The notes under the pieces were generated by a model that saw only the letters and a list, made by a program, of their open reading frames with translations, had not been told where the DNA came from and searched no databases. Below, in pieces: positions 1 through 64,000 of a stretch of DNA of 64,000 bases (position 1 is its first letter; the number at the start of each line of letters is the position of its first letter). The stretch lies in the NCBI RefSeq assembly GCF_001750145.1, contig NZ_CP015732.1, positions 2,728,001 to 2,792,000 of the forward strand, in the 5' to 3' direction. Source of the DNA: Arthrobacter sp. U41 (lineage in GTDB: Bacteria; Actinomycetota; Actinomycetes; Actinomycetales; Micrococcaceae). The position numbers and the translations under genes are program-made.

Positions 1-1602
1 GGCCGCTGGACCACCGACCGCAGCCTCGCCACGCCCCGGCGGATCGCCATCGACGACCGCGGCTGCACCCTGAGCTACGGCGAGCTGGAACGCCGGGCAG
101 CGGGCCTCGCCGCCGGCCTGAAGGCCGCCGGCTACGCCGCCGGGGACCGGATCGCGACCCTGACCGGCAACAGCTCGGACCATGTGGTGCTGTTCTTCGC
201 CTGCGCCAAGGCCGGGCTGGTCCTGGTCCCGCTGTCCTGGCGGCTCTCGCCCCGGGAACTCGCCGCGCAGCTCGGGCTCGCCGACCCGCAGCTGCTCCTG
301 GTCGAGGATGAACTGGATTCCCTCGCCGCAGGGGCATGCACGCTGCTCGCGCACCGGCCCCGGACCGCGGCGCTGGGCCCCGGCGGCATTGAAAAATCCG
401 TCCCCCCGCCGTCGCGGCGCATGCCGGACACCGTGCCTGAGCCAGGCCGGGAGGTGCGCGACGACGACCCGCTCCTGATGGTCTTCACCTCCGGCACCGA
501 GGGAACAAGCAAAGCCGCGGTGCTGACCCATGCCAACTGTTTCTGGACGAACCTTTCACTGTCCCGGACGCTGGATCTGGGCAGCACTGACGTGGTGCTG
601 GCGGTGCTGCCGCAGTTCCACGTCGGCGGCTGGAACATTCAGCCCCTGCTGGCCTGGTGGACCGGCGCCACCGTGGTGCTCGAACGCGGCTTCGAACCCG
701 GCCGGGTCCTGCAGCTGATCGCGGAGCGGGGCGTGACCATGCTTATGGGCGTCCCCACCCAGTACCTGATGCTCGCCGAACACCCCGACTTCGCCGCCGC
801 GCAGCTCGGCAGCCTCCGCCACGCCGTGGTCGGCGGCGCGCCGATGCCTGCGCCGCTGCTGCGGATCTGGCACCGCCGGGGAGTAGCCCTGAGCCAGGGC
901 TACGGACTGACCGAGGCGTCACCGAACGTGCTCTGCCTGGCCAACGAGGATGCCGCCCGGATGGTGGGCTACTCGGGCAAACCGTACCCGCATGTCGCCG
1001 TCGCGGTGGCCGATCCGGTGACCGGGGACATCCTGGACGGTGCCGCCGCCGGGGAACTGCTGGTGGGCGGGCCGGGGGTCTTCGCCGGCTACTTCCGCGA
1101 CCCCGCGGCCACTGCCGCCGTCCTCGTCGGGGACTGGCTGCGGACCGGCGACCTGGTGGAGCGCGACGCCGAGGGCTACGTCAGAGTGGTGGACCGGCTC
1201 AAGGACATCTACATTTCCGGCGGCGAAAACGTCGCCCCCGCCGAGGTCGAGGCGGCGCTGCTGTCCCATCCGGCAGTGGCGCAGGCCGCCGTCGTCGGTG
1301 TGGAGGACGAGCGCTGGGGCGAAACCGGGGTCGGCTTCGTCGTGATCCGTCCCGGCATGGCCACCGATGAACAGGAACTCCTCGAGCACTGCGCCGCCCA
1401 GCTCGCACATTTCAAGGTTCCCGCCCGGATCGAGACGGTCGGTACGCTGCCCCGCACGGCGCTGAACAAGGTGCTCCGGGCCCGGCTCCGGCAGCAGCTG
1501 GAAGGTCGAACCCTCAACGGACGGCACGAAAGCGCCCCAGCCGGCCTGCCCCCAGCCGTCCTGCCCGCGGCCAAGCTGCCCGCGGACGGGGGACGGCGGT
1601 GA
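1..1602 (+). CDS. Acyl-CoA synthetase (AMP-forming), 5' end outside window
   Basis: This adenylate-forming enzyme would activate a carboxylic acid with ATP and then CoA. Codons are open from base 1, so the N-terminus lies outside the window; 533 residues are visible. The phosphate-binding motif FTSGTEGTSKA is at about residue 163, GYGLTEASP follows, and the hinge and core motif GDWLRTGDL then DRLKDIYISGGENV is present. The C-terminal lysine region reads PRTALNKVLR. It ends in a GTGA overlap with a TetR gene, so the two are probably co-transcribed. The substrate cannot be read from sequence; a medium or long-chain fatty acid or an aromatic acid is possible. Confidence 0.9.
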   Translation, partial: GRWTTDRSLATPRRIAIDDRGCTLSYGELERRAAGLAAGLKAAGYAAGDRIATLTGNSSDHVVLFFACAKAGLVLVPLSWRLSPRELAAQLGLADPQLLLVEDELDSLAAGACTLLAHRPRTAALGPGGIEKSVPPPSRRMPDTVPEPGREVRDDDPLLMVFTSGTEGTSKAAVLTHANCFWTNLSLSRTLDLGSTDVVLAVLPQFHVGGWNIQPLLAWWTGATVVLERGFEPGRVLQLIAERGVTMLMGVPTQYLMLAEHPDFAAAQLGSLRHAVVGGAPMPAPLLRIWHRRGVALSQGYGLTEASPNVLCLANEDAARMVGYSGKPYPHVAVAVADPVTGDILDGAAAGELLVGGPGVFAGYFRDPAATAAVLVGDWLRTGDLVERDAEGYVRVVDRLKDIYISGGENVAPAEVEAALLSHPAVAQAAVVGVEDERWGETGVGFVVIRPGMATDEQELLEHCAAQLAHFKVPARIETVGTLPRTALNKVLRARLRQQLEGRTLNGRHESAPAGLPPAVLPAAKLPADGGRR

Positions 1603-2270
1603 GTGCCGTGCCGCGCACCGCGAGGGGCACCCGTACCCGGGCCAAGCTGCTGCAGGCCGCGGAGACGGTGTTCGCCTCGGTGGGCTACCACGAGGCCTCG
1701 ATCGTGAAGATCACGGAGGAGGCCGGCGTCGGGCTCGGCACTTTCTATCTGTACTTCGAGGGCAAACAAGCCATCTTCGACGAGGTCGTCGAGGACCTGA
1801 ACCGGCGGGTCCGGCATGCCATGACGGACGCCGCCCGTGCCGCCGGAACCCGGCTCGCGGCCGAACGCGCCGGCTTCCGGGCCTTCTTCAAGTTCACCGC
1901 CGAACACCCCGCGCTGTACCGGATCATCCGGCAGGCCGAGTTCGTCTCACCCGGGGCGCTGCGGCTGCACTACACCCGGATCGTCAACGGCTACATCGAG
2001 GGGCTCAAAGCCGCGCAGCTCACCGGCGAAGTCCGGGCGATGGACCCCACCGTGGCGGCCTGGGCGCTGATGGGCATCGGCGAGTTGATCGGCATGCGCT
2101 GGGTGCTGTGGGACGAGGAAGGCGCCGAACCCGCCCGGGGCGCCCGCCCGGATGTCCCGGAGGAGGTCTTCGAGGAAATGATGCAGTTCATCGAACGCGC
2201 ACTCGCCCCCGGCCCCGCGTCCAGCCCCGCTTCCAGAACGACTCAGGCCCAGGAAGGGACAGCCCCATGA
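1599..2270 (+). CDS. TetR family transcriptional regulator
   Basis: This 223-residue protein has an N-terminal TetR helix-turn-helix (about residues 8-55), including the recognition segment GVGLGTFYLYFEGKQAIF. The remainder is helical and should form the ligand-binding and dimer domain. The GTG start overlaps the stop of the synthetase as GTGA, and its own stop overlaps the hydrolase start as ATGA. It therefore sits inside a three-gene operon and probably responds to the acid or CoA ester handled by its neighbours. That ligand assignment is inference. Confidence 0.88.
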   Translation: MSAVPRTARGTRTRAKLLQAAETVFASVGYHEASIVKITEEAGVGLGTFYLYFEGKQAIFDEVVEDLNRRVRHAMTDAARAAGTRLAAERAGFRAFFKFTAEHPALYRIIRQAEFVSPGALRLHYTRIVNGYIEGLKAAQLTGEVRAMDPTVAAWALMGIGELIGMRWVLWDEEGAEPARGARPDVPEEVFEEMMQFIERALAPGPASSPASRTTQAQEGTAP

Positions 2271-3172
2271 ACCAGGCAGCCAGCAACCCCCGTTACCGGA
2301 CCACCGAGGTCCAGGTCCGCGGCGGCACCCTGCACACCGCGCTCTGGGGACCCGAGGATCCGGCCGCCCCGACCATCCTTGCGGTGCACGGCGTCACCGC
2401 CTCCCACAAGGCCTGGCCGGCGCTGGCGGAGGCCCTGCCGGAGGTCAGGATCATCGCCCCGGACCTGCGCGGCCGCGGGTGCAGCAACGCGCTCCCGGCG
2501 CCCTACGGCATGCCCTCCCACGCCGAGGACCTCGCCGCGGTGCTGGCTGCGCTCAGCAGCGGCCCCGTTGTCGTCGTCGGCCATTCCATGGGCGCCTTCG
2601 CCGCGGTGGTCCTCGCGAACCTGTTCCCGGAGCGGGTGCGGTCCCTGGTGCTGGTCGACGGCGGACTGCCGCTGCAGGTGCCTGCCGGGCTCAGCGACGA
2701 GCAGATCGTCGCCGCCGTGCTCGGTCCCGCCGCCGAGCGCCTGAACGCCACCTTCGCCAGCCGGGAGGCGTACCGCAGCTTCTGGAAGCAGCATCCGGCG
2801 TTCAGCGCGGACTGGAGCCCGCTCGTGGAGGAGTACGTGGATTACGACCTCACCGGCGAGGAGCCGGTGCTCCGGCCGGCCACCCGGTACCAGGCGATGG
2901 CGGACGACACCGCCGAGCTGCACCGCGGCGCCTCCCTCCTGAAAGCCCTCGCTGAGCTCGCGGTGGACACACTGGTGCTGCGCGCGCCGCGCGGCCTGCT
3001 CAACGAACCCGGCGGCCTGTACGCGCCCGGCTATCTGGACGCCTGGGCGGAGAAGCTGGCCACCCTGACCGTGCGCGAGATCCCGGACGTCAACCACTAC
3101 ACGATTGTCATGGGTGCGGCGGGGGCCGCCGCCGTCGCGGGAACCGTGCGGGAGGCGCTGGCGGTCGCCTGA
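2267..3172 (+). CDS. Alpha/beta hydrolase
   Basis: This is a 301-residue alpha/beta-hydrolase fold protein. The oxyanion region is LAVHGVTASHKAW, the nucleophile elbow is GHSMGA and the late histidine lies in DVNHYTIV. The ATG at 2267 is chosen because AGGAAGGGA lies just upstream and the start forms ATGA with the TetR stop; a longer in-frame extension would run through tetR. It is the third gene of the synthetase-TetR-hydrolase operon, so it may hydrolyse an ester, lactone or ring-cleavage product of the same pathway. Substrate unknown. Confidence 0.85.
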   Translation: MNQAASNPRYRTTEVQVRGGTLHTALWGPEDPAAPTILAVHGVTASHKAWPALAEALPEVRIIAPDLRGRGCSNALPAPYGMPSHAEDLAAVLAALSSGPVVVVGHSMGAFAAVVLANLFPERVRSLVLVDGGLPLQVPAGLSDEQIVAAVLGPAAERLNATFASREAYRSFWKQHPAFSADWSPLVEEYVDYDLTGEEPVLRPATRYQAMADDTAELHRGASLLKALAELAVDTLVLRAPRGLLNEPGGLYAPGYLDAWAEKLATLTVREIPDVNHYTIVMGAAGAAAVAGTVREALAVA

Positions 3173-3201
3173 CCTCCGTCACGGCCGCTGGTGCGTCAGT
3201 G

Positions 3202-3492
3202 TCAGGCGGCGGACTCCAGGATCCGGGTCTTCGGCGCGCCCCGGAGGGCCGGGGCCGCGGCGGAGGACGTCCAGACGTTCGCCTGGAGCTTGGCCAGCAG
3301 CGCCTCGGCCTGGTCGCGCCGCTCAAAATCGAGTTCGACCACCACATAGTGCGGATCCTCCACCGGCCGGCTGATCCGGTGCGCGGTCACCCCCGACGCC
3401 GCGCGGTTGACCGGGTCACGGTCGAACGCGGCCTTCCAGAGGCCAAAATCCTTGATCCCGTGCTCGATCTGCAGCGTATACATCGCACTCAT
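3202..3492 (-). CDS. Small conserved protein of unknown function
   Basis: A protein of 96 residues (MSAMYTLQIEHGIKDFGLWK...) with alternating strands and helices resembling dimeric ferredoxin-like alpha/beta-barrel proteins. No catalytic motif is clear. A second ATG at 3483 (MYTLQIEH) lies at better distance from the GGAAGGA ribosome site, so the true product may be 93 residues. It converges with the hydrolase and diverges from the LuxR-type gene that follows. I do not assign a function. Confidence 0.65.
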   Translation of the reverse strand: MSAMYTLQIEHGIKDFGLWKAAFDRDPVNRAASGVTAHRISRPVEDPHYVVVELDFERRDQAEALLAKLQANVWTSSAAAPALRGAPKTRILESAA

Positions 3493-3595
3493 TCCTTCCG
3501 GTCACTTTCCCACTGGCTGTGGGGATGTTCCACGCTAGGCGCGGCGGGCCGGCGGGTGGTATCCCAGAAATCTGGTGCCGGCGCATACTGAATTC

Positions 3596-4732
3596 ATGAC
3601 CACCAGCTGGGCGCTGAGCCGGAGCCTGGAACGCATCGGGCAACTCTGCCGGGACGTGCCCGAGGACAAGGAACTGCGCCGGGGAGTGCTTGCTGAACTG
3701 GGCCGGATGGTGCCGTTCAGCGCGTTCGCCTGGCCGCTGGCGGACCCCGAATCGGCCACCGGCATCGCGCCGATGGCCAGGATCCCCTGTCCGGAGGAGC
3801 TGCCGGAGCTGATCCGGCTCAAGTACCTGACACCGGCCTGCCGCTGGACCGCCCTCATCGGCTTGCGCCGGCCGGCCACGACCCTGCTGATGGAGACCGG
3901 CGGCCGTCCGGCACGCAGTCCGCTGTGGAGCGCGCTGCTGTCCCGCTACCGGGTGACGGATGTGCTGTCGACGGTTTTCGCTGACAAGCATGGCTGCTGG
4001 GGCTGGCTGGACCTGTGGCGGGCGGGGGATGAAGGCACGTTCTCCGAACCGGAAACCGATTACCTCGCCGCCGCCGCGCCGCTGGTGGCGGCCGGCCTCC
4101 GGCGCAGCCGGGCGGCCCAGTGCCGGCGGGACACGGAGGGGCCCGGCGGCGCGTGGCCAACTGTCCGGAAGCCGCTGCCGCCGCAGGCGGTGCTGACCCT
4201 GGACGAGCGGCTGGCCGTGGTGGGACAGACCGCCTCGGCCGGTGACTGGCTGGGGCTGCTGCAGCGCGGTCCCCGGCCGCATGAGGGGATACCGGCGGAG
4301 GTCCTGAATGTCGCCGCCCAGCTGCTGGCGAGGGAAGCCGGAGTGGACCCGCACCCCGCCATGTCGCGGGTCCCCGTCGGCCTCGGCGCGTGGGCGCTGC
4401 TGCGCTCCACCCGGATGGAAGACGGCCGGACGGGAACAACGGCTCCGCTCGCGGTGACCATCCAGGAATGCCCCGCGGCGGAGCGGCTTGAAGTGTTTGC
4501 CCGCTGCTTCGCCCTGACACCGCAGCAGCACCGGCTGCTGGGGCTCACCGCCGGCGGACTCAGCACGGCGGAGCTGGCCGCGGCGCTGCGGATCAGCCCC
4601 TACACCGTGCAGGACCAGTTCAAGGCCGTCTTCGCTGCCTGCGGCGTCCGGAGCCGGAGCGCGCTGCTGGGCCTGGCCCTGGGCACCGCGGCGGCGCCGC
4701 CGGAGGCGGGCCCGGCAACGGGCCGGCGGTAA
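3596..4732 (+). CDS. LuxR-type HTH transcriptional regulator
   Basis: A 378-residue protein with an N-terminal sensor-like region without an obvious receiver domain and a C-terminal LuxR HTH (about residues 300-360; LTPQQHRLLGLTAGGLSTAE and ISPYTVQDQFKAVF). A GTG seven codons upstream at 3575 is possible. The ATG at 3596 is preferred because CATACT at 3584-3589 could be a -10 box placing the transcript start on this ATG (leaderless). Divergent from the small gene at 3202-3492, which may be its target. Effector unknown. Confidence 0.8.
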   Translation: MTTSWALSRSLERIGQLCRDVPEDKELRRGVLAELGRMVPFSAFAWPLADPESATGIAPMARIPCPEELPELIRLKYLTPACRWTALIGLRRPATTLLMETGGRPARSPLWSALLSRYRVTDVLSTVFADKHGCWGWLDLWRAGDEGTFSEPETDYLAAAAPLVAAGLRRSRAAQCRRDTEGPGGAWPTVRKPLPPQAVLTLDERLAVVGQTASAGDWLGLLQRGPRPHEGIPAEVLNVAAQLLAREAGVDPHPAMSRVPVGLGAWALLRSTRMEDGRTGTTAPLAVTIQECPAAERLEVFARCFALTPQQHRLLGLTAGGLSTAELAAALRISPYTVQDQFKAVFAACGVRSRSALLGLALGTAAAPPEAGPATGRR

Positions 4733-4753
4733 CGGGCGCGGAAGCCGGTCCGG

Positions 4754-5020
4754 CTAGCCGCCGGCGAACGGCGGCAGCACGTCCACGACGTCGTCCGGCC
4801 GGAGCGCGGCCGCACGGTTCCGCACCGCCACCTCGTTGAGCAGGAAGCTGCTCCGGGACAGCAGGCGCGCCAGCGGCGGCGTCCCGGCCGGGGGTTCGGG
4901 GCGCTCGACGGCGAGGATCGCTTCGAGCAGTGAGTCGACGGTGGCGTCAGCGGGGAGGTCAAAGCGCTCCTCCTCGACGCCGGCGGCAGCGCGCGCGGCA
5001 GCGAAGTATCGTACGTTCAC
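4754..5020 (-). CDS. moaD: MoaD, molybdopterin synthase sulfur carrier subunit
   Basis: This 88-residue ubiquitin-fold protein ends in ...LPPFAGG, the Gly-Gly tail that is adenylated and thiocarboxylated in MoaD/ThiS proteins. With MoaE it converts cyclic pyranopterin monophosphate to molybdopterin. It lies just downstream of moaA on the same strand and within the same 6-kb island as moaC, moaE, moeA and mog. ThiS is an alternative, but the context favours MoaD. Confidence 0.92.
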   Translation of the reverse strand: MNVRYFAAARAAAGVEEERFDLPADATVDSLLEAILAVERPEPPAGTPPLARLLSRSSFLLNEVAVRNRAAALRPDDVVDVLPPFAGG

Positions 5021-5027
5021 GGGTGGT

Positions 5028-6164
5028 TCAGCCTCCGATGGCGCTCATGCTGCGGTCCGGCTGGACGAAGTCCGGGGCGTCCAGTCCGACGTGGTCCATA
5101 CCGTGGGCCTTGGGTTTGATCCACATGGCGTCCTGCCAGCGCTCGGCGAGCTGTTCGTCGCTGGCGCCCTCGCGGAGCAGCCCCAGCAGGTCCACTTCCT
5201 CACGGGAGAACAGGCAGCTCATGATCTTGCCCTCGGCCGTGATCCGGGTGCGGCGGCAGTCGGAGCAAAACGGCTCGGTCACGGAGGCGATGATCCCCAC
5301 GGTTCCCAGCACCGGGCCGGCCGCCTCGGCCGTGCCGGGCACCCGGGCCCGTACCTCAAAGCGTTCCGCCGGGGCGCCGTCGCGGTCCCGCGGGTCAGCG
5401 CTGAGCACGTAGTCGACGGAGAGCAGTTCACGGATCTCCGCGGCGGTGATCATGTTCCGGCGGGTCCAGCCGTGGTCGGCGTCGAGCGGCATTTGCTCGA
5501 TGAAGCGCAGTTCGTAGCCGCGGTCCAGCGCCCAGGCCAGCAGCGCGGGGGACTCGACGTCGTTGATGCCGCGCATCAGTACGGCGTTGAGTTTTACCGG
5601 GCCCAGCCCGGCGGCCCAGGCAGCGTCCACGCCGGCCAGGACCTTGTTCAGGAAGGGGCGGCGGGTCAGCTGGGTGAAGGTTTCCTCATGGAGCGAGTCC
5701 AGCGAGACGTTGATCCGGGACAGTCCGGCAGTCTTGAGCCCGGCAGCTTTTTTGTCCAGCCCGACGGCGTTTGTGGTCATCGAGATCGGCAGGTCGGGGT
5801 GGGCGTGGCGGAGCGCCGAAATGATGTCCAGCAGGTCGGCCCGGACCAGCGGTTCGCCGCCGGTGAGCCGCAGTTCGCGCACGCCCAGCATGTCAACGCC
5901 GATCCGGACAATCCGGACAATTTCCTCCGCCGACATCACGGCCTGCTTGGACAGCCACGCCAGGCCCTCGGCCGGCATGCAGTAGGTGCAGCGCAGATTG
6001 CATTTGTCGGTCAGGGACAGCCGCATATCGGTCGCACGGCGGCCGTAGCGGTCAACCAGGCCGGCGGGCATTCCGGCCGGGCGCCCGGGCAACGGCGCTC
6101 CGGAAGTGCCCGCGCCGGGGCCGTCATCCGCGCGGGGCTGGGGCATACCAAGCTGAACACTCAT
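5028..6164 (-). CDS. moaA: MoaA, GTP 3',8-cyclase (radical SAM)
   Basis: The protein has 378 residues. The N-terminal radical SAM cluster is CNLRCTYC (Cys55, Cys59, Cys62). The second cluster is formed by CSDCRRTR and the later Cys of KIMSCLF, and the protein ends in the Gly-Gly tail typical of MoaA. With MoaC it makes cyclic pyranopterin monophosphate from GTP. The first 35 residues are a low-complexity extension. On the minus strand TAGCCT (6171-6176) lies 6 nt before the ATG, consistent with a leaderless transcript. Co-directional with moaD, 7 bp apart. Confidence 0.95.
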   Translation of the reverse strand: MSVQLGMPQPRADDGPGAGTSGAPLPGRPAGMPAGLVDRYGRRATDMRLSLTDKCNLRCTYCMPAEGLAWLSKQAVMSAEEIVRIVRIGVDMLGVRELRLTGGEPLVRADLLDIISALRHAHPDLPISMTTNAVGLDKKAAGLKTAGLSRINVSLDSLHEETFTQLTRRPFLNKVLAGVDAAWAAGLGPVKLNAVLMRGINDVESPALLAWALDRGYELRFIEQMPLDADHGWTRRNMITAAEIRELLSVDYVLSADPRDRDGAPAERFEVRARVPGTAEAAGPVLGTVGIIASVTEPFCSDCRRTRITAEGKIMSCLFSREEVDLLGLLREGASDEQLAERWQDAMWIKPKAHGMDHVGLDAPDFVQPDRSMSAIGG

Positions 6165-6284
6165 AATGTCAGGCTACGCCACCTCGGCACCGGTATCACA
6201 GCGGCCGGGCCAGCGATTCCGCCGGCGGCACCCCGGTGGCGAAGGGACGTCGCCGCCGGACCGGCACAAACCTATGCTGGAGGA

Positions 6285-7988
6285 GTGAACACCTCCCAGC
6301 AGGGGCAGCCAGGCACTCCTGCCGCCACCCGGCGGCCCGGCCGGCGGAGCGCCCGGCCGCGTAACCCTGAGCCGGAGAACCCGGGGCCGGAGAACCCTGA
6401 GCCGCGAAGTCCGGACCGGCAGGCGGCCGGCCGGGCGGCGGCGGCCGGCATTGTGGCCGTGGGAACGGGGCTTGCCCTCGGGGAACTCGTGGCAGGTCTC
6501 GTGAGCCCCTCGCTGTCCCCGGTGACCGCTGTCGGCGGCGCCGTGATCGACGTCGTCCCGCCGGGCGTCAAGGACTGGGCCATTGCGCTCTTCGGTACGG
6601 GGGACAAGATGGCCCTGCTGACCGGGATGGGCCTGCTCATCGCCGCGCTGGCCGCCGTGTCCGGAATAGTGGAGCTGCGGCGCCGCTTCGCCGGGGCCGC
6701 CATCATCGCCATCTTCGGGGTGGTGGGGCTGGTGGCCGTGCTGGGCCGGACCGAACTGACCGTGATCGCGGTGCCGGTCCCGCTGCTCGCCGCCCTCGTG
6801 GGCATGGTCCTGCTGCGGTGGCTGGTCCGCCGGCTGGGGGAGTGGCCCGCCGAAGCCGGACCGCCCCCCGCAGGTCCCGGCCCCGAAGCGCAGCTTCCTT
6901 CCCGGTCAGCGCAGCCTCCGTCGCGCCGCCGGTTTTTCCAGGCGCTCGGTGGAACGGCCGCCCTCGCCGTGGCCGCCGGCGCGCTGGCCGCGACGTTCCG
7001 GGGCGCCGCCGCCGTCGTGAGTGAACTGCGCAGCAAGCTGGCGCTCCCCGCGCCGGCGTCACCGGCTCCGCCGATCCCGGCCGGAGCCGAGGTCCGGCTG
7101 GAGAGTGTGGGCCCGCTGGTGACGCCGAACAGGGACTTCTACCGGATTGACACCGCGCTGCGCGTCCCGGTCGTGGAGCCGGGCCAGTGGACCCTGAAGG
7201 TCACCGGGCTGGTGGAGAAGGAGGTCTCACTGGACTTCGCCGCGCTGCTGGCCAAACCCCTGATCGAACGGCACATCACCATCGCCTGCGTCTCCAATGA
7301 GGTGGGCGGGGACCTGATCGGCAACGCCCGCTGGCTCGGCTGGCCGGTCCGGGAACTGCTGGCCCTGGCCGGCCCGCGGGACGGTGCGGACATGGTCCTG
7401 TCGCGCAGCACGGACGGCTGGACCGCCGGCACCCCGCTGGAGGTGCTGACCGACAGCCGGGACGCGCTGCTGGCCGTCGGCATGAACGGTGAACCCTTGC
7501 CGTTGGAGCACGGCTTCCCGGTCCGGCTGGTCGTCCCCGGTCTCTACGGCTACGTGTCGGCGACCAAGTGGGTCACCGGGCTCAAGGTGACACGCTTCGC
7601 GGACGATGTCGGATACTGGACGCCCCGCGGCTGGAGCGAGCGGGGGCCGATCAAGACCTCCTCCCGCATCGACGTGCCCCGCGACCGCCGCCCCGTGGGC
7701 GCCGGGACGGTGGCTTTCGGCGGGGTCGCCTGGGCCCAGCACACCGGGATCGGGCGGGTGGAGCTCCGGGTCAACCGCGGGGCGTGGCAGCAGGCGGAGC
7801 TGGCCGCCGGGATCTCCAAAGACACCTGGTACCAGTGGAAACTGGAGCTGCCGCTGACCCCCGGCCAGTACGAGGTCCAGGTCCGCGCCACGGACCTCAA
7901 CGGCGCCGCGCAGGTGGAGGACCGCGCGGCGGTGGCGCCCAGCGGGGCCACCGGCTTCCACACGGTTAGAGTGGACGTGAAATCCTAA
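6285..7988 (+). CDS. Membrane-anchored sulfite-oxidase/YedY-type molybdopterin oxidoreductase
   Basis: This 567-residue protein begins with a Pro-Glu-rich cytoplasmic tail (residues 27-44). About four membrane segments follow between residues 51 and 181, then a Tat-like motif SRRRFF (213-218) leading a fifth hydrophobic stretch. The rest is a catalytic domain with the Mo-ligating cysteine in TIACVSNEVGG (Cys335) and a C-terminal immunoglobulin-like dimerisation domain. The GTG at 6285 is preceded by GGAGGA; TATGCT at 6273-6278 could instead give a leaderless mRNA. It is divergent from moaA and upstream of moeA, so cofactor supply and client enzyme are linked. The substrate (sulfite, methionine sulfoxide or other) is unknown. 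Confidence 0.86.
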   Translation: MNTSQQGQPGTPAATRRPGRRSARPRNPEPENPGPENPEPRSPDRQAAGRAAAAGIVAVGTGLALGELVAGLVSPSLSPVTAVGGAVIDVVPPGVKDWAIALFGTGDKMALLTGMGLLIAALAAVSGIVELRRRFAGAAIIAIFGVVGLVAVLGRTELTVIAVPVPLLAALVGMVLLRWLVRRLGEWPAEAGPPPAGPGPEAQLPSRSAQPPSRRRFFQALGGTAALAVAAGALAATFRGAAAVVSELRSKLALPAPASPAPPIPAGAEVRLESVGPLVTPNRDFYRIDTALRVPVVEPGQWTLKVTGLVEKEVSLDFAALLAKPLIERHITIACVSNEVGGDLIGNARWLGWPVRELLALAGPRDGADMVLSRSTDGWTAGTPLEVLTDSRDALLAVGMNGEPLPLEHGFPVRLVVPGLYGYVSATKWVTGLKVTRFADDVGYWTPRGWSERGPIKTSSRIDVPRDRRPVGAGTVAFGGVAWAQHTGIGRVELRVNRGAWQQAELAAGISKDTWYQWKLELPLTPGQYEVQVRATDLNGAAQVEDRAAVAPSGATGFHTVRVDVKS

Positions 7989-8077
7989 CGGCCCGGGCCA
8001 CCACGCGGGCCACCACGCCGGGCCAGGGGGCCGGCCGGCGAGTTAACCCGATGGCTTAAGACGAGGGGTCACAACGC

Positions 8078-9301
8078 ATGCACCGCACCCAGGCACGGCA
8101 CGTCACCGTGGAAGCGCACCGCGAGTCGGTCCGCAAGCTGCTGGCCCCGCTCCGCACCCCGGACCGGATTGAGCGGCTTCCGCTCCTCGCGGCGCTGGGC
8201 CGCGGACTCGCGGCGGACGTGGTGGCTCCGCTGGACCTGCCGCCTTTCGCGAATTCGCAGATGGACGGCTTCGCCATCCGCAGCGCCGACGTACCCGACG
8301 GGGGTGCCGGGCTGCGCGTTGTGGCCCCGGTTCCGGCCGGTGCCGCGCCAGCGGAGCTGGCCCCCGGGACAGCCGCACCGATCATGACCGGCGCCATGCT
8401 GCCGCCCGGGGCGGACGCCGTCGTGCCGATCGAGCAGGCCGTCCCGGCGGTCTTCCCCCCGCCCGGCGTGCCGGCCACGGTCCGGCTGCCCGCCGTGCCG
8501 GCCGGGAACTACGTCCGCGACGCGGGCAGCGACATCCGCACCGGCGAACCTGCCCTCGCCGCCGGAACGTTCCTGGGACCGGGCCAGCTGGGACTCCTGG
8601 CCGCCCTGGGATTCACCGAAGTGCCTGTCTACCGTGCGCTGCGGGTCCTGCTGGTCACCACCGGGGACGAGGTCGTGGAGCCGGGCAGCCCGCTGGGCCC
8701 AGGCAAGATCTACGACTCCAACGCCACCCTGCTGGAGTCATCCATGCGCCAGGCCGGACTCGACGTCACCCGCACCGGGATCTCCACGGACCGACCGGAG
8801 GAACTCGCCGGCCTGCTGCGCCGGCACACCGGGGACGTGGACCTGATCGTCACCACCGGCGGGGTCAGCAAGGGAGCATACGAGGTGGTCCGGCAGGCGA
8901 TGGAGGGCCACAGCGTCGACTTCTTCGGTGTGGCCATGCAGCCCGGAGGCCCGCAGGGCATCGGCTCCTTCGACGGCGTCCCGGTCCTCGGGTTCCCGGG
9001 GAACCCGGTCAGCTGCCTGGTTTCCTTCGAAATGTTCCTCCGGCCCGCGCTCGGAGACCTCTTCGGCTCGCCGGCGCCGCGTCCGGTGGCCAGGGCGCGG
9101 CTGGCAGGGACGCTGACGTCCCCGGCGGGCAAGCACCAGGTCCGGCGCGGCACGGTCCTGCCGGACGGCACCGTACGGCTGGAAGGCGGCGCCGGCTCCC
9201 ACCTGGTCAGTGCCCTGGCGCACTCCAATGCCCTGATCCAGGTGCCGGAAGGAATTGCCGCGCTCGCCGAGGGCTCCGAGGTGGAAGTATGGATGCTGTG
9301 A
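8078..9301 (+). CDS. moeA: MoeA, molybdopterin molybdenumtransferase
   Basis: A 407-residue MoeA/gephyrin-E family protein that inserts molybdate into adenylated molybdopterin. Recognisable are the substrate loop [14 protein letters not shown], the MogA-like domain segment [10 protein letters not shown] with [21 protein letters not shown], and [25 protein letters not shown] lies upstream of the ATG. Its last codons overlap moaC, giving a moeA-moaC-mog-moaE operon. Confidence 0.94.
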
Positions 9302-9792
9302 ACGAAGCAAATCCCGCAACGGGAAACCCAGGCCTGACCCATCTCCGGCAGGACGGCACGGCCCAGATGGTGGATGTGTCCAACAAGGCGGAGAGCACCC
9401 GCGAGGCCACCGCCACCGCCACCGTCCGCAGCACCGCCGAGGTCCTGGCCCTGCTCGGCGCGGGAGACCTGCCCAAGGGCGACGCCCTCGCCGTCGCCCG
9501 GGTCGCCGGCATTATGGCCGCCAAGAAGACCCCGGACCTGATCCCGCTGTGCCACCCGCTGCCGCTTGCCAAGGTCACCATCGACTTCGAGCTCGACGCC
9601 GACTCGGTCACCGTGTTCGCGACGGTCAAGACCCTCGGGGTCACCGGCGTCGAAATGGAGGCGCTGACCGCCGCCTCCGTCGCCGCCCTCAGCGTGTACG
9701 ACATGATCAAGGCCGTGGACAAACACGCGGTGCTCACTGACATCAAAGTGCTGGCCAAAAGCGGCGGCAAGAGCGGGGACTGGACACGATGA
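9289..9792 (+). CDS. moaC: MoaC, cyclic pyranopterin monophosphate synthase
   Basis: A 167-residue MoaC carrying the N-terminal [19 protein letters not shown] signature, [10 protein letters not shown] in the middle and [20 protein letters not shown] near the end, all diagnostic of the family. It acts after MoaA to make cPMP. The ATG at 9289 overlaps the end of moeA; a GTG at 9298 is an alternative start. The stop overlaps the following mog gene as ATGA. Confidence 0.95.
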
Positions 9793-10301
9793 GCATGCCC
9801 GAACCACACCGGCACGGCGAAGCCACGGGGCGAAAGGCCGGCGTCGTGATCGCCTCCACCCGGGCCGCGGCCGGAATCTATGAGGACCTGACCGGTCCCG
9901 TCATCATCGACTGGCTCACCGAACACGGCTTCGAACCGTTCCCGGCCATGGTGGTCCCGGACGGCGAGGCCGTGGGCGCCGCGCTGCGCGCGCTCCTGAC
10001 CCAGGCACCGGCGGTCATCATCACCAGCGGCGGCACCGGCCTCAGCCCCACCGACGTCACCCCGGAGCAGACCATTCCCCTGCTGGACCGCGAGATCCCG
10101 GGGATCATGGAGGGCATCCGCAGCGCCGGGACCGCCAAGACCCCCACCGCGATGCTCAGCCGGGGACACGCCGGCGCCGCCGGCCAGACCTTCATCGTCA
10201 ACCTTCCCGGGTCCCCGAAGGGCGTCATGGACGGCCTCAGCGTGCTGGACCCCATCCTGGGACACCTGTGCGACCAGCTGGAAGGCAGCCATGGCCACTG
10301 A
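9789..10301 (+). CDS. mog: MogA/MoaB-type molybdopterin adenylyltransferase
   Basis: A 170-residue MogA/MoaB-fold protein that would adenylate molybdopterin before MoeA acts. The signature [16 protein letters not shown] and the [11 protein letters not shown] loop are present. Start and stop overlap moaC and moaE respectively, so translation is probably coupled. Whether it is closer to MogA or MoaB cannot be settled by eye, so the symbol mog is provisional. Confidence 0.9.
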
Positions 10302-10806
10302 ATCAACCTTTGAAGTGGTGACCGCGGTGCTGAGCGCGGAGCCCATCTCCGTGGACCAGGCCATCGCCGCGGTCGAATCGGACACCGCGGGCGCGGTGGT
10401 CAGCTTCAGCGGCGTGGTCCGGAACCACGACGGCGGCAAACCCGTCCAGCGGCTCAGCTACAGCGCGCACCCGACGGCGCACCAGGTGATGGCCGACGTC
10501 GTTGCGCAGCTCGTCGCCGAACAGGCGGCCGGGGGAAAGCCCGGCGGTCCCGACAGCGAAGCCGGCGGGACCGCCGGCGAAACCGGCCGTGCGCCGGACC
10601 AGCCGGTGCGGATTTGGGTGGCGCACCGGATCGGGATGCTGGAGATCGGCGACCCCGCTCTGGTCTGTGCCGTCTCCGCCGCCCACCGGGGCCAGGCATT
10701 CGCGGTCTGCTCGGAACTCGTGGACCGGATCAAGGCGCAGGTCCCGGTCTGGAAGGAACAGTTCTTCACCGACGGCACGGTCGAGTGGGTCGGCGCGGGG
10801 CAATAG
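10291..10806 (+). CDS. moaE: MoaE, molybdopterin synthase catalytic subunit
   Basis: A 171-residue MoaE with VVSFSGVVRNHDGGK near the N-terminus, the VAHRIGMLEIGD region and the catalytic lysines in the VPVWKEQFF segment. A Gly-Pro-rich insertion at about residues 75-105 lengthens it relative to the usual 140-150 residues. It overlaps mog by 11 bp and closes the Moco operon. The partner MoaD is encoded at 4754-5020. Confidence 0.93.
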   Translation: MATESTFEVVTAVLSAEPISVDQAIAAVESDTAGAVVSFSGVVRNHDGGKPVQRLSYSAHPTAHQVMADVVAQLVAEQAAGGKPGGPDSEAGGTAGETGRAPDQPVRIWVAHRIGMLEIGDPALVCAVSAAHRGQAFAVCSELVDRIKAQVPVWKEQFFTDGTVEWVGAGQ

Positions 10807-10891
10807 TCCGGCCTTGAAGGCCCCGGCGGGAGCCCCTCGACGGGACCCGTCATGCAGGGCTGCCGGTTCCGGCGGGCAGCCGCCCCGGCGG

Positions 10892-10897
10892 TAGGGT
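10892..10897 (+). promoter_or_regulatory. -10 box of dapB (leaderless)
   Basis: TAGGGT lies 7 nt before the dapB ATG, placing the expected transcript start on or next to the start codon. No ribosome binding site is visible between them. Confidence 0.5.
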
Positions 10898-10904
10898 TGA
10901 TGGC

Positions 10905-11663
10905 ATGATCGAACAACTCGCAGTCGCCGTGCTGGGCGCGAACGGGCGCATGGGCGCCGAAGCGGTGCAGGCCGTCGAGGCCGCCGCGGACCTGAAACTT
11001 GTCGCCGCGCTGGGCCGGAACGATTCCCTGGATACCCTCGTCGAGGCCGGCGCCCGGATCGTGGTGGACCTGACGGTCCCCGGGAGCACCGAAGCGAACG
11101 TCCGCTTCGCCGTCGAACACGGCATGCACGCCGTCGTGGGTACGACCGGCTGGGATGCGGAGAAGCTGGGCCGGCTCGAGGAGCTCCTCGCCGGCCAGCC
11201 CGGCGTCGGAGTCCTGATCGCACCGAACTTCGCGCTGGGATCAGTGCTCGCCTCCGCCTTCGCGGCCAAGGCCTCGCGCTACTTCGAATCGGTCGAAATC
11301 ATCGAACTGCACCACCCGGACAAGGTCGATGCCCCGTCCGGAACCGCCGTGCGCACCGCGCAGCTGGTCTCCGCCGAGCGTGCAGCCGCCGGCCTTCCCG
11401 CCAGCCCCGACGCCACCACCAGCGAACGCCCCGGCGCGCGCGGCTGCGAGGTCGACGGCATCCGCGTCCACAGCGTCCGGCTCCGCGGCCTCGTGGCGCA
11501 CCAGGAAGTCCTGCTGGGCGGGCCGGGGGAGCAGCTGACCTTCCGGCACGACTCCTTCGACCGGGCCTCGTTTATGCCTGGCGTGCTGGTGGGGGTGCGC
11601 AACATTGTGTCCCACCCGGGCCTCACCGTGGGCCTGGACAGCTACCTGGACCTGGGGCTCTGA
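10905..11663 (+). CDS. dapB: DapB, 4-hydroxy-tetrahydrodipicolinate reductase
   Basis: A 252-residue DapB of the lysine/diaminopimelate pathway. The NAD(P)H loop GANGRMG is at residues 11-17. The catalytic motif ELHHPDKVDAPSGTA carries the conserved His-His, Lys and substrate-binding SGT. The ATG has no ribosome site but sits 7 nt after TAGGGT, so the mRNA is probably leaderless. Other pathway genes in the window are dapA and dapF, both unlinked to it. Confidence 0.95.
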   Translation: MIEQLAVAVLGANGRMGAEAVQAVEAAADLKLVAALGRNDSLDTLVEAGARIVVDLTVPGSTEANVRFAVEHGMHAVVGTTGWDAEKLGRLEELLAGQPGVGVLIAPNFALGSVLASAFAAKASRYFESVEIIELHHPDKVDAPSGTAVRTAQLVSAERAAAGLPASPDATTSERPGARGCEVDGIRVHSVRLRGLVAHQEVLLGGPGEQLTFRHDSFDRASFMPGVLVGVRNIVSHPGLTVGLDSYLDLGL

Positions 11664-11668
11664 GCGCC

Positions 11669-12151
11669 GTGGCCAATGTCCTGACCGCCTTCAAAGCCAA
11701 CCGCACCAAGATCTGGGTCGGCGCGGTCACGCTGCTGCTGGTTTTCTACCTCGTGGTGTCTTTCCAGCGCGCGGTCCTGCTGATGATGGACGCCAACCCG
11801 GTGGCCAAAGCCATTGGCGTGGCGTACCTGCTGCTGCCGGTGATCGGCGCCTGGGCCCTGGTCCGCGAGCTGCTCTTCGGCGCCCGGACCGAGAAGCTGG
11901 CGAAAATCCTGGAAGCGGAAGGCGGCCTGCCGGAAGACAATCTGCCGCGCACCCCCGCCGGGCGCATCATCCGTGAAGCTGCGGACCTTGAATTCGAAAA
12001 ATACCGTGCCGAGACGGAGGCTGCGCCGGAGGGCTGGCGCTCCTGGTTCCGCCTCAGCTGCGCCTACGACGCCGCCGGCGACCGCAAACGGGCGCGCGCC
12101 TCGATGCGCGACGCCGTCCGGCTCTACCGGACCGGATCCCGCCAGACCTGA
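11669..12151 (+). CDS. Conserved membrane protein, unknown function
   Basis: A 160-residue protein starting at GTG 11669, five bases after dapB. Two membrane helices (about residues 15-35 and 47-65) are followed by a charged cytoplasmic tail. The tail ends in a helical pair (SCAYDAAGDRKRARASMRDAVRLY) reminiscent of a single tetratricopeptide unit. Likely co-transcribed with dapB. I do not recognise a function. Confidence 0.75.
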   Translation: MANVLTAFKANRTKIWVGAVTLLLVFYLVVSFQRAVLLMMDANPVAKAIGVAYLLLPVIGAWALVRELLFGARTEKLAKILEAEGGLPEDNLPRTPAGRIIREAADLEFEKYRAETEAAPEGWRSWFRLSCAYDAAGDRKRARASMRDAVRLYRTGSRQT

Positions 12152-12173
12152 GGCGCGGCCAGCGGACGCGGGC

Positions 12174-13409
12174 TCAGCGGACGCGGGCAGGCCGGTAGCG
12201 GCCGAGCTGGTTCGCGGCATGCGCCACCCACTCCAGCGGCCCCCGCCACGCCAGGGCCGCGAACATGCCGCCCAGGGCCAGGATCGCCACGGCCTGCGCC
12301 CAATAGACGCCCTCCACCGTCCACCCGGCCGGCAACGGCTGGCCGTAAAGGGAAGCCATCACGCAGAGGTGGGCCGTGTAGAAGCTCAGGGTCATGGCCC
12401 CGGCACCGCGCAGCGGCAGCAGCACATCCCGCCCGGTCTGCCGGGCCAGCCGGCCCAGCAGCAGGCAGACACCGACGACGGCGGCCGCCACGCCCGAGGT
12501 GTGCAGCAGATCCAGGGTCGTGCCCGAATGCGGGGCGCTGGAGGCAAGCCACCACGCGGAACCGGTTTGGTCCACCCCGGCCAGGTTGACCTGCAGGAGG
12601 CTCTCCAGCGGATACGAGGGATTGAGCAGTGATGCCTGCAGCGCCGCCCGGCCGCCCCAGTCCTCCATCATCACCACGCTGAGCCACTTGGCCAGCACCG
12701 CCACCACGCTTCCCGCCGCCAGCAGCAGGACCGGGGCCCCCGCCGCCGCGAGGGCCAGCCGGCCGATCACGAGGCCGATCAGCAGATAGGCAATCCACTG
12801 GAGGACCGGGTAGTAGCCGGTCAGGAAAAGGTCGCCGAGGAGTACCGCGGGAGTGGACAGGTCCTCCCACTTGGGGTTGTGGTCCAGCTGCAGGGCAGGC
12901 TCGGCGGTGAGCAGCCAGGGCCGCAGCAGGAAAGCAAATGCCGGGGTCACCAGCACCCAGCCGAGGGCAAGCACCAGCAGGCGTTTGGCGTCCAGGCCGA
13001 GGAACGGCAGCACACAAAGGAACAGCACGGCGTAGTGGACCAGGATGATGGCGATGTTCACTTCCAGCCCGCCGATGGAGAGGCCCACGGCGCCCACCAC
13101 CAGGGCCCTGAGGGCGATGCCCCGGCGCGCCGCCCACAGCGGCGGGCCCTGGAGCGGGTGCCGTTTTCCGGTTGACAGTGCCAGTCCGACGCCGGCGAGT
13201 ACGGCGAAGAGGGCCGAGGCGCGTCCGGAAAACACCAGCCCCACCCAGGTGGGGGTGAGCTGGGCATCGGACTCGAAGGTGGGGAAGACATGGGTGGCCA
13301 TCATGCCCAGCAGGGCCAACCCGCGGGCGGCATCGATGCCAGACAGCCGCGCCCCGGCCGCTTTGCCCGCAGCGGGCCGGGAAGTGGAGGCAGTTGCGCG
13401 CGGCGTCAT
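12174..13409 (-). CDS. Multi-pass membrane acyltransferase-like protein (DUF418/DUF1624 type)
   Basis: A 411-residue protein with about ten hydrophobic segments. The N-terminal signature GIDAARGLALLGMMATH is typical of the heparan-alpha-glucosaminide N-acetyltransferase/DUF418 group, and SFYTAHLCVMASLYG in the C-terminal third also fits. Such proteins are thought to move acyl groups onto cell-envelope glycans. It converges with the dapB operon. Substrate and exact family are uncertain. Confidence 0.75.
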   Translation of the reverse strand: MTPRATASTSRPAAGKAAGARLSGIDAARGLALLGMMATHVFPTFESDAQLTPTWVGLVFSGRASALFAVLAGVGLALSTGKRHPLQGPPLWAARRGIALRALVVGAVGLSIGGLEVNIAIILVHYAVLFLCVLPFLGLDAKRLLVLALGWVLVTPAFAFLLRPWLLTAEPALQLDHNPKWEDLSTPAVLLGDLFLTGYYPVLQWIAYLLIGLVIGRLALAAAGAPVLLLAAGSVVAVLAKWLSVVMMEDWGGRAALQASLLNPSYPLESLLQVNLAGVDQTGSAWWLASSAPHSGTTLDLLHTSGVAAAVVGVCLLLGRLARQTGRDVLLPLRGAGAMTLSFYTAHLCVMASLYGQPLPAGWTVEGVYWAQAVAILALGGMFAALAWRGPLEWVAHAANQLGRYRPARVR

Positions 13410-13496
13410 CGTTCGATCGTCTCATGACCGGCTCCGGTGATCGCCGTCCCGAGGCCGGATCCGGCGAGGTTCACAGGAGTCGCACAGGCCTTGTGT

Positions 13497-13512
13497 TCGA
13501 ATATATGTTCGA
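13497..13512. promoter_or_regulatory. LexA (SOS) box upstream of DUF222-like microgene
   Basis: TCGAATATATGTTCGA is a near-perfect palindrome matching the actinobacterial SOS box (TCGAAC-N4-GTTCGA) with one mismatch. The candidate -10 TAGCAT begins 1 nt downstream at 13514, so bound LexA would cover the promoter. Confidence 0.85.
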
Positions 13513-13525
13513 ATAGCATGTCGGT

Positions 13526-13885
13526 ATGGACAATCCATCAGAACCCATTTTTCGACGGGACATCGTTCAGCCGGACAGGTCCCCCGGTGTGCTCAAGGCC
13601 ATGAGTCCCGGCGTCGTGGACTTCCTGTTCCGCCAGCTCGTTGCCGGCGAGCCGGCGGAGGACGTCCAGTGGCAGCAGGAGGGGGCCGCCCTGTCGGCAC
13701 AGGCGCCCGGCGCCGAACTGGCCCGCCGGCTCGCCGAGACCGACCTTGACGCGCTCACGCCCGGCGAACTGTTCCACTACGTGCGGGCGGCCCAGCGGCT
13801 CGCGGTGTGGGCCGAGGGACTCCGGGAGGACGCCGTGGGCCGCTACTGCGCCGCACCTTCCGGGCGCGCCTCCCCGGCCGTCTGA
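13526..13885 (+). CDS. SOS-box-controlled small DUF222-like protein
   Basis: The protein has 119 residues. Its second half (LDALTPGELFHYVRAAQRLAVWAEGL) resembles the first helices of 13E12/DUF222 proteins, which normally exceed 400 residues and end in an HNH nuclease. Here the frame closes cleanly with no HNH domain. TAGCAT at 13514-13519 sits 6 nt before the ATG (leaderless), directly abutting the LexA box. It could be a remnant or a stand-alone regulator. Function unknown; expression after DNA damage is the one firm prediction. Confidence 0.7.
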   Translation: MDNPSEPIFRRDIVQPDRSPGVLKAMSPGVVDFLFRQLVAGEPAEDVQWQQEGAALSAQAPGAELARRLAETDLDALTPGELFHYVRAAQRLAVWAEGLREDAVGRYCAAPSGRASPAV

Positions 13886-13905
13886 GCCGTGCCTAGGATG
13901 GCAGG

Positions 13906-14646
13906 GTGACCACCGCGCTGACGCTCTCCGCCATCCAGTACACGGCCCTCGACGGCGGCCCTGCCGCCAATATCCCGGAACACATCCGCCTCATCGAGGA
14001 CGCGGACGACCACGGTGCCCGGCTGGTGGTCTTCCCCGAGCTTTCCCTCACCGGTTACGGGCCGGAAGGGCTGGCGGATCCGGAGCGGTGGGTGACCGCC
14101 GCGGACCCCCGGCTGGACGGCCTGCGCGAAATCTGCCGGCGGACCGGGATCACCGCGGTCGTCGGCGCCCCGTTCAGGGAAGCGGACGGCACGCCCCGCC
14201 TGGCCTCGCTCGCCATCCACCCCGGCGGCGTGTTGGAAGCCGGCTTCAAGGGATGGCTCCACGGCCCGGAGCAGGAGGCCTTCCGCCCCGGAGACCGGAC
14301 GGTGATCCTGGACCTGGACGGCTGGAAGATTGCCCTGGCCATCTGCCTGGACGCTGCCCGCCCGGTTCACGCCAGAACGGCGGCGGAGGCGGGTGCCGAC
14401 GTCTATGCCGTCTCGGCCCGATTCACCGCCGGCGAGGGCCACCGGATGGCCCTGCACCTGAGCGCACGGGCCCGGGAGAACCGGATGTTCAGCCTGCTGG
14501 CGAACCTCGGCGGCAGGACCGAACGCGGGCCTTCCGCCGGCGGGAGCGGTTTCTGGGGACCGGACGGACTGGTGATCCGGCAGGCCGCCGGGACGGGAAC
14601 CGAGGTGCTGACCGCGACCCTGCAGCACGCAGTCCCGGCCCGGTAG
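13906..14646 (+). CDS. Carbon-nitrogen hydrolase (nitrilase superfamily)
   Basis: A 246-residue nitrilase-fold protein with the catalytic triad visible: Glu in VFPELSLTGYG, Lys in FKGWLHGPE and Cys in ALAICLDAARP. This class hydrolyses amides such as omega-amidase or carbamoyl substrates; the subgroup cannot be set by eye. The GTG start at 13906 follows the DUF222-like gene by 20 bp, so it might share its SOS-controlled transcript, but nothing proves this. Confidence 0.85.
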   Translation: MTTALTLSAIQYTALDGGPAANIPEHIRLIEDADDHGARLVVFPELSLTGYGPEGLADPERWVTAADPRLDGLREICRRTGITAVVGAPFREADGTPRLASLAIHPGGVLEAGFKGWLHGPEQEAFRPGDRTVILDLDGWKIALAICLDAARPVHARTAAEAGADVYAVSARFTAGEGHRMALHLSARARENRMFSLLANLGGRTERGPSAGGSGFWGPDGLVIRQAAGTGTEVLTATLQHAVPAR

Positions 14647-14794
14647 GCCCGCTTGCCAAAGGAGTGCGCGGACCGGAACCACCGGGCCCGGGCATCCCGC
14701 CGGCCGGCCGCCGGGTGGGGCTGCGGGGAGGCTCCCGGGGCGGGTTTGATCTTCATCACGTCGCCGTCATTGTCCGATCACGCCGGGGACAGGG

Positions 14795-14800
14795 TAACGT
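14795..14800 (+). promoter_or_regulatory. -10 box of dapA (leaderless)
   Basis: TAACGT lies 7 nt before the dapA ATG. The intervening bases are TTTTCAT with no purine-rich ribosome site, so a leaderless mRNA is likely. Confidence 0.5.
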
Positions 14801-14807
14801 TTTTCAT

Positions 14808-15716
14808 ATGGCTGACTCTGTTACTCGCTCATATACGTTCGGAACCCTCGTGACCGCCATGGTCACGCCTTTCACATCCGACGGTGAGGTCGACTACCAG
14901 CAGAACGCCGAACTGGCCAACAAGCTCGTCGACGACGGCAACGACGCCCTCGTCATTTCCGGTACCACGGGGGAGACCTCGACGCTGGAAGACGACGAGA
15001 AGGAAAAGCTTTTCCGGGTGATCGTGGAGGCCGTGGGGGACCGCGCCAAGGTCATCGCCGGAACCGGCACCAACCACACCTCGCACTCGATCGAGATGGC
15101 CAAGCGCGCCGCCAAGGCCGGAGCGCACGGCCAGCTGATCGTCACCCCGTACTACAACAAGCCGAGCCAGGCCGGCATCCAGGCCCACATCGAAGCCGTC
15201 GCCGACGCCGCCGACCTGCCCGTGATGGTCTACGACATCCCCGGACGGTCCTGCGTGCCGATCCTGCCCGAAACCATGATCCGGCTCGCGGACCACCCGA
15301 ACATCGTTGCGCTCAAGGACGCCAAGGCCGACTTCGCCGCCGTCACCCGTGTGCTCGCGAACACCGACCTTGACGTCTACTCGGGCGACGACGGGCTGAC
15401 CCTGCCGTGGATGTCCGGCGGGGCCGTCGGGCTTGTCAGCGTTTCCGCGCACGTCGCGACGCGGCAGTTCCGCGCCATGATCGATGCCGCACTTGCGGGC
15501 GACTTCGCCACCGCCCGCACCATACATTTCGAACTGGACCCCGTGGTCCGTGCAGTGATGACCCACATTCAGGGTGCTGTTGCTGCGAAGCAAGTTCTTA
15601 AGTGGCAGGGAGTCCTGCCCAACTCGGTTGTCCGTTTGCCCCTCGTGGAGCCGGACGACGCCGAGATCGAAACCATCCGCGAGGACTTGGCGGAAGCCGG
15701 AATGGTCTTTTCCTGA
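14808..15716 (+). CDS. dapA: DapA, 4-hydroxy-tetrahydrodipicolinate synthase
   Basis: A 302-residue TIM-barrel aldolase condensing pyruvate with aspartate semialdehyde. Family motifs are SGTTGE, the tyrosine in VYDIPGR and the Schiff-base lysine in VALKDAK. The frame is open far upstream through the nitrilase gene; the ATG at 14808 is chosen because of the leaderless promoter TAACGT and the normal family length. It precedes RNase J, a common actinobacterial pairing. Confidence 0.95.
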   Translation: MADSVTRSYTFGTLVTAMVTPFTSDGEVDYQQNAELANKLVDDGNDALVISGTTGETSTLEDDEKEKLFRVIVEAVGDRAKVIAGTGTNHTSHSIEMAKRAAKAGAHGQLIVTPYYNKPSQAGIQAHIEAVADAADLPVMVYDIPGRSCVPILPETMIRLADHPNIVALKDAKADFAAVTRVLANTDLDVYSGDDGLTLPWMSGGAVGLVSVSAHVATRQFRAMIDAALAGDFATARTIHFELDPVVRAVMTHIQGAVAAKQVLKWQGVLPNSVVRLPLVEPDDAEIETIREDLAEAGMVFS

Positions 15717-15776
15717 TCAGGTGTTCTTTCTGATCAGCAAAGACCAGCCGGTGACCCGCCTGGAAAGTAGTGCATT

Positions 15777-17468
15777 ATGACCCAAACCGCCCTTCCCGGC
15801 CTTGTCACGCCGCCGAAACTGCCCAAGGACACCCTGCGGATCGTTCCGCTCGGCGGCCTCGGGGAGATCGGCCGGAACATGACCGTCTTCGAAATCGACG
15901 GCAAACTGCTGATCGTCGACTGCGGCGTCCTCTTCCCGGAGGAAACCCAGCCCGGCGTCGACCTGATCCTGCCCGATTTCTCCTACATCGAGAACCGCCT
16001 CGATGACATCGTCGCCGTCGTCCTGACCCACGGCCACGAGGACCACATCGGTGCCGTTCCGTACCTGCTGCGCCTGCGCGCCGACATTCCCCTGGTCGGC
16101 TCCCGGCTGACGCTGGCCCTCATCGACGCGAAGCTGCTGGAACACCGGATCAAGCCCGTCATGCAGACCGTCACCGAGGGACAGGTGCAGAAGTTCGGTC
16201 CGTTCGAATGCGAATTCGTGGCCGTCAACCACTCGATCCCTGACGCCCTCGCCGTGTTCCTCCGCACCTCCGGGGGCACCGTGCTGCACACCGGCGACTT
16301 CAAGATGGACCAGCTGCCCCTGGACGGCCGGATCACCGACCTCCGCCACTTCGCCAAGCTCGGCGAGGAAGGCGTGGACCTGTTTATGTCGGACTCCACG
16401 AACGCGGACGTCCCGGGCTTCACCACCGCCGAGAAGGAAATCGGGCCCACCCTGGACCGGCTCTTCGGCCAGGCCTCCAAGCGCCTGATCGTCGCGTCCT
16501 TCTCCTCGCACGTGCACCGTGTCCAGCAGGTCCTCGACGCCGCCGCCAACCACAACCGCAAGGTTGCCTTCGTCGGCCGCTCGATGGTGCGCAACATGGC
16601 TATCGCCGAGAAGCTCGGCTACCTCGACGTGCCCCCGGGCATCCTGGTCGACATCAAGAACATCGACAACCTGCCGGACAACCGCGTGGTGCTGATGTCC
16701 ACCGGTTCCCAGGGCGAGCCCATGGCAGCCCTGTCCCGCATGGCCAGCGGTGACCACCGCGTCGTCGTCGGCAAGGGCGACACCGTCATCCTCGCCTCCA
16801 GCCTGATCCCGGGCAACGAGAACGCCGTGTTCCGCATCATCAACGGCCTGCTCAAGCTCGGCGCCGACGTCATCCACAAGGGCAACGCCAAGGTGCACGT
16901 CTCCGGCCACGCCGCCGCCGGCGAGCTGCTGTACTGCTATAACATCCTGGAGCCGCTGAACGCGATGCCGGTGCACGGTGAAACCCGCCACCTGATCGCC
17001 AACGGCAAGATCGCCCTGGACTCCGGTGTCCCCGAGGAAAGCATCCTCCTCGCCGACAACGGCACCGTCATCGACCTCCGCGACCACCAGGCCGATATCG
17101 TCGGCCAGGTCGAGGTCGGCTTTGTCTACGTCGACGGCTCCAGCGTCGGCGAAGTCACGGAAGCGGACCTGAAGGACCGCCAGACCCTCGGCGATGAAGG
17201 CTTCATCTCCATCATCACGGTGATCCACCGGGCCACCGGCAAGGTCGTCTCCGGTCCCGAGATCCACGCCCGCGGCGTGGCCGAGGATGACTCGGTCTTC
17301 GATGAGATCATCCCCAAGATCAACGCCGCCCTGGAAGAAGCCGTGCTCAACCGCTCGGACCACACCACGCACCAGCTGCAGCAGGTTGTCCGCCGCGTCG
17401 TCGGCACCTGGGTCAACCGCAAGCTTCGCCGCAAGCCCCTGATCATCCCGGTGGTCCTGGAGGCCTAA
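15777..17468 (+). CDS. rnj: Ribonuclease J
   Basis: A 563-residue metallo-beta-lactamase/beta-CASP ribonuclease with 5'-exonuclease and endonuclease activity on RNA. The zinc motif THGHEDH is at residues 84-90. Later motifs include MSDSTNAD, SFSSHVHRVQQ in the beta-CASP domain and VSGHAAAGEL, where E. coli-like enzymes have SGH. GGAAAG lies upstream of the ATG. A strong terminator follows. Confidence 0.95.
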   Translation: MTQTALPGLVTPPKLPKDTLRIVPLGGLGEIGRNMTVFEIDGKLLIVDCGVLFPEETQPGVDLILPDFSYIENRLDDIVAVVLTHGHEDHIGAVPYLLRLRADIPLVGSRLTLALIDAKLLEHRIKPVMQTVTEGQVQKFGPFECEFVAVNHSIPDALAVFLRTSGGTVLHTGDFKMDQLPLDGRITDLRHFAKLGEEGVDLFMSDSTNADVPGFTTAEKEIGPTLDRLFGQASKRLIVASFSSHVHRVQQVLDAAANHNRKVAFVGRSMVRNMAIAEKLGYLDVPPGILVDIKNIDNLPDNRVVLMSTGSQGEPMAALSRMASGDHRVVVGKGDTVILASSLIPGNENAVFRIINGLLKLGADVIHKGNAKVHVSGHAAAGELLYCYNILEPLNAMPVHGETRHLIANGKIALDSGVPEESILLADNGTVIDLRDHQADIVGQVEVGFVYVDGSSVGEVTEADLKDRQTLGDEGFISIITVIHRATGKVVSGPEIHARGVAEDDSVFDEIIPKINAALEEAVLNRSDHTTHQLQQVVRRVVGTWVNRKLRRKPLIIPVVLEA

Positions 17469-17526
17469 GCGCCTGAGGTTCTGGCGCTTCGCCGCGGGGA
17501 GCCCCAACAGGTGGTTTCGCACCACA

Positions 17527-17585
17527 ACGGCCTTCCCGGCCTGCCGCAGGCTCCAGCTTGCGGCGGACCGGGAGGGCCGTTTTTG
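17527..17585 (+). terminator. Intrinsic terminator after RNase J
   Basis: A 13-bp stem (17527-17539 with 17568-17580, one G-U pair) has a second inner stem and is followed by a short T run (TTTTT). Confidence 0.8.
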
Positions 17586-17652
17586 TATCTCCGGCCGGCA
17601 ACATGATCCCCGCAGAGGCCCGTAAATCCGCGGTTTTCGGCACGGCGTCGGG

Positions 17653-17658
17653 TACCGT
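17653..17658 (+). promoter_or_regulatory. -10 box of ftsK (leaderless)
   Basis: TACCGT lies 7 nt before the ftsK ATG, with no good ribosome site between. Confidence 0.5.
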
Positions 17659-17665
17659 AGCGGGT

Positions 17666-20626
17666 ATGGCGACACGTACTTCCTCCGCGCCTAGAGGAAA
17701 CCCCAGCGGTAAATCAGGCAGCTCTTCGGCCCGGGGCTCCGGCCCGGCTGCGTCCAAAACCAGCAAGCCCTCCGGAACAGCGGGCACGGCGCGCACCCGC
17801 CAGCTGGCCGCCGTCGAACCCAAACAGCCCTGGCTGGTCAGGGTTGTGGCCGGCACCTGGCTGGGCGTGGCCCACGTCGTCGGGGCGGGAATCCGCCGGA
17901 TCGGCTACGACGTGAGTGACCTCGCCCCCGGGGACCGCCGCGACGGCGCAGCCCTGTTCAACCTCGCACTCGGCGTTTTCGTCGCCACCTTCGCCTGGTG
18001 GGGCTTCCAGGGCTGGTTCCCGGACACGGTCTACGCCATCGTCAACGGCACCTTCGGCTGGATGTCGCTGCTGCTGCCGCTCATGCTGATTGTCTGCGCC
18101 TTCCGGCTGTTCCGCCAGCCCGTCGATGGCCGCGGCAACAACCGGATCGGGATCGGCTTCCTGATCATGACCTTCGCCGGCTCCGGCCTGGCCCACATCA
18201 TCGGCGGAGAACCGGCCGTCGCCCAGGGATTTGACGGACTGCGCCACGCCGGGGGCATGCTGGGATACCTCGCCGCGGCCCCGCTGGCTGCCATCCACCC
18301 GGCCGTCCCGGTGGCCGTCTACAGCCTGCTCGCCTTCACCTCGCTGCTGATCGTCACCGCCACTCCGTTCGGCGCCATCCCCGCCCGGCTCCGCGGCGCC
18401 TACGAGCACCTCATGGGCATCGACCTGCAGGACGACGACGGCGACGGCCACGACCGCAGCTACCTCGACGAACGCAGCACCCCCGCCCCGGCGAAGAAGA
18501 AACGGCGCCGCCTCTTCGGCAAGGACCACAACGAGGACGCCGGACTCGACGGCTACGTCGGCGACGAGGCCTTCGAACGGGCCCTCATCGCCGACGAGGA
18601 AGCCGAAGCCGCCAAATCCGCCGGCGGCTCCAAAACCGGCTCCGGATCCGTCGCACCCGGGGTGCGCCGTCCCACCCAGGCAGAGATGGCCGTCGAGAAG
18701 ATCAAGGCGGCCCAGGGCCTCGGCAGCAACGCCGGCGCGGCGGCGGGGGAGAACGCCACCGAGGCGATCCCGCTCGTCACCCCGGGAATGATCGCCGCGG
18801 GCTCGCTGAACCCGGCCGCCCCGGCACCGGGCGCCGCAGCCGTGGCCGCCGCCGCGAAGGTCCCCTCCAATCCCGTGGCCGTGGCACCGCTGCCCACCCC
18901 CATTCCGCAGCGCACCGAACAGCTGTCCCTGGCCGGCGACGTGACATACACCCTCCCGCCGTCGGACGTCCTGACCCCGGGCTCCATCCCCAAGGAACGC
19001 ACCGAGGCCAACGACGCGATCGTCGCCTCGCTGACCGAGACCCTGAACCAGTTCAATGTCGAGGCCCAGGTCACCGGCTTCAGCCGCGGCCCCACCGTGA
19101 CCCGCTACGAGATCGAGCTCTCCCCGGGCACCAAGGTCGAACGCGTCACCGCCCTGTCCAAGAACATCTCCTATGCCGTCGCCAGCTCGGACGTGCGCAT
19201 CCTGAGCCCCATCCCCGGCCGGTCCGCGATCGGCATCGAGATCCCCAACACCGACCGCGAGACCGTGTCGCTGGGCGATGTGCTCCGCAGCCAGAACGCC
19301 CGGCGGACAGAGCACCCCATGGTGATCGGCGTCGGCAAGGACGTCGAGGGCGGCTACGTCGTCGCGAACCTCGCCAAGATGCCGCACCTTCTGGTGGCGG
19401 GCGCCACCGGTGCCGGCAAGTCGGCGTTCGTGAACGCCATGATCACCTCCATCCTGATGCGCGCCACCCCCGACGAGGTCCGCATGGTCATGGTGGACCC
19501 CAAGCGGGTGGAACTCACCGCGTACGAGGGCGTCCCGCACCTCATCACCCCGATCATCACCAACCCCAAGAAGGCTGCCGAGGCCCTGCAGTGGGTGGTC
19601 CGGGAGATGGACGCCCGCTACGACGACCTCGCCAACTACGGCTTCAAGCACATCGACGACTTCAACAAGGCGGTCCGCGCCGGCAAGGTCATCCCGCCCG
19701 AGGGCTCCAAACGGGTCATCCGGCCGTACCCGTACCTGCTCGTGATCGTCGATGAACTCGCCGACCTGATGATGGTCGCCCCGCGCGACGTCGAGGACTC
19801 GATCGTGCGGATCACCCAGCTGGCCCGCGCCGCCGGCATCCACCTCGTGCTCGCCACCCAGCGGCCCTCCGTCGACGTCGTCACCGGCCTGATCAAGGCC
19901 AACGTGCCGTCGAGGATGGCGTTCGCCACCTCCTCGGTCACCGACTCCCGGGTCGTCCTGGACCAGCCGGGCGCCGAGAAGCTGATCGGCCAGGGCGACG
20001 CGCTGTTCCTGCCGATGGGCGCGTCCAAGGCCATGCGGGTCCAGGGCGCCTGGGTCACCGAATCGGAAATCCACAAGGTCGTCGAGCACGTCAAGGGCCA
20101 GCTCAAGGCCGTGTACCGCGACGACGTCGCCCCCGAGGCGCCGAAGAAGCAGATCGATGACGACATCGGAGACGACCTCGAGGTCCTCCTGCAGGCCACC
20201 GAGCTCGTCGTCACGACCCAGTTCGGTTCCACCTCGATGCTGCAGCGGAAGCTGCGCGTCGGCTTCGCGAAGGCCGGCCGGCTGATGGACCTGCTCGAAT
20301 CCCGTGGCGTGGTGGGCCCCTCCGAGGGCTCCAAGGCCCGCGACGTGCTGGTCAAACCCGATGACCTCGCGACGGTTCTCGCGGCCATGAAGGGTATGGA
20401 GGTGCCCGCCGTCGCCGATTCCCAGACCGCGGCGCTGAGCGAGAACGCCAACGCGAACATCGCCCAGGGCGGTTACGCGGAGGATCTCGTCGCATCGGAT
20501 CTGGACCGGCGGAGTCAGAACACTCAGTACTTCGACGGCGCAGACGGCGCCGACGGGGGCTCCGCCGGCGGCCCGGGCGAGGACGACGGCGGCTCCGAGG
20601 ACGCCTGGTCGCTCACCGGACGGTAG
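17666..20626 (+). CDS. ftsK: FtsK/SpoIIIE family DNA translocase
   Basis: A 986-residue septal DNA pump. A Ser/Ala-rich head (1-50) is followed by membrane segments at about residues 90-240 and a charged, Ala/Pro-rich linker to about 430. The RecA-like motor has Walker A GATGAGKS at about 578 and Walker B LLVIVDELADL at about 690. A C-terminal winged-helix gamma domain (TTQFGSTSMLQRKLRVGFAK) reads orienting sequences. The ATG at 17666 is preferred to an upstream in-frame GTG because of the TACCGT box and because the upstream codons overlap the terminator. Confidence 0.94.
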   Translation: MATRTSSAPRGNPSGKSGSSSARGSGPAASKTSKPSGTAGTARTRQLAAVEPKQPWLVRVVAGTWLGVAHVVGAGIRRIGYDVSDLAPGDRRDGAALFNLALGVFVATFAWWGFQGWFPDTVYAIVNGTFGWMSLLLPLMLIVCAFRLFRQPVDGRGNNRIGIGFLIMTFAGSGLAHIIGGEPAVAQGFDGLRHAGGMLGYLAAAPLAAIHPAVPVAVYSLLAFTSLLIVTATPFGAIPARLRGAYEHLMGIDLQDDDGDGHDRSYLDERSTPAPAKKKRRRLFGKDHNEDAGLDGYVGDEAFERALIADEEAEAAKSAGGSKTGSGSVAPGVRRPTQAEMAVEKIKAAQGLGSNAGAAAGENATEAIPLVTPGMIAAGSLNPAAPAPGAAAVAAAAKVPSNPVAVAPLPTPIPQRTEQLSLAGDVTYTLPPSDVLTPGSIPKERTEANDAIVASLTETLNQFNVEAQVTGFSRGPTVTRYEIELSPGTKVERVTALSKNISYAVASSDVRILSPIPGRSAIGIEIPNTDRETVSLGDVLRSQNARRTEHPMVIGVGKDVEGGYVVANLAKMPHLLVAGATGAGKSAFVNAMITSILMRATPDEVRMVMVDPKRVELTAYEGVPHLITPIITNPKKAAEALQWVVREMDARYDDLANYGFKHIDDFNKAVRAGKVIPPEGSKRVIRPYPYLLVIVDELADLMMVAPRDVEDSIVRITQLARAAGIHLVLATQRPSVDVVTGLIKANVPSRMAFATSSVTDSRVVLDQPGAEKLIGQGDALFLPMGASKAMRVQGAWVTESEIHKVVEHVKGQLKAVYRDDVAPEAPKKQIDDDIGDDLEVLLQATELVVTTQFGSTSMLQRKLRVGFAKAGRLMDLLESRGVVGPSEGSKARDVLVKPDDLATVLAAMKGMEVPAVADSQTAALSENANANIAQGGYAEDLVASDLDRRSQNTQYFDGADGADGGSAGGPGEDDGGSEDAWSLTGR

Positions 20627-20635
20627 CCTAGGAAG

Positions 20636-21277
20636 GTGACTAGCGCCGAAGCAAACAAGGCCGGATCCGCGTCCCCGATCTGGAACCTGCCCAACATCCT
20701 GACGATGCTGCGGATCGTGATGGTGCCGTTCTTCGTCTGGTTCCTCCTGCTCGACGCGCCCGGGCTGGACGCCGGAAACGGCCTCTGGCGGTGGATCGCC
20801 GCCGCGACCTTCGCCGTCGCCATCTATACGGACAAGCTCGACGGCGACATCGCCCGCAGCCGCGGCCTCATCACCGACTTCGGCAAGATCGCCGACCCGA
20901 TCGCGGACAAGCTGCTGATCGGCTCGGCCCTGGTCATGCTCTCAGTGCTGCAGGAGCTGCCCTGGTGGGTCACCATCCTGATCCTGGTCCGCGAATGGGG
21001 CGTCACCGCCCTGCGCTTCTTCGTCATCCGCTATGGCGTGATCCCGGCGTCGCGCGGCGGCAAGCTCAAGACCGTCATCCAGACCGTCGCCATCTTCCTG
21101 TACATCCTCCCGCTGGCCTCCCTCGCGCCGTGGCTCGGCGTCGTGGCCTTCGCGGTCATGCTGGTGGCCCTCGCGATCACGGTCTGGACCGGCGGCGAAT
21201 ATGTCATCGAGGCCCTCAAGCTGCGCGCCAGCGGCATCCGGGAACAGCAACAGAAGATCCAGGAGGGCAAGCCATGA
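20636..21277 (+). CDS. pgsA: PgsA-type CDP-alcohol phosphatidyltransferase
   Basis: A 213-residue membrane enzyme that should make phosphatidylglycerol phosphate from CDP-diacylglycerol. The CDP-alcohol motif (D-x2-DG-x2-AR-x8-G-x3-D-x3-D) is complete in DKLDGDIARSRGLITDFG and the following ADPIADK. Start GTG 20636 with AGGAAG immediately before it. The stop overlaps cinA as ATGA. Phosphatidylinositol-phosphate synthase is a less likely alternative. Confidence 0.9.
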   Translation: MTSAEANKAGSASPIWNLPNILTMLRIVMVPFFVWFLLLDAPGLDAGNGLWRWIAAATFAVAIYTDKLDGDIARSRGLITDFGKIADPIADKLLIGSALVMLSVLQELPWWVTILILVREWGVTALRFFVIRYGVIPASRGGKLKTVIQTVAIFLYILPLASLAPWLGVVAFAVMLVALAITVWTGGEYVIEALKLRASGIREQQQKIQEGKP

Positions 21278-21786
21278 CCGACCCCCACCACAAGATCAAC
21301 CTGCACCATCTGGCCGAAGAAGCCGTCACCGGGGCGATCGGACGCGGGCTGACCGTCGCCACCGCCGAATCGCTCACCGCCGGCATGGTCGCCGCCGTGC
21401 TGGCAGACACGCCCGGCGCCTCCGGGATGCTCCAGGGCGGCGTGGTCTCCTACCAGAACACCGTCAAGGCGAACGTGCTGGGAGTGCCCCGGGAACTGCT
21501 GGACAGCGTCGGAGCCGTCGACGGCCGGGTCGCCGAGGCCATGGCCGAGGGCGCACGCAGGGTCTGCGGCGCCGACATCGCCGTCTCCACGACCGGCGTC
21601 GCCGGTCCCGAGCCGCACGGCGGCAAGGACGTGGGCTCCGTCTACATCGGCGTTGCCACCGCGGACGGAGCGACGTCGTACAGGTACAGCTTCGAGGGCA
21701 GCCGCCCGGAAATCCGCGGCCAGGCCTGCGCCGCGGCGCTGGAGCGCCTGCTGGAAGCTCTGGCGTCCGCAGGCTACCGGGCGTAA
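21274..21786 (+). CDS. cinA: CinA C-terminal domain protein (nicotinamide-nucleotide amidase)
   Basis: A 170-residue stand-alone CinA/PncC domain. Diagnostic segments are TVATAESLTAGMVAAVLADTPG, VVSYQNTVKANVLGV and STTGVAGPEPHGGKDVGSVYIG. It would deamidate NMN to NaMN. The ATG at 21274 follows AGGAGGGCAAGCC and overlaps pgsA. The longer upstream frame lies inside pgsA and is not the gene. Confidence 0.9.
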   Translation: MTDPHHKINLHHLAEEAVTGAIGRGLTVATAESLTAGMVAAVLADTPGASGMLQGGVVSYQNTVKANVLGVPRELLDSVGAVDGRVAEAMAEGARRVCGADIAVSTTGVAGPEPHGGKDVGSVYIGVATADGATSYRYSFEGSRPEIRGQACAAALERLLEALASAGYRA

Positions 21787-21859
21787 AGTTGCCGGGAACA
21801 AAACTTGATTCCTAATAGTTGTTACATTGTGTCGCTTCCAAATAAGGGAGGCGCCTAGG

Positions 21860-21952
21860 ATGAAATCATCATCAGTGTCCGCTTTGACCGGCGGGCTCGA
21901 CATAAAGAGGGAGCAAGGCGATACAGATGGTAAAGCAGCCCGTATCCGTTAA
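21860..21952 (+). CDS. Possible 30-residue upstream ORF of the ClgR-like gene
   Basis: This short frame ([16 protein letters not shown]..., 30 residues) has a strong ribosome site, AAGGGAGG at 21844-21851, spaced 8 nt before the ATG. It overlaps the first possible start of the ClgR-like gene (21927) in another frame and ends at 21952. It may tune translation of that regulator or may be chance. Confidence 0.35.
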
Positions 21953-22379
21953 CGGCGTTGTCCGCTGGAAGGATGTGGGCCTCGCCGATCAGGCTAAGAG
22001 CGAACAGAAGGAGCGCAAGATGGTTGTACTTCGTCACGAAATCGGTGATGTACTGCGCGATGTCCGCCAACGCCAAGGCCGTACCCTCCGCGAAGTTTCG
22101 CACAGTGCCCGCGTTTCCCTGGGCTACCTGAGCGAAGTGGAACGTGGCCAGAAGGAAGCCTCCTCGGAGCTGCTCTCCTCGATCTGCTCGGCCCTCGATG
22201 TTCCGCTCTCCAGTATGCTCCGCGAGGTCAGCGACCGCGTCGCCGTCGCCGAGGGTGTTGCGGTTCCGGACACCGTCCCCCAGGAGTTCGCACAGCGCTA
22301 CGGCCGTGACCTGGACCGTGAGCTCAACACGGACCTTAACGACGAGTTGGCCAAGGGCCTTCTCTCCGGGGCACGCTAG
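21927..22379 (+). CDS. clgR: ClgR-like XRE-family transcriptional regulator
   Basis: The HTH core [33 protein letters not shown] is nearly the ClgR signature; ClgR activates Clp protease and stress genes in actinobacteria. The frame opens at ATG 21927 (150 residues), but ATG 22020 (120 residues, [12 protein letters not shown]) matches the usual ClgR start and has AGAAGGAG 8 nt upstream. Both are possible. The gene lies between cinA and recA as in related genomes. A C-terminal tail rich in Asp, Glu and Leu ends in LLSGAR. Confidence 0.87.
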
Positions 22380-22400
22380 CCCCCACCCCCACTACCCGAC

Positions 22401-22431
22401 AAAAGACCCCGGCGGTGTGCCGGGGTCTTTT
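22401..22431 (+). terminator. Intrinsic terminator after the ClgR-like gene
   Basis: A perfect 13-bp stem (22401-22413 with 22419-22431) has a 5-nt loop and A and T runs at its base, so it works in both directions. Confidence 0.9.
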
Positions 22432-22460
22432 GCGTGCCGGCCCGGGGCGGAACGCCCGCG

Positions 22461-22970
22461 CTACTCCGGTTCGTCGCGGGGGAAACCGTCCCGCTCGTAG
22501 GTGGCGTTGAGTTTGGCGATGTAGCGGGACAGGGTCTGCAGTTCCTCCGGCGGCCACTCGCCGAGCCGTTCACGGAACACTTCCCGCCGGGCGTCCTGCA
22601 CCTCGTGCATCTTCTCCTCGCCCCGGGGCGTCAGGCGGATCATCTGTGCGCGTCCGTCAAGCGGATCAGCCTCCTTGGAGACCAGGCCGAGGCGTTCCAG
22701 GAAGGCGATCTGCCGGCTCACCGAGGGCTTCCCGACGCCGATGCTCGAGGCCAGCTCGGTCAGCCGCATGCCGCCCTGCCTGCGGATCACGGACAGCAGG
22801 CCGTAGGCCGCCGGGTCCATGTCCGGGTGAACCTGGCGGGAGAGGCGGTGGGAGATGGAACGGGCGCGGCGCCAGAGCAGGCTCAGCTGGTGCTCGACGG
22901 CCGCCAGCGCCGCGTCTGTGGGATCGTCAGTGCCGCCGGGGATGCCAGCGCCTGCGGCGGGGTTGCTCAT
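22461..22970 (-). CDS. MarR family transcriptional regulator
   Basis: A 169-residue winged-helix MarR protein. The DNA-binding part is MRLTELASSIGVGKPSVSRQIAFLERLGLV with the wing DPLDGRAQMIRLT. The start is set at ATG 22970: on the minus strand TAGAAT (22978-22983), a strong -10 box, precedes it by 7 nt, so the mRNA should be leaderless; an earlier in-frame ATG would lie upstream of the transcript start. Divergent from the DUF3046 gene, 44 bp away. Ligand unknown. Confidence 0.88.
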   Translation of the reverse strand: MSNPAAGAGIPGGTDDPTDAALAAVEHQLSLLWRRARSISHRLSRQVHPDMDPAAYGLLSVIRRQGGMRLTELASSIGVGKPSVSRQIAFLERLGLVSKEADPLDGRAQMIRLTPRGEEKMHEVQDARREVFRERLGEWPPEELQTLSRYIAKLNATYERDGFPRDEPE

Positions 22971-22977
22971 GGCAACC

Positions 22978-22983
22978 ATTCTA
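22978..22983 (-). promoter_or_regulatory. -10 box of the MarR gene (leaderless)
   Basis: Minus-strand TAGAAT, 7 nt before the ATG at 22970; this decides the start codon of the MarR gene. Confidence 0.6.
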
Positions 22984-23014
22984 GGGTCGTCGCGCATCGT
23001 GAGAGACTTTAGGG

Positions 23015-23233
23015 GTGCGAATCAGTGACTTTTGGCGGCTTATGGACGACGAATTCGGGGCGGGCTACTCGCGAGTCCTCAGCAGCTCGCTGGTCCTGGC
23101 GGGAGTCGGCGGCCGGACCGCCGACCAGGCCCTGAGCGCCGGTATACCCCCGCGCCAGGTGTGGTTGGCGCTCTGCGAGGTCCAGGACGTCCCGCCCGAG
23201 CGGCGGCTGGGCCGCGACGTCAAACCGCGCTGA
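23015..23233 (+). CDS. DUF3046 family protein
   Basis: A 72-residue protein (MRISDFWRLMDDEFG...VWLALCEVQDVP) of the actinobacterial DUF3046 family, which typically lies next to recA, as here. Start GTG 23015. It has no catalytic motif and no known role. Confidence 0.8.
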   Translation: MRISDFWRLMDDEFGAGYSRVLSSSLVLAGVGGRTADQALSAGIPPRQVWLALCEVQDVPPERRLGRDVKPR

Positions 23234-23315
23234 CCCGCTGCACTCGCCGCGTTGATCCGCTGCACTGACCCCGGCGCCTTCCGGGCAGCGACGGCTGACA
23301 CGCCGCGGCGATTGT

Positions 23316-23331
23316 TCGAATATCTGTTCGG
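23316..23331. promoter_or_regulatory. LexA (SOS) box of recA
   Basis: TCGAATATCTGTTCGG matches TCGAAC-N4-GTTCGA with two differences. It lies about 170 bp before recA, with a -10-like TATGCT at 23339-23344 just downstream, implying a long 5' leader of about 150 nt. Confidence 0.85.
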
Positions 23332-23502
23332 GTAGGACTATGCTTTTTTCAGAGTGTTTTCCACATATGCGGGGCCGGCAGGCAACTCTGTCGGTGGGTG
23401 CCGGTAGCTTCAGTAATGAACTGATCACCAACCTGATCAAGAACACTTAACACAGGGCCGGAACGGCCCCTCCACAGCGAGAAAGTATTAGAGGTGTGAA
23501 CC

Positions 23503-24541
<1,039 letters not shown>

Positions 24542-24555
<14 letters not shown>

Positions 24556-25201
24556 CGGCCGACGGCGCAAAGGGGCAGGATTCCCGTCACGGGGTCCTGC
24601 CCCCGGCGTTGAGGACGCAGACCGGCCCGGGGACGACGCCCCTCGCGGCGAACCTTCCGCCGCACAGGACCGCGACGCGGACCCGGCGGCTGTCGCGCGC
24701 GCCGTTGTCCTGCGGCAGCTGACAAACTCGCCGAAGAGCCGGCTGCAGCTCGCCCAAAAACTGGCCGAGCGCAACGTCCCGGACGACGTCGCGGAAGCCG
24801 TGCTGGACCGCTTCGCCGAAGTGAAGCTCATTGACGACGCGGACTTCGCCGACATGTGGGTGCGGTCCCGTTCCCGGAGCCGCAAACTCGCCAAGGGCGC
24901 CCTCCGGCGCGAACTCGCCGAGAAGGGCATCGACGCCGAAACCGCCGCCGGCGCCCTGGCACAGCTCAGCGACGCGGACGAGGAATCCGCGGCCCGCGAA
25001 CTGGTCCAGCGGAAACTCAGGGGCGCCGCCGTGTCCGGGGACCGTGCCGAGCGGGACAAGACCACGCGCCGTCTGGCCTCCATGCTCGCCCGGAAGGGGT
25101 ACCAGCCCTCGCAGGCCTTCCGGATCGTGGGCGAAGTCCTCGACGCTGCCGGCCCCGGTGCCGGGTCTGCCGCCGGGGCCGGGGACGAACCGGACTTCTG
25201 A
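24542..25201 (+). CDS. recX: RecX, RecA modulator
   Basis: A 219-residue RecX-type protein: a disordered Asp/Pro-rich head (about 50 residues), then three helical repeats including [22 protein letters not shown] and [19 protein letters not shown]. The only start near the recA end is TTG 24542, overlapping the recA stop by 14 bp, so translation is probably coupled to and lower than recA. It restrains RecA filament growth. Confidence 0.88.
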
Positions 25202-25239
25202 GGAACCCCCGGCACCGCGCGACCCGGTACCCTTAACAC

Positions 25240-26814
25240 GTGAGTTTGACCATTCCTTCCCCAGCAGCCGGCACCATCCCTTCCACGGACGCCTCGTCAC
25301 TCCCGGGCGCCGGGCCGCAGCCCGCCGCGCCGCAGCCCCGCACCTACCAGGTGCGGACGTACGGCTGCCAGATGAACGTGCACGACTCCGAACGGATGTC
25401 CGGAATGCTCGAAGCCGCCGGTTATGTCCCCGCCGCCGGGGAACTGGCCGACGTCGTGGTCTTCAACACCTGCGCGGTGCGGGAAAACGCCGACAACAAG
25501 CTCTACGGCAACCTCGGCATGCTCGCGCCGGTCAAGGCCGCCAACCCGGGGATGCAGATCGCCGTCGGCGGCTGCCTGGCGCAGAAGGACCGCGACACCA
25601 TCCTGAAGAAGGCCCCCTGGGTGGACGCTGTCTTCGGCACCCACAACGTCGGCGCCCTGCCGGCCCTGCTGGAACGGGCCCGCCACAACAACGAGGCACA
25701 GCTCGAAATCCTCGAGTCGCTCGACGTCTTCCCCTCCACCCTGCCCACCAAGCGGGACTCGGTCTACGCCGGCTGGGTGTCGATCTCCGTCGGCTGCAAC
25801 AACACCTGCACCTTCTGCATCGTCCCGGCCCTGCGCGGCAAGGAAAAGGACCGCCGCCCCGGCGACATCCTCGCCGAGATCCAGGCCCTCGTCGACGACG
25901 GCGCGATCGAAGTAACCCTGCTGGGCCAAAACGTGAACTCCTACGGCGTCGAGTTCGGCGACCGCCAGGCCTTCTCCAAGCTCCTGCGCGCCTGCGGCGA
26001 CATCCCCGGCCTGGAACGCGTCCGCTTCACCAGCCCGCACCCCGCAGCCTTCACCGACGACGTCATCGACGCCATGGCCCAGACCCCCAACGTGATGCCG
26101 CAGCTGCACATGCCGCTGCAGTCCGGCTCGGACAAGGTCCTCAAGGACATGAAGCGGTCCTACCGCTCGACAAAGTTCCTGGGCATCCTGGACAAGGTCC
26201 GCGAGAAGATCCCGCAGGCCGCCATCTCCACGGACATCATCGTCGGCTTCCCCGGCGAGACCGAGGAGGACTTCCAGGCCACGCTCGACGTCGTGGAGAA
26301 GTCCCGCTTCGCCACCGCCTTCACCTTCCAGTACTCCAAGCGGCCCGGCACGCCCGCCGCTGAGCTCCCGGACCAGCTCCCCAAGGCGGTGGTGCAGGAA
26401 CGCTTCGAACGCCTCACCGCCCTGCAGGACCGGATCGCCGCCGAGGAGAACGCCCGCCAGCTCGGCCGGCGCGTGGAGGTTATGGTCACGGCCCAGTCCG
26501 GGCGCAAGTCCGGGGAAACCCACCGGCTCTCCGGGCGGGCCCGGGACCAGCGCCTGGTCCACTTCTCCGTGCCCGCCGGTGCCGGGACGCCCCGCCCCGG
26601 GGACCTCGTCACAGTGACCATCACCGGCGCCGCGGCGTTCCACCTCGTCGCCGACCCGGCGTCGGCGGAGGACTACAGCCTGCGCCGCTCCCGGGCCGGC
26701 GACGCCTGGGACAGGTCCCAGGCGGACTCCTGCGGCGCCCCCGCCCCGGGGCCCGTCCCCGGCACCACCGGCGTTTCGCTGGGCATGCCCACCCTTCCCG
26801 TCCGCGGCCGCTAG
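25240..26814 (+). CDS. miaB: MiaB, tRNA-2-methylthio-N6-dimethylallyladenosine synthase
   Basis: A 524-residue methylthiotransferase. The N-terminal UPF0004 domain has the conserved cysteines in [17 protein letters not shown] and GGCLAQK; the radical SAM motif is CNNTCTFC; a C-terminal TRAM domain follows. The GTG at 25240 lies 6 nt after TACCCT (25228-25233), a leaderless arrangement. A Pro/Gly-rich tail of about 50 residues extends the usual length. miaA, which makes its substrate, comes next. Confidence 0.94.
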
Positions 26815-26817
26815 CCC

Positions 26818-27822
26818 GTGGCAGGTCCGCAGGCCGTCGCGGGCGGCGGCGCTGGCGATGCCCCGGCCGGCGCCCCGCCGGAAGGTGCCGGTCCCGCCCT
26901 GCCGGTGATCGCCGTCGTCGGCCCGACCGGCTCCGGCAAGTCCGACCTCGCCGTCTCGCTGGCCCTGGAACTCGACGGCGAAGTCATCAACGCCGACTCC
27001 ATGCAGTTCTACCGCGGCATGGACATCGGCACGGCCAAGATCACCGAGGCAGAACGCAGGGGAGTTCCCCACCACCTCCTGGACATCCTGGACGTGACCG
27101 AGGAGGCCAGCGTCTCGGACTTCCAGCAGCAGGCCCGTGCGCTCATTGCCGACATCCACGGCCGCGGCAAACGCGCCATCCTGGCCGGCGGCTCCGGGCT
27201 CTATGTCCGCGCCGCCCTGGACGTGCTGGAATTCCCCGGCACGGATCCTGCCATCCGGCGCCGGCTCGAGGCTGAACTGGAAACCGGGGGCCCGGCACCG
27301 CTGCGGGCACGGCTGGAAGGCGTGGACCCGGTCTCCGCCGGCCGGCTCGGGGACGCACGCCGGATCGTCCGCGCCCTCGAAGTGTTCGAACTCACCGGGC
27401 GGCCCTTCAGCTCCTTTATGCCCACCCGCGAGTACGCCCGGCCCGCCGTGCAGATCGGGCTGGAAGTGGACCGCGAACAGCTCCGGGAACGGCTCGCCCG
27501 CCGGGTCCACACCATGGTGGAGCGCGGCCTGCTCGATGAGGTCCGGACGCTTGACGCGGCCGGACTCCGCCGCGGGAGGACCGCCCCGCGCGCCCTCGGC
27601 TACGCCCAGTTCCTGAAGGTCCTCGACGGCGAATCCGAGGCGGCGCAGGCGGCGGAGGAAACCATCGTCGCGACCCGGCAGTTCGCCCGCCGCCAGCTGA
27701 CCTGGTTCCGTGCCGACCCCCGCATCCACTGGCTCGACTGGCGGGACCCGGAGCTCGTCGCCAAGGCCGCCGCGCTCTGCCGCCCCGGCCTCCCCGGCCC
27801 GGTAACCTTGGAACATGGATGA
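26818..27822 (+). CDS. miaA: MiaA, tRNA dimethylallyltransferase
   Basis: A 334-residue enzyme that prenylates A37 of tRNAs reading UNN codons. Walker A is GPTGSGKS (residues 35-42), followed by [18 protein letters not shown]. The later RRQLTWFR is a tRNA-contact motif. The GTG at 26818 lies 3 bp after miaB. A 30-residue Ala/Gly/Pro head precedes the core. The 3' end overlaps dapF by 8 bp. Confidence 0.95.
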
Positions 27823-28771
27823 AACCCTGGCCGTGGCCGCTGACCGCAACTCCGCCGGTGACACGGCAGCCCTGAGCGGACTGAAGTTTTCCAAAGGCCA
27901 CGGCACCGGAAACGACTTTGTGCTCCTCGCGGACCCCAACGGCACCCTGGCGGTGACCCCCGGGCAGGTCGCGGCACTCTGCGACCGGCACCGCGGAATC
28001 GGCGGCGACGGACTAATCCGTGCCGTCCCGTCCCGCCTGCTCGCCGAAGGCCAGGAGCTGCTCACGCGGCACCCGGACGCCGAATGGTTCATGGACTACC
28101 GCAACGGCGACGGCTCGCTGTCCGAAATGTGCGGCAACGGTGTCCGCGTCTTTGTGCACTTCCTGCTCGCCGAGGGCCTGGTCGAACTGCCCGCCGGCGG
28201 GTCACTGACCATCGGCACCCGGGCCGGCGCGAAGACGATCGTCCGCACCGCCGCCGGCTACGCCGTCGACATGGGCCCCTGGGAGTTCATCTTTCCGGGC
28301 GAGGCCACCGCACGGGCCATGGATTCACTGGTCAGCGCCGCGGGGCTGGAGGTGGCCAGGCCCGCCCTGTCCGTGAGCATGGGCAATCCGCACACCGTCG
28401 TGGCGCTGGCCGAACTGGCCGAGCTGGAGGCCACGCAGCTGTTCACCGCGCCCCACGTGGATCCCGCCCCGCCCCACGGCACCAACGTGGAGTTCGTTGT
28501 GCCGTCCGAGCCGCTGGTCCATGACGGCGTCGGTACCATCACGATGCGCGTCCATGAGCGGGGCGTCGGGGAGACACAGTCCTGCGGCACCGGCGCCTGC
28601 GCCGCGGCCGTCGCGATCCGCCACTGGGCCGGCCAGGGTGCCCCGGACGAATGGCATGTCCAGGTCCCGGGCGGAGTCGTCGGCGTGAAGTTCTTCCTCG
28701 GCGCGGAGGGCCACGAGCACGTCGAGCTCAGCGGCCCCGCGGTGATCGTGGCTAGTGGGACGCTTTCCTGA
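27815..28771 (+). CDS. dapF: DapF, diaminopimelate epimerase
   Basis: A 318-residue cofactor-independent epimerase converting LL- to meso-diaminopimelate. The two catalytic cysteines are Cys106 in EMCGNGVRV and Cys257 in [12 protein letters not shown]. The substrate motif [10 protein letters not shown] is near the N-terminus after a 25-residue extension. It is the last gene of miaB-miaA-dapF and overlaps the convergent methyltransferase by 20 bp. Confidence 0.95.
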
Positions 28772-29366
28772 CCCGAAGGATGCGGAACGACTTCGAGGTG
28801 CTCTCGCGCGTCACCGTAAAGCTGCTGTCCAGCTCCGCAGCGAGCCAGCGCTGAAGGGAATCCGAGCCCAGGTTCTTCTGCACCACCAGCCACGCCGAGC
28901 CGCCCGGCGCCAGCCGCGGCAGCCAGTGCAGCAGCAGGGCATGGAGCTCGTCCTTGCCGACCCGGATGGGCGGGTTTGACCAGATGGTGTCGAAGCGAAG
29001 CCCGGGGTCGACGGCGTCGGGCGTGCTGGCCGTGACGTTGCCCAGCCCCAGCAGCGCCGCGTTCTCGTTGGTCAGGGTCACGCACCGTTCGTTGACGTCC
29101 ACGGCGTAGACCTGCGAGTGCGGTGCCCGCAGGGCCAAAGTCAGCGCGATCGGACCCCAGCCGCAGCCGATGTCCAGCAGCGTGCCCTGCGGCGCCGGCG
29201 CGGGAGCCTCGGCCAGCAGCACCGCCGTGCCCTTGTCGATGCCGTCGGGGCTGAAGATGCCCGAGGACGTCTGCAGGTGCCGGGTCTCACCGGCAAGCTC
29301 CACGGTCAGTGGCTTGCGGTTGAACGGCCCGGCCGGCTGGGCGCTGAAATAGTGTGCAGACTCCAT
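28752..29366 (-). CDS. RsmC/RlmG-type class I SAM methyltransferase
   Basis: A 204-residue protein with SAM motif I LLDIGCGWGPIAL and the guanine-amine methylation motif SNPPIRVGK. These place it with RsmC/RlmG-like rRNA m2G methyltransferases, though shorter than E. coli RsmC because the N-terminal pseudo-domain is absent. The ATG at 29366 is chosen because minus-strand TAATCT (29375-29380) lies 8 nt upstream; the longer upstream frame is out of the transcript. Confidence 0.82.
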   Translation of the reverse strand: MESAHYFSAQPAGPFNRKPLTVELAGETRHLQTSSGIFSPDGIDKGTAVLLAEAPAPAPQGTLLDIGCGWGPIALTLALRAPHSQVYAVDVNERCVTLTNENAALLGLGNVTASTPDAVDPGLRFDTIWSNPPIRVGKDELHALLLHWLPRLAPGGSAWLVVQKNLGSDSLQRWLAAELDSSFTVTRESTSKSFRILRVRKASH

Positions 29367-29845
29367 AACCTGCCAGATTAGTTGTCCCTGGGTGTGTATG
29401 GGAAACCGGCGGGCACCAGGCCGGGCGGTGGCCGGCCGGACGCGCCGGCACCTTCTGCTACTCTTAAATACATGCTCATTAACTTCAAGTAGCCGGCACG
29501 GGTTAAATCCCGTCCCCGCAGCGACGCAGGTAGTCACCTTCCGCTCAGTGCGCCACCCCCTCGATGATCCCGGCAGGGACCACAGGCTGGCGCCCGATCC
29601 ACTTGGAGTCCGGCAGCGCTCATGGAGCCCTGCCCGGCGGACCGTCACTCCCTCCCCAAGGCCAGCAGGCCTGTTCCCTCACTGTTATTACCGTTCCGAT
29701 GCGGAGCCCACCCTGCCCCCGGCACCGCTGCCACAGGCATCCCAGGAGACCCCGTTTGACCAACACTCGTCAGCCCAGCGCGAATTCCGCCCCACACAGC
29801 ACCGATCGGCACTATTCTGAAACTGCCGAACCTCTAAAGGAGACC
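29367..29845 (+). other. Leader and promoter region of hflX
   Basis: This 479-bp stretch has no long gene. It holds the divergent methyltransferase promoter, a -10-like TACTCT at 29459-29464, a six-codon frame at 29472-29492, small hairpins (CACGGG...CCCGTC near 29497 and AGGCC...GGCCT near 29660), a second -10-like TATTCT at 29813-29818 and the hflX ribosome site AAAGGAG at 29837-29843. Confidence 0.6.
29472..29492 (+). CDS. Possible leaderless hexapeptide leader ORF (MLINFK)
   Basis: ATG CTC ATT AAC TTC AAG TAG follows TACTCT by exactly 7 nt, the spacing of leaderless starts in this window. It lies 350 nt before hflX. Translation attenuation by a stalled ribosome is a known way to control ribosome-rescue genes, so this could be a regulatory leader peptide; the sequence alone does not prove it. 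Confidence 0.3.
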   Translation: MLINFK

Positions 29846-31414
29846 ATGACCACTCAGCCCAACACCGGACCCGATTCAGCAGCCCAGGACATGAGTCCTG
29901 CGGAAATCCAGGCTGTCATCGACCGGATCCTCTCCAAGGAAACCCCTGCCCGGAAGGCAGCCCCCGCTGCCGGTGAGCCCACGTCGGTGCTCGGCAAGGC
30001 GCAGGCGATCTCCCGGCTGGATGAGGAACACAGCAACTACGACGGCGACCAGCAGGACCTCGAGGAACGGCACGCCCTGCGCCGTACCGCCGGGCTGTCC
30101 ACCGAGCTCGAAGACGTCACCGAAGTCGAATACCGGCAGCTGCGCCTCGAACGCGTCGTACTGGCCGGCCTCTGGACCGAAGGCACCCTCGCCGACGCGG
30201 AGAACTCCCTCCGCGAACTCGCCGCCCTCGCCGAAACGGCCGGGTCGGAGGTCCTCGACGGGATCGTCCAGCGCCGCGCCAAGCCGGATCCCGGAACCTT
30301 CCTCGGCTCCGGCAAGGCCCAGGAGCTCAAGGACATCGTGATGTCCACGGGCGCGGACACCGTCGTCGTCGACGCCGAACTGGCCCCGTCCCAGCGCCGC
30401 AGCCTGGAAGACATCGTCAAGGTCAAGGTCATCGACCGCACGGCCCTGATCCTGGACATTTTCGCCCAGCATGCCAAGAGCCGCGAGGGCAAGGCCCAGG
30501 TGGAACTGGCCCAGCTCGAATATCTGCTCCCGCGCCTGCGCGGCTGGGGTGACTCGATGTCCCGCCAGGCCGGCGGCCAGGTCGGCGGTGCCGGGGCCGG
30601 CATGGGTTCGCGCGGTCCCGGTGAGACCAAGATCGAGCTGGACCGCCGCCGGATCCGCACCCGGATGGCCAAGCTGCGCCGCGAAATCGCAGCGATGAAG
30701 CCGGCCCGGGAGACCAAACGGGCCAACCGCCGCCGCAACGCGGTGCCGTCCGTAGCGATCGCCGGGTACACCAACGCCGGAAAGTCCTCGCTGCTGAACC
30801 GGCTGACCGACGCGGGGGTCCTGGTGGAGAACGCCCTGTTCGCCACCCTGGACCCGACCGTCCGCAAAGCCGAAACCGCGGACGGGCTGGGCTACACCCT
30901 TGCCGACACCGTGGGCTTTGTCCGTTCGCTGCCGACCCAGCTCGTGGAGGCTTTCCGCTCCACCCTGGAAGAAGTTGCCGATGCGGACCTGATCCTGCAC
31001 GTCGTGGACGTCTCCCACCCGGACCCGGAAGGCCAGATCGCCGCCGTCCGCAAGGTGTTCAGCGAAGTCGACGCCCGCAAGGTGCCGGAAATCATCGTCC
31101 TGAACAAGGCCGACGCGGCGGACCCCTTCGTGATCGAACGGCTCAAGCAGCGCGAACCGCGCCACGTTGTGGTGTCGGCACGCACCGGGGAAGGCATCCC
31201 GGAACTGCTCAAGGCCATCAGCGAGGGCATCCCGCGGCCCAGTGTGAAGCTGGAACTGATGATCCCCTACAACCGCGGGGACCTGCTCAGCAAGCTGCAC
31301 GAGACCGACGCGGAGATCCTCAGCCTCGACCACGAGGAAGCGGGCACCCGTGCCGTTGTGATGGTGCGCGAGGGTTTCGCCGCTGAACTGGATTCGTTCA
31401 TCAGCAATGACTGA
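29846..31414 (+). CDS. hflX: HflX, ribosome-associated GTPase
   Basis: A 522-residue GTPase that splits stalled ribosomes. The glycine-rich HflX domain includes GGQVGGAGAGMGSRGPGETK, and the G domain has G1 GYTNAGKSSLLN, G3 DTVGFVRSLP and G4 NKAD. The ATG at 29846 follows AAAGGAG. A longer in-frame upstream extension is Ser/Pro-rich with no family similarity and is rejected. The N-terminal ~70 residues are a low-complexity extension. It overlaps the helicase gene. Confidence 0.94.
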   Translation: MTTQPNTGPDSAAQDMSPAEIQAVIDRILSKETPARKAAPAAGEPTSVLGKAQAISRLDEEHSNYDGDQQDLEERHALRRTAGLSTELEDVTEVEYRQLRLERVVLAGLWTEGTLADAENSLRELAALAETAGSEVLDGIVQRRAKPDPGTFLGSGKAQELKDIVMSTGADTVVVDAELAPSQRRSLEDIVKVKVIDRTALILDIFAQHAKSREGKAQVELAQLEYLLPRLRGWGDSMSRQAGGQVGGAGAGMGSRGPGETKIELDRRRIRTRMAKLRREIAAMKPARETKRANRRRNAVPSVAIAGYTNAGKSSLLNRLTDAGVLVENALFATLDPTVRKAETADGLGYTLADTVGFVRSLPTQLVEAFRSTLEEVADADLILHVVDVSHPDPEGQIAAVRKVFSEVDARKVPEIIVLNKADAADPFVIERLKQREPRHVVVSARTGEGIPELLKAISEGIPRPSVKLELMIPYNRGDLLSKLHETDAEILSLDHEEAGTRAVVMVREGFAAELDSFISND

Positions 31415-33533
31415 GGCAGCGGCGGCCGGGCCGGACACGAGCGATCCGGCGGGGGACGACCCCGCACCGCAGGAACCCCCGGCACGCAAAAACGGGCCGG
31501 CCGGCGAGGAGTTCGTCATCGAACTGCTCGACCGGGCCGTGTCCGGCATGGGCGGCCAGAGCCGCGACGGCCAGCACGAAATGGCCCGGCAGGTGGCGCA
31601 CGCGATTGACAGCGGCGACCACCTGCTGGTCCAGGCCGGAACCGGAACCGGCAAGTCCCTCGCCTACCTGATCCCGCTGATCGCCCATTCCCTCGTCAGC
31701 GACAAGCCCACCCTGGTCTCCACCGCCACCCTGGCCCTGCAGACCCAGATCGTCGGACGCGACCTGCCCCGGCTGCTGAAGACCATCACCCCGGCGCTGG
31801 AGCGGCCCGTCAAGGTCGCCCTCGTCAAGGGCCGTTCCAATTACGTCTGCCGCCACAAGCTCGAAGGCGGCTTCCCCTCGGAAGAACCCTCCGAAGGGCA
31901 GCTCTTCTCGCTCGGCGAGGACACCTCGGTACCGCACTTCGCCGCGGCGATGGGCGGCCCGTCGTCCCAGCTCGGCAAGGAAGTCGTCCGGCTGCGCGAA
32001 TGGGCCGAGGACACCGTGACGGGGGACCGTGACGAACTCCTGCCCGGCGTAACCGACCGCGCCTGGCGGCAGGTCTCCGTCACGTCGATGGAGTGCCTCG
32101 GCGCCCAGAAATGCCCGCTGGCCGCCGAGTGCTTCAGCGAACTCGCCCGGCAGAACGCCGCCGACGCCGACCTCGTCGTCACCAACCACGCCATGCTTGC
32201 CGTCAGCGCCTTCGAGGGCCTCGCCGTCCTGCCGGAATACGATGTCGTGGTGGTCGATGAAGCCCACGAGCTGCAGGACCGCGTGACCGGTGCCGTGACC
32301 GGCCAGCTTTCCGTCGCGATGGTCCACGTCGCCGCGTCCGGCGCGCGGAAAAACACCGGCATCACCGTGGACGCACTGAACAACGCCGCGTCCAACCTCG
32401 AACTAGCCATTGAAGGGGTCCCCGGCGGACTCATGCCCAACGGCCTCAACAGCGAACAGCTGGACTGCGTGGACCAGCTGCGGGACGCCTGCCGCGCGGC
32501 CCTCTCAGATTCCAAGGGCGACAGCGCCAACACGGCCGACGGCGGCCGCCAGCTCGCGCGCTCCCGCCTGATGGTGATCCTGGAACTCTGCGAACGGCTG
32601 CTCGCCGCCCGCGAAAACCGCGAGGTGGTCTGGTTTTCCCGCAACAGCACCTTCGACCCGCAGCAGGGCTACGCCCAGCCGGACGAGTCCGCCCCGGCCC
32701 TGATCAACATCGCCCCGCTCAGCGTTGCCGGACGGCTCCGGGAGGGACTGTTCGCGGACCACACCGTCATCCTGACCTCGGCGACGCTGGCGATCGGGTC
32801 CGCTTTCGAACCGGCCGCGGGCGGCCTTGGCCTGGTCGGACCCGGGGCCCCCAGCTGGACCGGGGTCGACGTCGGCTCCCCCTTCGAATACCCCAAACAG
32901 GGCATCCTCTATGTAGCCAAGCACCTGCCCAAGCCCGGCCGCGGCTCATCCCCGGAAGCCCTCGACGAGCTCGAGAAGCTGATCCGGGCCTCCGGCGGCG
33001 GAGCCCTGTGCCTGTTCTCCTCCCGGCGCGCCGCCGAGGACGCCGCCGAAGCCATGCGTCCCCGGCTGGACATGAGCATCCTCTGCCAGGGCGATTCGAC
33101 CATGACCGCGCTCGTGAAGCAGTTCGCCGACGAACCGGACACCTGCCTTTTTGGCACCATGTCCCTGTGGCAGGGCGTCGACGTGCCGGGAATCTCCTGC
33201 CGCCTGGTCGTGATCGACCGCATTCCGTTCCCGCGGCCGGATGATCCCCTGATGACGGCGCGGTCCCGGGCGGTGGCCCAGGCCGGCGGCAACGGCTTCA
33301 TGAGTGTTTCCGCGACCCACGCCGCCATCCGCCTGGCCCAGGGTGCCGGCCGGCTGATCCGCACCACGACGGACAGGGGAGTGGTGGCCGTGCTCGACTC
33401 GCGGCTGTCCACCGAGCGCTACGGGGGGTTCCTTCGGGCCTCCCTGCCCCCGTTCTGGCCCACCACCGACCCCGCGGTCGCCGTCGCGGCCCTGGAGCGC
33501 CTCTCGAAGGAATCCGGGCAGCCCGCCACGTAA
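31407..33533 (+). CDS. DinG/XPD-type ATP-dependent DNA helicase
   Basis: A 708-residue superfamily 2 Fe-S helicase. Walker A is AGTGTGKSLAYLIP and the DEAH box VVVDEAHELQD. Four cysteines in the insert (NYVCRHK, MECLGAQKCPLAAECF) can hold the 4Fe-4S cluster. The C-terminal motor has SLWQGVDVPG and the motif VI region QGAGRLIRT. The start overlaps the hflX stop by 8 bp. It would unwind 5'-tailed DNA, perhaps R-loops. It lies next to lexA but no SOS box was seen for this operon. Confidence 0.9.
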   Translation: MTEAAAAGPDTSDPAGDDPAPQEPPARKNGPAGEEFVIELLDRAVSGMGGQSRDGQHEMARQVAHAIDSGDHLLVQAGTGTGKSLAYLIPLIAHSLVSDKPTLVSTATLALQTQIVGRDLPRLLKTITPALERPVKVALVKGRSNYVCRHKLEGGFPSEEPSEGQLFSLGEDTSVPHFAAAMGGPSSQLGKEVVRLREWAEDTVTGDRDELLPGVTDRAWRQVSVTSMECLGAQKCPLAAECFSELARQNAADADLVVTNHAMLAVSAFEGLAVLPEYDVVVVDEAHELQDRVTGAVTGQLSVAMVHVAASGARKNTGITVDALNNAASNLELAIEGVPGGLMPNGLNSEQLDCVDQLRDACRAALSDSKGDSANTADGGRQLARSRLMVILELCERLLAARENREVVWFSRNSTFDPQQGYAQPDESAPALINIAPLSVAGRLREGLFADHTVILTSATLAIGSAFEPAAGGLGLVGPGAPSWTGVDVGSPFEYPKQGILYVAKHLPKPGRGSSPEALDELEKLIRASGGGALCLFSSRRAAEDAAEAMRPRLDMSILCQGDSTMTALVKQFADEPDTCLFGTMSLWQGVDVPGISCRLVVIDRIPFPRPDDPLMTARSRAVAQAGGNGFMSVSATHAAIRLAQGAGRLIRTTTDRGVVAVLDSRLSTERYGGFLRASLPPFWPTTDPAVAVAALERLSKESGQPAT

Positions 33534-33551
33534 CCGCGGGGCGCAGAAACG

Positions 33552-33587
33552 CGCAAGGGCCCCGCCGAATCCGGCGGGGCCCTTGCG
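33552..33587. terminator. Bidirectional hairpin between helicase gene and lexA
   Basis: A perfect 16-bp stem (33552-33567 with 33572-33587) and a 4-nt loop separate the convergent genes. There is no T run, so termination may be less efficient or factor-assisted. Confidence 0.75.
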
Positions 33588-33618
33588 GCAGCTTTCGGGG
33601 GTGCTGGTCCTCCCGCTG

Positions 33619-34377
33619 CTAAAGGGAGCGCAGCACCGAGACGACCTTGCCCATGATGACGGCGTGATCGCCGAGGATGGGCTCGTACTGGGTGTTCTGC
33701 GGCAGCAGCCAGGTGTGGCCGTCGCGCTGCCGGAAGGTCTTGACTGTTGCCTCGTCGTCCAGCAGGGCCGCGACAATGTCACCGTTGACGGCGTCGCCCT
33801 GCTGGCGGACCACCACCCAGTCACCGTCACAGATGGCTGCGTCAATCATCGAATCCCCTGCGACCTTGAGCATAAACAGATCACCGTGGCCCACCAGCTG
33901 GCGGGGCAGCGGCATAACGTCCTCGACGACCTGGTCGGCCAGGATCGGCCCGCCTGCTGCGATGCGGCCCACCAGCGGCACCATGGCGGTGTCGGTGGCG
34001 CTGGCCAGTTCGGAAACAGACAGGCCGCCGACAGTGCGCAGGCCGCCGGGCTTCGCAACTCCCGAGATCTTTGTGGTGCCCTCATCGAGGGTCAACGGCA
34101 TCAGCACTTCCATGGCGCGGGGACGCTTGGGATCGCGCCGCAGGTAGCCGAGCTTTTCGAGCTGGGAGAGCTGGTGGGTCACGCTGGAAAGGCTGGCCAG
34201 GCCGACGGTGTCGCCGATCTCGCGCATGGACGGCGGGTAGCCGTTGTCCGTTACGGAGCGCTGGATGGTTTCCAGGATCTTCTTCTGCCGGACCGTAAGG
34301 CTCTTGGGTGGCCGGGCTGCCTGCGGGCTCCGCTGGGTGGCCCTGCCGCCGGTGGCTTGTGCTGCCATGTTCGCCAA
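33619..34377 (-). CDS. lexA: LexA, SOS repressor
   Basis: A 252-residue LexA. The winged HTH (residues 26-90) has the recognition helix region [18 protein letters not shown]. The self-cleavage bond is Ala141-Gly142 in RIAAGGP, with catalytic Ser176 (AGDSMID) and Lys213 (ATVKTF). A 25-residue basic head precedes the HTH. Upstream, -35 TTGAAA (34505-34510) and -10 TACGTT (34482-34487) overlap an SOS box, so it should repress itself. Confidence 0.97.
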
Positions 34378-34506
34378 CGCCTTTCCGTTCCCCCGGCCGC
34401 CGTGGCTGCGGCTTCCGGGAACCTCCGGCCTGAAATGTCAGACCCTGCTGATCAACTGCAGAAGTGGTTGTTCTTGACTCAAACGTAGGCCAGCCACACG
34501 GCTTTT

Positions 34507-34522
34507 TCAAACATTTGTTCTA
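34507..34522. promoter_or_regulatory. LexA (SOS) box, lexA-proximal
   Basis: TCAAACATTTGTTCTA keeps the AAC-N4-GTT core and overlaps the -35 hexamer of the lexA promoter. It differs from TCGAAC-N4-GTTCGA at two positions. Confidence 0.75.
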
Positions 34523-34573
34523 GCGAGTCTCGACAATGTTCGTCAATAGGTGCTAAAACAGAACAAGCAGGGT

Positions 34574-34589
34574 TCGAATATGTGTTCTA
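34574..34589. promoter_or_regulatory. LexA (SOS) box, LysM-gene side
   Basis: TCGAATATGTGTTCTA, with two differences from the consensus, lies between the lexA promoter and the divergent LysM gene and could control either. Confidence 0.8.
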
Positions 34590-34707
34590 GTCGGACCCGG
34601 CTCGGGCACAGCATGACGTTCGGTTCTTTGTTCGAAGGTTAGGCCGGTTGGCGGCAGGTACGTGGAGTACGCCGGGCGGCACAGTATGGTCCAGGAGGGC
34701 TCAGTTC

Positions 34708-35208
34708 ATGTCAGTATCAAGCGCGTTTCACGACACTTTCGGCCGCGACGCATTCGGCAACTACGGCCGCCCCGGCGGCGGTGCGCCCGCCGGCCGGCAC
34801 GACCCTGCCGGCCGGGCCGACGGCGGCGCGTCCGCTGCGCGGCGCAGCCCGGCCGCGGTGCAGAGCCCGGCCGGATCCGGTCAGCGGGCCAGGCAGGCTC
34901 CGCTCAGGCTCACCCGGCGCGGCCGCTTTGTCTTCATTGGGGTGCCGCTGATCCTGCTGGCGGCGCTGATCCTTTCCTTCAGCGGCTTCCTCAACGCCCC
35001 CGCCAAGGCAGCGGACTCCGCCGCCGAACTGTCACTGACCCCGACGGTGACCGTTACGGTGCAGGCCGGTGAGTCCCTCTGGGCCATCGCCGAGGTGGTG
35101 GCGCCGGAGCGGGATCCCCGCGACGTCGTCGACGACATCATCCAGCTGAACAACCTCGAGGCAGCCCGCGTCGTGCCGGGCCAGGCACTGTTCATTCCGT
35201 CCCAGTAA
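34708..35208 (+). CDS. TM-LysM protein, probable SOS cell-division inhibitor
   Basis: The protein has 166 residues: a disordered Gly/Ala/Arg-rich cytoplasmic part (1-72), one membrane helix (73-94) and a C-terminal LysM domain (about 114-164; TVTVQAGESLWAIAEVV ... VPGQALFIPSQ) facing the wall. Small TM-LysM or TM proteins divergent from lexA are SOS division inhibitors in other Gram-positives (YneA in Bacillus, DivS in Corynebacterium, Rv2719c in Mycobacterium). The ATG at 34708 has CAGGAGGG upstream; an earlier GTG lacks one. The role is inferred from architecture and position. Confidence 0.82.
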   Translation: MSVSSAFHDTFGRDAFGNYGRPGGGAPAGRHDPAGRADGGASAARRSPAAVQSPAGSGQRARQAPLRLTRRGRFVFIGVPLILLAALILSFSGFLNAPAKAADSAAELSLTPTVTVTVQAGESLWAIAEVVAPERDPRDVVDDIIQLNNLEAARVVPGQALFIPSQ

Positions 35209-35264
35209 CGCCGTCGATCCGTCACAGTTTCAGGGCCTGCGGCGATCTCACTTAAACTAGTGAA

Positions 35265-36383
35265 GTGACTGACCAGTTAGAGCGCCTGAACCGACTTCCC
35301 CTCCGGACGAATCTGCGCGGCCTGACGCCGTACGGCGCGCCGCAGCTGGACGTCCCCATCCTGCTCAACGTCAATGAGAACACCCATGGTGTCCCGGCTG
35401 ACGTGCGGGCCGCCATCGCCGAGGCCGTCACGATTGCCGCCGCCGGCCTGAACCGCTATCCGGACCGCGAGTTCACGGAACTGCGCGAAGCCCTCGCCGA
35501 ATACCTCGGGCACGGACTGGGTGCGGAGAACATCTGGGCGGCGAACGGCTCCAATGAGGTGCTCCAGCAGATCCTTCAGGCCTTCGGCGGCCCGGGACGG
35601 ACCGCCCTCGGCTTCCCTCCCACGTACTCCATGTACCCGCTGCTGGCCTCCGGCACGGACACCGGATACATCGTCGGGGTCCGCGCCGACGACTATGGAC
35701 TCAGCGCCGCATCGGCAGCCCGCCAGGTCCGCGATCTTGCGCCGAACATCGTTTTCCTGTGCTCCCCGAACAACCCCACCGGCACCGGGCTGGGGCTGGA
35801 CGTCGTGGAGGCCGTCTACGAGGCCGGCGAAGCCAGCCAGACCATCGTGATCGTCGACGAGGCCTACCACGAGTTCGCCCATGACGGCACACCCAGCGCC
35901 CTCGCCCTGCTGCCCGGCCGGGAACGGCTGATTGTCTCGCGCACCATGAGCAAGGCCTTCGCCCTTGCCGGCGCCCGGGTGGGCTACATGGCGGCAGCGC
36001 CCGAGGTAACGGACGCCCTGCGCCTGGTCCGGCTCCCGTACCACCTCTCCGCCATCACCCAGGCGACAGCCCTGGCCGCCCTGCACCACCGCGTCGCACT
36101 GATGGCCGACGTCGAGGACATCAAGCGCCAGCGGGACAGGATCGTGTCCGAACTGCAGCGGATGGGCCTCAAACCGGCCGCCTCCGACTCGAACTATGTC
36201 TTCTTCGGCGGTCTCGACAACCCGCACGAGGTCTGGCAGGGCCTGCTCGATGCCGGGGTGCTCATCCGGGACGTTGGCATCCCGGGGCACCTGCGCGTCA
36301 CCGCAGGCACTGAGACGGAAACCACAGCCTTCCTCGAAGCCCTCGAACGGATCCTGGCCGGCCGCGCAGTGCAGCCCGCCTAG
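35265..36383 (+). CDS. hisC: HisC, histidinol-phosphate aminotransferase
   Basis: A 372-residue fold-type I PLP enzyme. PLP-site motifs include [32 protein letters not shown] and the lysine in [17 protein letters not shown]. The GTG at 35265 lies 6 nt after TAAACT (35253-35258), so the operon mRNA is probably leaderless. It heads hisC-hisB-hisH-(microprotein)-priA; hisD, hisF and hisG are not in the window. Confidence 0.93.
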
Positions 36384-36448
36384 ACTTAACCCAGGACATC
36401 CACCCTGCCCTGTTCGCCGGGCACCGTCGTCATCCAAAGGACACCCAC

Positions 36449-37075
36449 ATGAGCAACACCGGATCAACCGCTGCCGAGGGCCGGACCGCACGCATGGAAC
36501 GGACCACCAGCGAGTCATCCGTGCTGGTCGAGATCAACCTGGACGGCACCGGCGTCTCGGACATCAGCACCTCGGTCCCGTTCTACGACCACATGCTGAC
36601 GGCACTGAGCAAGCACTCCCTGATCGACATGACGGTCAAGGCCACCGGCGACACGCACATTGACGTCCACCACACGGTCGAGGATGTTGCCATCACCTTC
36701 GGCGAGGTCCTGCGCACCGCGCTGGGGAACAAGGCCGGGATCCGCCGGTTCGGCGAAGCCACGGTTCCCCTCGACGAGGCCCTCGCACACGCCGTCGTCG
36801 ACGTTTCCGGCCGCCCGTACCTCGTGCACGGCGGGGAGCCTGCAGGCCAGGAGTACCACCTGATCGGCGGGCACTTCACCGGTTCCCTGACGCGCCACGT
36901 CTTCGAGGCGATCACCCTGCACGCCGGAATCTGCCTGCACATGAACGTCACCGCCGGCCGGGATCCGCACCACATCGTCGAGGCCCAGTTCAAGGCCTTC
37001 GCGCGCGCCCTGCGCGCCGCCGTCGAACCGGACCCCCGGGTCAAGGGCATCCCGTCCACCAAGGGTGCGCTGTGA
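36449..37075 (+). CDS. hisB: HisB, imidazoleglycerol-phosphate dehydratase
   Basis: A 208-residue IGP dehydratase with the metal-binding signatures [24 protein letters not shown] and later [23 protein letters not shown] precedes the ATG. It is a single-function enzyme without the phosphatase domain found in E. coli HisB. Its stop overlaps hisH as GTGA. Confidence 0.96.
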
Positions 37076-37827
37076 CCGGCAAAGTGCTGAGGGACGGCGC
37101 CATCATCGACCCCGACGCCGGCCGGAAGCCGGCGTCGCCCCAGGGCAAACCCACCGTCACGGTCCTCGATTACGGCTCCGGAAACGTCCGCTCGGCTGTC
37201 CGCGCCCTCGAACGCGCCGGGGCCGAGGTCATCCTCAGCTCCAGGCCGGAGGATGTGCTCAACGCCGATGGCCTCGTGGTCCCCGGCGTCGGGGCGTTCG
37301 AGACGGTGATGCGTGAGCTCAAAGCCGTCGACGCCATCCGCATGATCGGCCGCCGCGTCGCCGGTGGCCGCCCTGTCCTGGCCATCTGCGTGGGCCTGCA
37401 GGTCCTCTTCGAGGCCGGCGTCGAGCACGGTACCGAGGCCGAAGGCATGGGGGAGTGGCCCGGCAGGGTCGAGCTCCTCCCGGCCGACGTTGTGCCGCAC
37501 ATGGGCTGGAACACCGTCTCCGTTCCGGAAGGCTCCCGGCTCTTCGCCGGAGTCGAGCACGAGCGCTTTTACTTCGTCCACTCCTACGGTGTGCAGAAGT
37601 GGGATTTCGACGTGATCCAGCCGCGGATGACGGCGCCGCTGGTCACCTGGTCCGAGCACGGTGCCCCGTTCATCGCGGCCGTGGAGAACGGACCGTTGTG
37701 CGCCACGCAGTTCCACCCGGAGAAGTCCGGCGACGCCGGTGCGCGCCTGCTGCGCAACTGGGTGGAGGGGCTGCGGCGCCAATCCGAAACCGGAACAGCC
37801 CAGGCCCCGGAAGCCGGGACCGCCTAA
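37072..37827 (+). CDS. hisH: HisH, imidazole glycerol phosphate synthase glutaminase subunit
   Basis: A 251-residue class I glutamine amidotransferase. The core begins at [11 protein letters not shown] after a 25-residue extension. The nucleophile Cys lies in [11 protein letters not shown] and the His-Glu pair in [10 protein letters not shown]. It feeds ammonia to HisF, which is not encoded in this window. Overlaps hisB; the 52-residue microprotein starts one base after its stop. Confidence 0.94.
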
Positions 37828-37986
37828 ATGTGGTCGATCGTGCTGATGGGGCTCGCCGGCCTGCTGGTCGGCGGGGGACTGTCCTTCCGCCAGCAGAACA
37901 GCCCGCGCTGGGTCCAGGCCGTGTTTTACGTCCTGGCCGCCATGGCGCTGCTCGCCGCCTACCTCCTGACGCTGCCCGCTGCCTGA
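37828..37986 (+). CDS. 52-residue membrane microprotein in the his operon
   Basis: The frame MWSIVLMGLAGLLVGGG... encodes 52 residues with two hydrophobic segments (about 3-19 and 32-50) joined by SFRQQNSPRWVQ. The ATG directly abuts the hisH stop and priA follows 78 bp later, so it should be co-transcribed with histidine genes. The tight fit supports a real gene. No function is known to me. Confidence 0.65.
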   Translation: MWSIVLMGLAGLLVGGGLSFRQQNSPRWVQAVFYVLAAMALLAAYLLTLPAA

Positions 37987-38064
37987 GGCACTGCACTGAC
38001 GCACTGCACCGCCGAACCCCCTGCCGTCCCTGAAGAGCCGTCCCCGAAGAGCTGAGGATCCCCA

Positions 38065-38811
38065 ATGACCACCGAAACCCCGCTGCCCGTGCTGGAGCTG
38101 CTGCCCGCCGTCGACGTTGTCAACGGCCAGGCAGTCCGCCTTGTCCAGGGCGAGGCCGGCAGTGAAACGAGCTACGGCACTCCCCTGGAAGCCGCGCTCA
38201 ACTGGCAGCAGCAGGGGGCGGAATGGGTCCACCTGGTCGACCTCGACGCAGCCTTCGGCCGCGGTTCGAACGCTGACCTGCTCCGTGAAGTAGTCGGCCG
38301 GCTCGACATCAAGGTCGAGCTCTCCGGCGGCCTGCGCGACGACGAGTCGCTTGAGAAGGCCCTCGGGCTGGGCGTGGCCCGAGTGAACCTCGGCACCGCG
38401 GCGCTGGAGAACCCGGAGTGGACTGCCCGGGTAATCGAGCGCTTCGGCGACAGGATCGCCGTCGGGCTGGACGTCCGCGGCACCACTTTGGCCGGCCGCG
38501 GCTGGACCAAGGAGGGCGGTGACCTTTGGGACGTCCTTGGACGGCTGGAGGAGGCCGGCTGCTCCCGCTACGTCGTCACCGACGTCACCAAGGACGGCAC
38601 CCTGCAGGGCCCCAACGTCGAACTGCTGCGCCAGATGGTCGAGAAGACCGGCAAGCCCGTGGTCGCCTCCGGCGGGATTTCCAGCCTGGATGACCTCAAG
38701 GTGCTGCGCTCCCTCGTGCCGCTCGGCGTCGAGGGTGCCATCGTCGGCAAGGCCCTCTACAACGGCAACTTCACGCTGCCCGAGGCCCTCGACGTCGCCG
38801 GCCGCCGCTAG
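38065..38811 (+). CDS. priA: PriA, bifunctional HisA/TrpF isomerase
   Basis: A 248-residue TIM-barrel isomerase. Segments [42 protein letters not shown] and [14 protein letters not shown] are typical of actinobacterial PriA, which serves both histidine (HisA) and tryptophan (TrpF) synthesis. No trpF was seen here. GAGGATCCCC before the ATG serves as ribosome site. Confidence 0.92.
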
Positions 38812-38823
38812 CCGGTCCGCAGC

Positions 38824-39726
38824 ATGGAGAACCGGCCAGCCGGCAACGGCGCCGCCGACACCCCAGCCCAGCCGCGGCAGCTGCCCGGCCATATCGCCGC
38901 CGCCCTGGCCGGAGCCGGCGGGGCGGCGGACTCGGCCGGCCAGCCCTGGTCCGGCCGCAGCCTCGCCGGGGACAGCGCCAGGATCCACAACTTCGAGGAC
39001 GACGACGGCGCGGCCGACGCCGGTTACCTCGCCGCGCTGGCTGCCCTCGTGTCCGGCGACGGCGACGAGGCCGCGGTGGTGGCCGCACTGGCCCCGGCGC
39101 GGGTTTTTGTGCCGATCCTCGCCACGCTCGCCGAAGAAAGCCACGGTGCCGGCGGGCTGCAGGCCGACAAACAGGCCGACATGGCCCTCGTGACCCTCAA
39201 GGCCCCGGACGGCCGGACGGCGATGCCGGTGTTCACCTCCGCCGCCGCACTGAAGGCCTGGCACCCCGAGGCCCGCCCGGTGGCCGTGTACGCTGCCCGT
39301 GCGGCACTCTCCGCGGTCGCCGAGGGCGCGGAGCTGCTCGTGCTGGACCCCGGCTCAACGCTCACCTTCGTGGTGCGCCGGCCCGCGGTGTGGGCCCTAG
39401 CGCAGCAGCGGGACTGGACCCCGTCCTATGCTGATCCCGGGCTCGCCCGGAGCCTCGGTGAGGCCGCGGCTGGCTTTCCCGCCGTCCGCCGTGTTGAAAT
39501 TCATCCCGGCGGCGGAGTTGCCTCGGTGACGTCCGACGGTATCCAGCTGCCGGGCGGCGGCGCCGGCCCGGAACTCCGGGTGCTGCTCTACCTCGAAGAC
39601 GGACTCGACGCCGCCGGCGTCCAGTCCATCGTGTCCGGGCTTAACAGTGCCTGGGCACGCAATGAAGTATTTGCTGAGCGGGTTGACTCGATCGAGGTCA
39701 AGTTGCAGCGCGCAGCAGCACAGTAG
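38824..39726 (+). CDS. SseB family protein
   Basis: A 300-residue protein starting 12 bp after priA. The SseB-type core (VFVPILATLAEES, MALVTLKAPDGRTAMPVFTS, LLVLDPGSTLTFVVRR) occupies about residues 90-200; the N-terminus is Ala/Gly/Pro-rich. The family commonly sits in actinobacterial his operons, but its role is not known. Confidence 0.82.
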   Translation: MENRPAGNGAADTPAQPRQLPGHIAAALAGAGGAADSAGQPWSGRSLAGDSARIHNFEDDDGAADAGYLAALAALVSGDGDEAAVVAALAPARVFVPILATLAEESHGAGGLQADKQADMALVTLKAPDGRTAMPVFTSAAALKAWHPEARPVAVYAARAALSAVAEGAELLVLDPGSTLTFVVRRPAVWALAQQRDWTPSYADPGLARSLGEAAAGFPAVRRVEIHPGGGVASVTSDGIQLPGGGAGPELRVLLYLEDGLDAAGVQSIVSGLNSAWARNEVFAERVDSIEVKLQRAAAQ

Positions 39727-39785
39727 CTGACGGCCGGCCGGGAGACCCTGGTGCTGCCGGGGGCAGTACCAGAAGGATGTAGTCC

Positions 39786-41108
39786 GTGAACTTCGCGCTG
39801 TACCGGGAGCTGCTGGCCGTTCGGCCGATCAGGCGGCTCCTGCTGGTGGGGATGGTCGCCCGCATACCGCACTCCGCGGCCGGGGTCCTGCTGACCCTGC
39901 ACATCGTCCTGACCCTCGGGCAGGGCTACGCGGCCGCGGGGGCCGCCGCAGCCGTGATGACCATCGGCATTGCCGTCGGGGCGCCCTGGCGCGGCCGGCG
40001 CGTCGACACGGTGGGCCTGCGGCGCGCCCTCGTACCGTCCGTGATTTCAGAGACCGTCATCTGGTCCGTCGTGCCGCACGTGACCTACGAGGTCCTGCTG
40101 CCACTGGTGTTCATCGGCGGACTGCTGACGCTGCCGATCTTCAGTGTGGTGCGCCAGTCCCTCGGCGTACTTGCCACGGGGGAACAGCGCCGGACTGCGT
40201 TCGCCCTCGACGCCATCTCCACCGAACTGGTCTTTATGATGGGACCTGCTGCCGGTGCCCTGGTCGCGACGGCCGGATTCTCGGTCGTGGGGCTGACCGC
40301 CGTCGGGATCGCCACCTCGGTGTCCGGGCTGTTCCTGATGTGGTTCAACCCGCCGACCCGCAGCGCGGATTCCGACGCCCGGTCCGTAGCCGTGTTCGAG
40401 GCAAGCCAACAGGAAGCCGCCGAGGTCGCCGTGGTCGCCGCTGCCCCGGCGCACCTGCAGGAAGCCGCCGCCGAGTTCGCCCCGTTGGCCGCCGCCGGGG
40501 AACGGCGCCGGGAACGGGCCGGGCTGCGGCACAGGGTCATCCACAATTTCGCCTGGTTCACCGCCGCCGTAGCCGCCGTCTTCGCCGTCGCGGCCGGGGC
40601 GGGCATGGTCCTCAGCGGCACCGACGTCGGCATCGTGGCGGCGCTCGAAACCGGCGGCCACCAGGCCGAGATCGGGCTGGTGTTTCTCTTCTGGTGCGGC
40701 GCCTCGGTGGTCGGCGGGCTGATCTACGGCGCCCTGCACCGGCCCATTTCGCCGATCCTGCTGCTGCTCGGCATGTCCGCCCTGACCATTCCGATGGCCT
40801 TCGCGCAGGACACCTGGACCCTGTGCCTGCTCTCGCTGCTGCCGGGCCTGCTGTGCGCACCCGTGCTGTCGGCAGCCTCGGAGAAGGTCGCCGAACTTGT
40901 CGACGAGCGCCGCCGCGGTGAGGCGATGGGCTGGTACGGCTCGGCCCTCACCGGGGGCGTCGCCCTCGGCGCGCCGCTCGCCGGAGTCTTCATCGACGGC
41001 GTTGGCCCCTCCGCCGGCTTTGTGGCCGTCGGTTCGGGAGGCGTCGTGCTGTGCCTGCTTGGCCTTGCCTTGAAGCACCGCCGCCGGCGGCGCCTCACCG
41101 CTGCCTGA
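39786..41108 (+). CDS. MFS transporter
   Basis: A 440-residue, 12-segment major facilitator protein. Motif-A-like GAPWRGRRVDTVGLRRAL follows helix 2. A long charged cytoplasmic loop (about residues 195-250, Ala/Glu-rich) divides the two halves. GTG start at 39786 with AGAAGGATG upstream. Substrate unknown; multidrug or metabolite export is typical. Confidence 0.85.
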   Translation: MNFALYRELLAVRPIRRLLLVGMVARIPHSAAGVLLTLHIVLTLGQGYAAAGAAAAVMTIGIAVGAPWRGRRVDTVGLRRALVPSVISETVIWSVVPHVTYEVLLPLVFIGGLLTLPIFSVVRQSLGVLATGEQRRTAFALDAISTELVFMMGPAAGALVATAGFSVVGLTAVGIATSVSGLFLMWFNPPTRSADSDARSVAVFEASQQEAAEVAVVAAAPAHLQEAAAEFAPLAAAGERRRERAGLRHRVIHNFAWFTAAVAAVFAVAAGAGMVLSGTDVGIVAALETGGHQAEIGLVFLFWCGASVVGGLIYGALHRPISPILLLLGMSALTIPMAFAQDTWTLCLLSLLPGLLCAPVLSAASEKVAELVDERRRGEAMGWYGSALTGGVALGAPLAGVFIDGVGPSAGFVAVGSGGVVLCLLGLALKHRRRRRLTAA

Positions 41109-41164
41109 GGGCCCGCAGCGCAAGGACCAGCTCCCGCAACCATCCGGCACGGGCGTTAACGACA

Positions 41165-41201
41165 GCGGCGGCGGGCGGACCGCTGGTCCGCCCGCCGCCG
41201 C
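41165..41201. terminator. Very stable hairpin between MFS gene and DUF1844 gene
   Basis: A perfect 17-bp G/C-only-rich stem (41165-41181 with 41185-41201) with a 3-nt loop separates two convergent genes. No T run follows. Confidence 0.75.
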
Positions 41202-41226
41202 GTTATGGCTGGGTTGCTGTCGGGGC

Positions 41227-41613
41227 CTAGTTGACCGGGCCGGTGTACTTCTCGCCCGGGCCCTTGCCCGGCGCATCCGGGATGCTGGATTCCTCGCGGA
41301 AGGCCAGCTGCAGGGAACGCAGTCCGTCGCGCAACGGGCCGGCGTGCTGGGAACCGATCTCGGGCGCCGCGGCGGTGACCAGGCCGGCCAGGGCCGTGAT
41401 CAGCTTGCGGGCCTCGTCGAGGTCCTTGAGCTCTTCGGCGTTCTCCTCGGCGGCGAGGCCAAGCTTCACGGCAGCGGCACTCATAAGGTGCACGGCGGCG
41501 GTGGTGATGACCTCGATGGCGGGCACCTCGGAGATGTCGCGGATCTGCTGTGAGACGTCGCCCTGGGCGCTGGCGGGCTCGTAAACGTGTGAATTACTGT
41601 CTGAAGTGCTCAT
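41227..41613 (-). CDS. DUF1844 family protein
   Basis: A 128-residue protein. The DUF1844 segment VITTAAVHLMSAAAVKLGL with DLDEARKLITALAGLV is clear. The family neighbours infC in many actinobacteria, as here (divergent). No function is established that I know of. Confidence 0.82.
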   Translation of the reverse strand: MSTSDSNSHVYEPASAQGDVSQQIRDISEVPAIEVITTAAVHLMSAAAVKLGLAAEENAEELKDLDEARKLITALAGLVTAAAPEIGSQHAGPLRDGLRSLQLAFREESSIPDAPGKGPGEKYTGPVN

Positions 41614-42022
41614 GCTGGTAAGCTTGTCACAGACCGACTGATAGTCGCTATTTTGCAGTTGTTATGTCCCGGTTTCCCTGTCACGCATTTCTGCTGCGGC
41701 GGTATGGGCGCCGGAAACCCTCCGCAACCAACATGCCCGTCATGCAGGTGCGCCGGACGGGATTTCTTCTGTAGAATCGATTTCAGTTTGCAAGCGGAGT
41801 TCTCTCCCACCCGCGTCAGCCGCTCTCCTTCGGGAAGCTTCGCAAGAAGCAAGGTTGCCGGGTACCTGGTCGGGCATTTCTCCCGGGCGTCAGCCTGGCG
41901 GGATGCATGCCGCCTTCTACGAGGCAGGCAGTACCGATCTTCGAGGCCTTCGATTGCTCCGGCAATTGGGGGCCTTCTCTTTTTGCCGGTGGAATACCCC
42001 TCACGAACACAGGAGCTTTAAC
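41614..42022 (+). other. infC leader: promoter, structured RNA and attenuator
   Basis: This 409-bp stretch carries a -10-like TAGAAT at 41772-41777, a roughly 240-nt leader with several hairpins (for example GGCGG...CCGCC near 41898-41915), an intrinsic terminator at 41944-41984 placed 38 nt before infC, and the ribosome site AGGAG at 42011-42015. The layout is that of an autoregulated ribosomal-protein leader. Confidence 0.65.
41944..41984 (+). terminator. Attenuator (intrinsic terminator) in the infC leader
   Basis: Bases 41944-41957 pair with 41962-41975 over 14 bp (with G-U pairs) around a TCCG loop, followed by TCTCTTTTT. Its position before infC means read-through must be regulated, or the operon would be silent. 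Confidence 0.8.
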
Positions 42023-43186
42023 ATTAGCGAGCCAAGAATCAATGAGCGTATCCGCGTCCCCGAGGTGCGGCTGGTCGGCCCTGCAGGCGAGCAAGTAGGC
42101 GTTGTCCGTATTGAGGATGCCCTGCGTTTGGCTGCCGAGTCCGATCTTGATCTCGTTGAAGTTGCACCGCAGGCCAAGCCTCCGGTGTGCAAGCTGATGG
42201 ACTTCGGCAAGTACAAGTACGAAGCCGCTGTCAAGGCACGCGAGGCCCGGAAGAACCAGACCAACACGGTCCTGAAGGAAATCCGCTTCCGCCTGAAGAT
42301 CGACACCCACGACTACGAGACGAAGCGCGGCCACGCGCTCCGCTTCCTCGGCGCCGGTGACAAGGTCAAGGCCATGATCCAGTTCCGCGGCCGTGAGCAG
42401 CAGCGCCCCGAGATGGGCATCCGTCTGCTCCAGCGCTTCGCGGACGACGTCGCCGAAGTCGGCGTCGTGGAGTCCAGCCCGCGGATCGACGGCCGCAACA
42501 TGGTCATGGTGGTCGGCCCGCTGAAGAACAAGGCAGAAGCCAAGGCAGAGGCCCGCCGCGCATCGCAGCGTGCGGAAGCCAAGGCCGAGAACGAAGCCAA
42601 GGCTTCCGGCGGCGGCCGCGTTGATACGTCCGGCGCCGTGGATGCACCCCTGACGCAGTCGCTCGCCGATCTGCTTCCGGAGGGCTACCAGGTCCGCACC
42701 GAGCCCGAGCCTGAGGTAACCGAAGCTGAAGTCACCGCACCGGAGACTCCGGCGACGGAGGCCCCCGCCGCGGAGGCTGCTCCCGCCGTCGACGAGGCCC
42801 CGGCCGAGAAGACCGCAGAAGCTGTGGTGGCGGCCCCGGCCGCCAAGGCCGAGGAAGCCCCGGCTGCCAAGGCTCCCGCCGCGGAAACGCCGAAGCAGGA
42901 GGCCCCCAAGGCTCCCAAGGCGGCCCCGAAGCGGGAAGCCCCGAAGGCTGAGGCTCCGAAAGCGGCCACCAAGCCGGCAGTAGCCAAGGCGCCCGCAGCG
43001 CCCAAGGCCGCCGCCAAGGCTCCGGAAGCCGCACCGGTTCCCGAGGCTGAAAAGGCCGCTCCGGCGGCAGCGCCGAAGCCGGTTGCCGCCCCGAAACCGG
43101 TCCCGCGTCCCGCGGCGCCGAAGCCTGCTGCACGGCCGGCTGCCCCGAAGGCGGCCGCCAAACCGGGCACCAAGAAGACCAACTAG
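42023..43186 (+). CDS. infC: Translation initiation factor IF-3 with long C-terminal tail, AUU start
   Basis: The IF-3 core ([19 protein letters not shown] ... [20 protein letters not shown]) covers about residues 1-180. Only an ATT at 42023 fits the family start: AGGAG lies 7 nt upstream and no ATG or GTG is available in frame between the attenuator and the core. An AUU start is the known autoregulatory device of infC. About 200 further residues, rich in Ala, Pro, Lys and Glu, double the usual length. First gene of infC-rpmI-rplT. Confidence 0.9.
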
Positions 43187-43301
43187 TTCAGGGCTGCCGG
43201 ACAGCAATGTCCGGCAGCAAGCAACCAGCATGCCGCCCGCAGGGGCGGCTGCACGAAAGACTGCAGACCCTGTCTGCGGATACGTAAGGAGATCGGTCCC
43301 C

Positions 43302-43496
43302 ATGCCGAAGATGAAGACCCACAGTGGTGCTAAGAAGCGCTTCAAGCTGACCGGCAGCGGCAAGCTGCGCCGCCAGCAGGCCAACCGCCGCCACTACCTC
43401 GAGCACAAGTCCTCCAGGCTGACCCGCCGCCTCGCCGGCGACAAGATCGTCTTCAAGGGCGACGCCAAGGTCATCCGGAAGATGCTCGGCATCTAA
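43302..43496 (+). CDS. rpmI: Ribosomal protein bL35
   Basis: A 64-residue basic protein ([20 protein letters not shown]...) of exact family length. TAAGGAG lies upstream of ATG 43302. The in-frame extension upstream has no family similarity. Confidence 0.97.
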
Positions 43497-43615
43497 GTTC
43501 CAAGTTCTCTGATTGCCGCCACCTGGCAGCAGTCAACTACCAAAAAGGCTTCTCAGGCCAGCCGGTTCTTCCGGCAGTAGACGCTTGGGATCAGAATTTT
43601 CTAAGGAGTACGCAC

Positions 43616-44110
43616 GTGGCACGTGTGAAGAGGGCGGTCAACGCCCACAAGAAGCGCCGGGTTATCCTTGAACGCGCAAAGGGCTACCGTGGACAGCGTT
43701 CACGCCTGTACCGCAAGGCTAAAGAGCAGCTGCTGCACTCGTTTGTGTACAGCTACGGCGACCGCAAGAAGAAGAAGGGCGACTTCCGCCGCCTCTGGAT
43801 CCAGCGCATCAACGCTGCCTCCCGCGCCAACGGCCTGACCTACAACCGTCTGATCCAGGGCCTCAAGGCCGCTGAGGTCGAGGTTGACCGCCGGATGCTG
43901 GCCGAGCTTGCCGTTTCCGACGCCAACGCTTTCGCCGCGCTGGTCCAGATCGCCAAGGATTCGCTGCCCGCCGACACGTCCGCTCCGGCCGTCCAGGCTG
44001 AGGCTGCACCGGCCGTCAAGAAGCCTGCTGCCAAGAAGGCCGCCGCCAAGAAGCCGGCCGCCAAGAAGCCTGCCGCTGAAAAGGCTGCCGCCGACAAAGC
44101 TGCTGAGTAG
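43616..44110 (+). CDS. rplT: Ribosomal protein bL20 with Lys/Ala-rich tail
   Basis: The bL20 core ([20 protein letters not shown] ...) ends near residue 125, the normal length. A further ~40 residues carry repeated AAKKPA-type units. In other bacteria L20 represses its own operon by binding the leader mRNA. GTG start 43616 with TAAGGAG upstream. Confidence 0.96.
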
Positions 44111-44175
44111 TACCTGAGGTAGTCCACGGACTACGTCGTTCAGGAACCGGCTGGAAAAGCCACTAAGGTTCTTGT

Positions 44176-45087
44176 ATGAACGAAACCGGGCGCCCGCAAG
44201 ATGATCTACTTTCCAACCCCCGAGCCGATCGGGTCAGGAAGGTGGCCCAGCTTGCCGGGCGCCCGGCCCGTTTAAAGCGCAGCGAGTTCCTGGCGGAGGG
44301 TCCGCAGGCGGTCCGGGAGGCCTTGGTCCTGCACCAGAAGCGGATTGCCATGGGGGAGCCCGGCATCGTCTACGAGGTCTACGCGAGCGAGTCCTGCCTG
44401 GACCGGCACCCGGACCTGGAGACCCTCGCGGAGGGCACCACCGCCTACCTCGCCACCGACGAAGTGCTCGCAGCCATGGCGGACACCGTCACCCCGCAGG
44501 GCGTTCTCGCGGTCTGCGGCTTCCTGGACGTGAGCCTTGAGCAGGTGCTCGACGCCGGACCGCGGCTCATTGCCGTGCTGTGCCAGGTCCGCGATCCCGG
44601 CAACGCCGGCACCGTGCTCCGGGCCGCGGACGCGGCCGGCGCGGACGCGGTCATCCTTACCGGTTCCAGCGTCGACATCTACAACCCCAAGGCCGTGCGC
44701 TCGACGGCGGGATCACTCTTCCACCTGCCTGTGGTGCTCGGCGCCGACGTGGCGGAACTCGTGGCCCGCTGCAAGGAACGCGGCATCGGAGTCCTCGCCG
44801 CGGACGGTCACGGCCAGCTTGACCTGGACCGGCTGCAGGACCAGAACGCGGCCCGCCGGCTCGGCGCCCCGGCCCTGGAGTCCGAGTACGCCCTGGAGAA
44901 CCCGACGGCGTGGCTCTTTGGCAACGAGGCCCAGGGCCTGACCGAGGAGGAACTCGCCCTCGCCGACCACCGGGTGGCCGTGCCGGTGTACGGGGCCGCC
45001 GAGAGCCTCAATCTCGGGACCGCGGCGACCGTTTGCCTCTACGCCAGTGCCCGCTCCCAGCAGGATGGCGGACGCCCGCGCGGCTAG
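44176..45087 (+). CDS. TrmH/SpoU family RNA 2'-O-methyltransferase
   Basis: A 303-residue SPOUT methyltransferase with an N-terminal substrate-binding domain (RKVAQLAGRPARLKRSEFLAEGP) and the knotted catalytic domain: motif 1 QVRDPGNAGTVLRAADAAGA, motif 2 WLFGNEAQGLT and motif 3 VPVYGAAESLNLGTAATVCLY. It resembles 23S rRNA methyltransferases such as TsnR or RlmB. In many actinobacteria pheST follows directly; here 13.6 kb intervene. Confidence 0.9.
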   Translation: MNETGRPQDDLLSNPRADRVRKVAQLAGRPARLKRSEFLAEGPQAVREALVLHQKRIAMGEPGIVYEVYASESCLDRHPDLETLAEGTTAYLATDEVLAAMADTVTPQGVLAVCGFLDVSLEQVLDAGPRLIAVLCQVRDPGNAGTVLRAADAAGADAVILTGSSVDIYNPKAVRSTAGSLFHLPVVLGADVAELVARCKERGIGVLAADGHGQLDLDRLQDQNAARRLGAPALESEYALENPTAWLFGNEAQGLTEEELALADHRVAVPVYGAAESLNLGTAATVCLYASARSQQDGGRPRG

Positions 45088-45133
45088 TCCCCGCACCGTT
45101 GAGCCGTACCGGCCCGGAACGAGGCAAAAAAGT

Positions 45134-45168
45134 ACGGCGGGGGTCCACCGAGGGTGGGCTCCCGCCGT
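45134..45168. terminator. Terminator shared by trmH-like and GlsB-like genes
   Basis: A 16-bp stem (45134-45149 with 45153-45168) and 3-nt loop lie between convergent genes. Six A residues at 45125-45130 give a T run for the minus strand, so it is strongest for the GlsB-like gene. Confidence 0.88.
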
Positions 45169-45220
45169 CATTGCTGTCACCGTTCCTGCACCGGGGGTAC
45201 CGGGCCGGTGATCAGTGAGG

Positions 45221-45487
45221 TTACGTGGTCCTGTTGCGTCCTTTGATGGCACCGTAGATGCCGGCAACTACCAGGCCGCCGACAATCGCCAGTATCCAGG
45301 AACCGAGATTCCAGAATTCCATCCGGCCGCCGCCGAACAGCAGATCGCCGATCCAGCCGCCGACAACGGCTCCGACAACGCCGAGCACCAGGCTGGTGAC
45401 CCAGCCGCCACCGACCCTGCCAGGCATGATTGCCTTGACGATTGCACCTACTATGAGTCCGAGAATGATCCAGCCTAGAAAGCCCAT
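45221..45487 (-). CDS. GlsB/YeaQ/YmgE family stress membrane protein
   Basis: An 88-residue protein with three Gly-rich membrane helices (MGFLGWIILGLIVGAIVKAI, SLVLGVVGAVVGGWIGDLLF, WILAIVGGLVVAGIYGAI). The ATG at 45487 has AGGAGGAG directly upstream; an upstream start adding ten residues is less likely. Family members respond to envelope and osmotic stress, but mechanism is unknown. Confidence 0.88.
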   Translation of the reverse strand: MGFLGWIILGLIVGAIVKAIMPGRVGGGWVTSLVLGVVGAVVGGWIGDLLFGGGRMEFWNLGSWILAIVGGLVVAGIYGAIKGRNRTT

Positions 45488-45699
45488 TACTCCTCCTACA
45501 TATTCGTCGGCATTCAAATGGTGAATCCCGATTATGGCTTCAAGCTAACATAGGCCGGTTGGCTTGTCAGCAGGATCACCCCCAATCGTTACCTGCCCGG
45601 TGACCTGCACCGTTGCAGGTCTGCCGGGCCGCCGACCCGGGCCGGTGCGGCGCAGCGCTCGGTGCTTCGGCGGGCTGATAACGGGTACGGTATTTCTGG

Positions 45700-46461
45700 T
45701 GGGCGCAGGCATCGGCCGGAGTCCACCCCCGGTCGAACCCTGAGGAGAAGCGGCTGCGGGCGCGAGCGTTATATCTACGCGTTCATCGTCTCGATCGTGA
45801 TGTTCAGCGTGGCGGCCTCTTTGCCCTGTACGAGGCGTGGGGAAAGCTCCAGCACCCGCACGCCATCGGGGGCGCGTTCTGGTGGGTCCCGCTCGCCGTG
45901 CTCATCGGCGCCATCATCGCGGAATCCTTCTCCTTCCGGACGGCGATCATCGAATCCAACCATGTCCGCGGCAGGTAGAGCTGGGTCAGGTTCATCCGCA
46001 GCGCCAAACAGCCGGAGCTGCCGGTGATCCTGCTGGAAGACCTCGGCGCCCTGGTGGGCCTGGTTTTTGCGCTCTTCGGCGTGAGCCTGACCCTCATCAC
46101 CGGGAACGGAAGCTGGGATGCCGTGGGCACCGCGATGATCGGGATCCTGCTGGTTGTCATCGCCGCCGTGCTGGCGCTCGAGACGAAGTCCCTGCTGCTT
46201 GGCGAGTCAGCCACGAAGGACGACGTCGCCCGGATCCGCTCCGCCATCGAGTCCGACGGCACGTCGATCATCCACCTCAAGACCCTTCACCTGGGCCCGG
46301 AGGAACTGCTGGTCGCGGCCAAGATCAGCATCGGCCACTCCGATACGGGCCAGGAAATCGCCAAGGCAATCGACGACGCCGAGACCCGGATCCGCGAGGC
46401 TGTTTCGATCGCCCGGGTCATCTATCTTGAACCGGACGTTCAGCGCGTCAGCACGCCGTAG
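45700..46461 (+). pseudogene. Broken CDF-family cation transporter
   Basis: Translations in two frames together resemble a cation diffusion facilitator: GCGRERYIYAFIVSIVMFSV, then after a one-base loss near 45810 LFALYEAWGKLQHPHAIGG, an in-frame TAG at 45976-45978, and the C-terminal half (LLEDLGALVGLVFALFGVSL to about 46461). No intact N-terminus with the first helices was found. The second half is open from ATG 46024 (145 residues) and could still be translated but would lack half the membrane domain. Confidence 0.8.
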
Positions 46462-46488
46462 CCTGCAGCGGGCCCGCGCCACCGGTGG

Positions 46489-46535
46489 AGGGGCCGCTGG
46501 CCGGGAGCCGTTTGGGCTACCGGACCAGCGGCCTT
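46489..46535 (+). terminator. Intrinsic terminator after the CDF pseudogene
   Basis: GGCCGCTGG at 46492-46500 pairs with CCAGCGGCC at 46525-46533, followed by TTTT. It overlaps the 3' end of the convergent MFS gene. Confidence 0.65.
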
Positions 46536-47725
46536 TTGCGTTCCACGAGCCCGCTGATGAGGGCGACGCCGAGGCCCAGGATGGCGAGCCCGGCTCCGAC
46601 CAGGGCGGGCGCGACGTAGCCCCAGCCCCAGGCGATCACGAGGCCGCCGAGGAAGGCTCCCAAGGCGTTGGCGACGTTGAGGGCCGCATGGTTGAGCGAG
46701 GAGGCCAGCGAGGGCGCATCCGGGGAAGCATCCAGCAGCCGGGTCTGCAGCGCCGGGACCAGCAATGAACCGGCGCCGCCGACGACGAAGACCATCACGT
46801 AGGCGGACCACGGCCAGTGCACGGCGACGGCGTAGACCACCAGGGCCACGGCGATACCGGGCAGCACCCAGTAGATCGTTCCCATTACGGACCTGTCCGC
46901 GATCCGGCCGCCGACGATGTTGCCGGCCACCATACCCAGCCCGTACAGCGCGACGACCAGCGGGAGCCACGCCGCGGGAATGCCCGCCACCGAGGTCATG
47001 GTGTGGGCGATGTAGGTGTAGGTGGCGAAGAAACCGCCGAAGCCGACAATGCCGATCAGGATCGCCAGCCAGACCTGGAGCCGTTTGAGGGCGCCCAGTT
47101 CCCGGCGGAAGCTCGCGTCGGCGTGCGGCTGCTGGAACGGCAGGAACTTCCAGAGCATCACCAGCGTGAGAATGCCGATCACACCTACCAGCAGGAACAG
47201 CAGCCGCCAGCCGTAGGTCTGGCCCAGCCAGGTGCCAAAGGGGACGCCGATGACGTTGGAGACGGTCAGGCCGGCCATGACCATCGAGATGGCCCAGCCG
47301 CGCTTGGTCGGCGCGACCAGTGACGCCGCGATCACGGCCGCGACGCCGAAGAAGGCTCCGTGGGGCAGCCCGGCGGCGAAGCGCGACACCAGCATGGTGC
47401 CGTAGTCGGGTGCGATAAAGGACGTCAGATTCGCGATACTGAAGAACAGCATCAGTCCCAGGGCCAGGTACTTCCGCGGCATCCTGGCACCGACAGCAGC
47501 CAGCAGCGGGGCCCCGACCACCACACCGAGGGCGTAAGCGGAGATGAGGTGGCCCGCTTCCGGGGTGCTGATGTTCAGCCCTTGCTCGACCTCCTTGAGC
47601 AGGCCCATCATGGTGAACTCCGTGGTGCCGATGCCGAATCCGCCCATGGCAAGGGAAAGGATGGCAAGGGCCAGGTGGCGGGTGCCGGTTTTGCGCGCCA
47701 GCGGGGCGTGTGTGGTGGTAGTCAT
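46517..47725 (-). CDS. MFS transporter, DHA1/AraJ-like
   Basis: A 402-residue, 12-helix exporter. FGIGTTEFTMMGLLKEV in helix 1 and GARMPRKYLALGLMLFF (motif A area) resemble the AraJ/sugar-efflux and drug exporter group. ATG 47725 (MTTTTHAPL) is chosen; a 31-residue upstream extension lacks hydrophobic or family features. Substrate unknown. Confidence 0.87.
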   Translation of the reverse strand: MTTTTHAPLARKTGTRHLALAILSLAMGGFGIGTTEFTMMGLLKEVEQGLNISTPEAGHLISAYALGVVVGAPLLAAVGARMPRKYLALGLMLFFSIANLTSFIAPDYGTMLVSRFAAGLPHGAFFGVAAVIAASLVAPTKRGWAISMVMAGLTVSNVIGVPFGTWLGQTYGWRLLFLLVGVIGILTLVMLWKFLPFQQPHADASFRRELGALKRLQVWLAILIGIVGFGGFFATYTYIAHTMTSVAGIPAAWLPLVVALYGLGMVAGNIVGGRIADRSVMGTIYWVLPGIAVALVVYAVAVHWPWSAYVMVFVVGGAGSLLVPALQTRLLDASPDAPSLASSLNHAALNVANALGAFLGGLVIAWGWGYVAPALVGAGLAILGLGVALISGLVERKRPLVR

Positions 47726-47894
47726 TCGTCTGCTTTTCGGGGACGTCCCCGGCTGGAGCCAGGAGAATGCGGCAATAAAATCTGATGTGTGAGCTGATCT
47801 GTGTAACGGGGCAGGCACGCCCGGTATTCCGGGTCCTCAGGACGGCGGCCACCTCCATTCTCCCCTAAGCCGACGCCGGCCCTAGACTTGGGGC

Positions 47895-48350
47895 GTGACT
47901 GGACTGATCAGCGTCGCAGGCGGCGCCGTACTGGATTCCCTGGCCGAACCCGGCCGGCTGCTCGTGGCGCGACGGACGGCGCCCCCGCACTTCGCCGGCA
48001 TGTGGGAGTTCCCCGGCGGCAAGGTCGAGTCCGGCGAGACGGCCGAGCAGGCGCTGCACCGCGAGCTGCTCGAAGAGCTTGGCGTGCGTGTCCGGCTGGG
48101 CGATGAACTGGCCGGCGGGTCCGCCGACGGCTGGCCGCTCAACGAGCGCGCCGCGATGCGGGTGTGGTTCGCAGAACTGCTCGACGGCGTTCCCCGCCCG
48201 CTCCAGGACCACGATGAGCTGCGCTGGATCGACATCCGGAACCGCGAAGAGGTGCTGGCCCTGCCGTGGATTCCGGCTGACCTGCCTATTGTCGAGGCGT
48301 TGCTGGACAGGCTTCAGATACCGGATTCAACGGCCGTGTCCGCGCGCTGA
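47895..48350 (+). CDS. NUDIX hydrolase, MutT-type (d)NTP pyrophosphohydrolase
   Basis: A 151-residue protein with a complete NUDIX box, GGKVESGETAEQALHRELLE plus ELG, following WEFP, the pattern of MutT-like oxidised-nucleotide hydrolases. The GTG at 47895 lies 6 nt after TAGACT (47883-47888), a leaderless arrangement. It could clear 8-oxo-dGTP or a related nucleotide. Confidence 0.88.
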   Translation: MTGLISVAGGAVLDSLAEPGRLLVARRTAPPHFAGMWEFPGGKVESGETAEQALHRELLEELGVRVRLGDELAGGSADGWPLNERAAMRVWFAELLDGVPRPLQDHDELRWIDIRNREEVLALPWIPADLPIVEALLDRLQIPDSTAVSAR

Positions 48351-48435
48351 GGCACGGCTCGGGGCCCGCCGTGGCCCACCTCTCGCCAAAGCGTGACGCA
48401 TGTGACTACGCTGAAGCGAACCGAGAGGAGTACCC

Positions 48436-49593
48436 GTGCAGGTCGGTGTCAGGCGGGAGCAACGTGCAGGGGAGCGGCGGGTTGCCGCCACGCCGGAGAC
48501 GGTGCAGCAACTCACGGCCCTCGGCCTGGACGTGGCGGTGGAGAGCAACGCGGGCACGGCGGCCGGCTATCCGGACGCAGCCTTCGCCGCAGCCGGAGCG
48601 GCAATCGTTCCGGAGCTGACCGCCGAATCCCTGGATGTGCTCCTGCACGTCCGGCCGCTGGAACCGCAGACCGCCGCAGGACTCCGGCCCGGCACCATCA
48701 CGATCGGGTTCGCCTCGCCGGCGTCGGAGCTGGCAGCGGTGGGCGCCCTTGCCGCCGCGGGCGTGACCTCCTTCGCCCTCGAGCTGGTGCCGCGCATCTC
48801 CCGGGCCCAGTCCATGGACGCGCTCAGCTCCCAGTCGCTGGTCTCCGGCTACCGCGCCGTTCTCGAGGCGGCCCTGCGCTACCCCAGGTTCTTCCCGCTC
48901 TACATGACGGCCGCCGGAACGATCCCGCCCGCACGGGTGCTCATCCTGGGCGCCGGCGTCGCCGGGCTGCAGGCCATCGGCACCGCGAAACGCCTCGGGG
49001 CCAGGGTCTCCGCCAACGACATCCGGGCCGCTTCCGCCGACGAGGTCGCCTCGATGGGCGGCACCTTCATCAATCTGGATCTGGACGCTCGAACTGCGGA
49101 CACGTCCGCTGAGGGCAGCGGCGGCTACGCCCGGGAGCTCGGCGAGGACCGGGCCAAACGCCAGCGCGCCCTCCTGGCCCCGCACGTCGCGGCGGCGGAT
49201 GTCCTCATCACCACGGCGGCCATCCCCGGCCGCCCGGCCCCCCTGCTGGTGACCTCGGCCATGGTGGCCGGAATGCGGGCCGGTTCCGTCGTCGTCGACC
49301 TTGCGGCGGAATCCGGCGGGAACGTCGAAGGCGTCATCGCGGGCCGGGACGTCCAGGTCCCGGTGGACGGCGGTTCCGTGACCCTGGTGGGGCTGCAGGA
49401 CGCCGCCTCGGCGATGCCTTTTGATGCTTCCCGGCTGTTTGCCAAGAATGTCGCGAACCTGTTGGCCCTGATGACCGCCGACGGCAAGGTCGTCCCGGAC
49501 TTCGACGACGAAGTCGTCGCGGGCGCCTGCCTCACCCACGGCGGCTCCATCCGTCATGCCGCCACCGCCCAAGCCCTGGAGGCCCTCAAATGA
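48436..49593 (+). CDS. pntAa: NAD(P) transhydrogenase subunit alpha part 1 (PntAa)
   Basis: A 385-residue soluble NAD(H)-binding domain I. It has the PntA/alanine-dehydrogenase fold: RREQRAGERRVAATPETV, LSSQSLVSGYRAVLEAA, the Rossmann loop VLILGAGVAGLQAIGTAKRLGA split over two strands, and VVVDLAAESGGNVEG. GTG 48436 follows GAGAGGAG. It ends before any membrane helices, which are on the next gene: the split arrangement known from Rhodospirillum rubrum. Confidence 0.93.
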   Translation: MQVGVRREQRAGERRVAATPETVQQLTALGLDVAVESNAGTAAGYPDAAFAAAGAAIVPELTAESLDVLLHVRPLEPQTAAGLRPGTITIGFASPASELAAVGALAAAGVTSFALELVPRISRAQSMDALSSQSLVSGYRAVLEAALRYPRFFPLYMTAAGTIPPARVLILGAGVAGLQAIGTAKRLGARVSANDIRAASADEVASMGGTFINLDLDARTADTSAEGSGGYARELGEDRAKRQRALLAPHVAAADVLITTAAIPGRPAPLLVTSAMVAGMRAGSVVVDLAAESGGNVEGVIAGRDVQVPVDGGSVTLVGLQDAASAMPFDASRLFAKNVANLLALMTADGKVVPDFDDEVVAGACLTHGGSIRHAATAQALEALK

Positions 49594-49910
49594 TGGATCC
49601 GATTACACTGCTGACCGTGGTGGTGCTCGCCGTGTTCGTAGGATTCGAAGTCGTCTCCAAGGTGACCAGCAAGCTGCACACACCGCTGATGTCCGGTGCC
49701 AACGCCATCCACGGCATCATCCTGGTGGGGGCCATCATCGTGGCCGGCCAGGCCGGTGACCCGTGGCTGCTGACGATCGCCCTCATCGCCGTGGTGCTGG
49801 CGACTGCCAACCTGGTCGGCGGATTTGTGGTGACGGACCGGATGCTGGAGATGTTCGCCACCCGGAAGCCTGCCGGACCCCGTGCCGGCCCGGGGGAGGG
49901 CAGCAAATGA
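49590..49910 (+). CDS. pntAb: NAD(P) transhydrogenase subunit alpha part 2 (PntAb)
   Basis: A 106-residue membrane protein with three to four helices (LLTVVVLAVFVGFEVVSKV, NAIHGIILVGAIIVAG, ALIAVVLATANLVGGFVVTD), the first part of membrane domain II. Start and stop overlap both neighbours as ATGA, so the three subunits are co-translated. Confidence 0.92.
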   Translation: MMDPITLLTVVVLAVFVGFEVVSKVTSKLHTPLMSGANAIHGIILVGAIIVAGQAGDPWLLTIALIAVVLATANLVGGFVVTDRMLEMFATRKPAGPRAGPGEGSK

Positions 49911-51280
49911 GCGTCCTTGGTCCGGGGTGGACGTCCCTGTTCTACCTCGTGGCCGCGGTCTGCTTCATCCTCGCATTGAAGGGCCTGAGCTCTCCCCGGA
50001 CCGCCCGGCGGGGCAACGCCATCGGGGCGGCCGGCGCCCTCGTGGCCGTGGTGACGGTGTTCCTCTCGGCGAAACTGGAGAACATCCCGCTGATCATCGC
50101 CGCGATCGCCGCCGGTTCCGCCGTGGCCGTTCCGGTGGCCCGGCGCGTGCAGATGACCCAAATGCCCCAACTGGTCGCCCTGTTCAACGGGGTCGGCGGC
50201 GGAGCGGCCGCGCTGGTCGCGGTGCTCGAACTCGGCCACAGCGGGGATCCCTGGGTGCGGCTGGCCGTGGTGTTCACGATGCTGGTCGGCTCGGTGTCCT
50301 TTGCCGGGTCGGCCGTGACGGTGGGCAAACTGCAGGAACTGATCAGCACCCGCCCGCTGCTTTTCCCCGGCATGCCGGCGGTGATGGGCGTTGTGGTGCT
50401 GGGGGCCGCCGCGGCCGGAGGCCTCGTCATCGCCACAGGATCCGTCGGCTGGGCCATGGCCCTGCTGGTGCTGGGCCTGGTGGCCGGCCTCCTGCTGGTG
50501 CTTCCCGTCGGCGGGGCCGACGTGCCGATCGTGATCTCGCTGCTCAACGCCTTCACCGGGCTCGCGGTTGCTGCCTCCGGCATCGTGCTGGGCAATGTGC
50601 TCCTGCTCGTCGCCGGCACGCTCGTCGGGGCCAGCGGTACCATCCTGACCAAAGTGATGGCGTCCGCCATGGGCCGGGGCGTTACGGGCATCATGTTCGG
50701 AGCGTTCCGGGGAGGCTCGACCGCGGGATCAACTGTGCAGAGCGACCGGCCGGTGCGCTCCTCCTCTCCCGAGGACGTCGCAGTCCAGCTCGGCTACGCG
50801 CAGCGTGTGGTGATTGTCCCCGGCTACGGACTCGCCGTGGCCCAGGGCCAGCACACCATCGCCGAGCTCGCCACTGCCCTGGCGGCCCGCGGCGTCGAGG
50901 TGGTCTTTGCCATCCACCCGGTGGCCGGGCGGATGCCGGGCCACATGAACGTGCTGCTCGCGGAAGCGAATGTCCCCTATGAGGCTCTGAAGGAGCTGGA
51001 GGAAGCCAACCCGGAGTTCCCGAACACGGACGTGGCCCTCGTCGTGGGCGCCAACGATGTCGTCAACCCGGCGGCCAAGTCAACCCCCGGCGCACCGATT
51101 TACGGGATGCCGATCCTGGAGGTGGCCCAGGCCGGGCAGGTGGTGTTCCTCAAACGCTCCATGCGGCCGGGCTTCGCCGGAATCGAGAACGAGCTGCTGT
51201 TTGATCCGAAGACCACGCTCCTGTTTGGGGACGCCAAGGAATCGCTCACCCGTGTCCTGGGCGCCGTGAAGGCCCTCTAG
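49907..51280 (+). CDS. pntB: NAD(P) transhydrogenase subunit beta (PntB)
   Basis: A 457-residue protein with about nine membrane helices (residues 5-255) followed by the NADP(H)-binding domain III: VVIVPGYGLAVAQGQH, FAIHPVAGRMPGHMNVLLAEA, VGANDVVNPAA and LKRSMRPGFAGI. With PntAa and PntAb it couples proton flow to hydride transfer from NADH to NADP+. The ATG at 49907 overlaps pntAb as ATGA. Confidence 0.94.
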   Translation: MSVLGPGWTSLFYLVAAVCFILALKGLSSPRTARRGNAIGAAGALVAVVTVFLSAKLENIPLIIAAIAAGSAVAVPVARRVQMTQMPQLVALFNGVGGGAAALVAVLELGHSGDPWVRLAVVFTMLVGSVSFAGSAVTVGKLQELISTRPLLFPGMPAVMGVVVLGAAAAGGLVIATGSVGWAMALLVLGLVAGLLLVLPVGGADVPIVISLLNAFTGLAVAASGIVLGNVLLLVAGTLVGASGTILTKVMASAMGRGVTGIMFGAFRGGSTAGSTVQSDRPVRSSSPEDVAVQLGYAQRVVIVPGYGLAVAQGQHTIAELATALAARGVEVVFAIHPVAGRMPGHMNVLLAEANVPYEALKELEEANPEFPNTDVALVVGANDVVNPAAKSTPGAPIYGMPILEVAQAGQVVFLKRSMRPGFAGIENELLFDPKTTLLFGDAKESLTRVLGAVKAL

Positions 51281-51331
51281 AACTCCCTCTGTAAGGGACC
51301 GCTAAAACGCCCGGTAGAACAGAGTGTGCTG

Positions 51332-52531
51332 CTAGAACAGGGTGGGCTGCGCCGCCTCGGTTCCGGCCCGCGCGCGGGCCGGAGGTGCCGCCGCCCCGGG
51401 GATGCTGCCGGCCGGGTACTGCGCCTCCTCATCCCGGGGATCATTGCTGCCGGGATCGTCGTTGAGATCGCGGTGGCTGAAACCCTGCGATCCCAGGAAA
51501 CCATGCCGGCCCTTGAAATACCGGATGCGGCCCGACAGCCAGGCCCGGTATTCCTTGGAGGCATAGGAGCCGGTTCCGTAGAGCCGGCGGTACCTGCCGG
51601 CGAGCTGGGGATGTTCCCTGGCGATCCACTGCATAAACCACTCCCGGGTTCCGGGCTTGAGGTAGAGGGCTCCTGCGGTGACGCCGGTGGCGCCCGCCGC
51701 AGCCAGCGAGCCGAACAGCGAATCCAGTGCCTCGTCGCTGTCCGAGAGCCACGGCAGGATGGGCATGGCCATCACCCCGCAGGGCAGCCCCGCCTCCCGG
51801 AGCCGCGTGATCAGTTTCAGGCGGGCCCGGGGACCGGGTGTCCCCGGCTCCACCGCTTCGGAGAGCCGCTCGTCCGTCATCGCCAGAGAGATGCCAACCC
51901 CCACGGGAACCTGGGCCGCGGCATGCTTCAGGAGCGGGATGTCCCGGGCCAGCAGGGTGCCCTTGGTCAGGATCGACAGGGGAGTGCCGGAATCGGCCAG
52001 CGCCCCGATGATGCCCGGCATCAGCTGGTAGCGGCCCTCGGCCCGCTGGTACGGATCGGTGTTGGTGCCCAGGGCCACATGCTGCCGCCCCCAGGAGGGC
52101 CTGGCCAGTTCCCGGCGCAGGACCTCAGCGGCGTTGATCTTGACCACCACCTGGCTGTCGAAGTCCAGCCCGGCATCGAAGTCGAGGTAGGTGTGGCTCT
52201 TCCGGGCGAAACAGTAGACACAGGCGTGGCTGCAGCCGCGGTAGGGGTTGATGGTCCACTCAAACGGCATCCGCGAACCGGCGGCCACTTTGTTGAGCAC
52301 CGATTTGGCGGTGACCTCATGGAAAGTGACCCCGGCGAACTCGGGGGTGGTCACGGAACGCACCAGCCCGATCAGGGGCAGCAGGGGATCGGTGGTCGGG
52401 GCGGCCGGGGACGCGCTGCCTGTGCTGCCGCCGGCAGGCGTGGTGACACGCGGTGCGCCGAGTCCCGGGGCCTGGTCGGGGATGACCGTGTCCGCGGGCG
52501 CCGGTTTCAGTGCTTGTGCGTCCCATCTCAT
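51332..52531 (-). CDS. Rv2578c-type radical SAM protein with C-terminal clamp-binding-like tail
   Basis: A 399-residue radical SAM protein. The cluster motif is CSHACVYC (Cys100, Cys104, Cys107) after WTINPYRG, the pattern of the SplB/Rv2578c group of DNA-photolesion-lyase-like proteins. It ends exactly in QPTLF, matching the bacterial sliding-clamp motif (Q-x-x-L-F). Upstream lies an IS element that splits its promoter and a LexA box. The substrate is unknown; a DNA lesion is the natural hypothesis. Confidence 0.85.
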   Translation of the reverse strand: MRWDAQALKPAPADTVIPDQAPGLGAPRVTTPAGGSTGSASPAAPTTDPLLPLIGLVRSVTTPEFAGVTFHEVTAKSVLNKVAAGSRMPFEWTINPYRGCSHACVYCFARKSHTYLDFDAGLDFDSQVVVKINAAEVLRRELARPSWGRQHVALGTNTDPYQRAEGRYQLMPGIIGALADSGTPLSILTKGTLLARDIPLLKHAAAQVPVGVGISLAMTDERLSEAVEPGTPGPRARLKLITRLREAGLPCGVMAMPILPWLSDSDEALDSLFGSLAAAGATGVTAGALYLKPGTREWFMQWIAREHPQLAGRYRRLYGTGSYASKEYRAWLSGRIRYFKGRHGFLGSQGFSHRDLNDDPGSNDPRDEEAQYPAGSIPGAAAPPARARAGTEAAQPTLF

Positions 52532-52539
52532 GGCTCTAT

Positions 52540-52551
52540 TCGAATGTATGT
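52540..52551. promoter_or_regulatory. Left part of a LexA box split by the IS element
   Basis: TCGAATGTATGT ends at the IS. The bases after the right target duplicate (TCTA at 55528-55531) complete TCGAAT-GTAT-GTTCTA once the element and one duplicate are removed. Confidence 0.75.
52544..52551. repeat. Target site duplication, left copy
   Basis: ATGTATGT directly precedes the left terminal inverted repeat; an identical copy follows the right one. Confidence 0.9.
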
Positions 52552-52575
52552 ATTGGGTATCTGCTTAGCTGAAGT
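52552..52575. repeat. Terminal inverted repeat, left
   Basis: 24-bp repeat starting ATTGGGTATCTGC; it overlaps the first base of the transposase stop codon. Confidence 0.9.
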
Positions 52576-53534
52576 CAGTCCGCAGATGCGGAACTGACCA
52601 GATTCTTCAGAGGCACGGGGCCGGTGTTCATGCACTGTTGGAGCAGCCGGTGGAACAACAGCCCGCGGCTGGCTGACGTCCTGCGGTTGAAGCGGAACGT
52701 GAACTCGTCCAGGTAGTAGGCCAGCTGTTCCCGGGAGATGCCCTGGTGCAGGGTGCCGTCAATCCAGCGCTTGAGCTGGGAGGCCGCCATATGCACTGCA
52801 GGCATGTTGACGTGCGCCGGGACGTCCGAACCGAGCTGGGTGAAGTATTCGTGCTTGTAGCCAAGCTTGGCGAACCGCCTCAGCTGCCTCGCTCCGTCCG
52901 TGCGGATAGTGGAACCCGGGGCGACGACACGTTGGCCGAATTTCACCAATGCGAGCCTCCGGTCGGCCGGCCCGGGCTCGAGGCGGATGCGCCCGATCCG
53001 GTTATGGTCCAGATGCTCCGCGGCGATCAGGACGGAGATCTTGTCAGAGCCAAGACCGGGCTTGCCGCGGGCCAAGCCCCCGATGAAGCTCTCGTCGACT
53101 TCGACCGTCCCGGAGAGTACTTCCCGGTCGGGCCGGACCATGGCCCGGCGGAACTTATGCATCCAGGCCCACGCCGTTTCGTAGGAGCCCAATCCCAGAA
53201 CCCGCTGCAGGCCGAGGGCGGACACGCCGTTCTTCTGCGCGGTGACAAACCAAACCGCGGCAAACCATGTGCGCAGCGGAGTGCGGGTGCGGTCAAATAT
53301 GGTCCCGGCCGTCACCGACGTCCGACGTGAACATACCCGGCACATCCAGAGTCCGGCACCTGTACGCCAGTAGTCGCCGCCACCACATCTGGGGCAGATG
53401 AATCCATCCGGCCAACGCAGCTTGGCCAGGTACTCAAGACACGCATCATCGGTGCTGAACCAGTCCTGAAACTGCCCGAATGTCCTGGGATAGTCCACGC
53501 CTGCGCGCGGCATCTGCGGCGGTAAATCGGCCAT
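52575..53534 (-). CDS. IS1595 family transposase
   Basis: A 319-residue transposase. The N-terminal zinc ribbon is CPRCGGGDYW with CRVC; the ISXO2-like catalytic domain starts at GTVEVDESFIGG and includes IRTDGARQL, an HVNMPAVH segment and the C-terminal YYLDEFTFRFNRR. It appears intact, so it may act on the outer ends. Confidence 0.92.
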   Translation of the reverse strand: MADLPPQMPRAGVDYPRTFGQFQDWFSTDDACLEYLAKLRWPDGFICPRCGGGDYWRTGAGLWMCRVCSRRTSVTAGTIFDRTRTPLRTWFAAVWFVTAQKNGVSALGLQRVLGLGSYETAWAWMHKFRRAMVRPDREVLSGTVEVDESFIGGLARGKPGLGSDKISVLIAAEHLDHNRIGRIRLEPGPADRRLALVKFGQRVVAPGSTIRTDGARQLRRFAKLGYKHEYFTQLGSDVPAHVNMPAVHMAASQLKRWIDGTLHQGISREQLAYYLDEFTFRFNRRTSASRGLLFHRLLQQCMNTGPVPLKNLVSSASAD

Positions 53535-53544
53535 ACGCCAGTCT

Positions 53545-53559
53545 ACTTCAGCTAAGCAG
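53545..53559. repeat. Truncated inner inverted repeat
   Basis: ACTTCAGCTAAGCAG matches the inner 15 bp of the terminal repeat, but the outermost 9 bp (ATACCCAAT) are missing, so this copy alone should not be mobile. Confidence 0.85.
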
Positions 53560-53863
53560 CGACGAAGTAGCTCGTGAAACCGCCGTCGCCGCTCGCTACA
53601 CCCGAGATGGCTTCATTAATGTCGTCCAGCGGCCAGCTCTTCGGTTGGAGCACCGAGATATCGATCGTCCCGCTCCCCAACATGGCCGCGAGTTCCATTG
53701 CCTCGGCGGACGTGAACCAGACCGAGCCGAGGAGTTCCATCTGCTCGTTCATCCACCACTTCACATCGACGCTGAGGTCACCTGCCGTTCCGCCGATATT
53801 GATGATTCGGCCGCCTCGTCTCACGCCGTGCATTGCATCCTTGAGAAGAGGTTGGCGGGCTCC
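53552..53863 (-). pseudogene. C-terminal fragment of a zinc-type alcohol dehydrogenase
   Basis: Minus-strand reading gives PLLKDAMHGVRRGGRIINIGG and later DDINEAISGVASGDGGF, the Rossmann and C-terminal parts of a medium-chain dehydrogenase. The N-terminal zinc domain is absent. The stop codon comes from the adjoining IS sequence, so both ends are broken. The upper limit is approximate. Confidence 0.72.
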
Positions 53864-53871
53864 TCCGCAGC

Positions 53872-54084
53872 AAGCTCTTTCCCAATGGTGAGGCGAGAAT
53901 CAGCGCCGTCGATCTCGGCGGTGTTGTGCTCGACCTGACCTACGGTGGCATAGCGGTCTTCCTCAACGTCAACACCGCGGACAGATGGTGCGGCAAGTCC
54001 TCACCGCTTTCCGCAGTTCGGTCCGAGTGGCACACGCAGACTGACTTTCACCTTTTGAGGCACGCAGTCGGATCTATCGAGTAG
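53872..54084 (+). pseudogene. Unassigned ORF remnant in the transposon cargo
   Basis: An open stretch without a start codon reads KLFPNGEARISAVDLGGVVLDLTYGG and continues to a TAG at 54082. The segment looks protein-like and faintly recalls proline-racemase-type enzymes, but the match is too weak to name. Confidence 0.35.
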
Positions 54085-54209
54085 CGGCGTCAACGTCATC
54101 TGTGATCCGATGACCGACAACAGTTGCAATGTCACGGGAGCAGCAATGTCACGGGAGCATCGGCCAACACAGTCGGCCGGCCGATGCTGACGGTTTCGTT
54201 GTTCGGGGA

Positions 54210-54584
54210 CTAGGCAGGCTTGGCGTAGGTGGCCGCACTCATGATTTCATAGCCCACGAATGCCTCATCGCCTTCGACCCAGGCATCATGGCCAGCGGGA
54301 ATTGTATAGGCGTCGCCGACGCTAATTGTGGCGCGCGTTCCGTCCTCCATCTCCACTGTTAACGTTCCGGCGGTGCAGAACCCCAGATGGTTATTCTGGC
54401 AACTGTCGGTGTGGACCACGGTCTTGACGGTCTCGGACCACCGCCAGCCAGGCTCAAAAGTGAACCTGCCCAAGGTGGTATCACCGAGGGTGACCACGTC
54501 AACCTCGGTCTTGGGTGGTCGGCGCTTTTCATCGGGTTCGTTGAATGACTTAAATTCAAGGGCTTTGACAGTTACTGCGGGCAT
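54210..54584 (-). CDS. Cupin domain protein
   Basis: A 124-residue single-domain cupin. The barrel motifs are HTDSCQNNHLGFCTAGTLTVE (metal His region) and DAYTIPAGHDAWVEGDE. It is the only complete gene in the transposon cargo apart from the transposase. Cupins with this layout are often sensors or minor enzymes beside catabolic genes; role unknown. Confidence 0.8.
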   Translation of the reverse strand: MPAVTVKALEFKSFNEPDEKRRPPKTEVDVVTLGDTTLGRFTFEPGWRWSETVKTVVHTDSCQNNHLGFCTAGTLTVEMEDGTRATISVGDAYTIPAGHDAWVEGDEAFVGYEIMSAATYAKPA

Positions 54585-54846
54585 TGTGCCCTCCTCAACA
54601 GGGAGTGATTACAACTGTTCATCCGGAAGCGCAATGAGATGCTCCGGGAAAGAGGGTTCGGCAGACACGGGCTGATGTCCGTTCAGCGCGCCTGCCAAAC
54701 GCCTGCGCGCCCAACTCTATCAGCGTGCTCTCAGCGGCAGGCCGTGTCAATATGCACGGCCTCTCGTTGGCCGCAACCTCAGACCCAGCGTCGATGCGTT
54801 GATTAAAGTCTGCGGCTGGGCCTGTTTTCTGGCAGCCGCAAGCGGG

Positions 54847-55047
54847 TCACTTAGAGCGGACCTTTGGAGCGAATGCTGGCCGGTTGGTTGTCTGATGCTC
54901 TGGCCACCCGAGAAGGGAACTCGGGTTAGTTGTCATCAGGCGGCATAGAAGATCGTCACCTGCCGCTGTCCGGACCCATGCCAGGATTTCAGCGAATGTA
55001 TTTTCTTCGTGTCCGGTGAATGGCCAGTCGCTGCCGAACAGGAGCCG
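54847..55047 (-). pseudogene. C-terminal fragment of an amidohydrolase
   Basis: Minus-strand reading from 55047 gives RLLFGSDWPFTGHEENTFAE and ends at a TGA (54847-54849). GSDWP with a hydrophobic strand before it is the hallmark of the TIM-barrel amidohydrolase_2 family. All upstream domains are missing; the break at about 55047 joins an MFS fragment. Confidence 0.7.
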
Positions 55048-55320
55048 ACAAAGCCGAAGCCGTCCTGTCGGAGATCGAGACCCAGGTGATCGCTGAAAAG
55101 GGCCCGCTGCCTGCCCCCGCCGAGCCGGTCATCGTCCCGAAGCAGACCAAGGCACCACTCAAGCTCCTGCTCCAGAAAAAGTACCTCGGCCCCACGATCC
55201 TCCTCACAGTCCTCTGGGTGACGCAGACCGTTGGCTTCTTCGGGTACTCCAGCTGGGCACCGACGCCGCTGGCCAAAGAAGGCTTCAGCGTAGAGAACTC
55301 GATCTTCTGCGTAGCACTTA
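55048..55320 (+). pseudogene. Middle fragment of an MFS transporter
   Basis: Residues AEAVLSEIETQVIAEKGPL are followed by a helix LGPTILLTVLWVTQTVGFFG and YSSWAPTPLAKEGFS, the central loop and helix 7 of a sugar- or acid-type MFS transporter. The frame is broken at about 55047 on the left and by IS sequence at 55321 on the right. Confidence 0.7.
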
Positions 55321-55321
55321 C

Positions 55322-55485
55322 TAGTCGCCGCCACCACATCTGGGGCAGATGAATCCATCCGGCCAACGCAGCTTGGCCAGGTACTTAAGACACGCATCAT
55401 CGGTGCTGAACCAGTCCTGAAACTGCCCGAAGTTCTTGGGGTAGTTCACGCCTGCGCGCGGCATCTGCGGCGGCAAATCGGCCAT
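55322..55485 (-). pseudogene. N-terminal remnant of a second IS1595 transposase
   Basis: About 55 residues (MADLPPQMPRAGVNYPKNFG to CPRCGGGD) match the start of the full transposase at 53534 with several differences at both DNA and protein level, so this is an older, separate copy rather than a fresh duplicate. Confidence 0.88.
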
Positions 55486-55495
55486 ACGCCAGTCT

Positions 55496-55519
55496 ACTTC
55501 AGCTAAGCAGATACCCAAT
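55496..55519. repeat. Terminal inverted repeat, right
   Basis: Perfect 24-bp reverse complement of the left end (ends GCAGATACCCAAT). Confidence 0.9.
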
Positions 55520-55527
55520 ATGTATGT
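55520..55527. repeat. Target site duplication, right copy
   Basis: ATGTATGT, identical to 52544-52551. Confidence 0.9.
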
Positions 55528-55536
55528 TCTAGTTTA

Positions 55537-55542
55537 AGTCAA
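55537..55542 (-). promoter_or_regulatory. Displaced -35 box of the radical SAM gene
   Basis: Minus-strand TTGACT. With the element and one duplicate removed it lies 17 bp from TCGAAT (52540-52545), a plausible -10 placed 8 nt before the radical SAM ATG. The insertion moved it 3 kb away. Confidence 0.6.
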
Positions 55543-55567
55543 GGACCCGGACGGCGGTGCGGACGCG

Positions 55568-56539
55568 TCACGGACAGCAGGACGGTCGTGGGGCCGAAGG
55601 ATGTCCCGGAGGCACACCGCGCTCAGGGTGCCTTGCTCCGTCCACATCGACGTGTTGTTGCGGTGCCCCGCTGTTGCCTGCGCTGCAGCCGCCGGTGCCC
55701 AGCCAAACCGAAGCGGCCATGAGGCCCAGCACGTCGGCGAAGCCGAGGATGGCGGCCCAGGGCAGTTCGATGTCTCCTGCGTTGAGGTTGTTGAAGAACG
55801 AACCTAAGGGAGTGAGTAAAGGCCACAGCACCAGGAAGCTGCGGGTCAAAGCGAACGCGACCGCATAGATGACCCCGAGCCCAAAGAGGAAGACCATGCC
55901 TTCGCCGCTCATCCCGTAGCCGACGTGGTACGCGGCGTACAGGGCTGCAGCGATTGCAATGCCGGGGGCCCGCCCGAAACTGGCGCTGAGGCGGGTCTGG
56001 ATGAAACCTCGGAAGAACACGGTCTCAAATGCGCCCACCGTCAAAGACATCACCAGCAAAGGCACCCAGCCAACCGGTTCGGGAAGGGGGTACCCGAAGA
56101 GCGTAATGGCGAACTGAAGGGACGCCAGGATCAATCCCAGGGCTACCGCCGGTTTCCAGTTGCCGAGCCACAGTCCCAGGTCGGACAGCGGCCGCCCCCG
56201 GCTGACGGTATAGAACACAGGACCCGCCACCCCCAGGACCAGCCCTGCACCAAAGCACAGGAACAGGCCCAGCACGTTCGTGACAGTGAAGACGGTGAAG
56301 GCCACGCGGAACAGCACGACGACCGCGATGTAGAGGGCCGCCACCACGGCGAGATCCAATTTGTCGACTCCCTGCCGACGCCAGGCCGAGGGGCCGGAAA
56401 CCGCGGCCAGCAGCAACGCCGAAACGGGCACCACCAGACCGTAGAACGTCAGATCAAGGACCGCCAGCAGCAACACGGCGGCGACCAGCCACAAGCACCA
56501 GATCCAGGTGCGCCAGCTCTGAACTGCCTGCACTCTCAT
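55568..56539 (-). CDS. CPBP family membrane protease-like protein
   Basis: A 323-residue protein with about eight membrane helices. GAFETVFFRGFIQTRL corresponds to the EExxxR motif of the CPBP/CAAX protease group, but the second Glu is Thr. A second motif, YAAYHVGYG, keeps its His; the third motif position (PLLTPLGSFFNN) has Thr where His is common. The active site may therefore be altered. The C-terminal 40 residues are Pro/Ser-rich. Confidence 0.78.
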   Translation of the reverse strand: MRVQAVQSWRTWIWCLWLVAAVLLLAVLDLTFYGLVVPVSALLLAAVSGPSAWRRQGVDKLDLAVVAALYIAVVVLFRVAFTVFTVTNVLGLFLCFGAGLVLGVAGPVFYTVSRGRPLSDLGLWLGNWKPAVALGLILASLQFAITLFGYPLPEPVGWVPLLVMSLTVGAFETVFFRGFIQTRLSASFGRAPGIAIAAALYAAYHVGYGMSGEGMVFLFGLGVIYAVAFALTRSFLVLWPLLTPLGSFFNNLNAGDIELPWAAILGFADVLGLMAASVWLGTGGCSAGNSGAPQQHVDVDGARHPERGVPPGHPSAPRPSCCP

Positions 56540-56742
56540 CAGGGCCGTCCTTTCGCGTCAAGTTCAGTGTGGTGCCAACAGGCCGGTGCCGGAAGAGGCT
56601 TTCGACGACTGCTCCGGCGTGTCCCGGGTGCGGAGCCGGTCGCGCCCCGTCCGGCCCTGCTGAAGTTTGCCGACGGCTTGCCTGATCGCACACAGCCGCC
56701 GCCGTCCGGCCGCCCGGCGGACTGCCTTGTTAGGCTGGGGCG

Positions 56743-57384
56743 ATGATTCTCCTGACAGGTTTCGAGCCCTTCGGCGGCGAAAGCACCAACCCGTCGTGGC
56801 CGGCCGCGCGGGCGGCTGCGGGCCTGCTCCGGGCCGAGGGGCTCGATGCGCAGGCCGTGGAGCTGCCCTGCGTCTTCGGGGAAGCAATCCGGGTGCTGGC
56901 AGCGGCGCTGGAGGAGCACCGTCCGGAGCTGGTGATCTGCGCGGGCCAGGCCGGCGGAAGGCCGCGGATCTCGCTGGAACGGATCGCGATCAACTGCGAC
57001 GACGCGCGGATTCCGGACAACGCCGGCAACTCACCCGTAGACCGGCCGGTTGTCGGCGGGGGACCGGCGGCCTACTTCAGCACTCTGCCGGTGAAGGCGG
57101 CGCTCGCGGCTCTCCTGGCGGCCGGGATCCCCGCCGAGGTATCCCAGACCGCAGGCACCTACGTCTGCAACCACGTCTTCTACGGGCTGATGCACGCCCT
57201 GCGGCTGCGGCCCGGAACGCGGGGAGGCTTTGTCCACATCCCCTACGAACCGGCCCAGCTGCCGCCGGGGAGCCCTGTCCCGTCCCTGGCACTGGAGCAG
57301 CTGACGGAGGCGCTCGCCGTCGTCGTCCGCAGCACCCTGGCGACGACAACGGATCTCAGCATCCCTGCCGGCGCCCTTCACTAG
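56743..57384 (+). CDS. pcp: Pyroglutamyl-peptidase I
   Basis: A 213-residue cysteine peptidase that removes N-terminal pyroglutamate. Motifs: LLTGFEPFGGESTNPSW, Glu79 in RISLERIAIN, Cys in AGTYVCNHVFYGLMH and His in GFVHIPYEPAQLP, giving the Glu-Cys-His set. ATG 56743 lies 6 nt after TAGGCT (56731-56736), suggesting a leaderless mRNA. Confidence 0.94.
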   Translation: MILLTGFEPFGGESTNPSWPAARAAAGLLRAEGLDAQAVELPCVFGEAIRVLAAALEEHRPELVICAGQAGGRPRISLERIAINCDDARIPDNAGNSPVDRPVVGGGPAAYFSTLPVKAALAALLAAGIPAEVSQTAGTYVCNHVFYGLMHALRLRPGTRGGFVHIPYEPAQLPPGSPVPSLALEQLTEALAVVVRSTLATTTDLSIPAGALH

Positions 57385-57404
57385 GGGCTGGCCGCGGCCC
57401 GGTC

Positions 57405-58043
57405 TCAGTCGAGCAGTTCCCAGACGACGTCGACGGTGGCACTGATGCTGGACTCGCCGGCCTCCACGGTGAGCGACTCCACGGCGGCGGCCCGCTGCAT
57501 CCTCGCCACCGGGATGGGTGCCGGGTGGCCGGACTGCTGCGCGAGCGAGACCACCTGGCCCAGGGAGGCACCGGCGAGCGAAGCGAAGTGCCCGGCCGCG
57601 GTGAGGGCGTCCTGCCAGGCGGCTTCGCGGGCCCGCGCCGTGACCGCGGCGGGATCGGCGAAGCCGAACTCCAGGCCGTTGAGCCGGACATCGTTGCCGC
57701 CGGCCGCGACCGCGGCGGCGATGACCTCCGAGGATCTTCCCGGTTCCCTGAGCCGGACGCTCAGCACGGTCGACGCCAGGTAGCCCGAGACGACCTGGCC
57801 CCGGCCCTCCTGCCAGTTCACCTCCGCGCGGACGTTCAGCCCCGACGTCGTGATGTCCGGATTCGCCACGCCGTATTCGCGCAGTACCGCCGAGATGGCT
57901 GCCGAGACCCGGCCCGCCTCGCCGTAGGCCGCGCCGACGTCCTCCCGGCGGCACTCGACGCCGATCGAGAGGGTCAGCAGGTCCGGTGCGGCTTCCGCGC
58001 TGCCGGATCCGGTGACTGAGATCGTCCTGGGGCTGTCGGTCAT
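57405..58043 (-). CDS. SIMPL (DUF541) domain protein
   Basis: A 212-residue protein. ISVTGSGSAEAAPDLLTLSIGV and the later SGYLASTVLSVRLRE belong to the SIMPL/DUF541 family. No signal peptide is seen, so it is probably cytoplasmic. It starts 1 bp after the end of the upstream HEXXH gene, so they form an operon. Function unknown. Confidence 0.85.
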   Translation of the reverse strand: MTDSPRTISVTGSGSAEAAPDLLTLSIGVECRREDVGAAYGEAGRVSAAISAVLREYGVANPDITTSGLNVRAEVNWQEGRGQVVSGYLASTVLSVRLREPGRSSEVIAAAVAAGGNDVRLNGLEFGFADPAAVTARAREAAWQDALTAAGHFASLAGASLGQVVSLAQQSGHPAPIPVARMQRAAAVESLTVEAGESSISATVDVVWELLD

Positions 58044-58044
58044 G

Positions 58045-58542
58045 TTATGCCTCGTTCCGTTCGGGGGCCGCTTGGCCCGTCCTGCCGGCGTCGGATCCGG
58101 TTTGCCGCTCCGCTGACCGGATCTGGTGGTTGGGGCCGGTGTTCAGCTCCGGGTAGCCGCCGGCCCGGAGGCCGGCGTGCCGTTCGAAAACGTTGCGCGA
58201 GCCGGGGTTACCGGTCCGGGCCAGGGACCAGCCTGCCGCGAGGAAATAGAGCGGCAGGAACGGCATGCCCAGGCACCAGGCGTACTGGGTGCAGTGCCGC
58301 TCCTCGTGCCCCAGCAGCTCCGGGTTGCCCAGGGCCTGCTCTGGCCCGGACCGGAACAGCACCACATTTCCGACCGCGAAGGCGCCGGCGAGGGGCAGGC
58401 GCCAGCGGTAGCCGGTGGCAATGAGCAGTCCCCGGGGGCCGCGGCGGACGGGGGCGCGGGCACAGCCGGCCAGCAACAACCCCAGCGGAGTTGTTGCATT
58501 CACTAGATTGGCCAGCTGCCGCAGTCGTTGTCCCGGCGTCAT
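58045..58542 (-). CDS. Conserved protein with HEXXH motif, unknown function
   Basis: A 165-residue protein with hydrophobic N-terminal and central segments. LLGHEERHCTQYAWCLGMPF contains HEERH, fitting the HEXXH zinc-metalloprotease pattern, and NVFERHAGLRAGG may supply further ligands. Protease activity is possible but unproven. Upstream partner of the SIMPL gene. Confidence 0.68.
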   Translation of the reverse strand: MTPGQRLRQLANLVNATTPLGLLLAGCARAPVRRGPRGLLIATGYRWRLPLAGAFAVGNVVLFRSGPEQALGNPELLGHEERHCTQYAWCLGMPFLPLYFLAAGWSLARTGNPGSRNVFERHAGLRAGGYPELNTGPNHQIRSAERQTGSDAGRTGQAAPERNEA

Positions 58543-58626
58543 AACGCCATGCTATCCGGGGCCCCGCCTGCGGGATACGCGGCAGTGCAGAGCCCCGTCA
58601 CGTTCCGGCAGCCGAGCGCGTTCAAC

Positions 58627-58632
58627 TAGACT
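58627..58632 (+). promoter_or_regulatory. -10 box upstream of pheS
   Basis: TAGACT, 8 nt before a GTG that opens a 38-codon frame reaching the pheS start. Confidence 0.5.
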
Positions 58633-58640
58633 GAACGGGA

Positions 58641-59815
<1,175 letters not shown>

Positions 59816-59817
59816 CA

Positions 59818-62361
59818 GTGCGTATCCCACTTTCCTGGCTGCGTGAATTCGCGCAGGTACCGGCCGGAGCAACGGCCGAAGACGTGATGGCCGAACTGGT
59901 CAAGGTCGGTTTTGAAGAAGAAGCGGTCCACCGGCCGACGGACATCCTCCGGGGCCCCATCGTGGTGGGCCAGGTTCTGAGCATCGTCAAGGAACCCCAG
60001 ACCAACGGCAAGACCATCAACTGGTGCCAGGTCCGGGTCGTCCCCGAAGGCCGGCAGCAAAGCCTCACCGGCGAGGGCATCGACCCCTCCGGTGTCCAGG
60101 GCATCATCTGCGGTGCCCACAACTTCGTGGAAGGCGACAAGGTGGTGGTCACCCTTCCCGGTGCCGTGCTGCCCGGCGACTTCCACATTTCCGCGCGGAA
60201 AACCTATGGCCACCTGTCCGCCGGGATGATCGCCTCGGTGCGTGAGCTCGGCATCGGCGAGGACCACGACGGCATCCTGGTGCTCTCCCGGATCGGGCTG
60301 GACCCGGAACTCGGCACCGACGCCATGGAGCTGCTGGATCTCTACGACGAGGCCGCCGAAATCAACGTCACCCCGGACCGCGGTTACGCATTCTCCATCC
60401 GCGGCGTGGCCCGCGAATACGCGCACGCCACCGGCACGTCCTTCACCGACCCGGCGTCCCGGGTGCAGGCACCCGCGGCACTGTCCGGCGGGTACGGCGT
60501 GAAGCTCAACGATGACGCGCCGATCTACGGCAAGCCCGGCTGCGACCGCTTCGTGGCGCGCACCGTCCGCGGGGTCGACGCCGCAAAGCCGACGCCGCCG
60601 TGGATGGCCTCCCGGCTCAGGCTCGCCGGCATCCGCTCGATCTCGCTGCCGGTGGACATCTCGAACTACGTCATGCTCGAACTCGGCCAGCCCACGCACT
60701 GCTACGACCTGGACAGGCTGTCGGGCGACATCGTGGTCCGCCGCGCCCTCGCCGGCGAGAAGCTCAAGACCCTCGATGAGAAGGAACGGGCGCTCAACGT
60801 CGAGGACCTCCTCATCACCGACGGTTCCGGTGCCATCGGCATCGCCGGGGTGATGGGCGGCGCCGCCACCGAGGTCTCCGGTTCCACCACGAACATCCTG
60901 GTGGAGGCTGCGCACTTCGACGAGGTGTCCATCGGACGCTCCCGCCGCCGCCACAAGCTGCCGTCCGAAGCCTCCAAGCGCTTCGAACGCGGCGTCGACT
61001 GGCAGGTAGCCGGGATCGCCGCCCAGCGGGTCGTTGACCTTCTGGTCGAACTCGCCGGGGGCACCGCCGATGAGGCGGGGACCGACGTCGGAACCGCACC
61101 GGACGCCGTGGCCGTCGAGCTGCCCGCGACCTTCGCCGCGGAACGGATCGGCATCGACTTCACCGAGGAACAGATCCTCACCTCGCTCGAGGACCTCGGC
61201 GCCGTCGTCGCAGCAAACGCGACCGGCTGGACGGTGACCGCCCCGAGCTGGCGGAATGACCTGGAAACCAAGGAAGACCTCACCGAGGAGATCGCGCGGC
61301 TGGTCGGATATGACAAGATCCCGGCGTCCCTGCCGGTGGCGCCTCCGGGCCGCGGCCTGACCCGCGTCCAGCAGCAGCGCCGTCGTCTGGTCCAGGCCCT
61401 GGCCGCTTCCGGCCTCACTGAGGTCCTTGCGTACCCGTTCGTCTCCAAGGCCGCCAATGACACATTCGGCGTGCCCTCGGAAGGTTCCCCGCGCAGGGCC
61501 CTCAAACTGGCCAACCCGATCAGCGAGGAGCAGGGCTACCTGCGCACCTCAATCCTGCCGGGCCTGATCGAGGTCGCCAAGCGCAACCACTCCCGCGGCT
61601 TCCGCGACCTGGCCCTGTTCGAGGCCGGCCTGGTGTTCCTGCCGGGCGACACGCTTGGCACCGCCACGATCCCGCCGCTCGGCGTCAAGCCCAGCGATGA
61701 GGTGCTTGACGGCCTGTACGACGGAGTCCCGGACCAGCCGCTGTACCTCGCCGCCGTCCTCACGGGACACGACTCGCCGGCCGCCGCCGGCCACGTGCCC
61801 CGGGCCTGGGACTGGGCGGACGCCCTGGACATCGCCCGGATCGCCGGCGACGTCCTCGGCGTCGACATCGTGATCAGCCAGGGACAGCACCAGGCCTTCC
61901 ACCCGGGACGGACCGCGCAGCTGGCGCTCCGCACCGGGGAAGTCCTGGGCTACGCCGGTGAGCTGCACCCGAAACTGCTGGCGGCGCACGACATGCCGGC
62001 CCGGTCCGTGGCACTCGAGTTCAACGCGGACGCCCTCTTCAAGGCCGCGGCGGACGTGATTGTCGCCCGGCACATCTCCACCTACCCGGTGGCCAGCCAG
62101 GACGTTGCCCTGGTGGTTCTACAGGAGATCCCGGCGGAAGATGTGCTGGCAGCACTGCGCGAGGGAGCCGGCGAGCTGCTCGAGGACGTCGCGCTCTTCG
62201 ACGTTTACGCGGGCAAGGGCATCGAGGAGGGCAGGAAGTCACTGGCCTTCAGCCTGCGCTTCCGTGCGGCGGACCGCACCCTCACGGCGGACGAGGCATC
62301 CGCAGCCCGCGAGGCAGCCGTGGCCGTCGCCCACGAGCGCTTCGGAGCAGTCCAACGCTAA
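59818..62361 (+). CDS. pheT: Phenylalanyl-tRNA synthetase beta subunit
   Basis: An 847-residue multi-domain subunit: an EMAP/tRNA-binding domain near residues 40-160, B3/B4 editing domain (VDISNYVMLELGQPTHCYDLD), B5 domain, a catalytic-like core and a C-terminal anticodon-binding FDX domain (STYPVASQDVALVVLQEIP). GTG start 59818. Forms the alpha2-beta2 enzyme with PheS. Confidence 0.97.
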   Translation: MRIPLSWLREFAQVPAGATAEDVMAELVKVGFEEEAVHRPTDILRGPIVVGQVLSIVKEPQTNGKTINWCQVRVVPEGRQQSLTGEGIDPSGVQGIICGAHNFVEGDKVVVTLPGAVLPGDFHISARKTYGHLSAGMIASVRELGIGEDHDGILVLSRIGLDPELGTDAMELLDLYDEAAEINVTPDRGYAFSIRGVAREYAHATGTSFTDPASRVQAPAALSGGYGVKLNDDAPIYGKPGCDRFVARTVRGVDAAKPTPPWMASRLRLAGIRSISLPVDISNYVMLELGQPTHCYDLDRLSGDIVVRRALAGEKLKTLDEKERALNVEDLLITDGSGAIGIAGVMGGAATEVSGSTTNILVEAAHFDEVSIGRSRRRHKLPSEASKRFERGVDWQVAGIAAQRVVDLLVELAGGTADEAGTDVGTAPDAVAVELPATFAAERIGIDFTEEQILTSLEDLGAVVAANATGWTVTAPSWRNDLETKEDLTEEIARLVGYDKIPASLPVAPPGRGLTRVQQQRRRLVQALAASGLTEVLAYPFVSKAANDTFGVPSEGSPRRALKLANPISEEQGYLRTSILPGLIEVAKRNHSRGFRDLALFEAGLVFLPGDTLGTATIPPLGVKPSDEVLDGLYDGVPDQPLYLAAVLTGHDSPAAAGHVPRAWDWADALDIARIAGDVLGVDIVISQGQHQAFHPGRTAQLALRTGEVLGYAGELHPKLLAAHDMPARSVALEFNADALFKAAADVIVARHISTYPVASQDVALVVLQEIPAEDVLAALREGAGELLEDVALFDVYAGKGIEEGRKSLAFSLRFRAADRTLTADEASAAREAAVAVAHERFGAVQR

Positions 62362-62381
62362 AGCCCGGCGGAACCCTCGCC

Positions 62382-63107
62382 GTTGCCGGAATCACCGTCC
62401 GGTCCGTTCGTCTTGCCGACGTCGGACCGGGCGGCGGGGGCTTACTTGATCCGGCCGAGCGGGAGCGTGCCGCGCGCATCACGGATCCGGCAGCGCGGCG
62501 GGACTTTTCCGCCGGGCGGATCGCGCTGCGCGGTTTCGCCGCGGAGATCCTCGGCGTGCGCCCCTGGGAGCTGAGGGCCGACTACTCCTGCCCGGACTGC
62601 GGCACGGGGCCGGAGCTGGACCACGGCCGGCCCGGCTACCGGCTGCGCGAAGACATTGCCGGCCAAGTCGCGGGCCTCAGCCCCGGCATCAGTCCGGGCA
62701 TCGGCGGCATTCCCGGTGCCCGCCTGAGCTTGAGTCTTTCCCGCAGCCGCGGCTGGGCCCTGCTGGCCGCCGCTGGCGACCGCGGTCCGGCGACAGCTGT
62801 TGGCGTTGACCTGGAGCACAGGTCCGGCGTCGGGTTTCCCGGCTTTGACGAGGTCGTCCTCACCAGGGCGGAACGTCAGCGGCTTTCTGCTCTGCCCCCG
62901 GATCTGGTGGACCTTTGGCGCACTGCCGTGTGGGCGCGCAAGGAAGCCCTGCTCAAGGCCCGGGGGACCGGGCTGCGGGTGGACCCAAGCTCGGTCGAGG
63001 CCTTCCCGGCGCTGGGGCGCGGAGACTTCCTCATCGAACTGGATACCGTTGCCCTCGGCCTGCCCGAGGGCTTCGCCGCCGTACTGGCAGTCCAGCGAGC
63101 AGCCTAG
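62382..63107 (+). CDS. 4'-phosphopantetheinyl transferase, start codon unclear
   Basis: Core motifs AVGVDLEHRS and WARKEALLKARG are the magnesium and CoA-binding signature of Sfp-type transferases, which activate carrier proteins. Family-like N-terminal sequence (LLDPAERERAARITDPAARR and RIALRGFAAEILG) reads in frame well before the first GTG (62556), but no ATG, GTG or TTG exists between the pheT stop and that point. 62382 (GTT) is the position where a GTG would be expected; the true start may be non-canonical or lost. Confidence 0.75.
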   Translation, partial: VAGITVRSVRLADVGPGGGGLLDPAERERAARITDPAARRDFSAGRIALRGFAAEILGVRPWELRADYSCPDCGTGPELDHGRPGYRLREDIAGQVAGLSPGISPGIGGIPGARLSLSLSRSRGWALLAAAGDRGPATAVGVDLEHRSGVGFPGFDEVVLTRAERQRLSALPPDLVDLWRTAVWARKEALLKARGTGLRVDPSSVEAFPALGRGDFLIELDTVALGLPEGFAAVLAVQRAA

Positions 63108-63226
63108 CTGCCGCCGTAATCAGTACGGCAACCCGGACTGTTGGGGCGCGCTGCGCAAAGACCCGGACCAGCCCCGTGAGGGCAATTCCTTCCGGTGACA
63201 GCACCATCGGCAACCGTGTGGTCGAG

Positions 63227-63235
63227 TTATCCACA
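63227..63235. promoter_or_regulatory. DnaA-box consensus upstream of the DUF222 gene
   Basis: TTATCCACA is a perfect DnaA box, but it is alone, so it is not evidence of an origin. It lies 52 bp before the DUF222 start. Confidence 0.4.
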
Positions 63236-63274
63236 TAGCCTAAGTCCGGTCGACTAATCGTCGCAGGCCCTCGA

Positions 63275-63280
63275 TATTCT
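63275..63280 (+). promoter_or_regulatory. -10 box of the DUF222 gene (leaderless)
   Basis: TATTCT, 6 nt before the ATG at 63287. Confidence 0.55.
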
Positions 63281-63286
63281 GGGTTC

Positions 63287-64000
63287 ATGGAGAGCACCAC
63301 AAGCTGGAGTGTGGAGGGCAGGGAGGCGCTGGCGGCTGTCGGGGCGTCCTATGCGGCGCTGGTGGGCTTTAAGGGGGCTGCAGCGCGCCGCGCTGATCCG
63401 TTCGGCGCTGACTTCACTGACTTGGCTGACGGTGGCCGCACTGACTTGGCTGGCGTTGACGGTAGTGATCCGTTGTGGGATGATCCGTTGCACGATCTGG
63501 TGGATGATTCCCTGGACCGCCTCGCCCTGATTGGAGGGATGGAGGCCCAGCTTGCGGCGTTGAAGGTCTGCGCGGCCGCGGACTACGTGCGGGCCGCCGA
63601 CGCTTTGGCGCCGCCGGCGGTGGCGCTGCACGACAACATGGGCCAGGAGATGGCGGTGACGGCGGAGGTCGCGTGTGCCCTGACCGTGAGCGAGCAGACC
63701 GCCGGGGCGTTCCTGGGTGACTGCCTGGCCCTGACGAAGACGTTGCCGCTGACCCTCGCCGCGCTGACGGCGGGCACGATTTCCTGGGCGCACGCCCGGA
63801 TCATGGTGGACGAAACGACCAGCCTGGACCCGGCCGGGGCGGCGGCGTTGGAGGCGCACTTCCTGGACCCGGCCGCCCCGAATCCGGCCCGGGGGTGCCC
63901 GGCCGGGGAACTGGTCCCGGGCAGGTTCCGGGCCAAGGCCCGGACGTGGCGTGAACGCCATCACCGGGAGAGCATCGAACAGCGCCATGCCAGGTGCGCG
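63287..64000 (+). CDS. DUF222 (13E12-type) protein, cut by right edge
   Basis: 238 residues are visible and the frame is open at the window end. The DUF222 domain is recognisable from ALIGGMEAQLAALKVCAAAD, MAVTAEVACALTVSEQTAGA and LTAGTISWAHARIMVDETT; full-length relatives usually end in an HNH nuclease domain, which would lie beyond the edge. The ATG follows TATTCT by 6 nt. No LexA box was seen upstream, unlike the microgene at 13526. A short Asp/Gly/Leu-rich insertion occurs at about residues 40-68. Confidence 0.85.
   Translation, partial: MESTTSWSVEGREALAAVGASYAALVGFKGAAARRADPFGADFTDLADGGRTDLAGVDGSDPLWDDPLHDLVDDSLDRLALIGGMEAQLAALKVCAAADYVRAADALAPPAVALHDNMGQEMAVTAEVACALTVSEQTAGAFLGDCLALTKTLPLTLAALTAGTISWAHARIMVDETTSLDPAGAAALEAHFLDPAAPNPARGCPAGELVPGRFRAKARTWRERHHRESIEQRHARCA

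Follow-up and report, generated by a model that had tools for sequence, protein, structure and literature searches.

The window, a stretch of 64,000 nucleotides from Arthrobacter sp. U41, carries an IS1595-type mobile unit of 2968 bp (52552-55519, as read from the sequence) inside the promoter of a radical SAM gene, probably a gene of the DNA-damage response. The features of the locus are as follows.

51332-52531, minus strand: radical SAM gene (Rv2578c family) with an intact frame of 399 aa (NF038135, 505 bits; PF04055)
52538-52543, minus strand: -10-like hexamer (TCGAAT), 6 nt upstream of the ATG, which remains with the gene (sequence and orthologues)
52540-52551: side of the LexA box nearest the gene, consisting of TCGA and the left 8-bp copy (sequence, orthologues)
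52544-52551: left 8-bp target-site duplicate ATGTATGT, the middle of the 16-bp box (sequence)
52552-55519: whole mobile unit, 2968 bp (ends and duplication)
52552-52575, plus strand: 24-bp terminal inverted repeat on the left (24/24 with the right end)
52575-53534, minus strand: IS1595-family transposase, 319 aa (NF033547, PF12762, PF12760)
53545-53559, minus strand: inner inverted-repeat remnant, ACTTCAGCTAAGCAG as read on the plus strand, outer 9 bp missing (sequence, compared with the right end)
53552-53833, minus strand: cargo, dehydrogenase gene represented by a 3' fragment (weak NF041097 match, far under the cut-off)
54210-54584, minus strand: small cupin-like ORF, cargo (PF07883, 24 bits, below the 27.2 cut-off)
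55020-55352, plus strand: cargo, partial gene for an aromatic-acid MFS transporter, extending into the second IS remnant (partial TIGR00895 match, far under the cut-off)
55322-55519, minus strand: second IS end remnant, a slightly different copy in the same orientation as the first (96% identity over 189 bp, 55322-55510)
55496-55519, minus strand: right terminal inverted repeat, 24 bp (24/24 match to the left end)
55520-55527: right target-site duplicate ATGTATGT (sequence)
55520-55531: far side of the LexA box, 8 bp plus TCTA, cut off from the gene (sequence, orthologues)
55537-55542, minus strand: -35-like hexamer TTGACT, now too distant from the -10 (sequence and orthologues)

The left flank of the unit ends in TCGA plus ATGTATGT (52540-52551), and the right flank begins with ATGTATGT plus TCTA (55520-55531). 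The initial annotation had proposed an IS1595-type element flanked by an 8-bp duplicate. This was borne out, as ATGTATGT is found at 52544-52551 and again at 55520-55527, and the transposase scores 179 bits against the IS1595 model NF033547 (cut-off 75), 84.5 against PF12762 (cut-off 27) and 50.4 against PF12760 (cut-off 25.4). An 8-bp target duplication is typical of the IS1595 family, and the terminal inverted repeats, 24 bp each, are identical at 24/24 positions. The unit is composite-like and not a simple IS: a full transposase unit on the left is followed by cargo of about 1.8 kb, most of it broken, and, on the right, by a remnant of about 190 bp of a second IS copy, 96% identical to the left one. 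The duplication brackets the entire unit, as in composite transposons, where two IS copies and their cargo move jointly by the outer ends, with the right IS copy here present only as the remnant. The genome of Arthrobacter sp. U41 contains one full-length copy. A DNA search found no near relatives of the element in plasmids, and neither the actinobacterial transposases nor the repeat were found in viral contigs.

The element splits a LexA box and promoter

The radical SAM gene belongs to the Rv2578c family, scoring 505 bits against the equivalog model NF038135 (cut-off 430). Joined without the element, the flanks read TCGAATGTATGTTCTA, and 2 of the 16 bases differ from the box on the lexA side, TCGAATATGTGTTCTA at 34574, in agreement with the earlier claim that the two boxes are nearly identical. 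The site matches the LexA operator, a TCGAAC-N4-GTTCGA palindrome in a promoter, at 10 of 12 positions. TCGAAT-N4-GTTCTA was contained in 0/100 shuffles of the window and has one match in the window itself, the lexA-side box, the split box not being contiguous. Read along the strand of the gene, the empty site is TTGACT-N17-TCGAAT-N6-ATG. The split promoter that had been proposed thus holds as to TTGACT lying 17 bp from TCGAAT, with the correction that TCGAAT lies 6 nt before the ATG and not 8.

We compared the best 80 of 338 related loci. Box and promoter are uninterrupted in 80/80 of these orthologues, as the initial annotation had predicted for relatives, and the second half of the box is in place. 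All 80 have the box T[AC]GAA-N6-TTCGA, and in all 80 TTGAC-N18-TCGAAT encloses the LexA box and lies 6-7 nt before the ATG. Pseudarthrobacter oxydans CC185 (L004) is one relative in which the box is intact. The genes listed for the LexA regulon of S. venezuelae include one for a radical SAM protein, with 19.97-fold induction under mitomycin C, according to the available text of that report (PMC9380542); the comparison is by analogy, as that gene may or may not belong to the Rv2578c family. In the literature searched we found no link between Rv2578c and LexA. Because the element pulls apart both the half-sites and the -35/-10 pair, the sequence indicates that in this strain the radical SAM gene is most probably no longer under LexA control and no longer has a promoter of its own, and the loss of SOS control put forward earlier is upheld as probable.

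Residual expression of the gene, if any, would come from read-through of the transposase gene, which is co-directional and has its stop codon 43 bp from the ATG. We think it unlikely that the gene keeps useful expression by this route, even though 52400-55700 showed no terminator-like site on the minus strand. The gene looks leaderless, given the position of TCGAAT in 80/80 of the best 80 of 338 loci, so translation would start poorly from within a longer transcript that has no clear ribosome-binding site, and no sigma-70-like promoter was found in 52400-55700. An outward promoter in the element was rejected for the same lack of a sigma-70-like site in that interval.

Actinobacterial relatives insert in the same register

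We searched for ends of the actinobacterial clade independently of their flanks. This gave 66 distinct ends, of which 11 array-internal ones were set aside, leaving 55. T[AC]GA was present at -12 to -9, just outside the 8 bp, at 31/55 of these ends, where the two ends of one element are non-independent and most of the set comes from one family (Micrococcaceae by named records). Without the window's own two ends the count is 29/53. In contrast, at 36 other shifts T[AC]GA was found at 0-3 ends (mean 0.56). Base counts over the ends give the consensus TCGAACATATGT, and the most constant bases are G at -10 (51 of 55) and T at -1 (47).

In clade copies elsewhere the duplicated 8 bp form the centre of a LexA-box-like 16-mer, in the same register as in the window. 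For 16 complete targets (14 elements and 2 arrays, the window included), with both ends known and octamers identical, the mean match to TCGAAC-N4-GTTCGA was 9.25/12 against a background of 3.0; the highest of 20,000 simulated means was 4.6. These 16 leave aside G026, G037 and G1127 (arrays or damaged ends) and G006 (a non-box site), the ends of the latter being scored as misses within the 55. Since 5/16 complete targets score 8/12 or less and 24/55 ends are without T[AC]GA, the LexA-box specificity is a strong bias and not absolute. The weakest complete targets are CAGT-ACATAGGA-CCAA and TAGT-ACATAATT-AGCA, with 6/12 each. In some tandem arrays an IS end takes the place of a half-site on one flank, and of the 55 ends at least one likewise adjoins an IS end and was counted as a miss.

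Another family provides a genome in which a 62%-identical element has TCGA-AGATGTGT-TCGA as its target, ahead of an Rv2578c-type gene. Its transposase points the opposite way compared with the window, which makes it an independent hit on the corresponding operator. L316/L264 (58% identical) has the half-boxes TCGA-ACTGATGT and ACGTTTGT-TCGA at its two ends, with unequal octamers, and was not counted. The event in the window had been taken for a single strain-specific accident; the insertion is real, but it is not unique, as this clade within IS1595 repeatedly picks LexA-operator-like sites.

A proteobacterial clade inserts at CTGT-type boxes

The ISCsp2-type proteobacterial clade is about 51% identical, and its target is CTGT-N8-ACAG. 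CTGT, the E. coli-type half-site, was found outside the 8 bp at 13/15 distinct ISCsp2-type ends. The raw list held 12 CTGT among 19 ends; setting aside five gave 12/14, and one end added later gave 13/15. The five have a different inverted repeat and come from two loci, L253 (four) and L257 (one), and when they are counted CTGT is present in 13/20. G at -10 is also found in the counted ends. One ISCsp2-type insertion lies in the umuDC box, where the annotated umuD start overlaps the octamer, and SRAP genes are found close to two ends. In E. coli genomes no close relatives of the elements L215 and L251 turned up.

The operator-centred register is common to ISCsp2 and the window clade. That the ISCsp2 clade uses CTGT-N8-ACAG and the actinobacterial clade the TCGA type suggests that the target follows the host LexA operator, and relatives in two phyla seem to choose SOS-response operators as landing sites. 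Nine insertions adjoin SOS-linked kinds of gene (radical SAM 2, SRAP 2, umuDC, DUF222 and/or HNH 4); most of 38 flank sets have no recognised SOS gene.

Distant IS1595 elements and the transposase tree

Twenty more distant IS1595 targets had a mean of 2.7/12 for the TCGA type (highest 5) and 1.85/8 for the CTGT type (highest 5), the controls being elements with identified duplications, one octamer pair of which differs at 1 base. The idea that LexA is absent from the hosts of non-targeting relatives was rejected for the genomes tested: lexA was above the cut-off in 14/14, which include the hosts of L222, L226 and L245, the only ones of the 20 control elements with hosts among those 14. The LexA operator of Alphaproteobacteria is GTTC-N7-GTTC. 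Insertion of the alphaproteobacterial controls at this operator was likewise rejected, as their best matches in joined 40-mers were 4-6/8, no higher than in the other controls. No trusted exact duplication was found around L229-L231, L317-L319, L223-L225, L227, L228 and L216, or around L267, L269, L277, L304, L233 and L236, and these relatives were placed in neither the targeting nor the control group.

In a quick tree the TCGA and CTGT groups need one change each (SH-aLRT 99 and 97). The tree tests clustering only, with labels assigned beforehand from insertion data and L264, L235 and L204 left out, and its support concerns each group by itself, not the relation between the two operator-targeting clades. 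L253 falls outside the CTGT group and L257 was not placed.

How the target may be found

We consider it highly probable that the element belongs to an IS1595 clade whose insertion is directed to LexA operators, and that the gene in the window has lost LexA control and its promoter as proposed above. Strand transfer would be symmetric about the operator dyad with an 8-bp stagger, which would explain why the duplicated octamer is the box centre and why one half-site lies at each end of the element. Here the element would have taken an operator overlapping the Rv2578c-family gene's own promoter.

The chances appear about equal that the transposase does or does not recognise the LexA-operator complex. 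It may dock on operator-bound LexA, so that specificity would track the host LexA without any altered DNA reading of its own, a model that we hold tentatively and place just under an even chance. The operators that such docking would involve are TCGAAC-N4-GTTCGA in Actinobacteria and CTGT-N8-ACAG in Beta- and Gammaproteobacteria.

Alternatively, the transposase itself could recognise an operator-like palindrome with LexA uninvolved, the two clades having adapted separately. This is a serious possibility, though we would not call it likely. Weak boxes are still used, G at -10 (51/55) and T at -1 (47/55) are the most constant bases, arrays show insertion next to a single half-site, and G at -10 recurs in ISCsp2-type ends, all of which speaks for direct recognition. 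However, it must account for two clades of about 51% identity each matching the operator of its own host phylum, and for matched operators that include umuDC and two of Rv2578c type.

It is very improbable that the pattern reflects a general IS1595 taste for AT-rich palindromes or promoters, or the survival of insertions only in dispensable SOS genes. Some distant IS1595 targets are palindromic, for example GCTGCTT-N8-AAGCAGC at L235, and SOS genes are mostly dispensable, but the 20 distant targets have matches at background only, the consensus is specific beyond mere AT-richness, and selection after insertion gives no single-base register. That the element, single-copy in this genome, landed in the box by chance with no meaning beyond this strain is hardly credible, since the register is repeated in many insertions of other genomes and the shift controls (0-3 against 31/55) and background (3.0 against 9.25) rule it out.

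Relation to known systems and significance

ISCsp2, the nearest named element, is of the IS1595 family (NF033547) and resembles the window element in its zinc ribbon and DDE domain and its 8-bp duplication; ISCsp2/IS1595 inverted repeats contain GGGTATC, as here. A literature search found no published LexA-operator targeting by ISCsp2 or the IS1595 family, and the paper on strain JS3051 names ISCsp2 with no discussion of its target in the available text.

Transposons that choose regulatory sites are already known, but to our knowledge none directs itself to the operators of a single repressor in more than one phylum. The Mutator-like elements TnGBS, ISLre2 and ISKra4 insert upstream of sigma-A promoters, as described in the accessible part of one report (PMC3942029). 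The likeness lies in transposition aimed at a regulatory feature; these elements are of another transposase superfamily, and TnGBS insertions fall 15-17 bp upstream of the promoter, with one orientation prevailing, whereas the window clade inserts inside a repressor operator. Mycobacterial and Streptomyces LexA (SOS) boxes are of the TCGAAC-N4-GTTCGA type, and this 16-bp motif fits the window's empty site and most complete targets. LexA binding has been shown in those organisms, going by the available text of both reports (PMC9380542, PMC4181829), whereas the boxes described here are known from sequence.

If true, the targeting would rewire the SOS regulon predictably, each insertion freeing a DNA-damage gene from LexA, and the sites of insertion would show, as a natural map, where LexA operators lie in bacteria that have not been studied. 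The clade would be a simple system for protein-guided transposition in bacteria. Guidance by LexA, if true, would be the bacterial counterpart of the way in which transcription-factor complexes guide certain transposons, and it would be linked to the DNA-damage state of the cell.

The element divides the LexA box and promoter of a radical SAM gene

The initial annotation placed an IS1595-type element inside the LexA box and promoter of a radical SAM gene. We found ATGTATGT at either side as the 8-bp duplicate, together with perfect 24-bp inverted repeats, and the flanks joined by excision read TCGAATGTATGTTCTA, which restores the LexA box as proposed. The promoter is also split as described, the empty site reading TTGACT-N17-TCGAAT-N6-ATG on the gene strand; however, the gap from TCGAAT to ATG is 6 nt rather than the 8 nt first given.

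Features of the window
51332-52531, minus strand: radical SAM gene
52538-52543: -10 of its promoter
52552-55519: element
52575-53534: transposase unit, inner repeat lacking 9 bp
55537-55542: -35 of the promoter
13497-13512: strong LexA-like box TCGAATATATGTTCGA, score 11/12; identical 16-mer at C1:1694238 of the genome
23316: box, followed by a RecA-like ORF (called by eye)
34574: box adjoined by lexA (TIGR00498)

The unit is present as a single copy in the genome and is composite-like. Its right end is supplied by the remnant of a second IS copy (96% identical), and its cargo of about 1.8 kb holds a dehydrogenase fragment, a small cupin-like ORF and an MFS transporter fragment, every assignment coming from weak or partial matches. 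Since the 8-bp duplication encloses the whole unit, it would most simply have moved as one piece.

The radical SAM protein belongs to the Rv2578c family (NF038135, 505 bits versus a cut-off of 430). Among the best 80 of 338 related loci (titles Arthrobacter, Pseudarthrobacter or Micrococcaceae), all 80 carry an upstream T[AC]GAA-N6-TTCGA box and the order TTGAC, 18 bases, TCGAAT; for three whose match started within the gene the box was sought farther upstream. TAGAA replaces TCGAA in 5 of the 80, as in the window. The distance from TCGAAT to ATG is 6 bases in 31 loci and 7 bases in 49, which implies a leaderless transcript, judging from spacing. The LexA regulon table of S. venezuelae includes a radical SAM gene, which may not be an orthologue, with a 19.97-fold RNA-seq change with mitomycin C and a ChIP-seq value; the motif given there is tCGAAC-N4-GNNCGa (PMC9380542). 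For M. tuberculosis, PMC4181829 gives a refined motif of MKWMTCGAAMRYWTGTTCGA and discusses 13E12-family HNH genes as under LexA control.

The element and one duplicate push the -35 and -10 apart and leave one LexA-box half-site at each element end. Within 52400-55700 no sigma-70-like promoter was found, and every one of the three terminator-like sites there lies on the plus strand. Read-through from the transposase gene, which is oriented toward the radical SAM gene, is possible; because the latter is probably leaderless, such a transcript may be translated poorly.

Related actinobacterial elements prefer LexA boxes

Related elements were collected with the IS as query (matches in 45 of 395 genomes of the family), the inverted repeat (15 of the same 395) and the transposase (18 of 396 genomes of the order, 23 of 396 of the phylum); a further search of the 15 genomes of one genus gave matches in 6. 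An end scan over all loci gave 66 distinct ends, or 55 once 11 within tandem arrays were left out. T[AC]GA stands at -12 to -9, directly beyond the duplication, at 31 of the 55 ends (29/53 without the window's own two), while at 36 other shifts the count was 0 to 3 (mean 0.56). Column counts give TCGAACATATGT, which is half a LexA box and its centre.

Both ends are known and the octamers identical in 16 complete targets (14 elements and 2 arrays, window included). Their match to TCGAAC-N4-GTTCGA averages 9.25/12; every 16-mer of the same loci averages 3.0/12, and the top of 20,000 simulated means was 4.6. The preference is strong but not absolute, because 5 targets among the 16 reach at most 8. 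The window insertion is not an isolated accident.

Examples of complete targets (slashes mark the octamer boundaries)
TCGA/ACACATGT/TCGA
TAGA/ACACACGT/TCGA, plasmid pSA01, Sinomonas atrocyanea
TCGA/ACGTTTGT/TCTA
TCGA/ACTGAGTT/TCGA
TCGA/ACGAATGT/TCGA

Genome G1103 belongs to another family of the same order and carries a 62%-identical element in TCGA/AGATGTGT/TCGA, directly upstream of an Rv2578c-type gene (424.5 bits, slightly below the cut-off of 430). The joined flanks read TTGCAC-N17-TCGACT, then 6 nt to a GTG start, which indicates that the same promoter is divided at the same point as in the window. In G1103 the transposase faces away from the gene and in the window toward it; these are two independent events.

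A 39.6-kb unit within this IS's inverted repeats (L343-L346; genomes G336 and G176, two genera; copies about 98-99% identical) occupies two different targets, TCGA/ATCTGTGT/ACTA and TTGA/TCATTTGT/TCTG, and at each the 8-bp duplication is exact and distinct. One large ORF resembles a heavy-metal P-type ATPase by eye, and at the ends of the unit a DNA search found only transposase remnants. Another genome, G104 (L184, L187 with L306), has two elements, 4670 and 4671 bp long, with ends of the same kind, an 8-bp duplication each, and poor LexA-like sites (7/12 and 6/12).

Genes beside the insertions

We compiled 38 flank sets, representing 36 insertions or fewer, and full-length profile scans were run on the likeliest neighbour genes at nine loci; SRAP at L210 and Peptidase S24 at L220 come from a separate scan.

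Neighbour genes by locus
L186: HNH
L181, L197: DUF222 with HNH
L205: DUF222
L260: radical SAM
L249, L210: SRAP
L220: UmuC-type polymerase and Peptidase S24
L193, L185: no match in these scans

Nine insertions, window included, adjoin SOS-linked gene kinds. Judged by eye, the remaining flank sets showed no recognised SOS gene, some being a single flank or short contigs.

A second clade inserts in CTGT-N8-ACAG

ISCsp2-type elements, whose transposase is about 51% identical, were found in proteobacterial plasmids and viral contigs. Their targets include TACTGT/ACAAATGC/ACAGTA (L211) and CTGT/ATGGATAT/ACAG (L251), and two ends on plasmid pDCB3 read TACTGT/GCATCCAT and, in mirror, TACTGT/ATGGATGC; there the annotated umuD start codon lies within octamer GCATCCAT, 4 nt off the element. 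LexA boxes of the E. coli type have the form CTGT-N8-ACAG. CTGT lies outside the octamer at 13 of 15 distinct ends (12/14 plus one added later), a count that leaves out five ends at two loci whose repeat differs (13/20 if kept). L211, L212, L213 and L218 share one flank, counted once, and apparently derive from a single insertion that spread together with adjacent IS91-type elements. ISCsp2 with this identical LexA-box flank was seen on several catabolic plasmids beside IS91-type elements (ISPps1), and a Sphingobium plasmid carries it too. Two more insertions have an SRAP gene nearby, at about 96 bp (L210) and 69 bp (L249).

Controls and history of targeting

Twenty more distant IS1595 elements with duplications served as controls. 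Their targets averaged 2.7/12 for the TCGA type and 1.85/8 for the CTGT type (highest 5 in each), and none exceeded 6/8 for the alphaproteobacterial GTTC-N7-GTTC type; these scores are background. That non-targeting reflects hosts without LexA was rejected where tested, lexA being present in 14 of 14 genomes, including the hosts of L222, L226 and L245. One distant element (L235) has a near-perfect palindromic target, GCTGCTT-N8-AAGCAGC, possibly a terminator stem, with octamers differing at one base; structured targets of other kinds may exist in further IS1595 subgroups.

A quick tree built from 57 transposases requires a single change each for the TCGA group (12 rows, support 99) and the CTGT group (6 rows, support 97). 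How these groups and the nearest non-targeting rows join is ambiguous, so operator targeting would be either ancestral in this part of IS1595, with later loss in some members, or a trait acquired on two occasions.

A search of open-access papers yielded no report joining IS1595, target site and LexA. Among the open-access papers listed on IS1595/ISPna2 passenger genes, LexA and IS target specificity, LexA-box transposon insertions, IS1595 targets or palindromes, and ISCsp2/ISPna2, no description of LexA-operator targeting was found. The nearest parallel was TnGBS-like elements, whose transposition is promoter-directed (PMC3942029).

How the operator may be recognised

Insertion is symmetrical about the operator dyad with an 8-bp stagger, and both operator types share one geometry: half-sites flank the same 8 bp, with G at -10. 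One explanation that remains is that the transposase itself reads the operator sequence, each clade being adapted to its own. Weak sites fit this, as do arrays, where a single half-site is left; however, arrays could also be dimers carrying 8 bp from a former site, as with the linker ACACATGT and outer duplication ACTGAGTT of genome G162. In the tandem arrays (L185, L190, L193, L197, L205) copies are spaced by exactly 8 bp. Several linkers (ACACATGT, ACACATAT, ATATATGT) resemble LexA-box centres, which suggests such dimers. The other explanation, to which we give roughly even chances, is that the LexA-operator complex guides the transposase. The transposase would then dock onto DNA-bound LexA, and the target would track the host's own operator.
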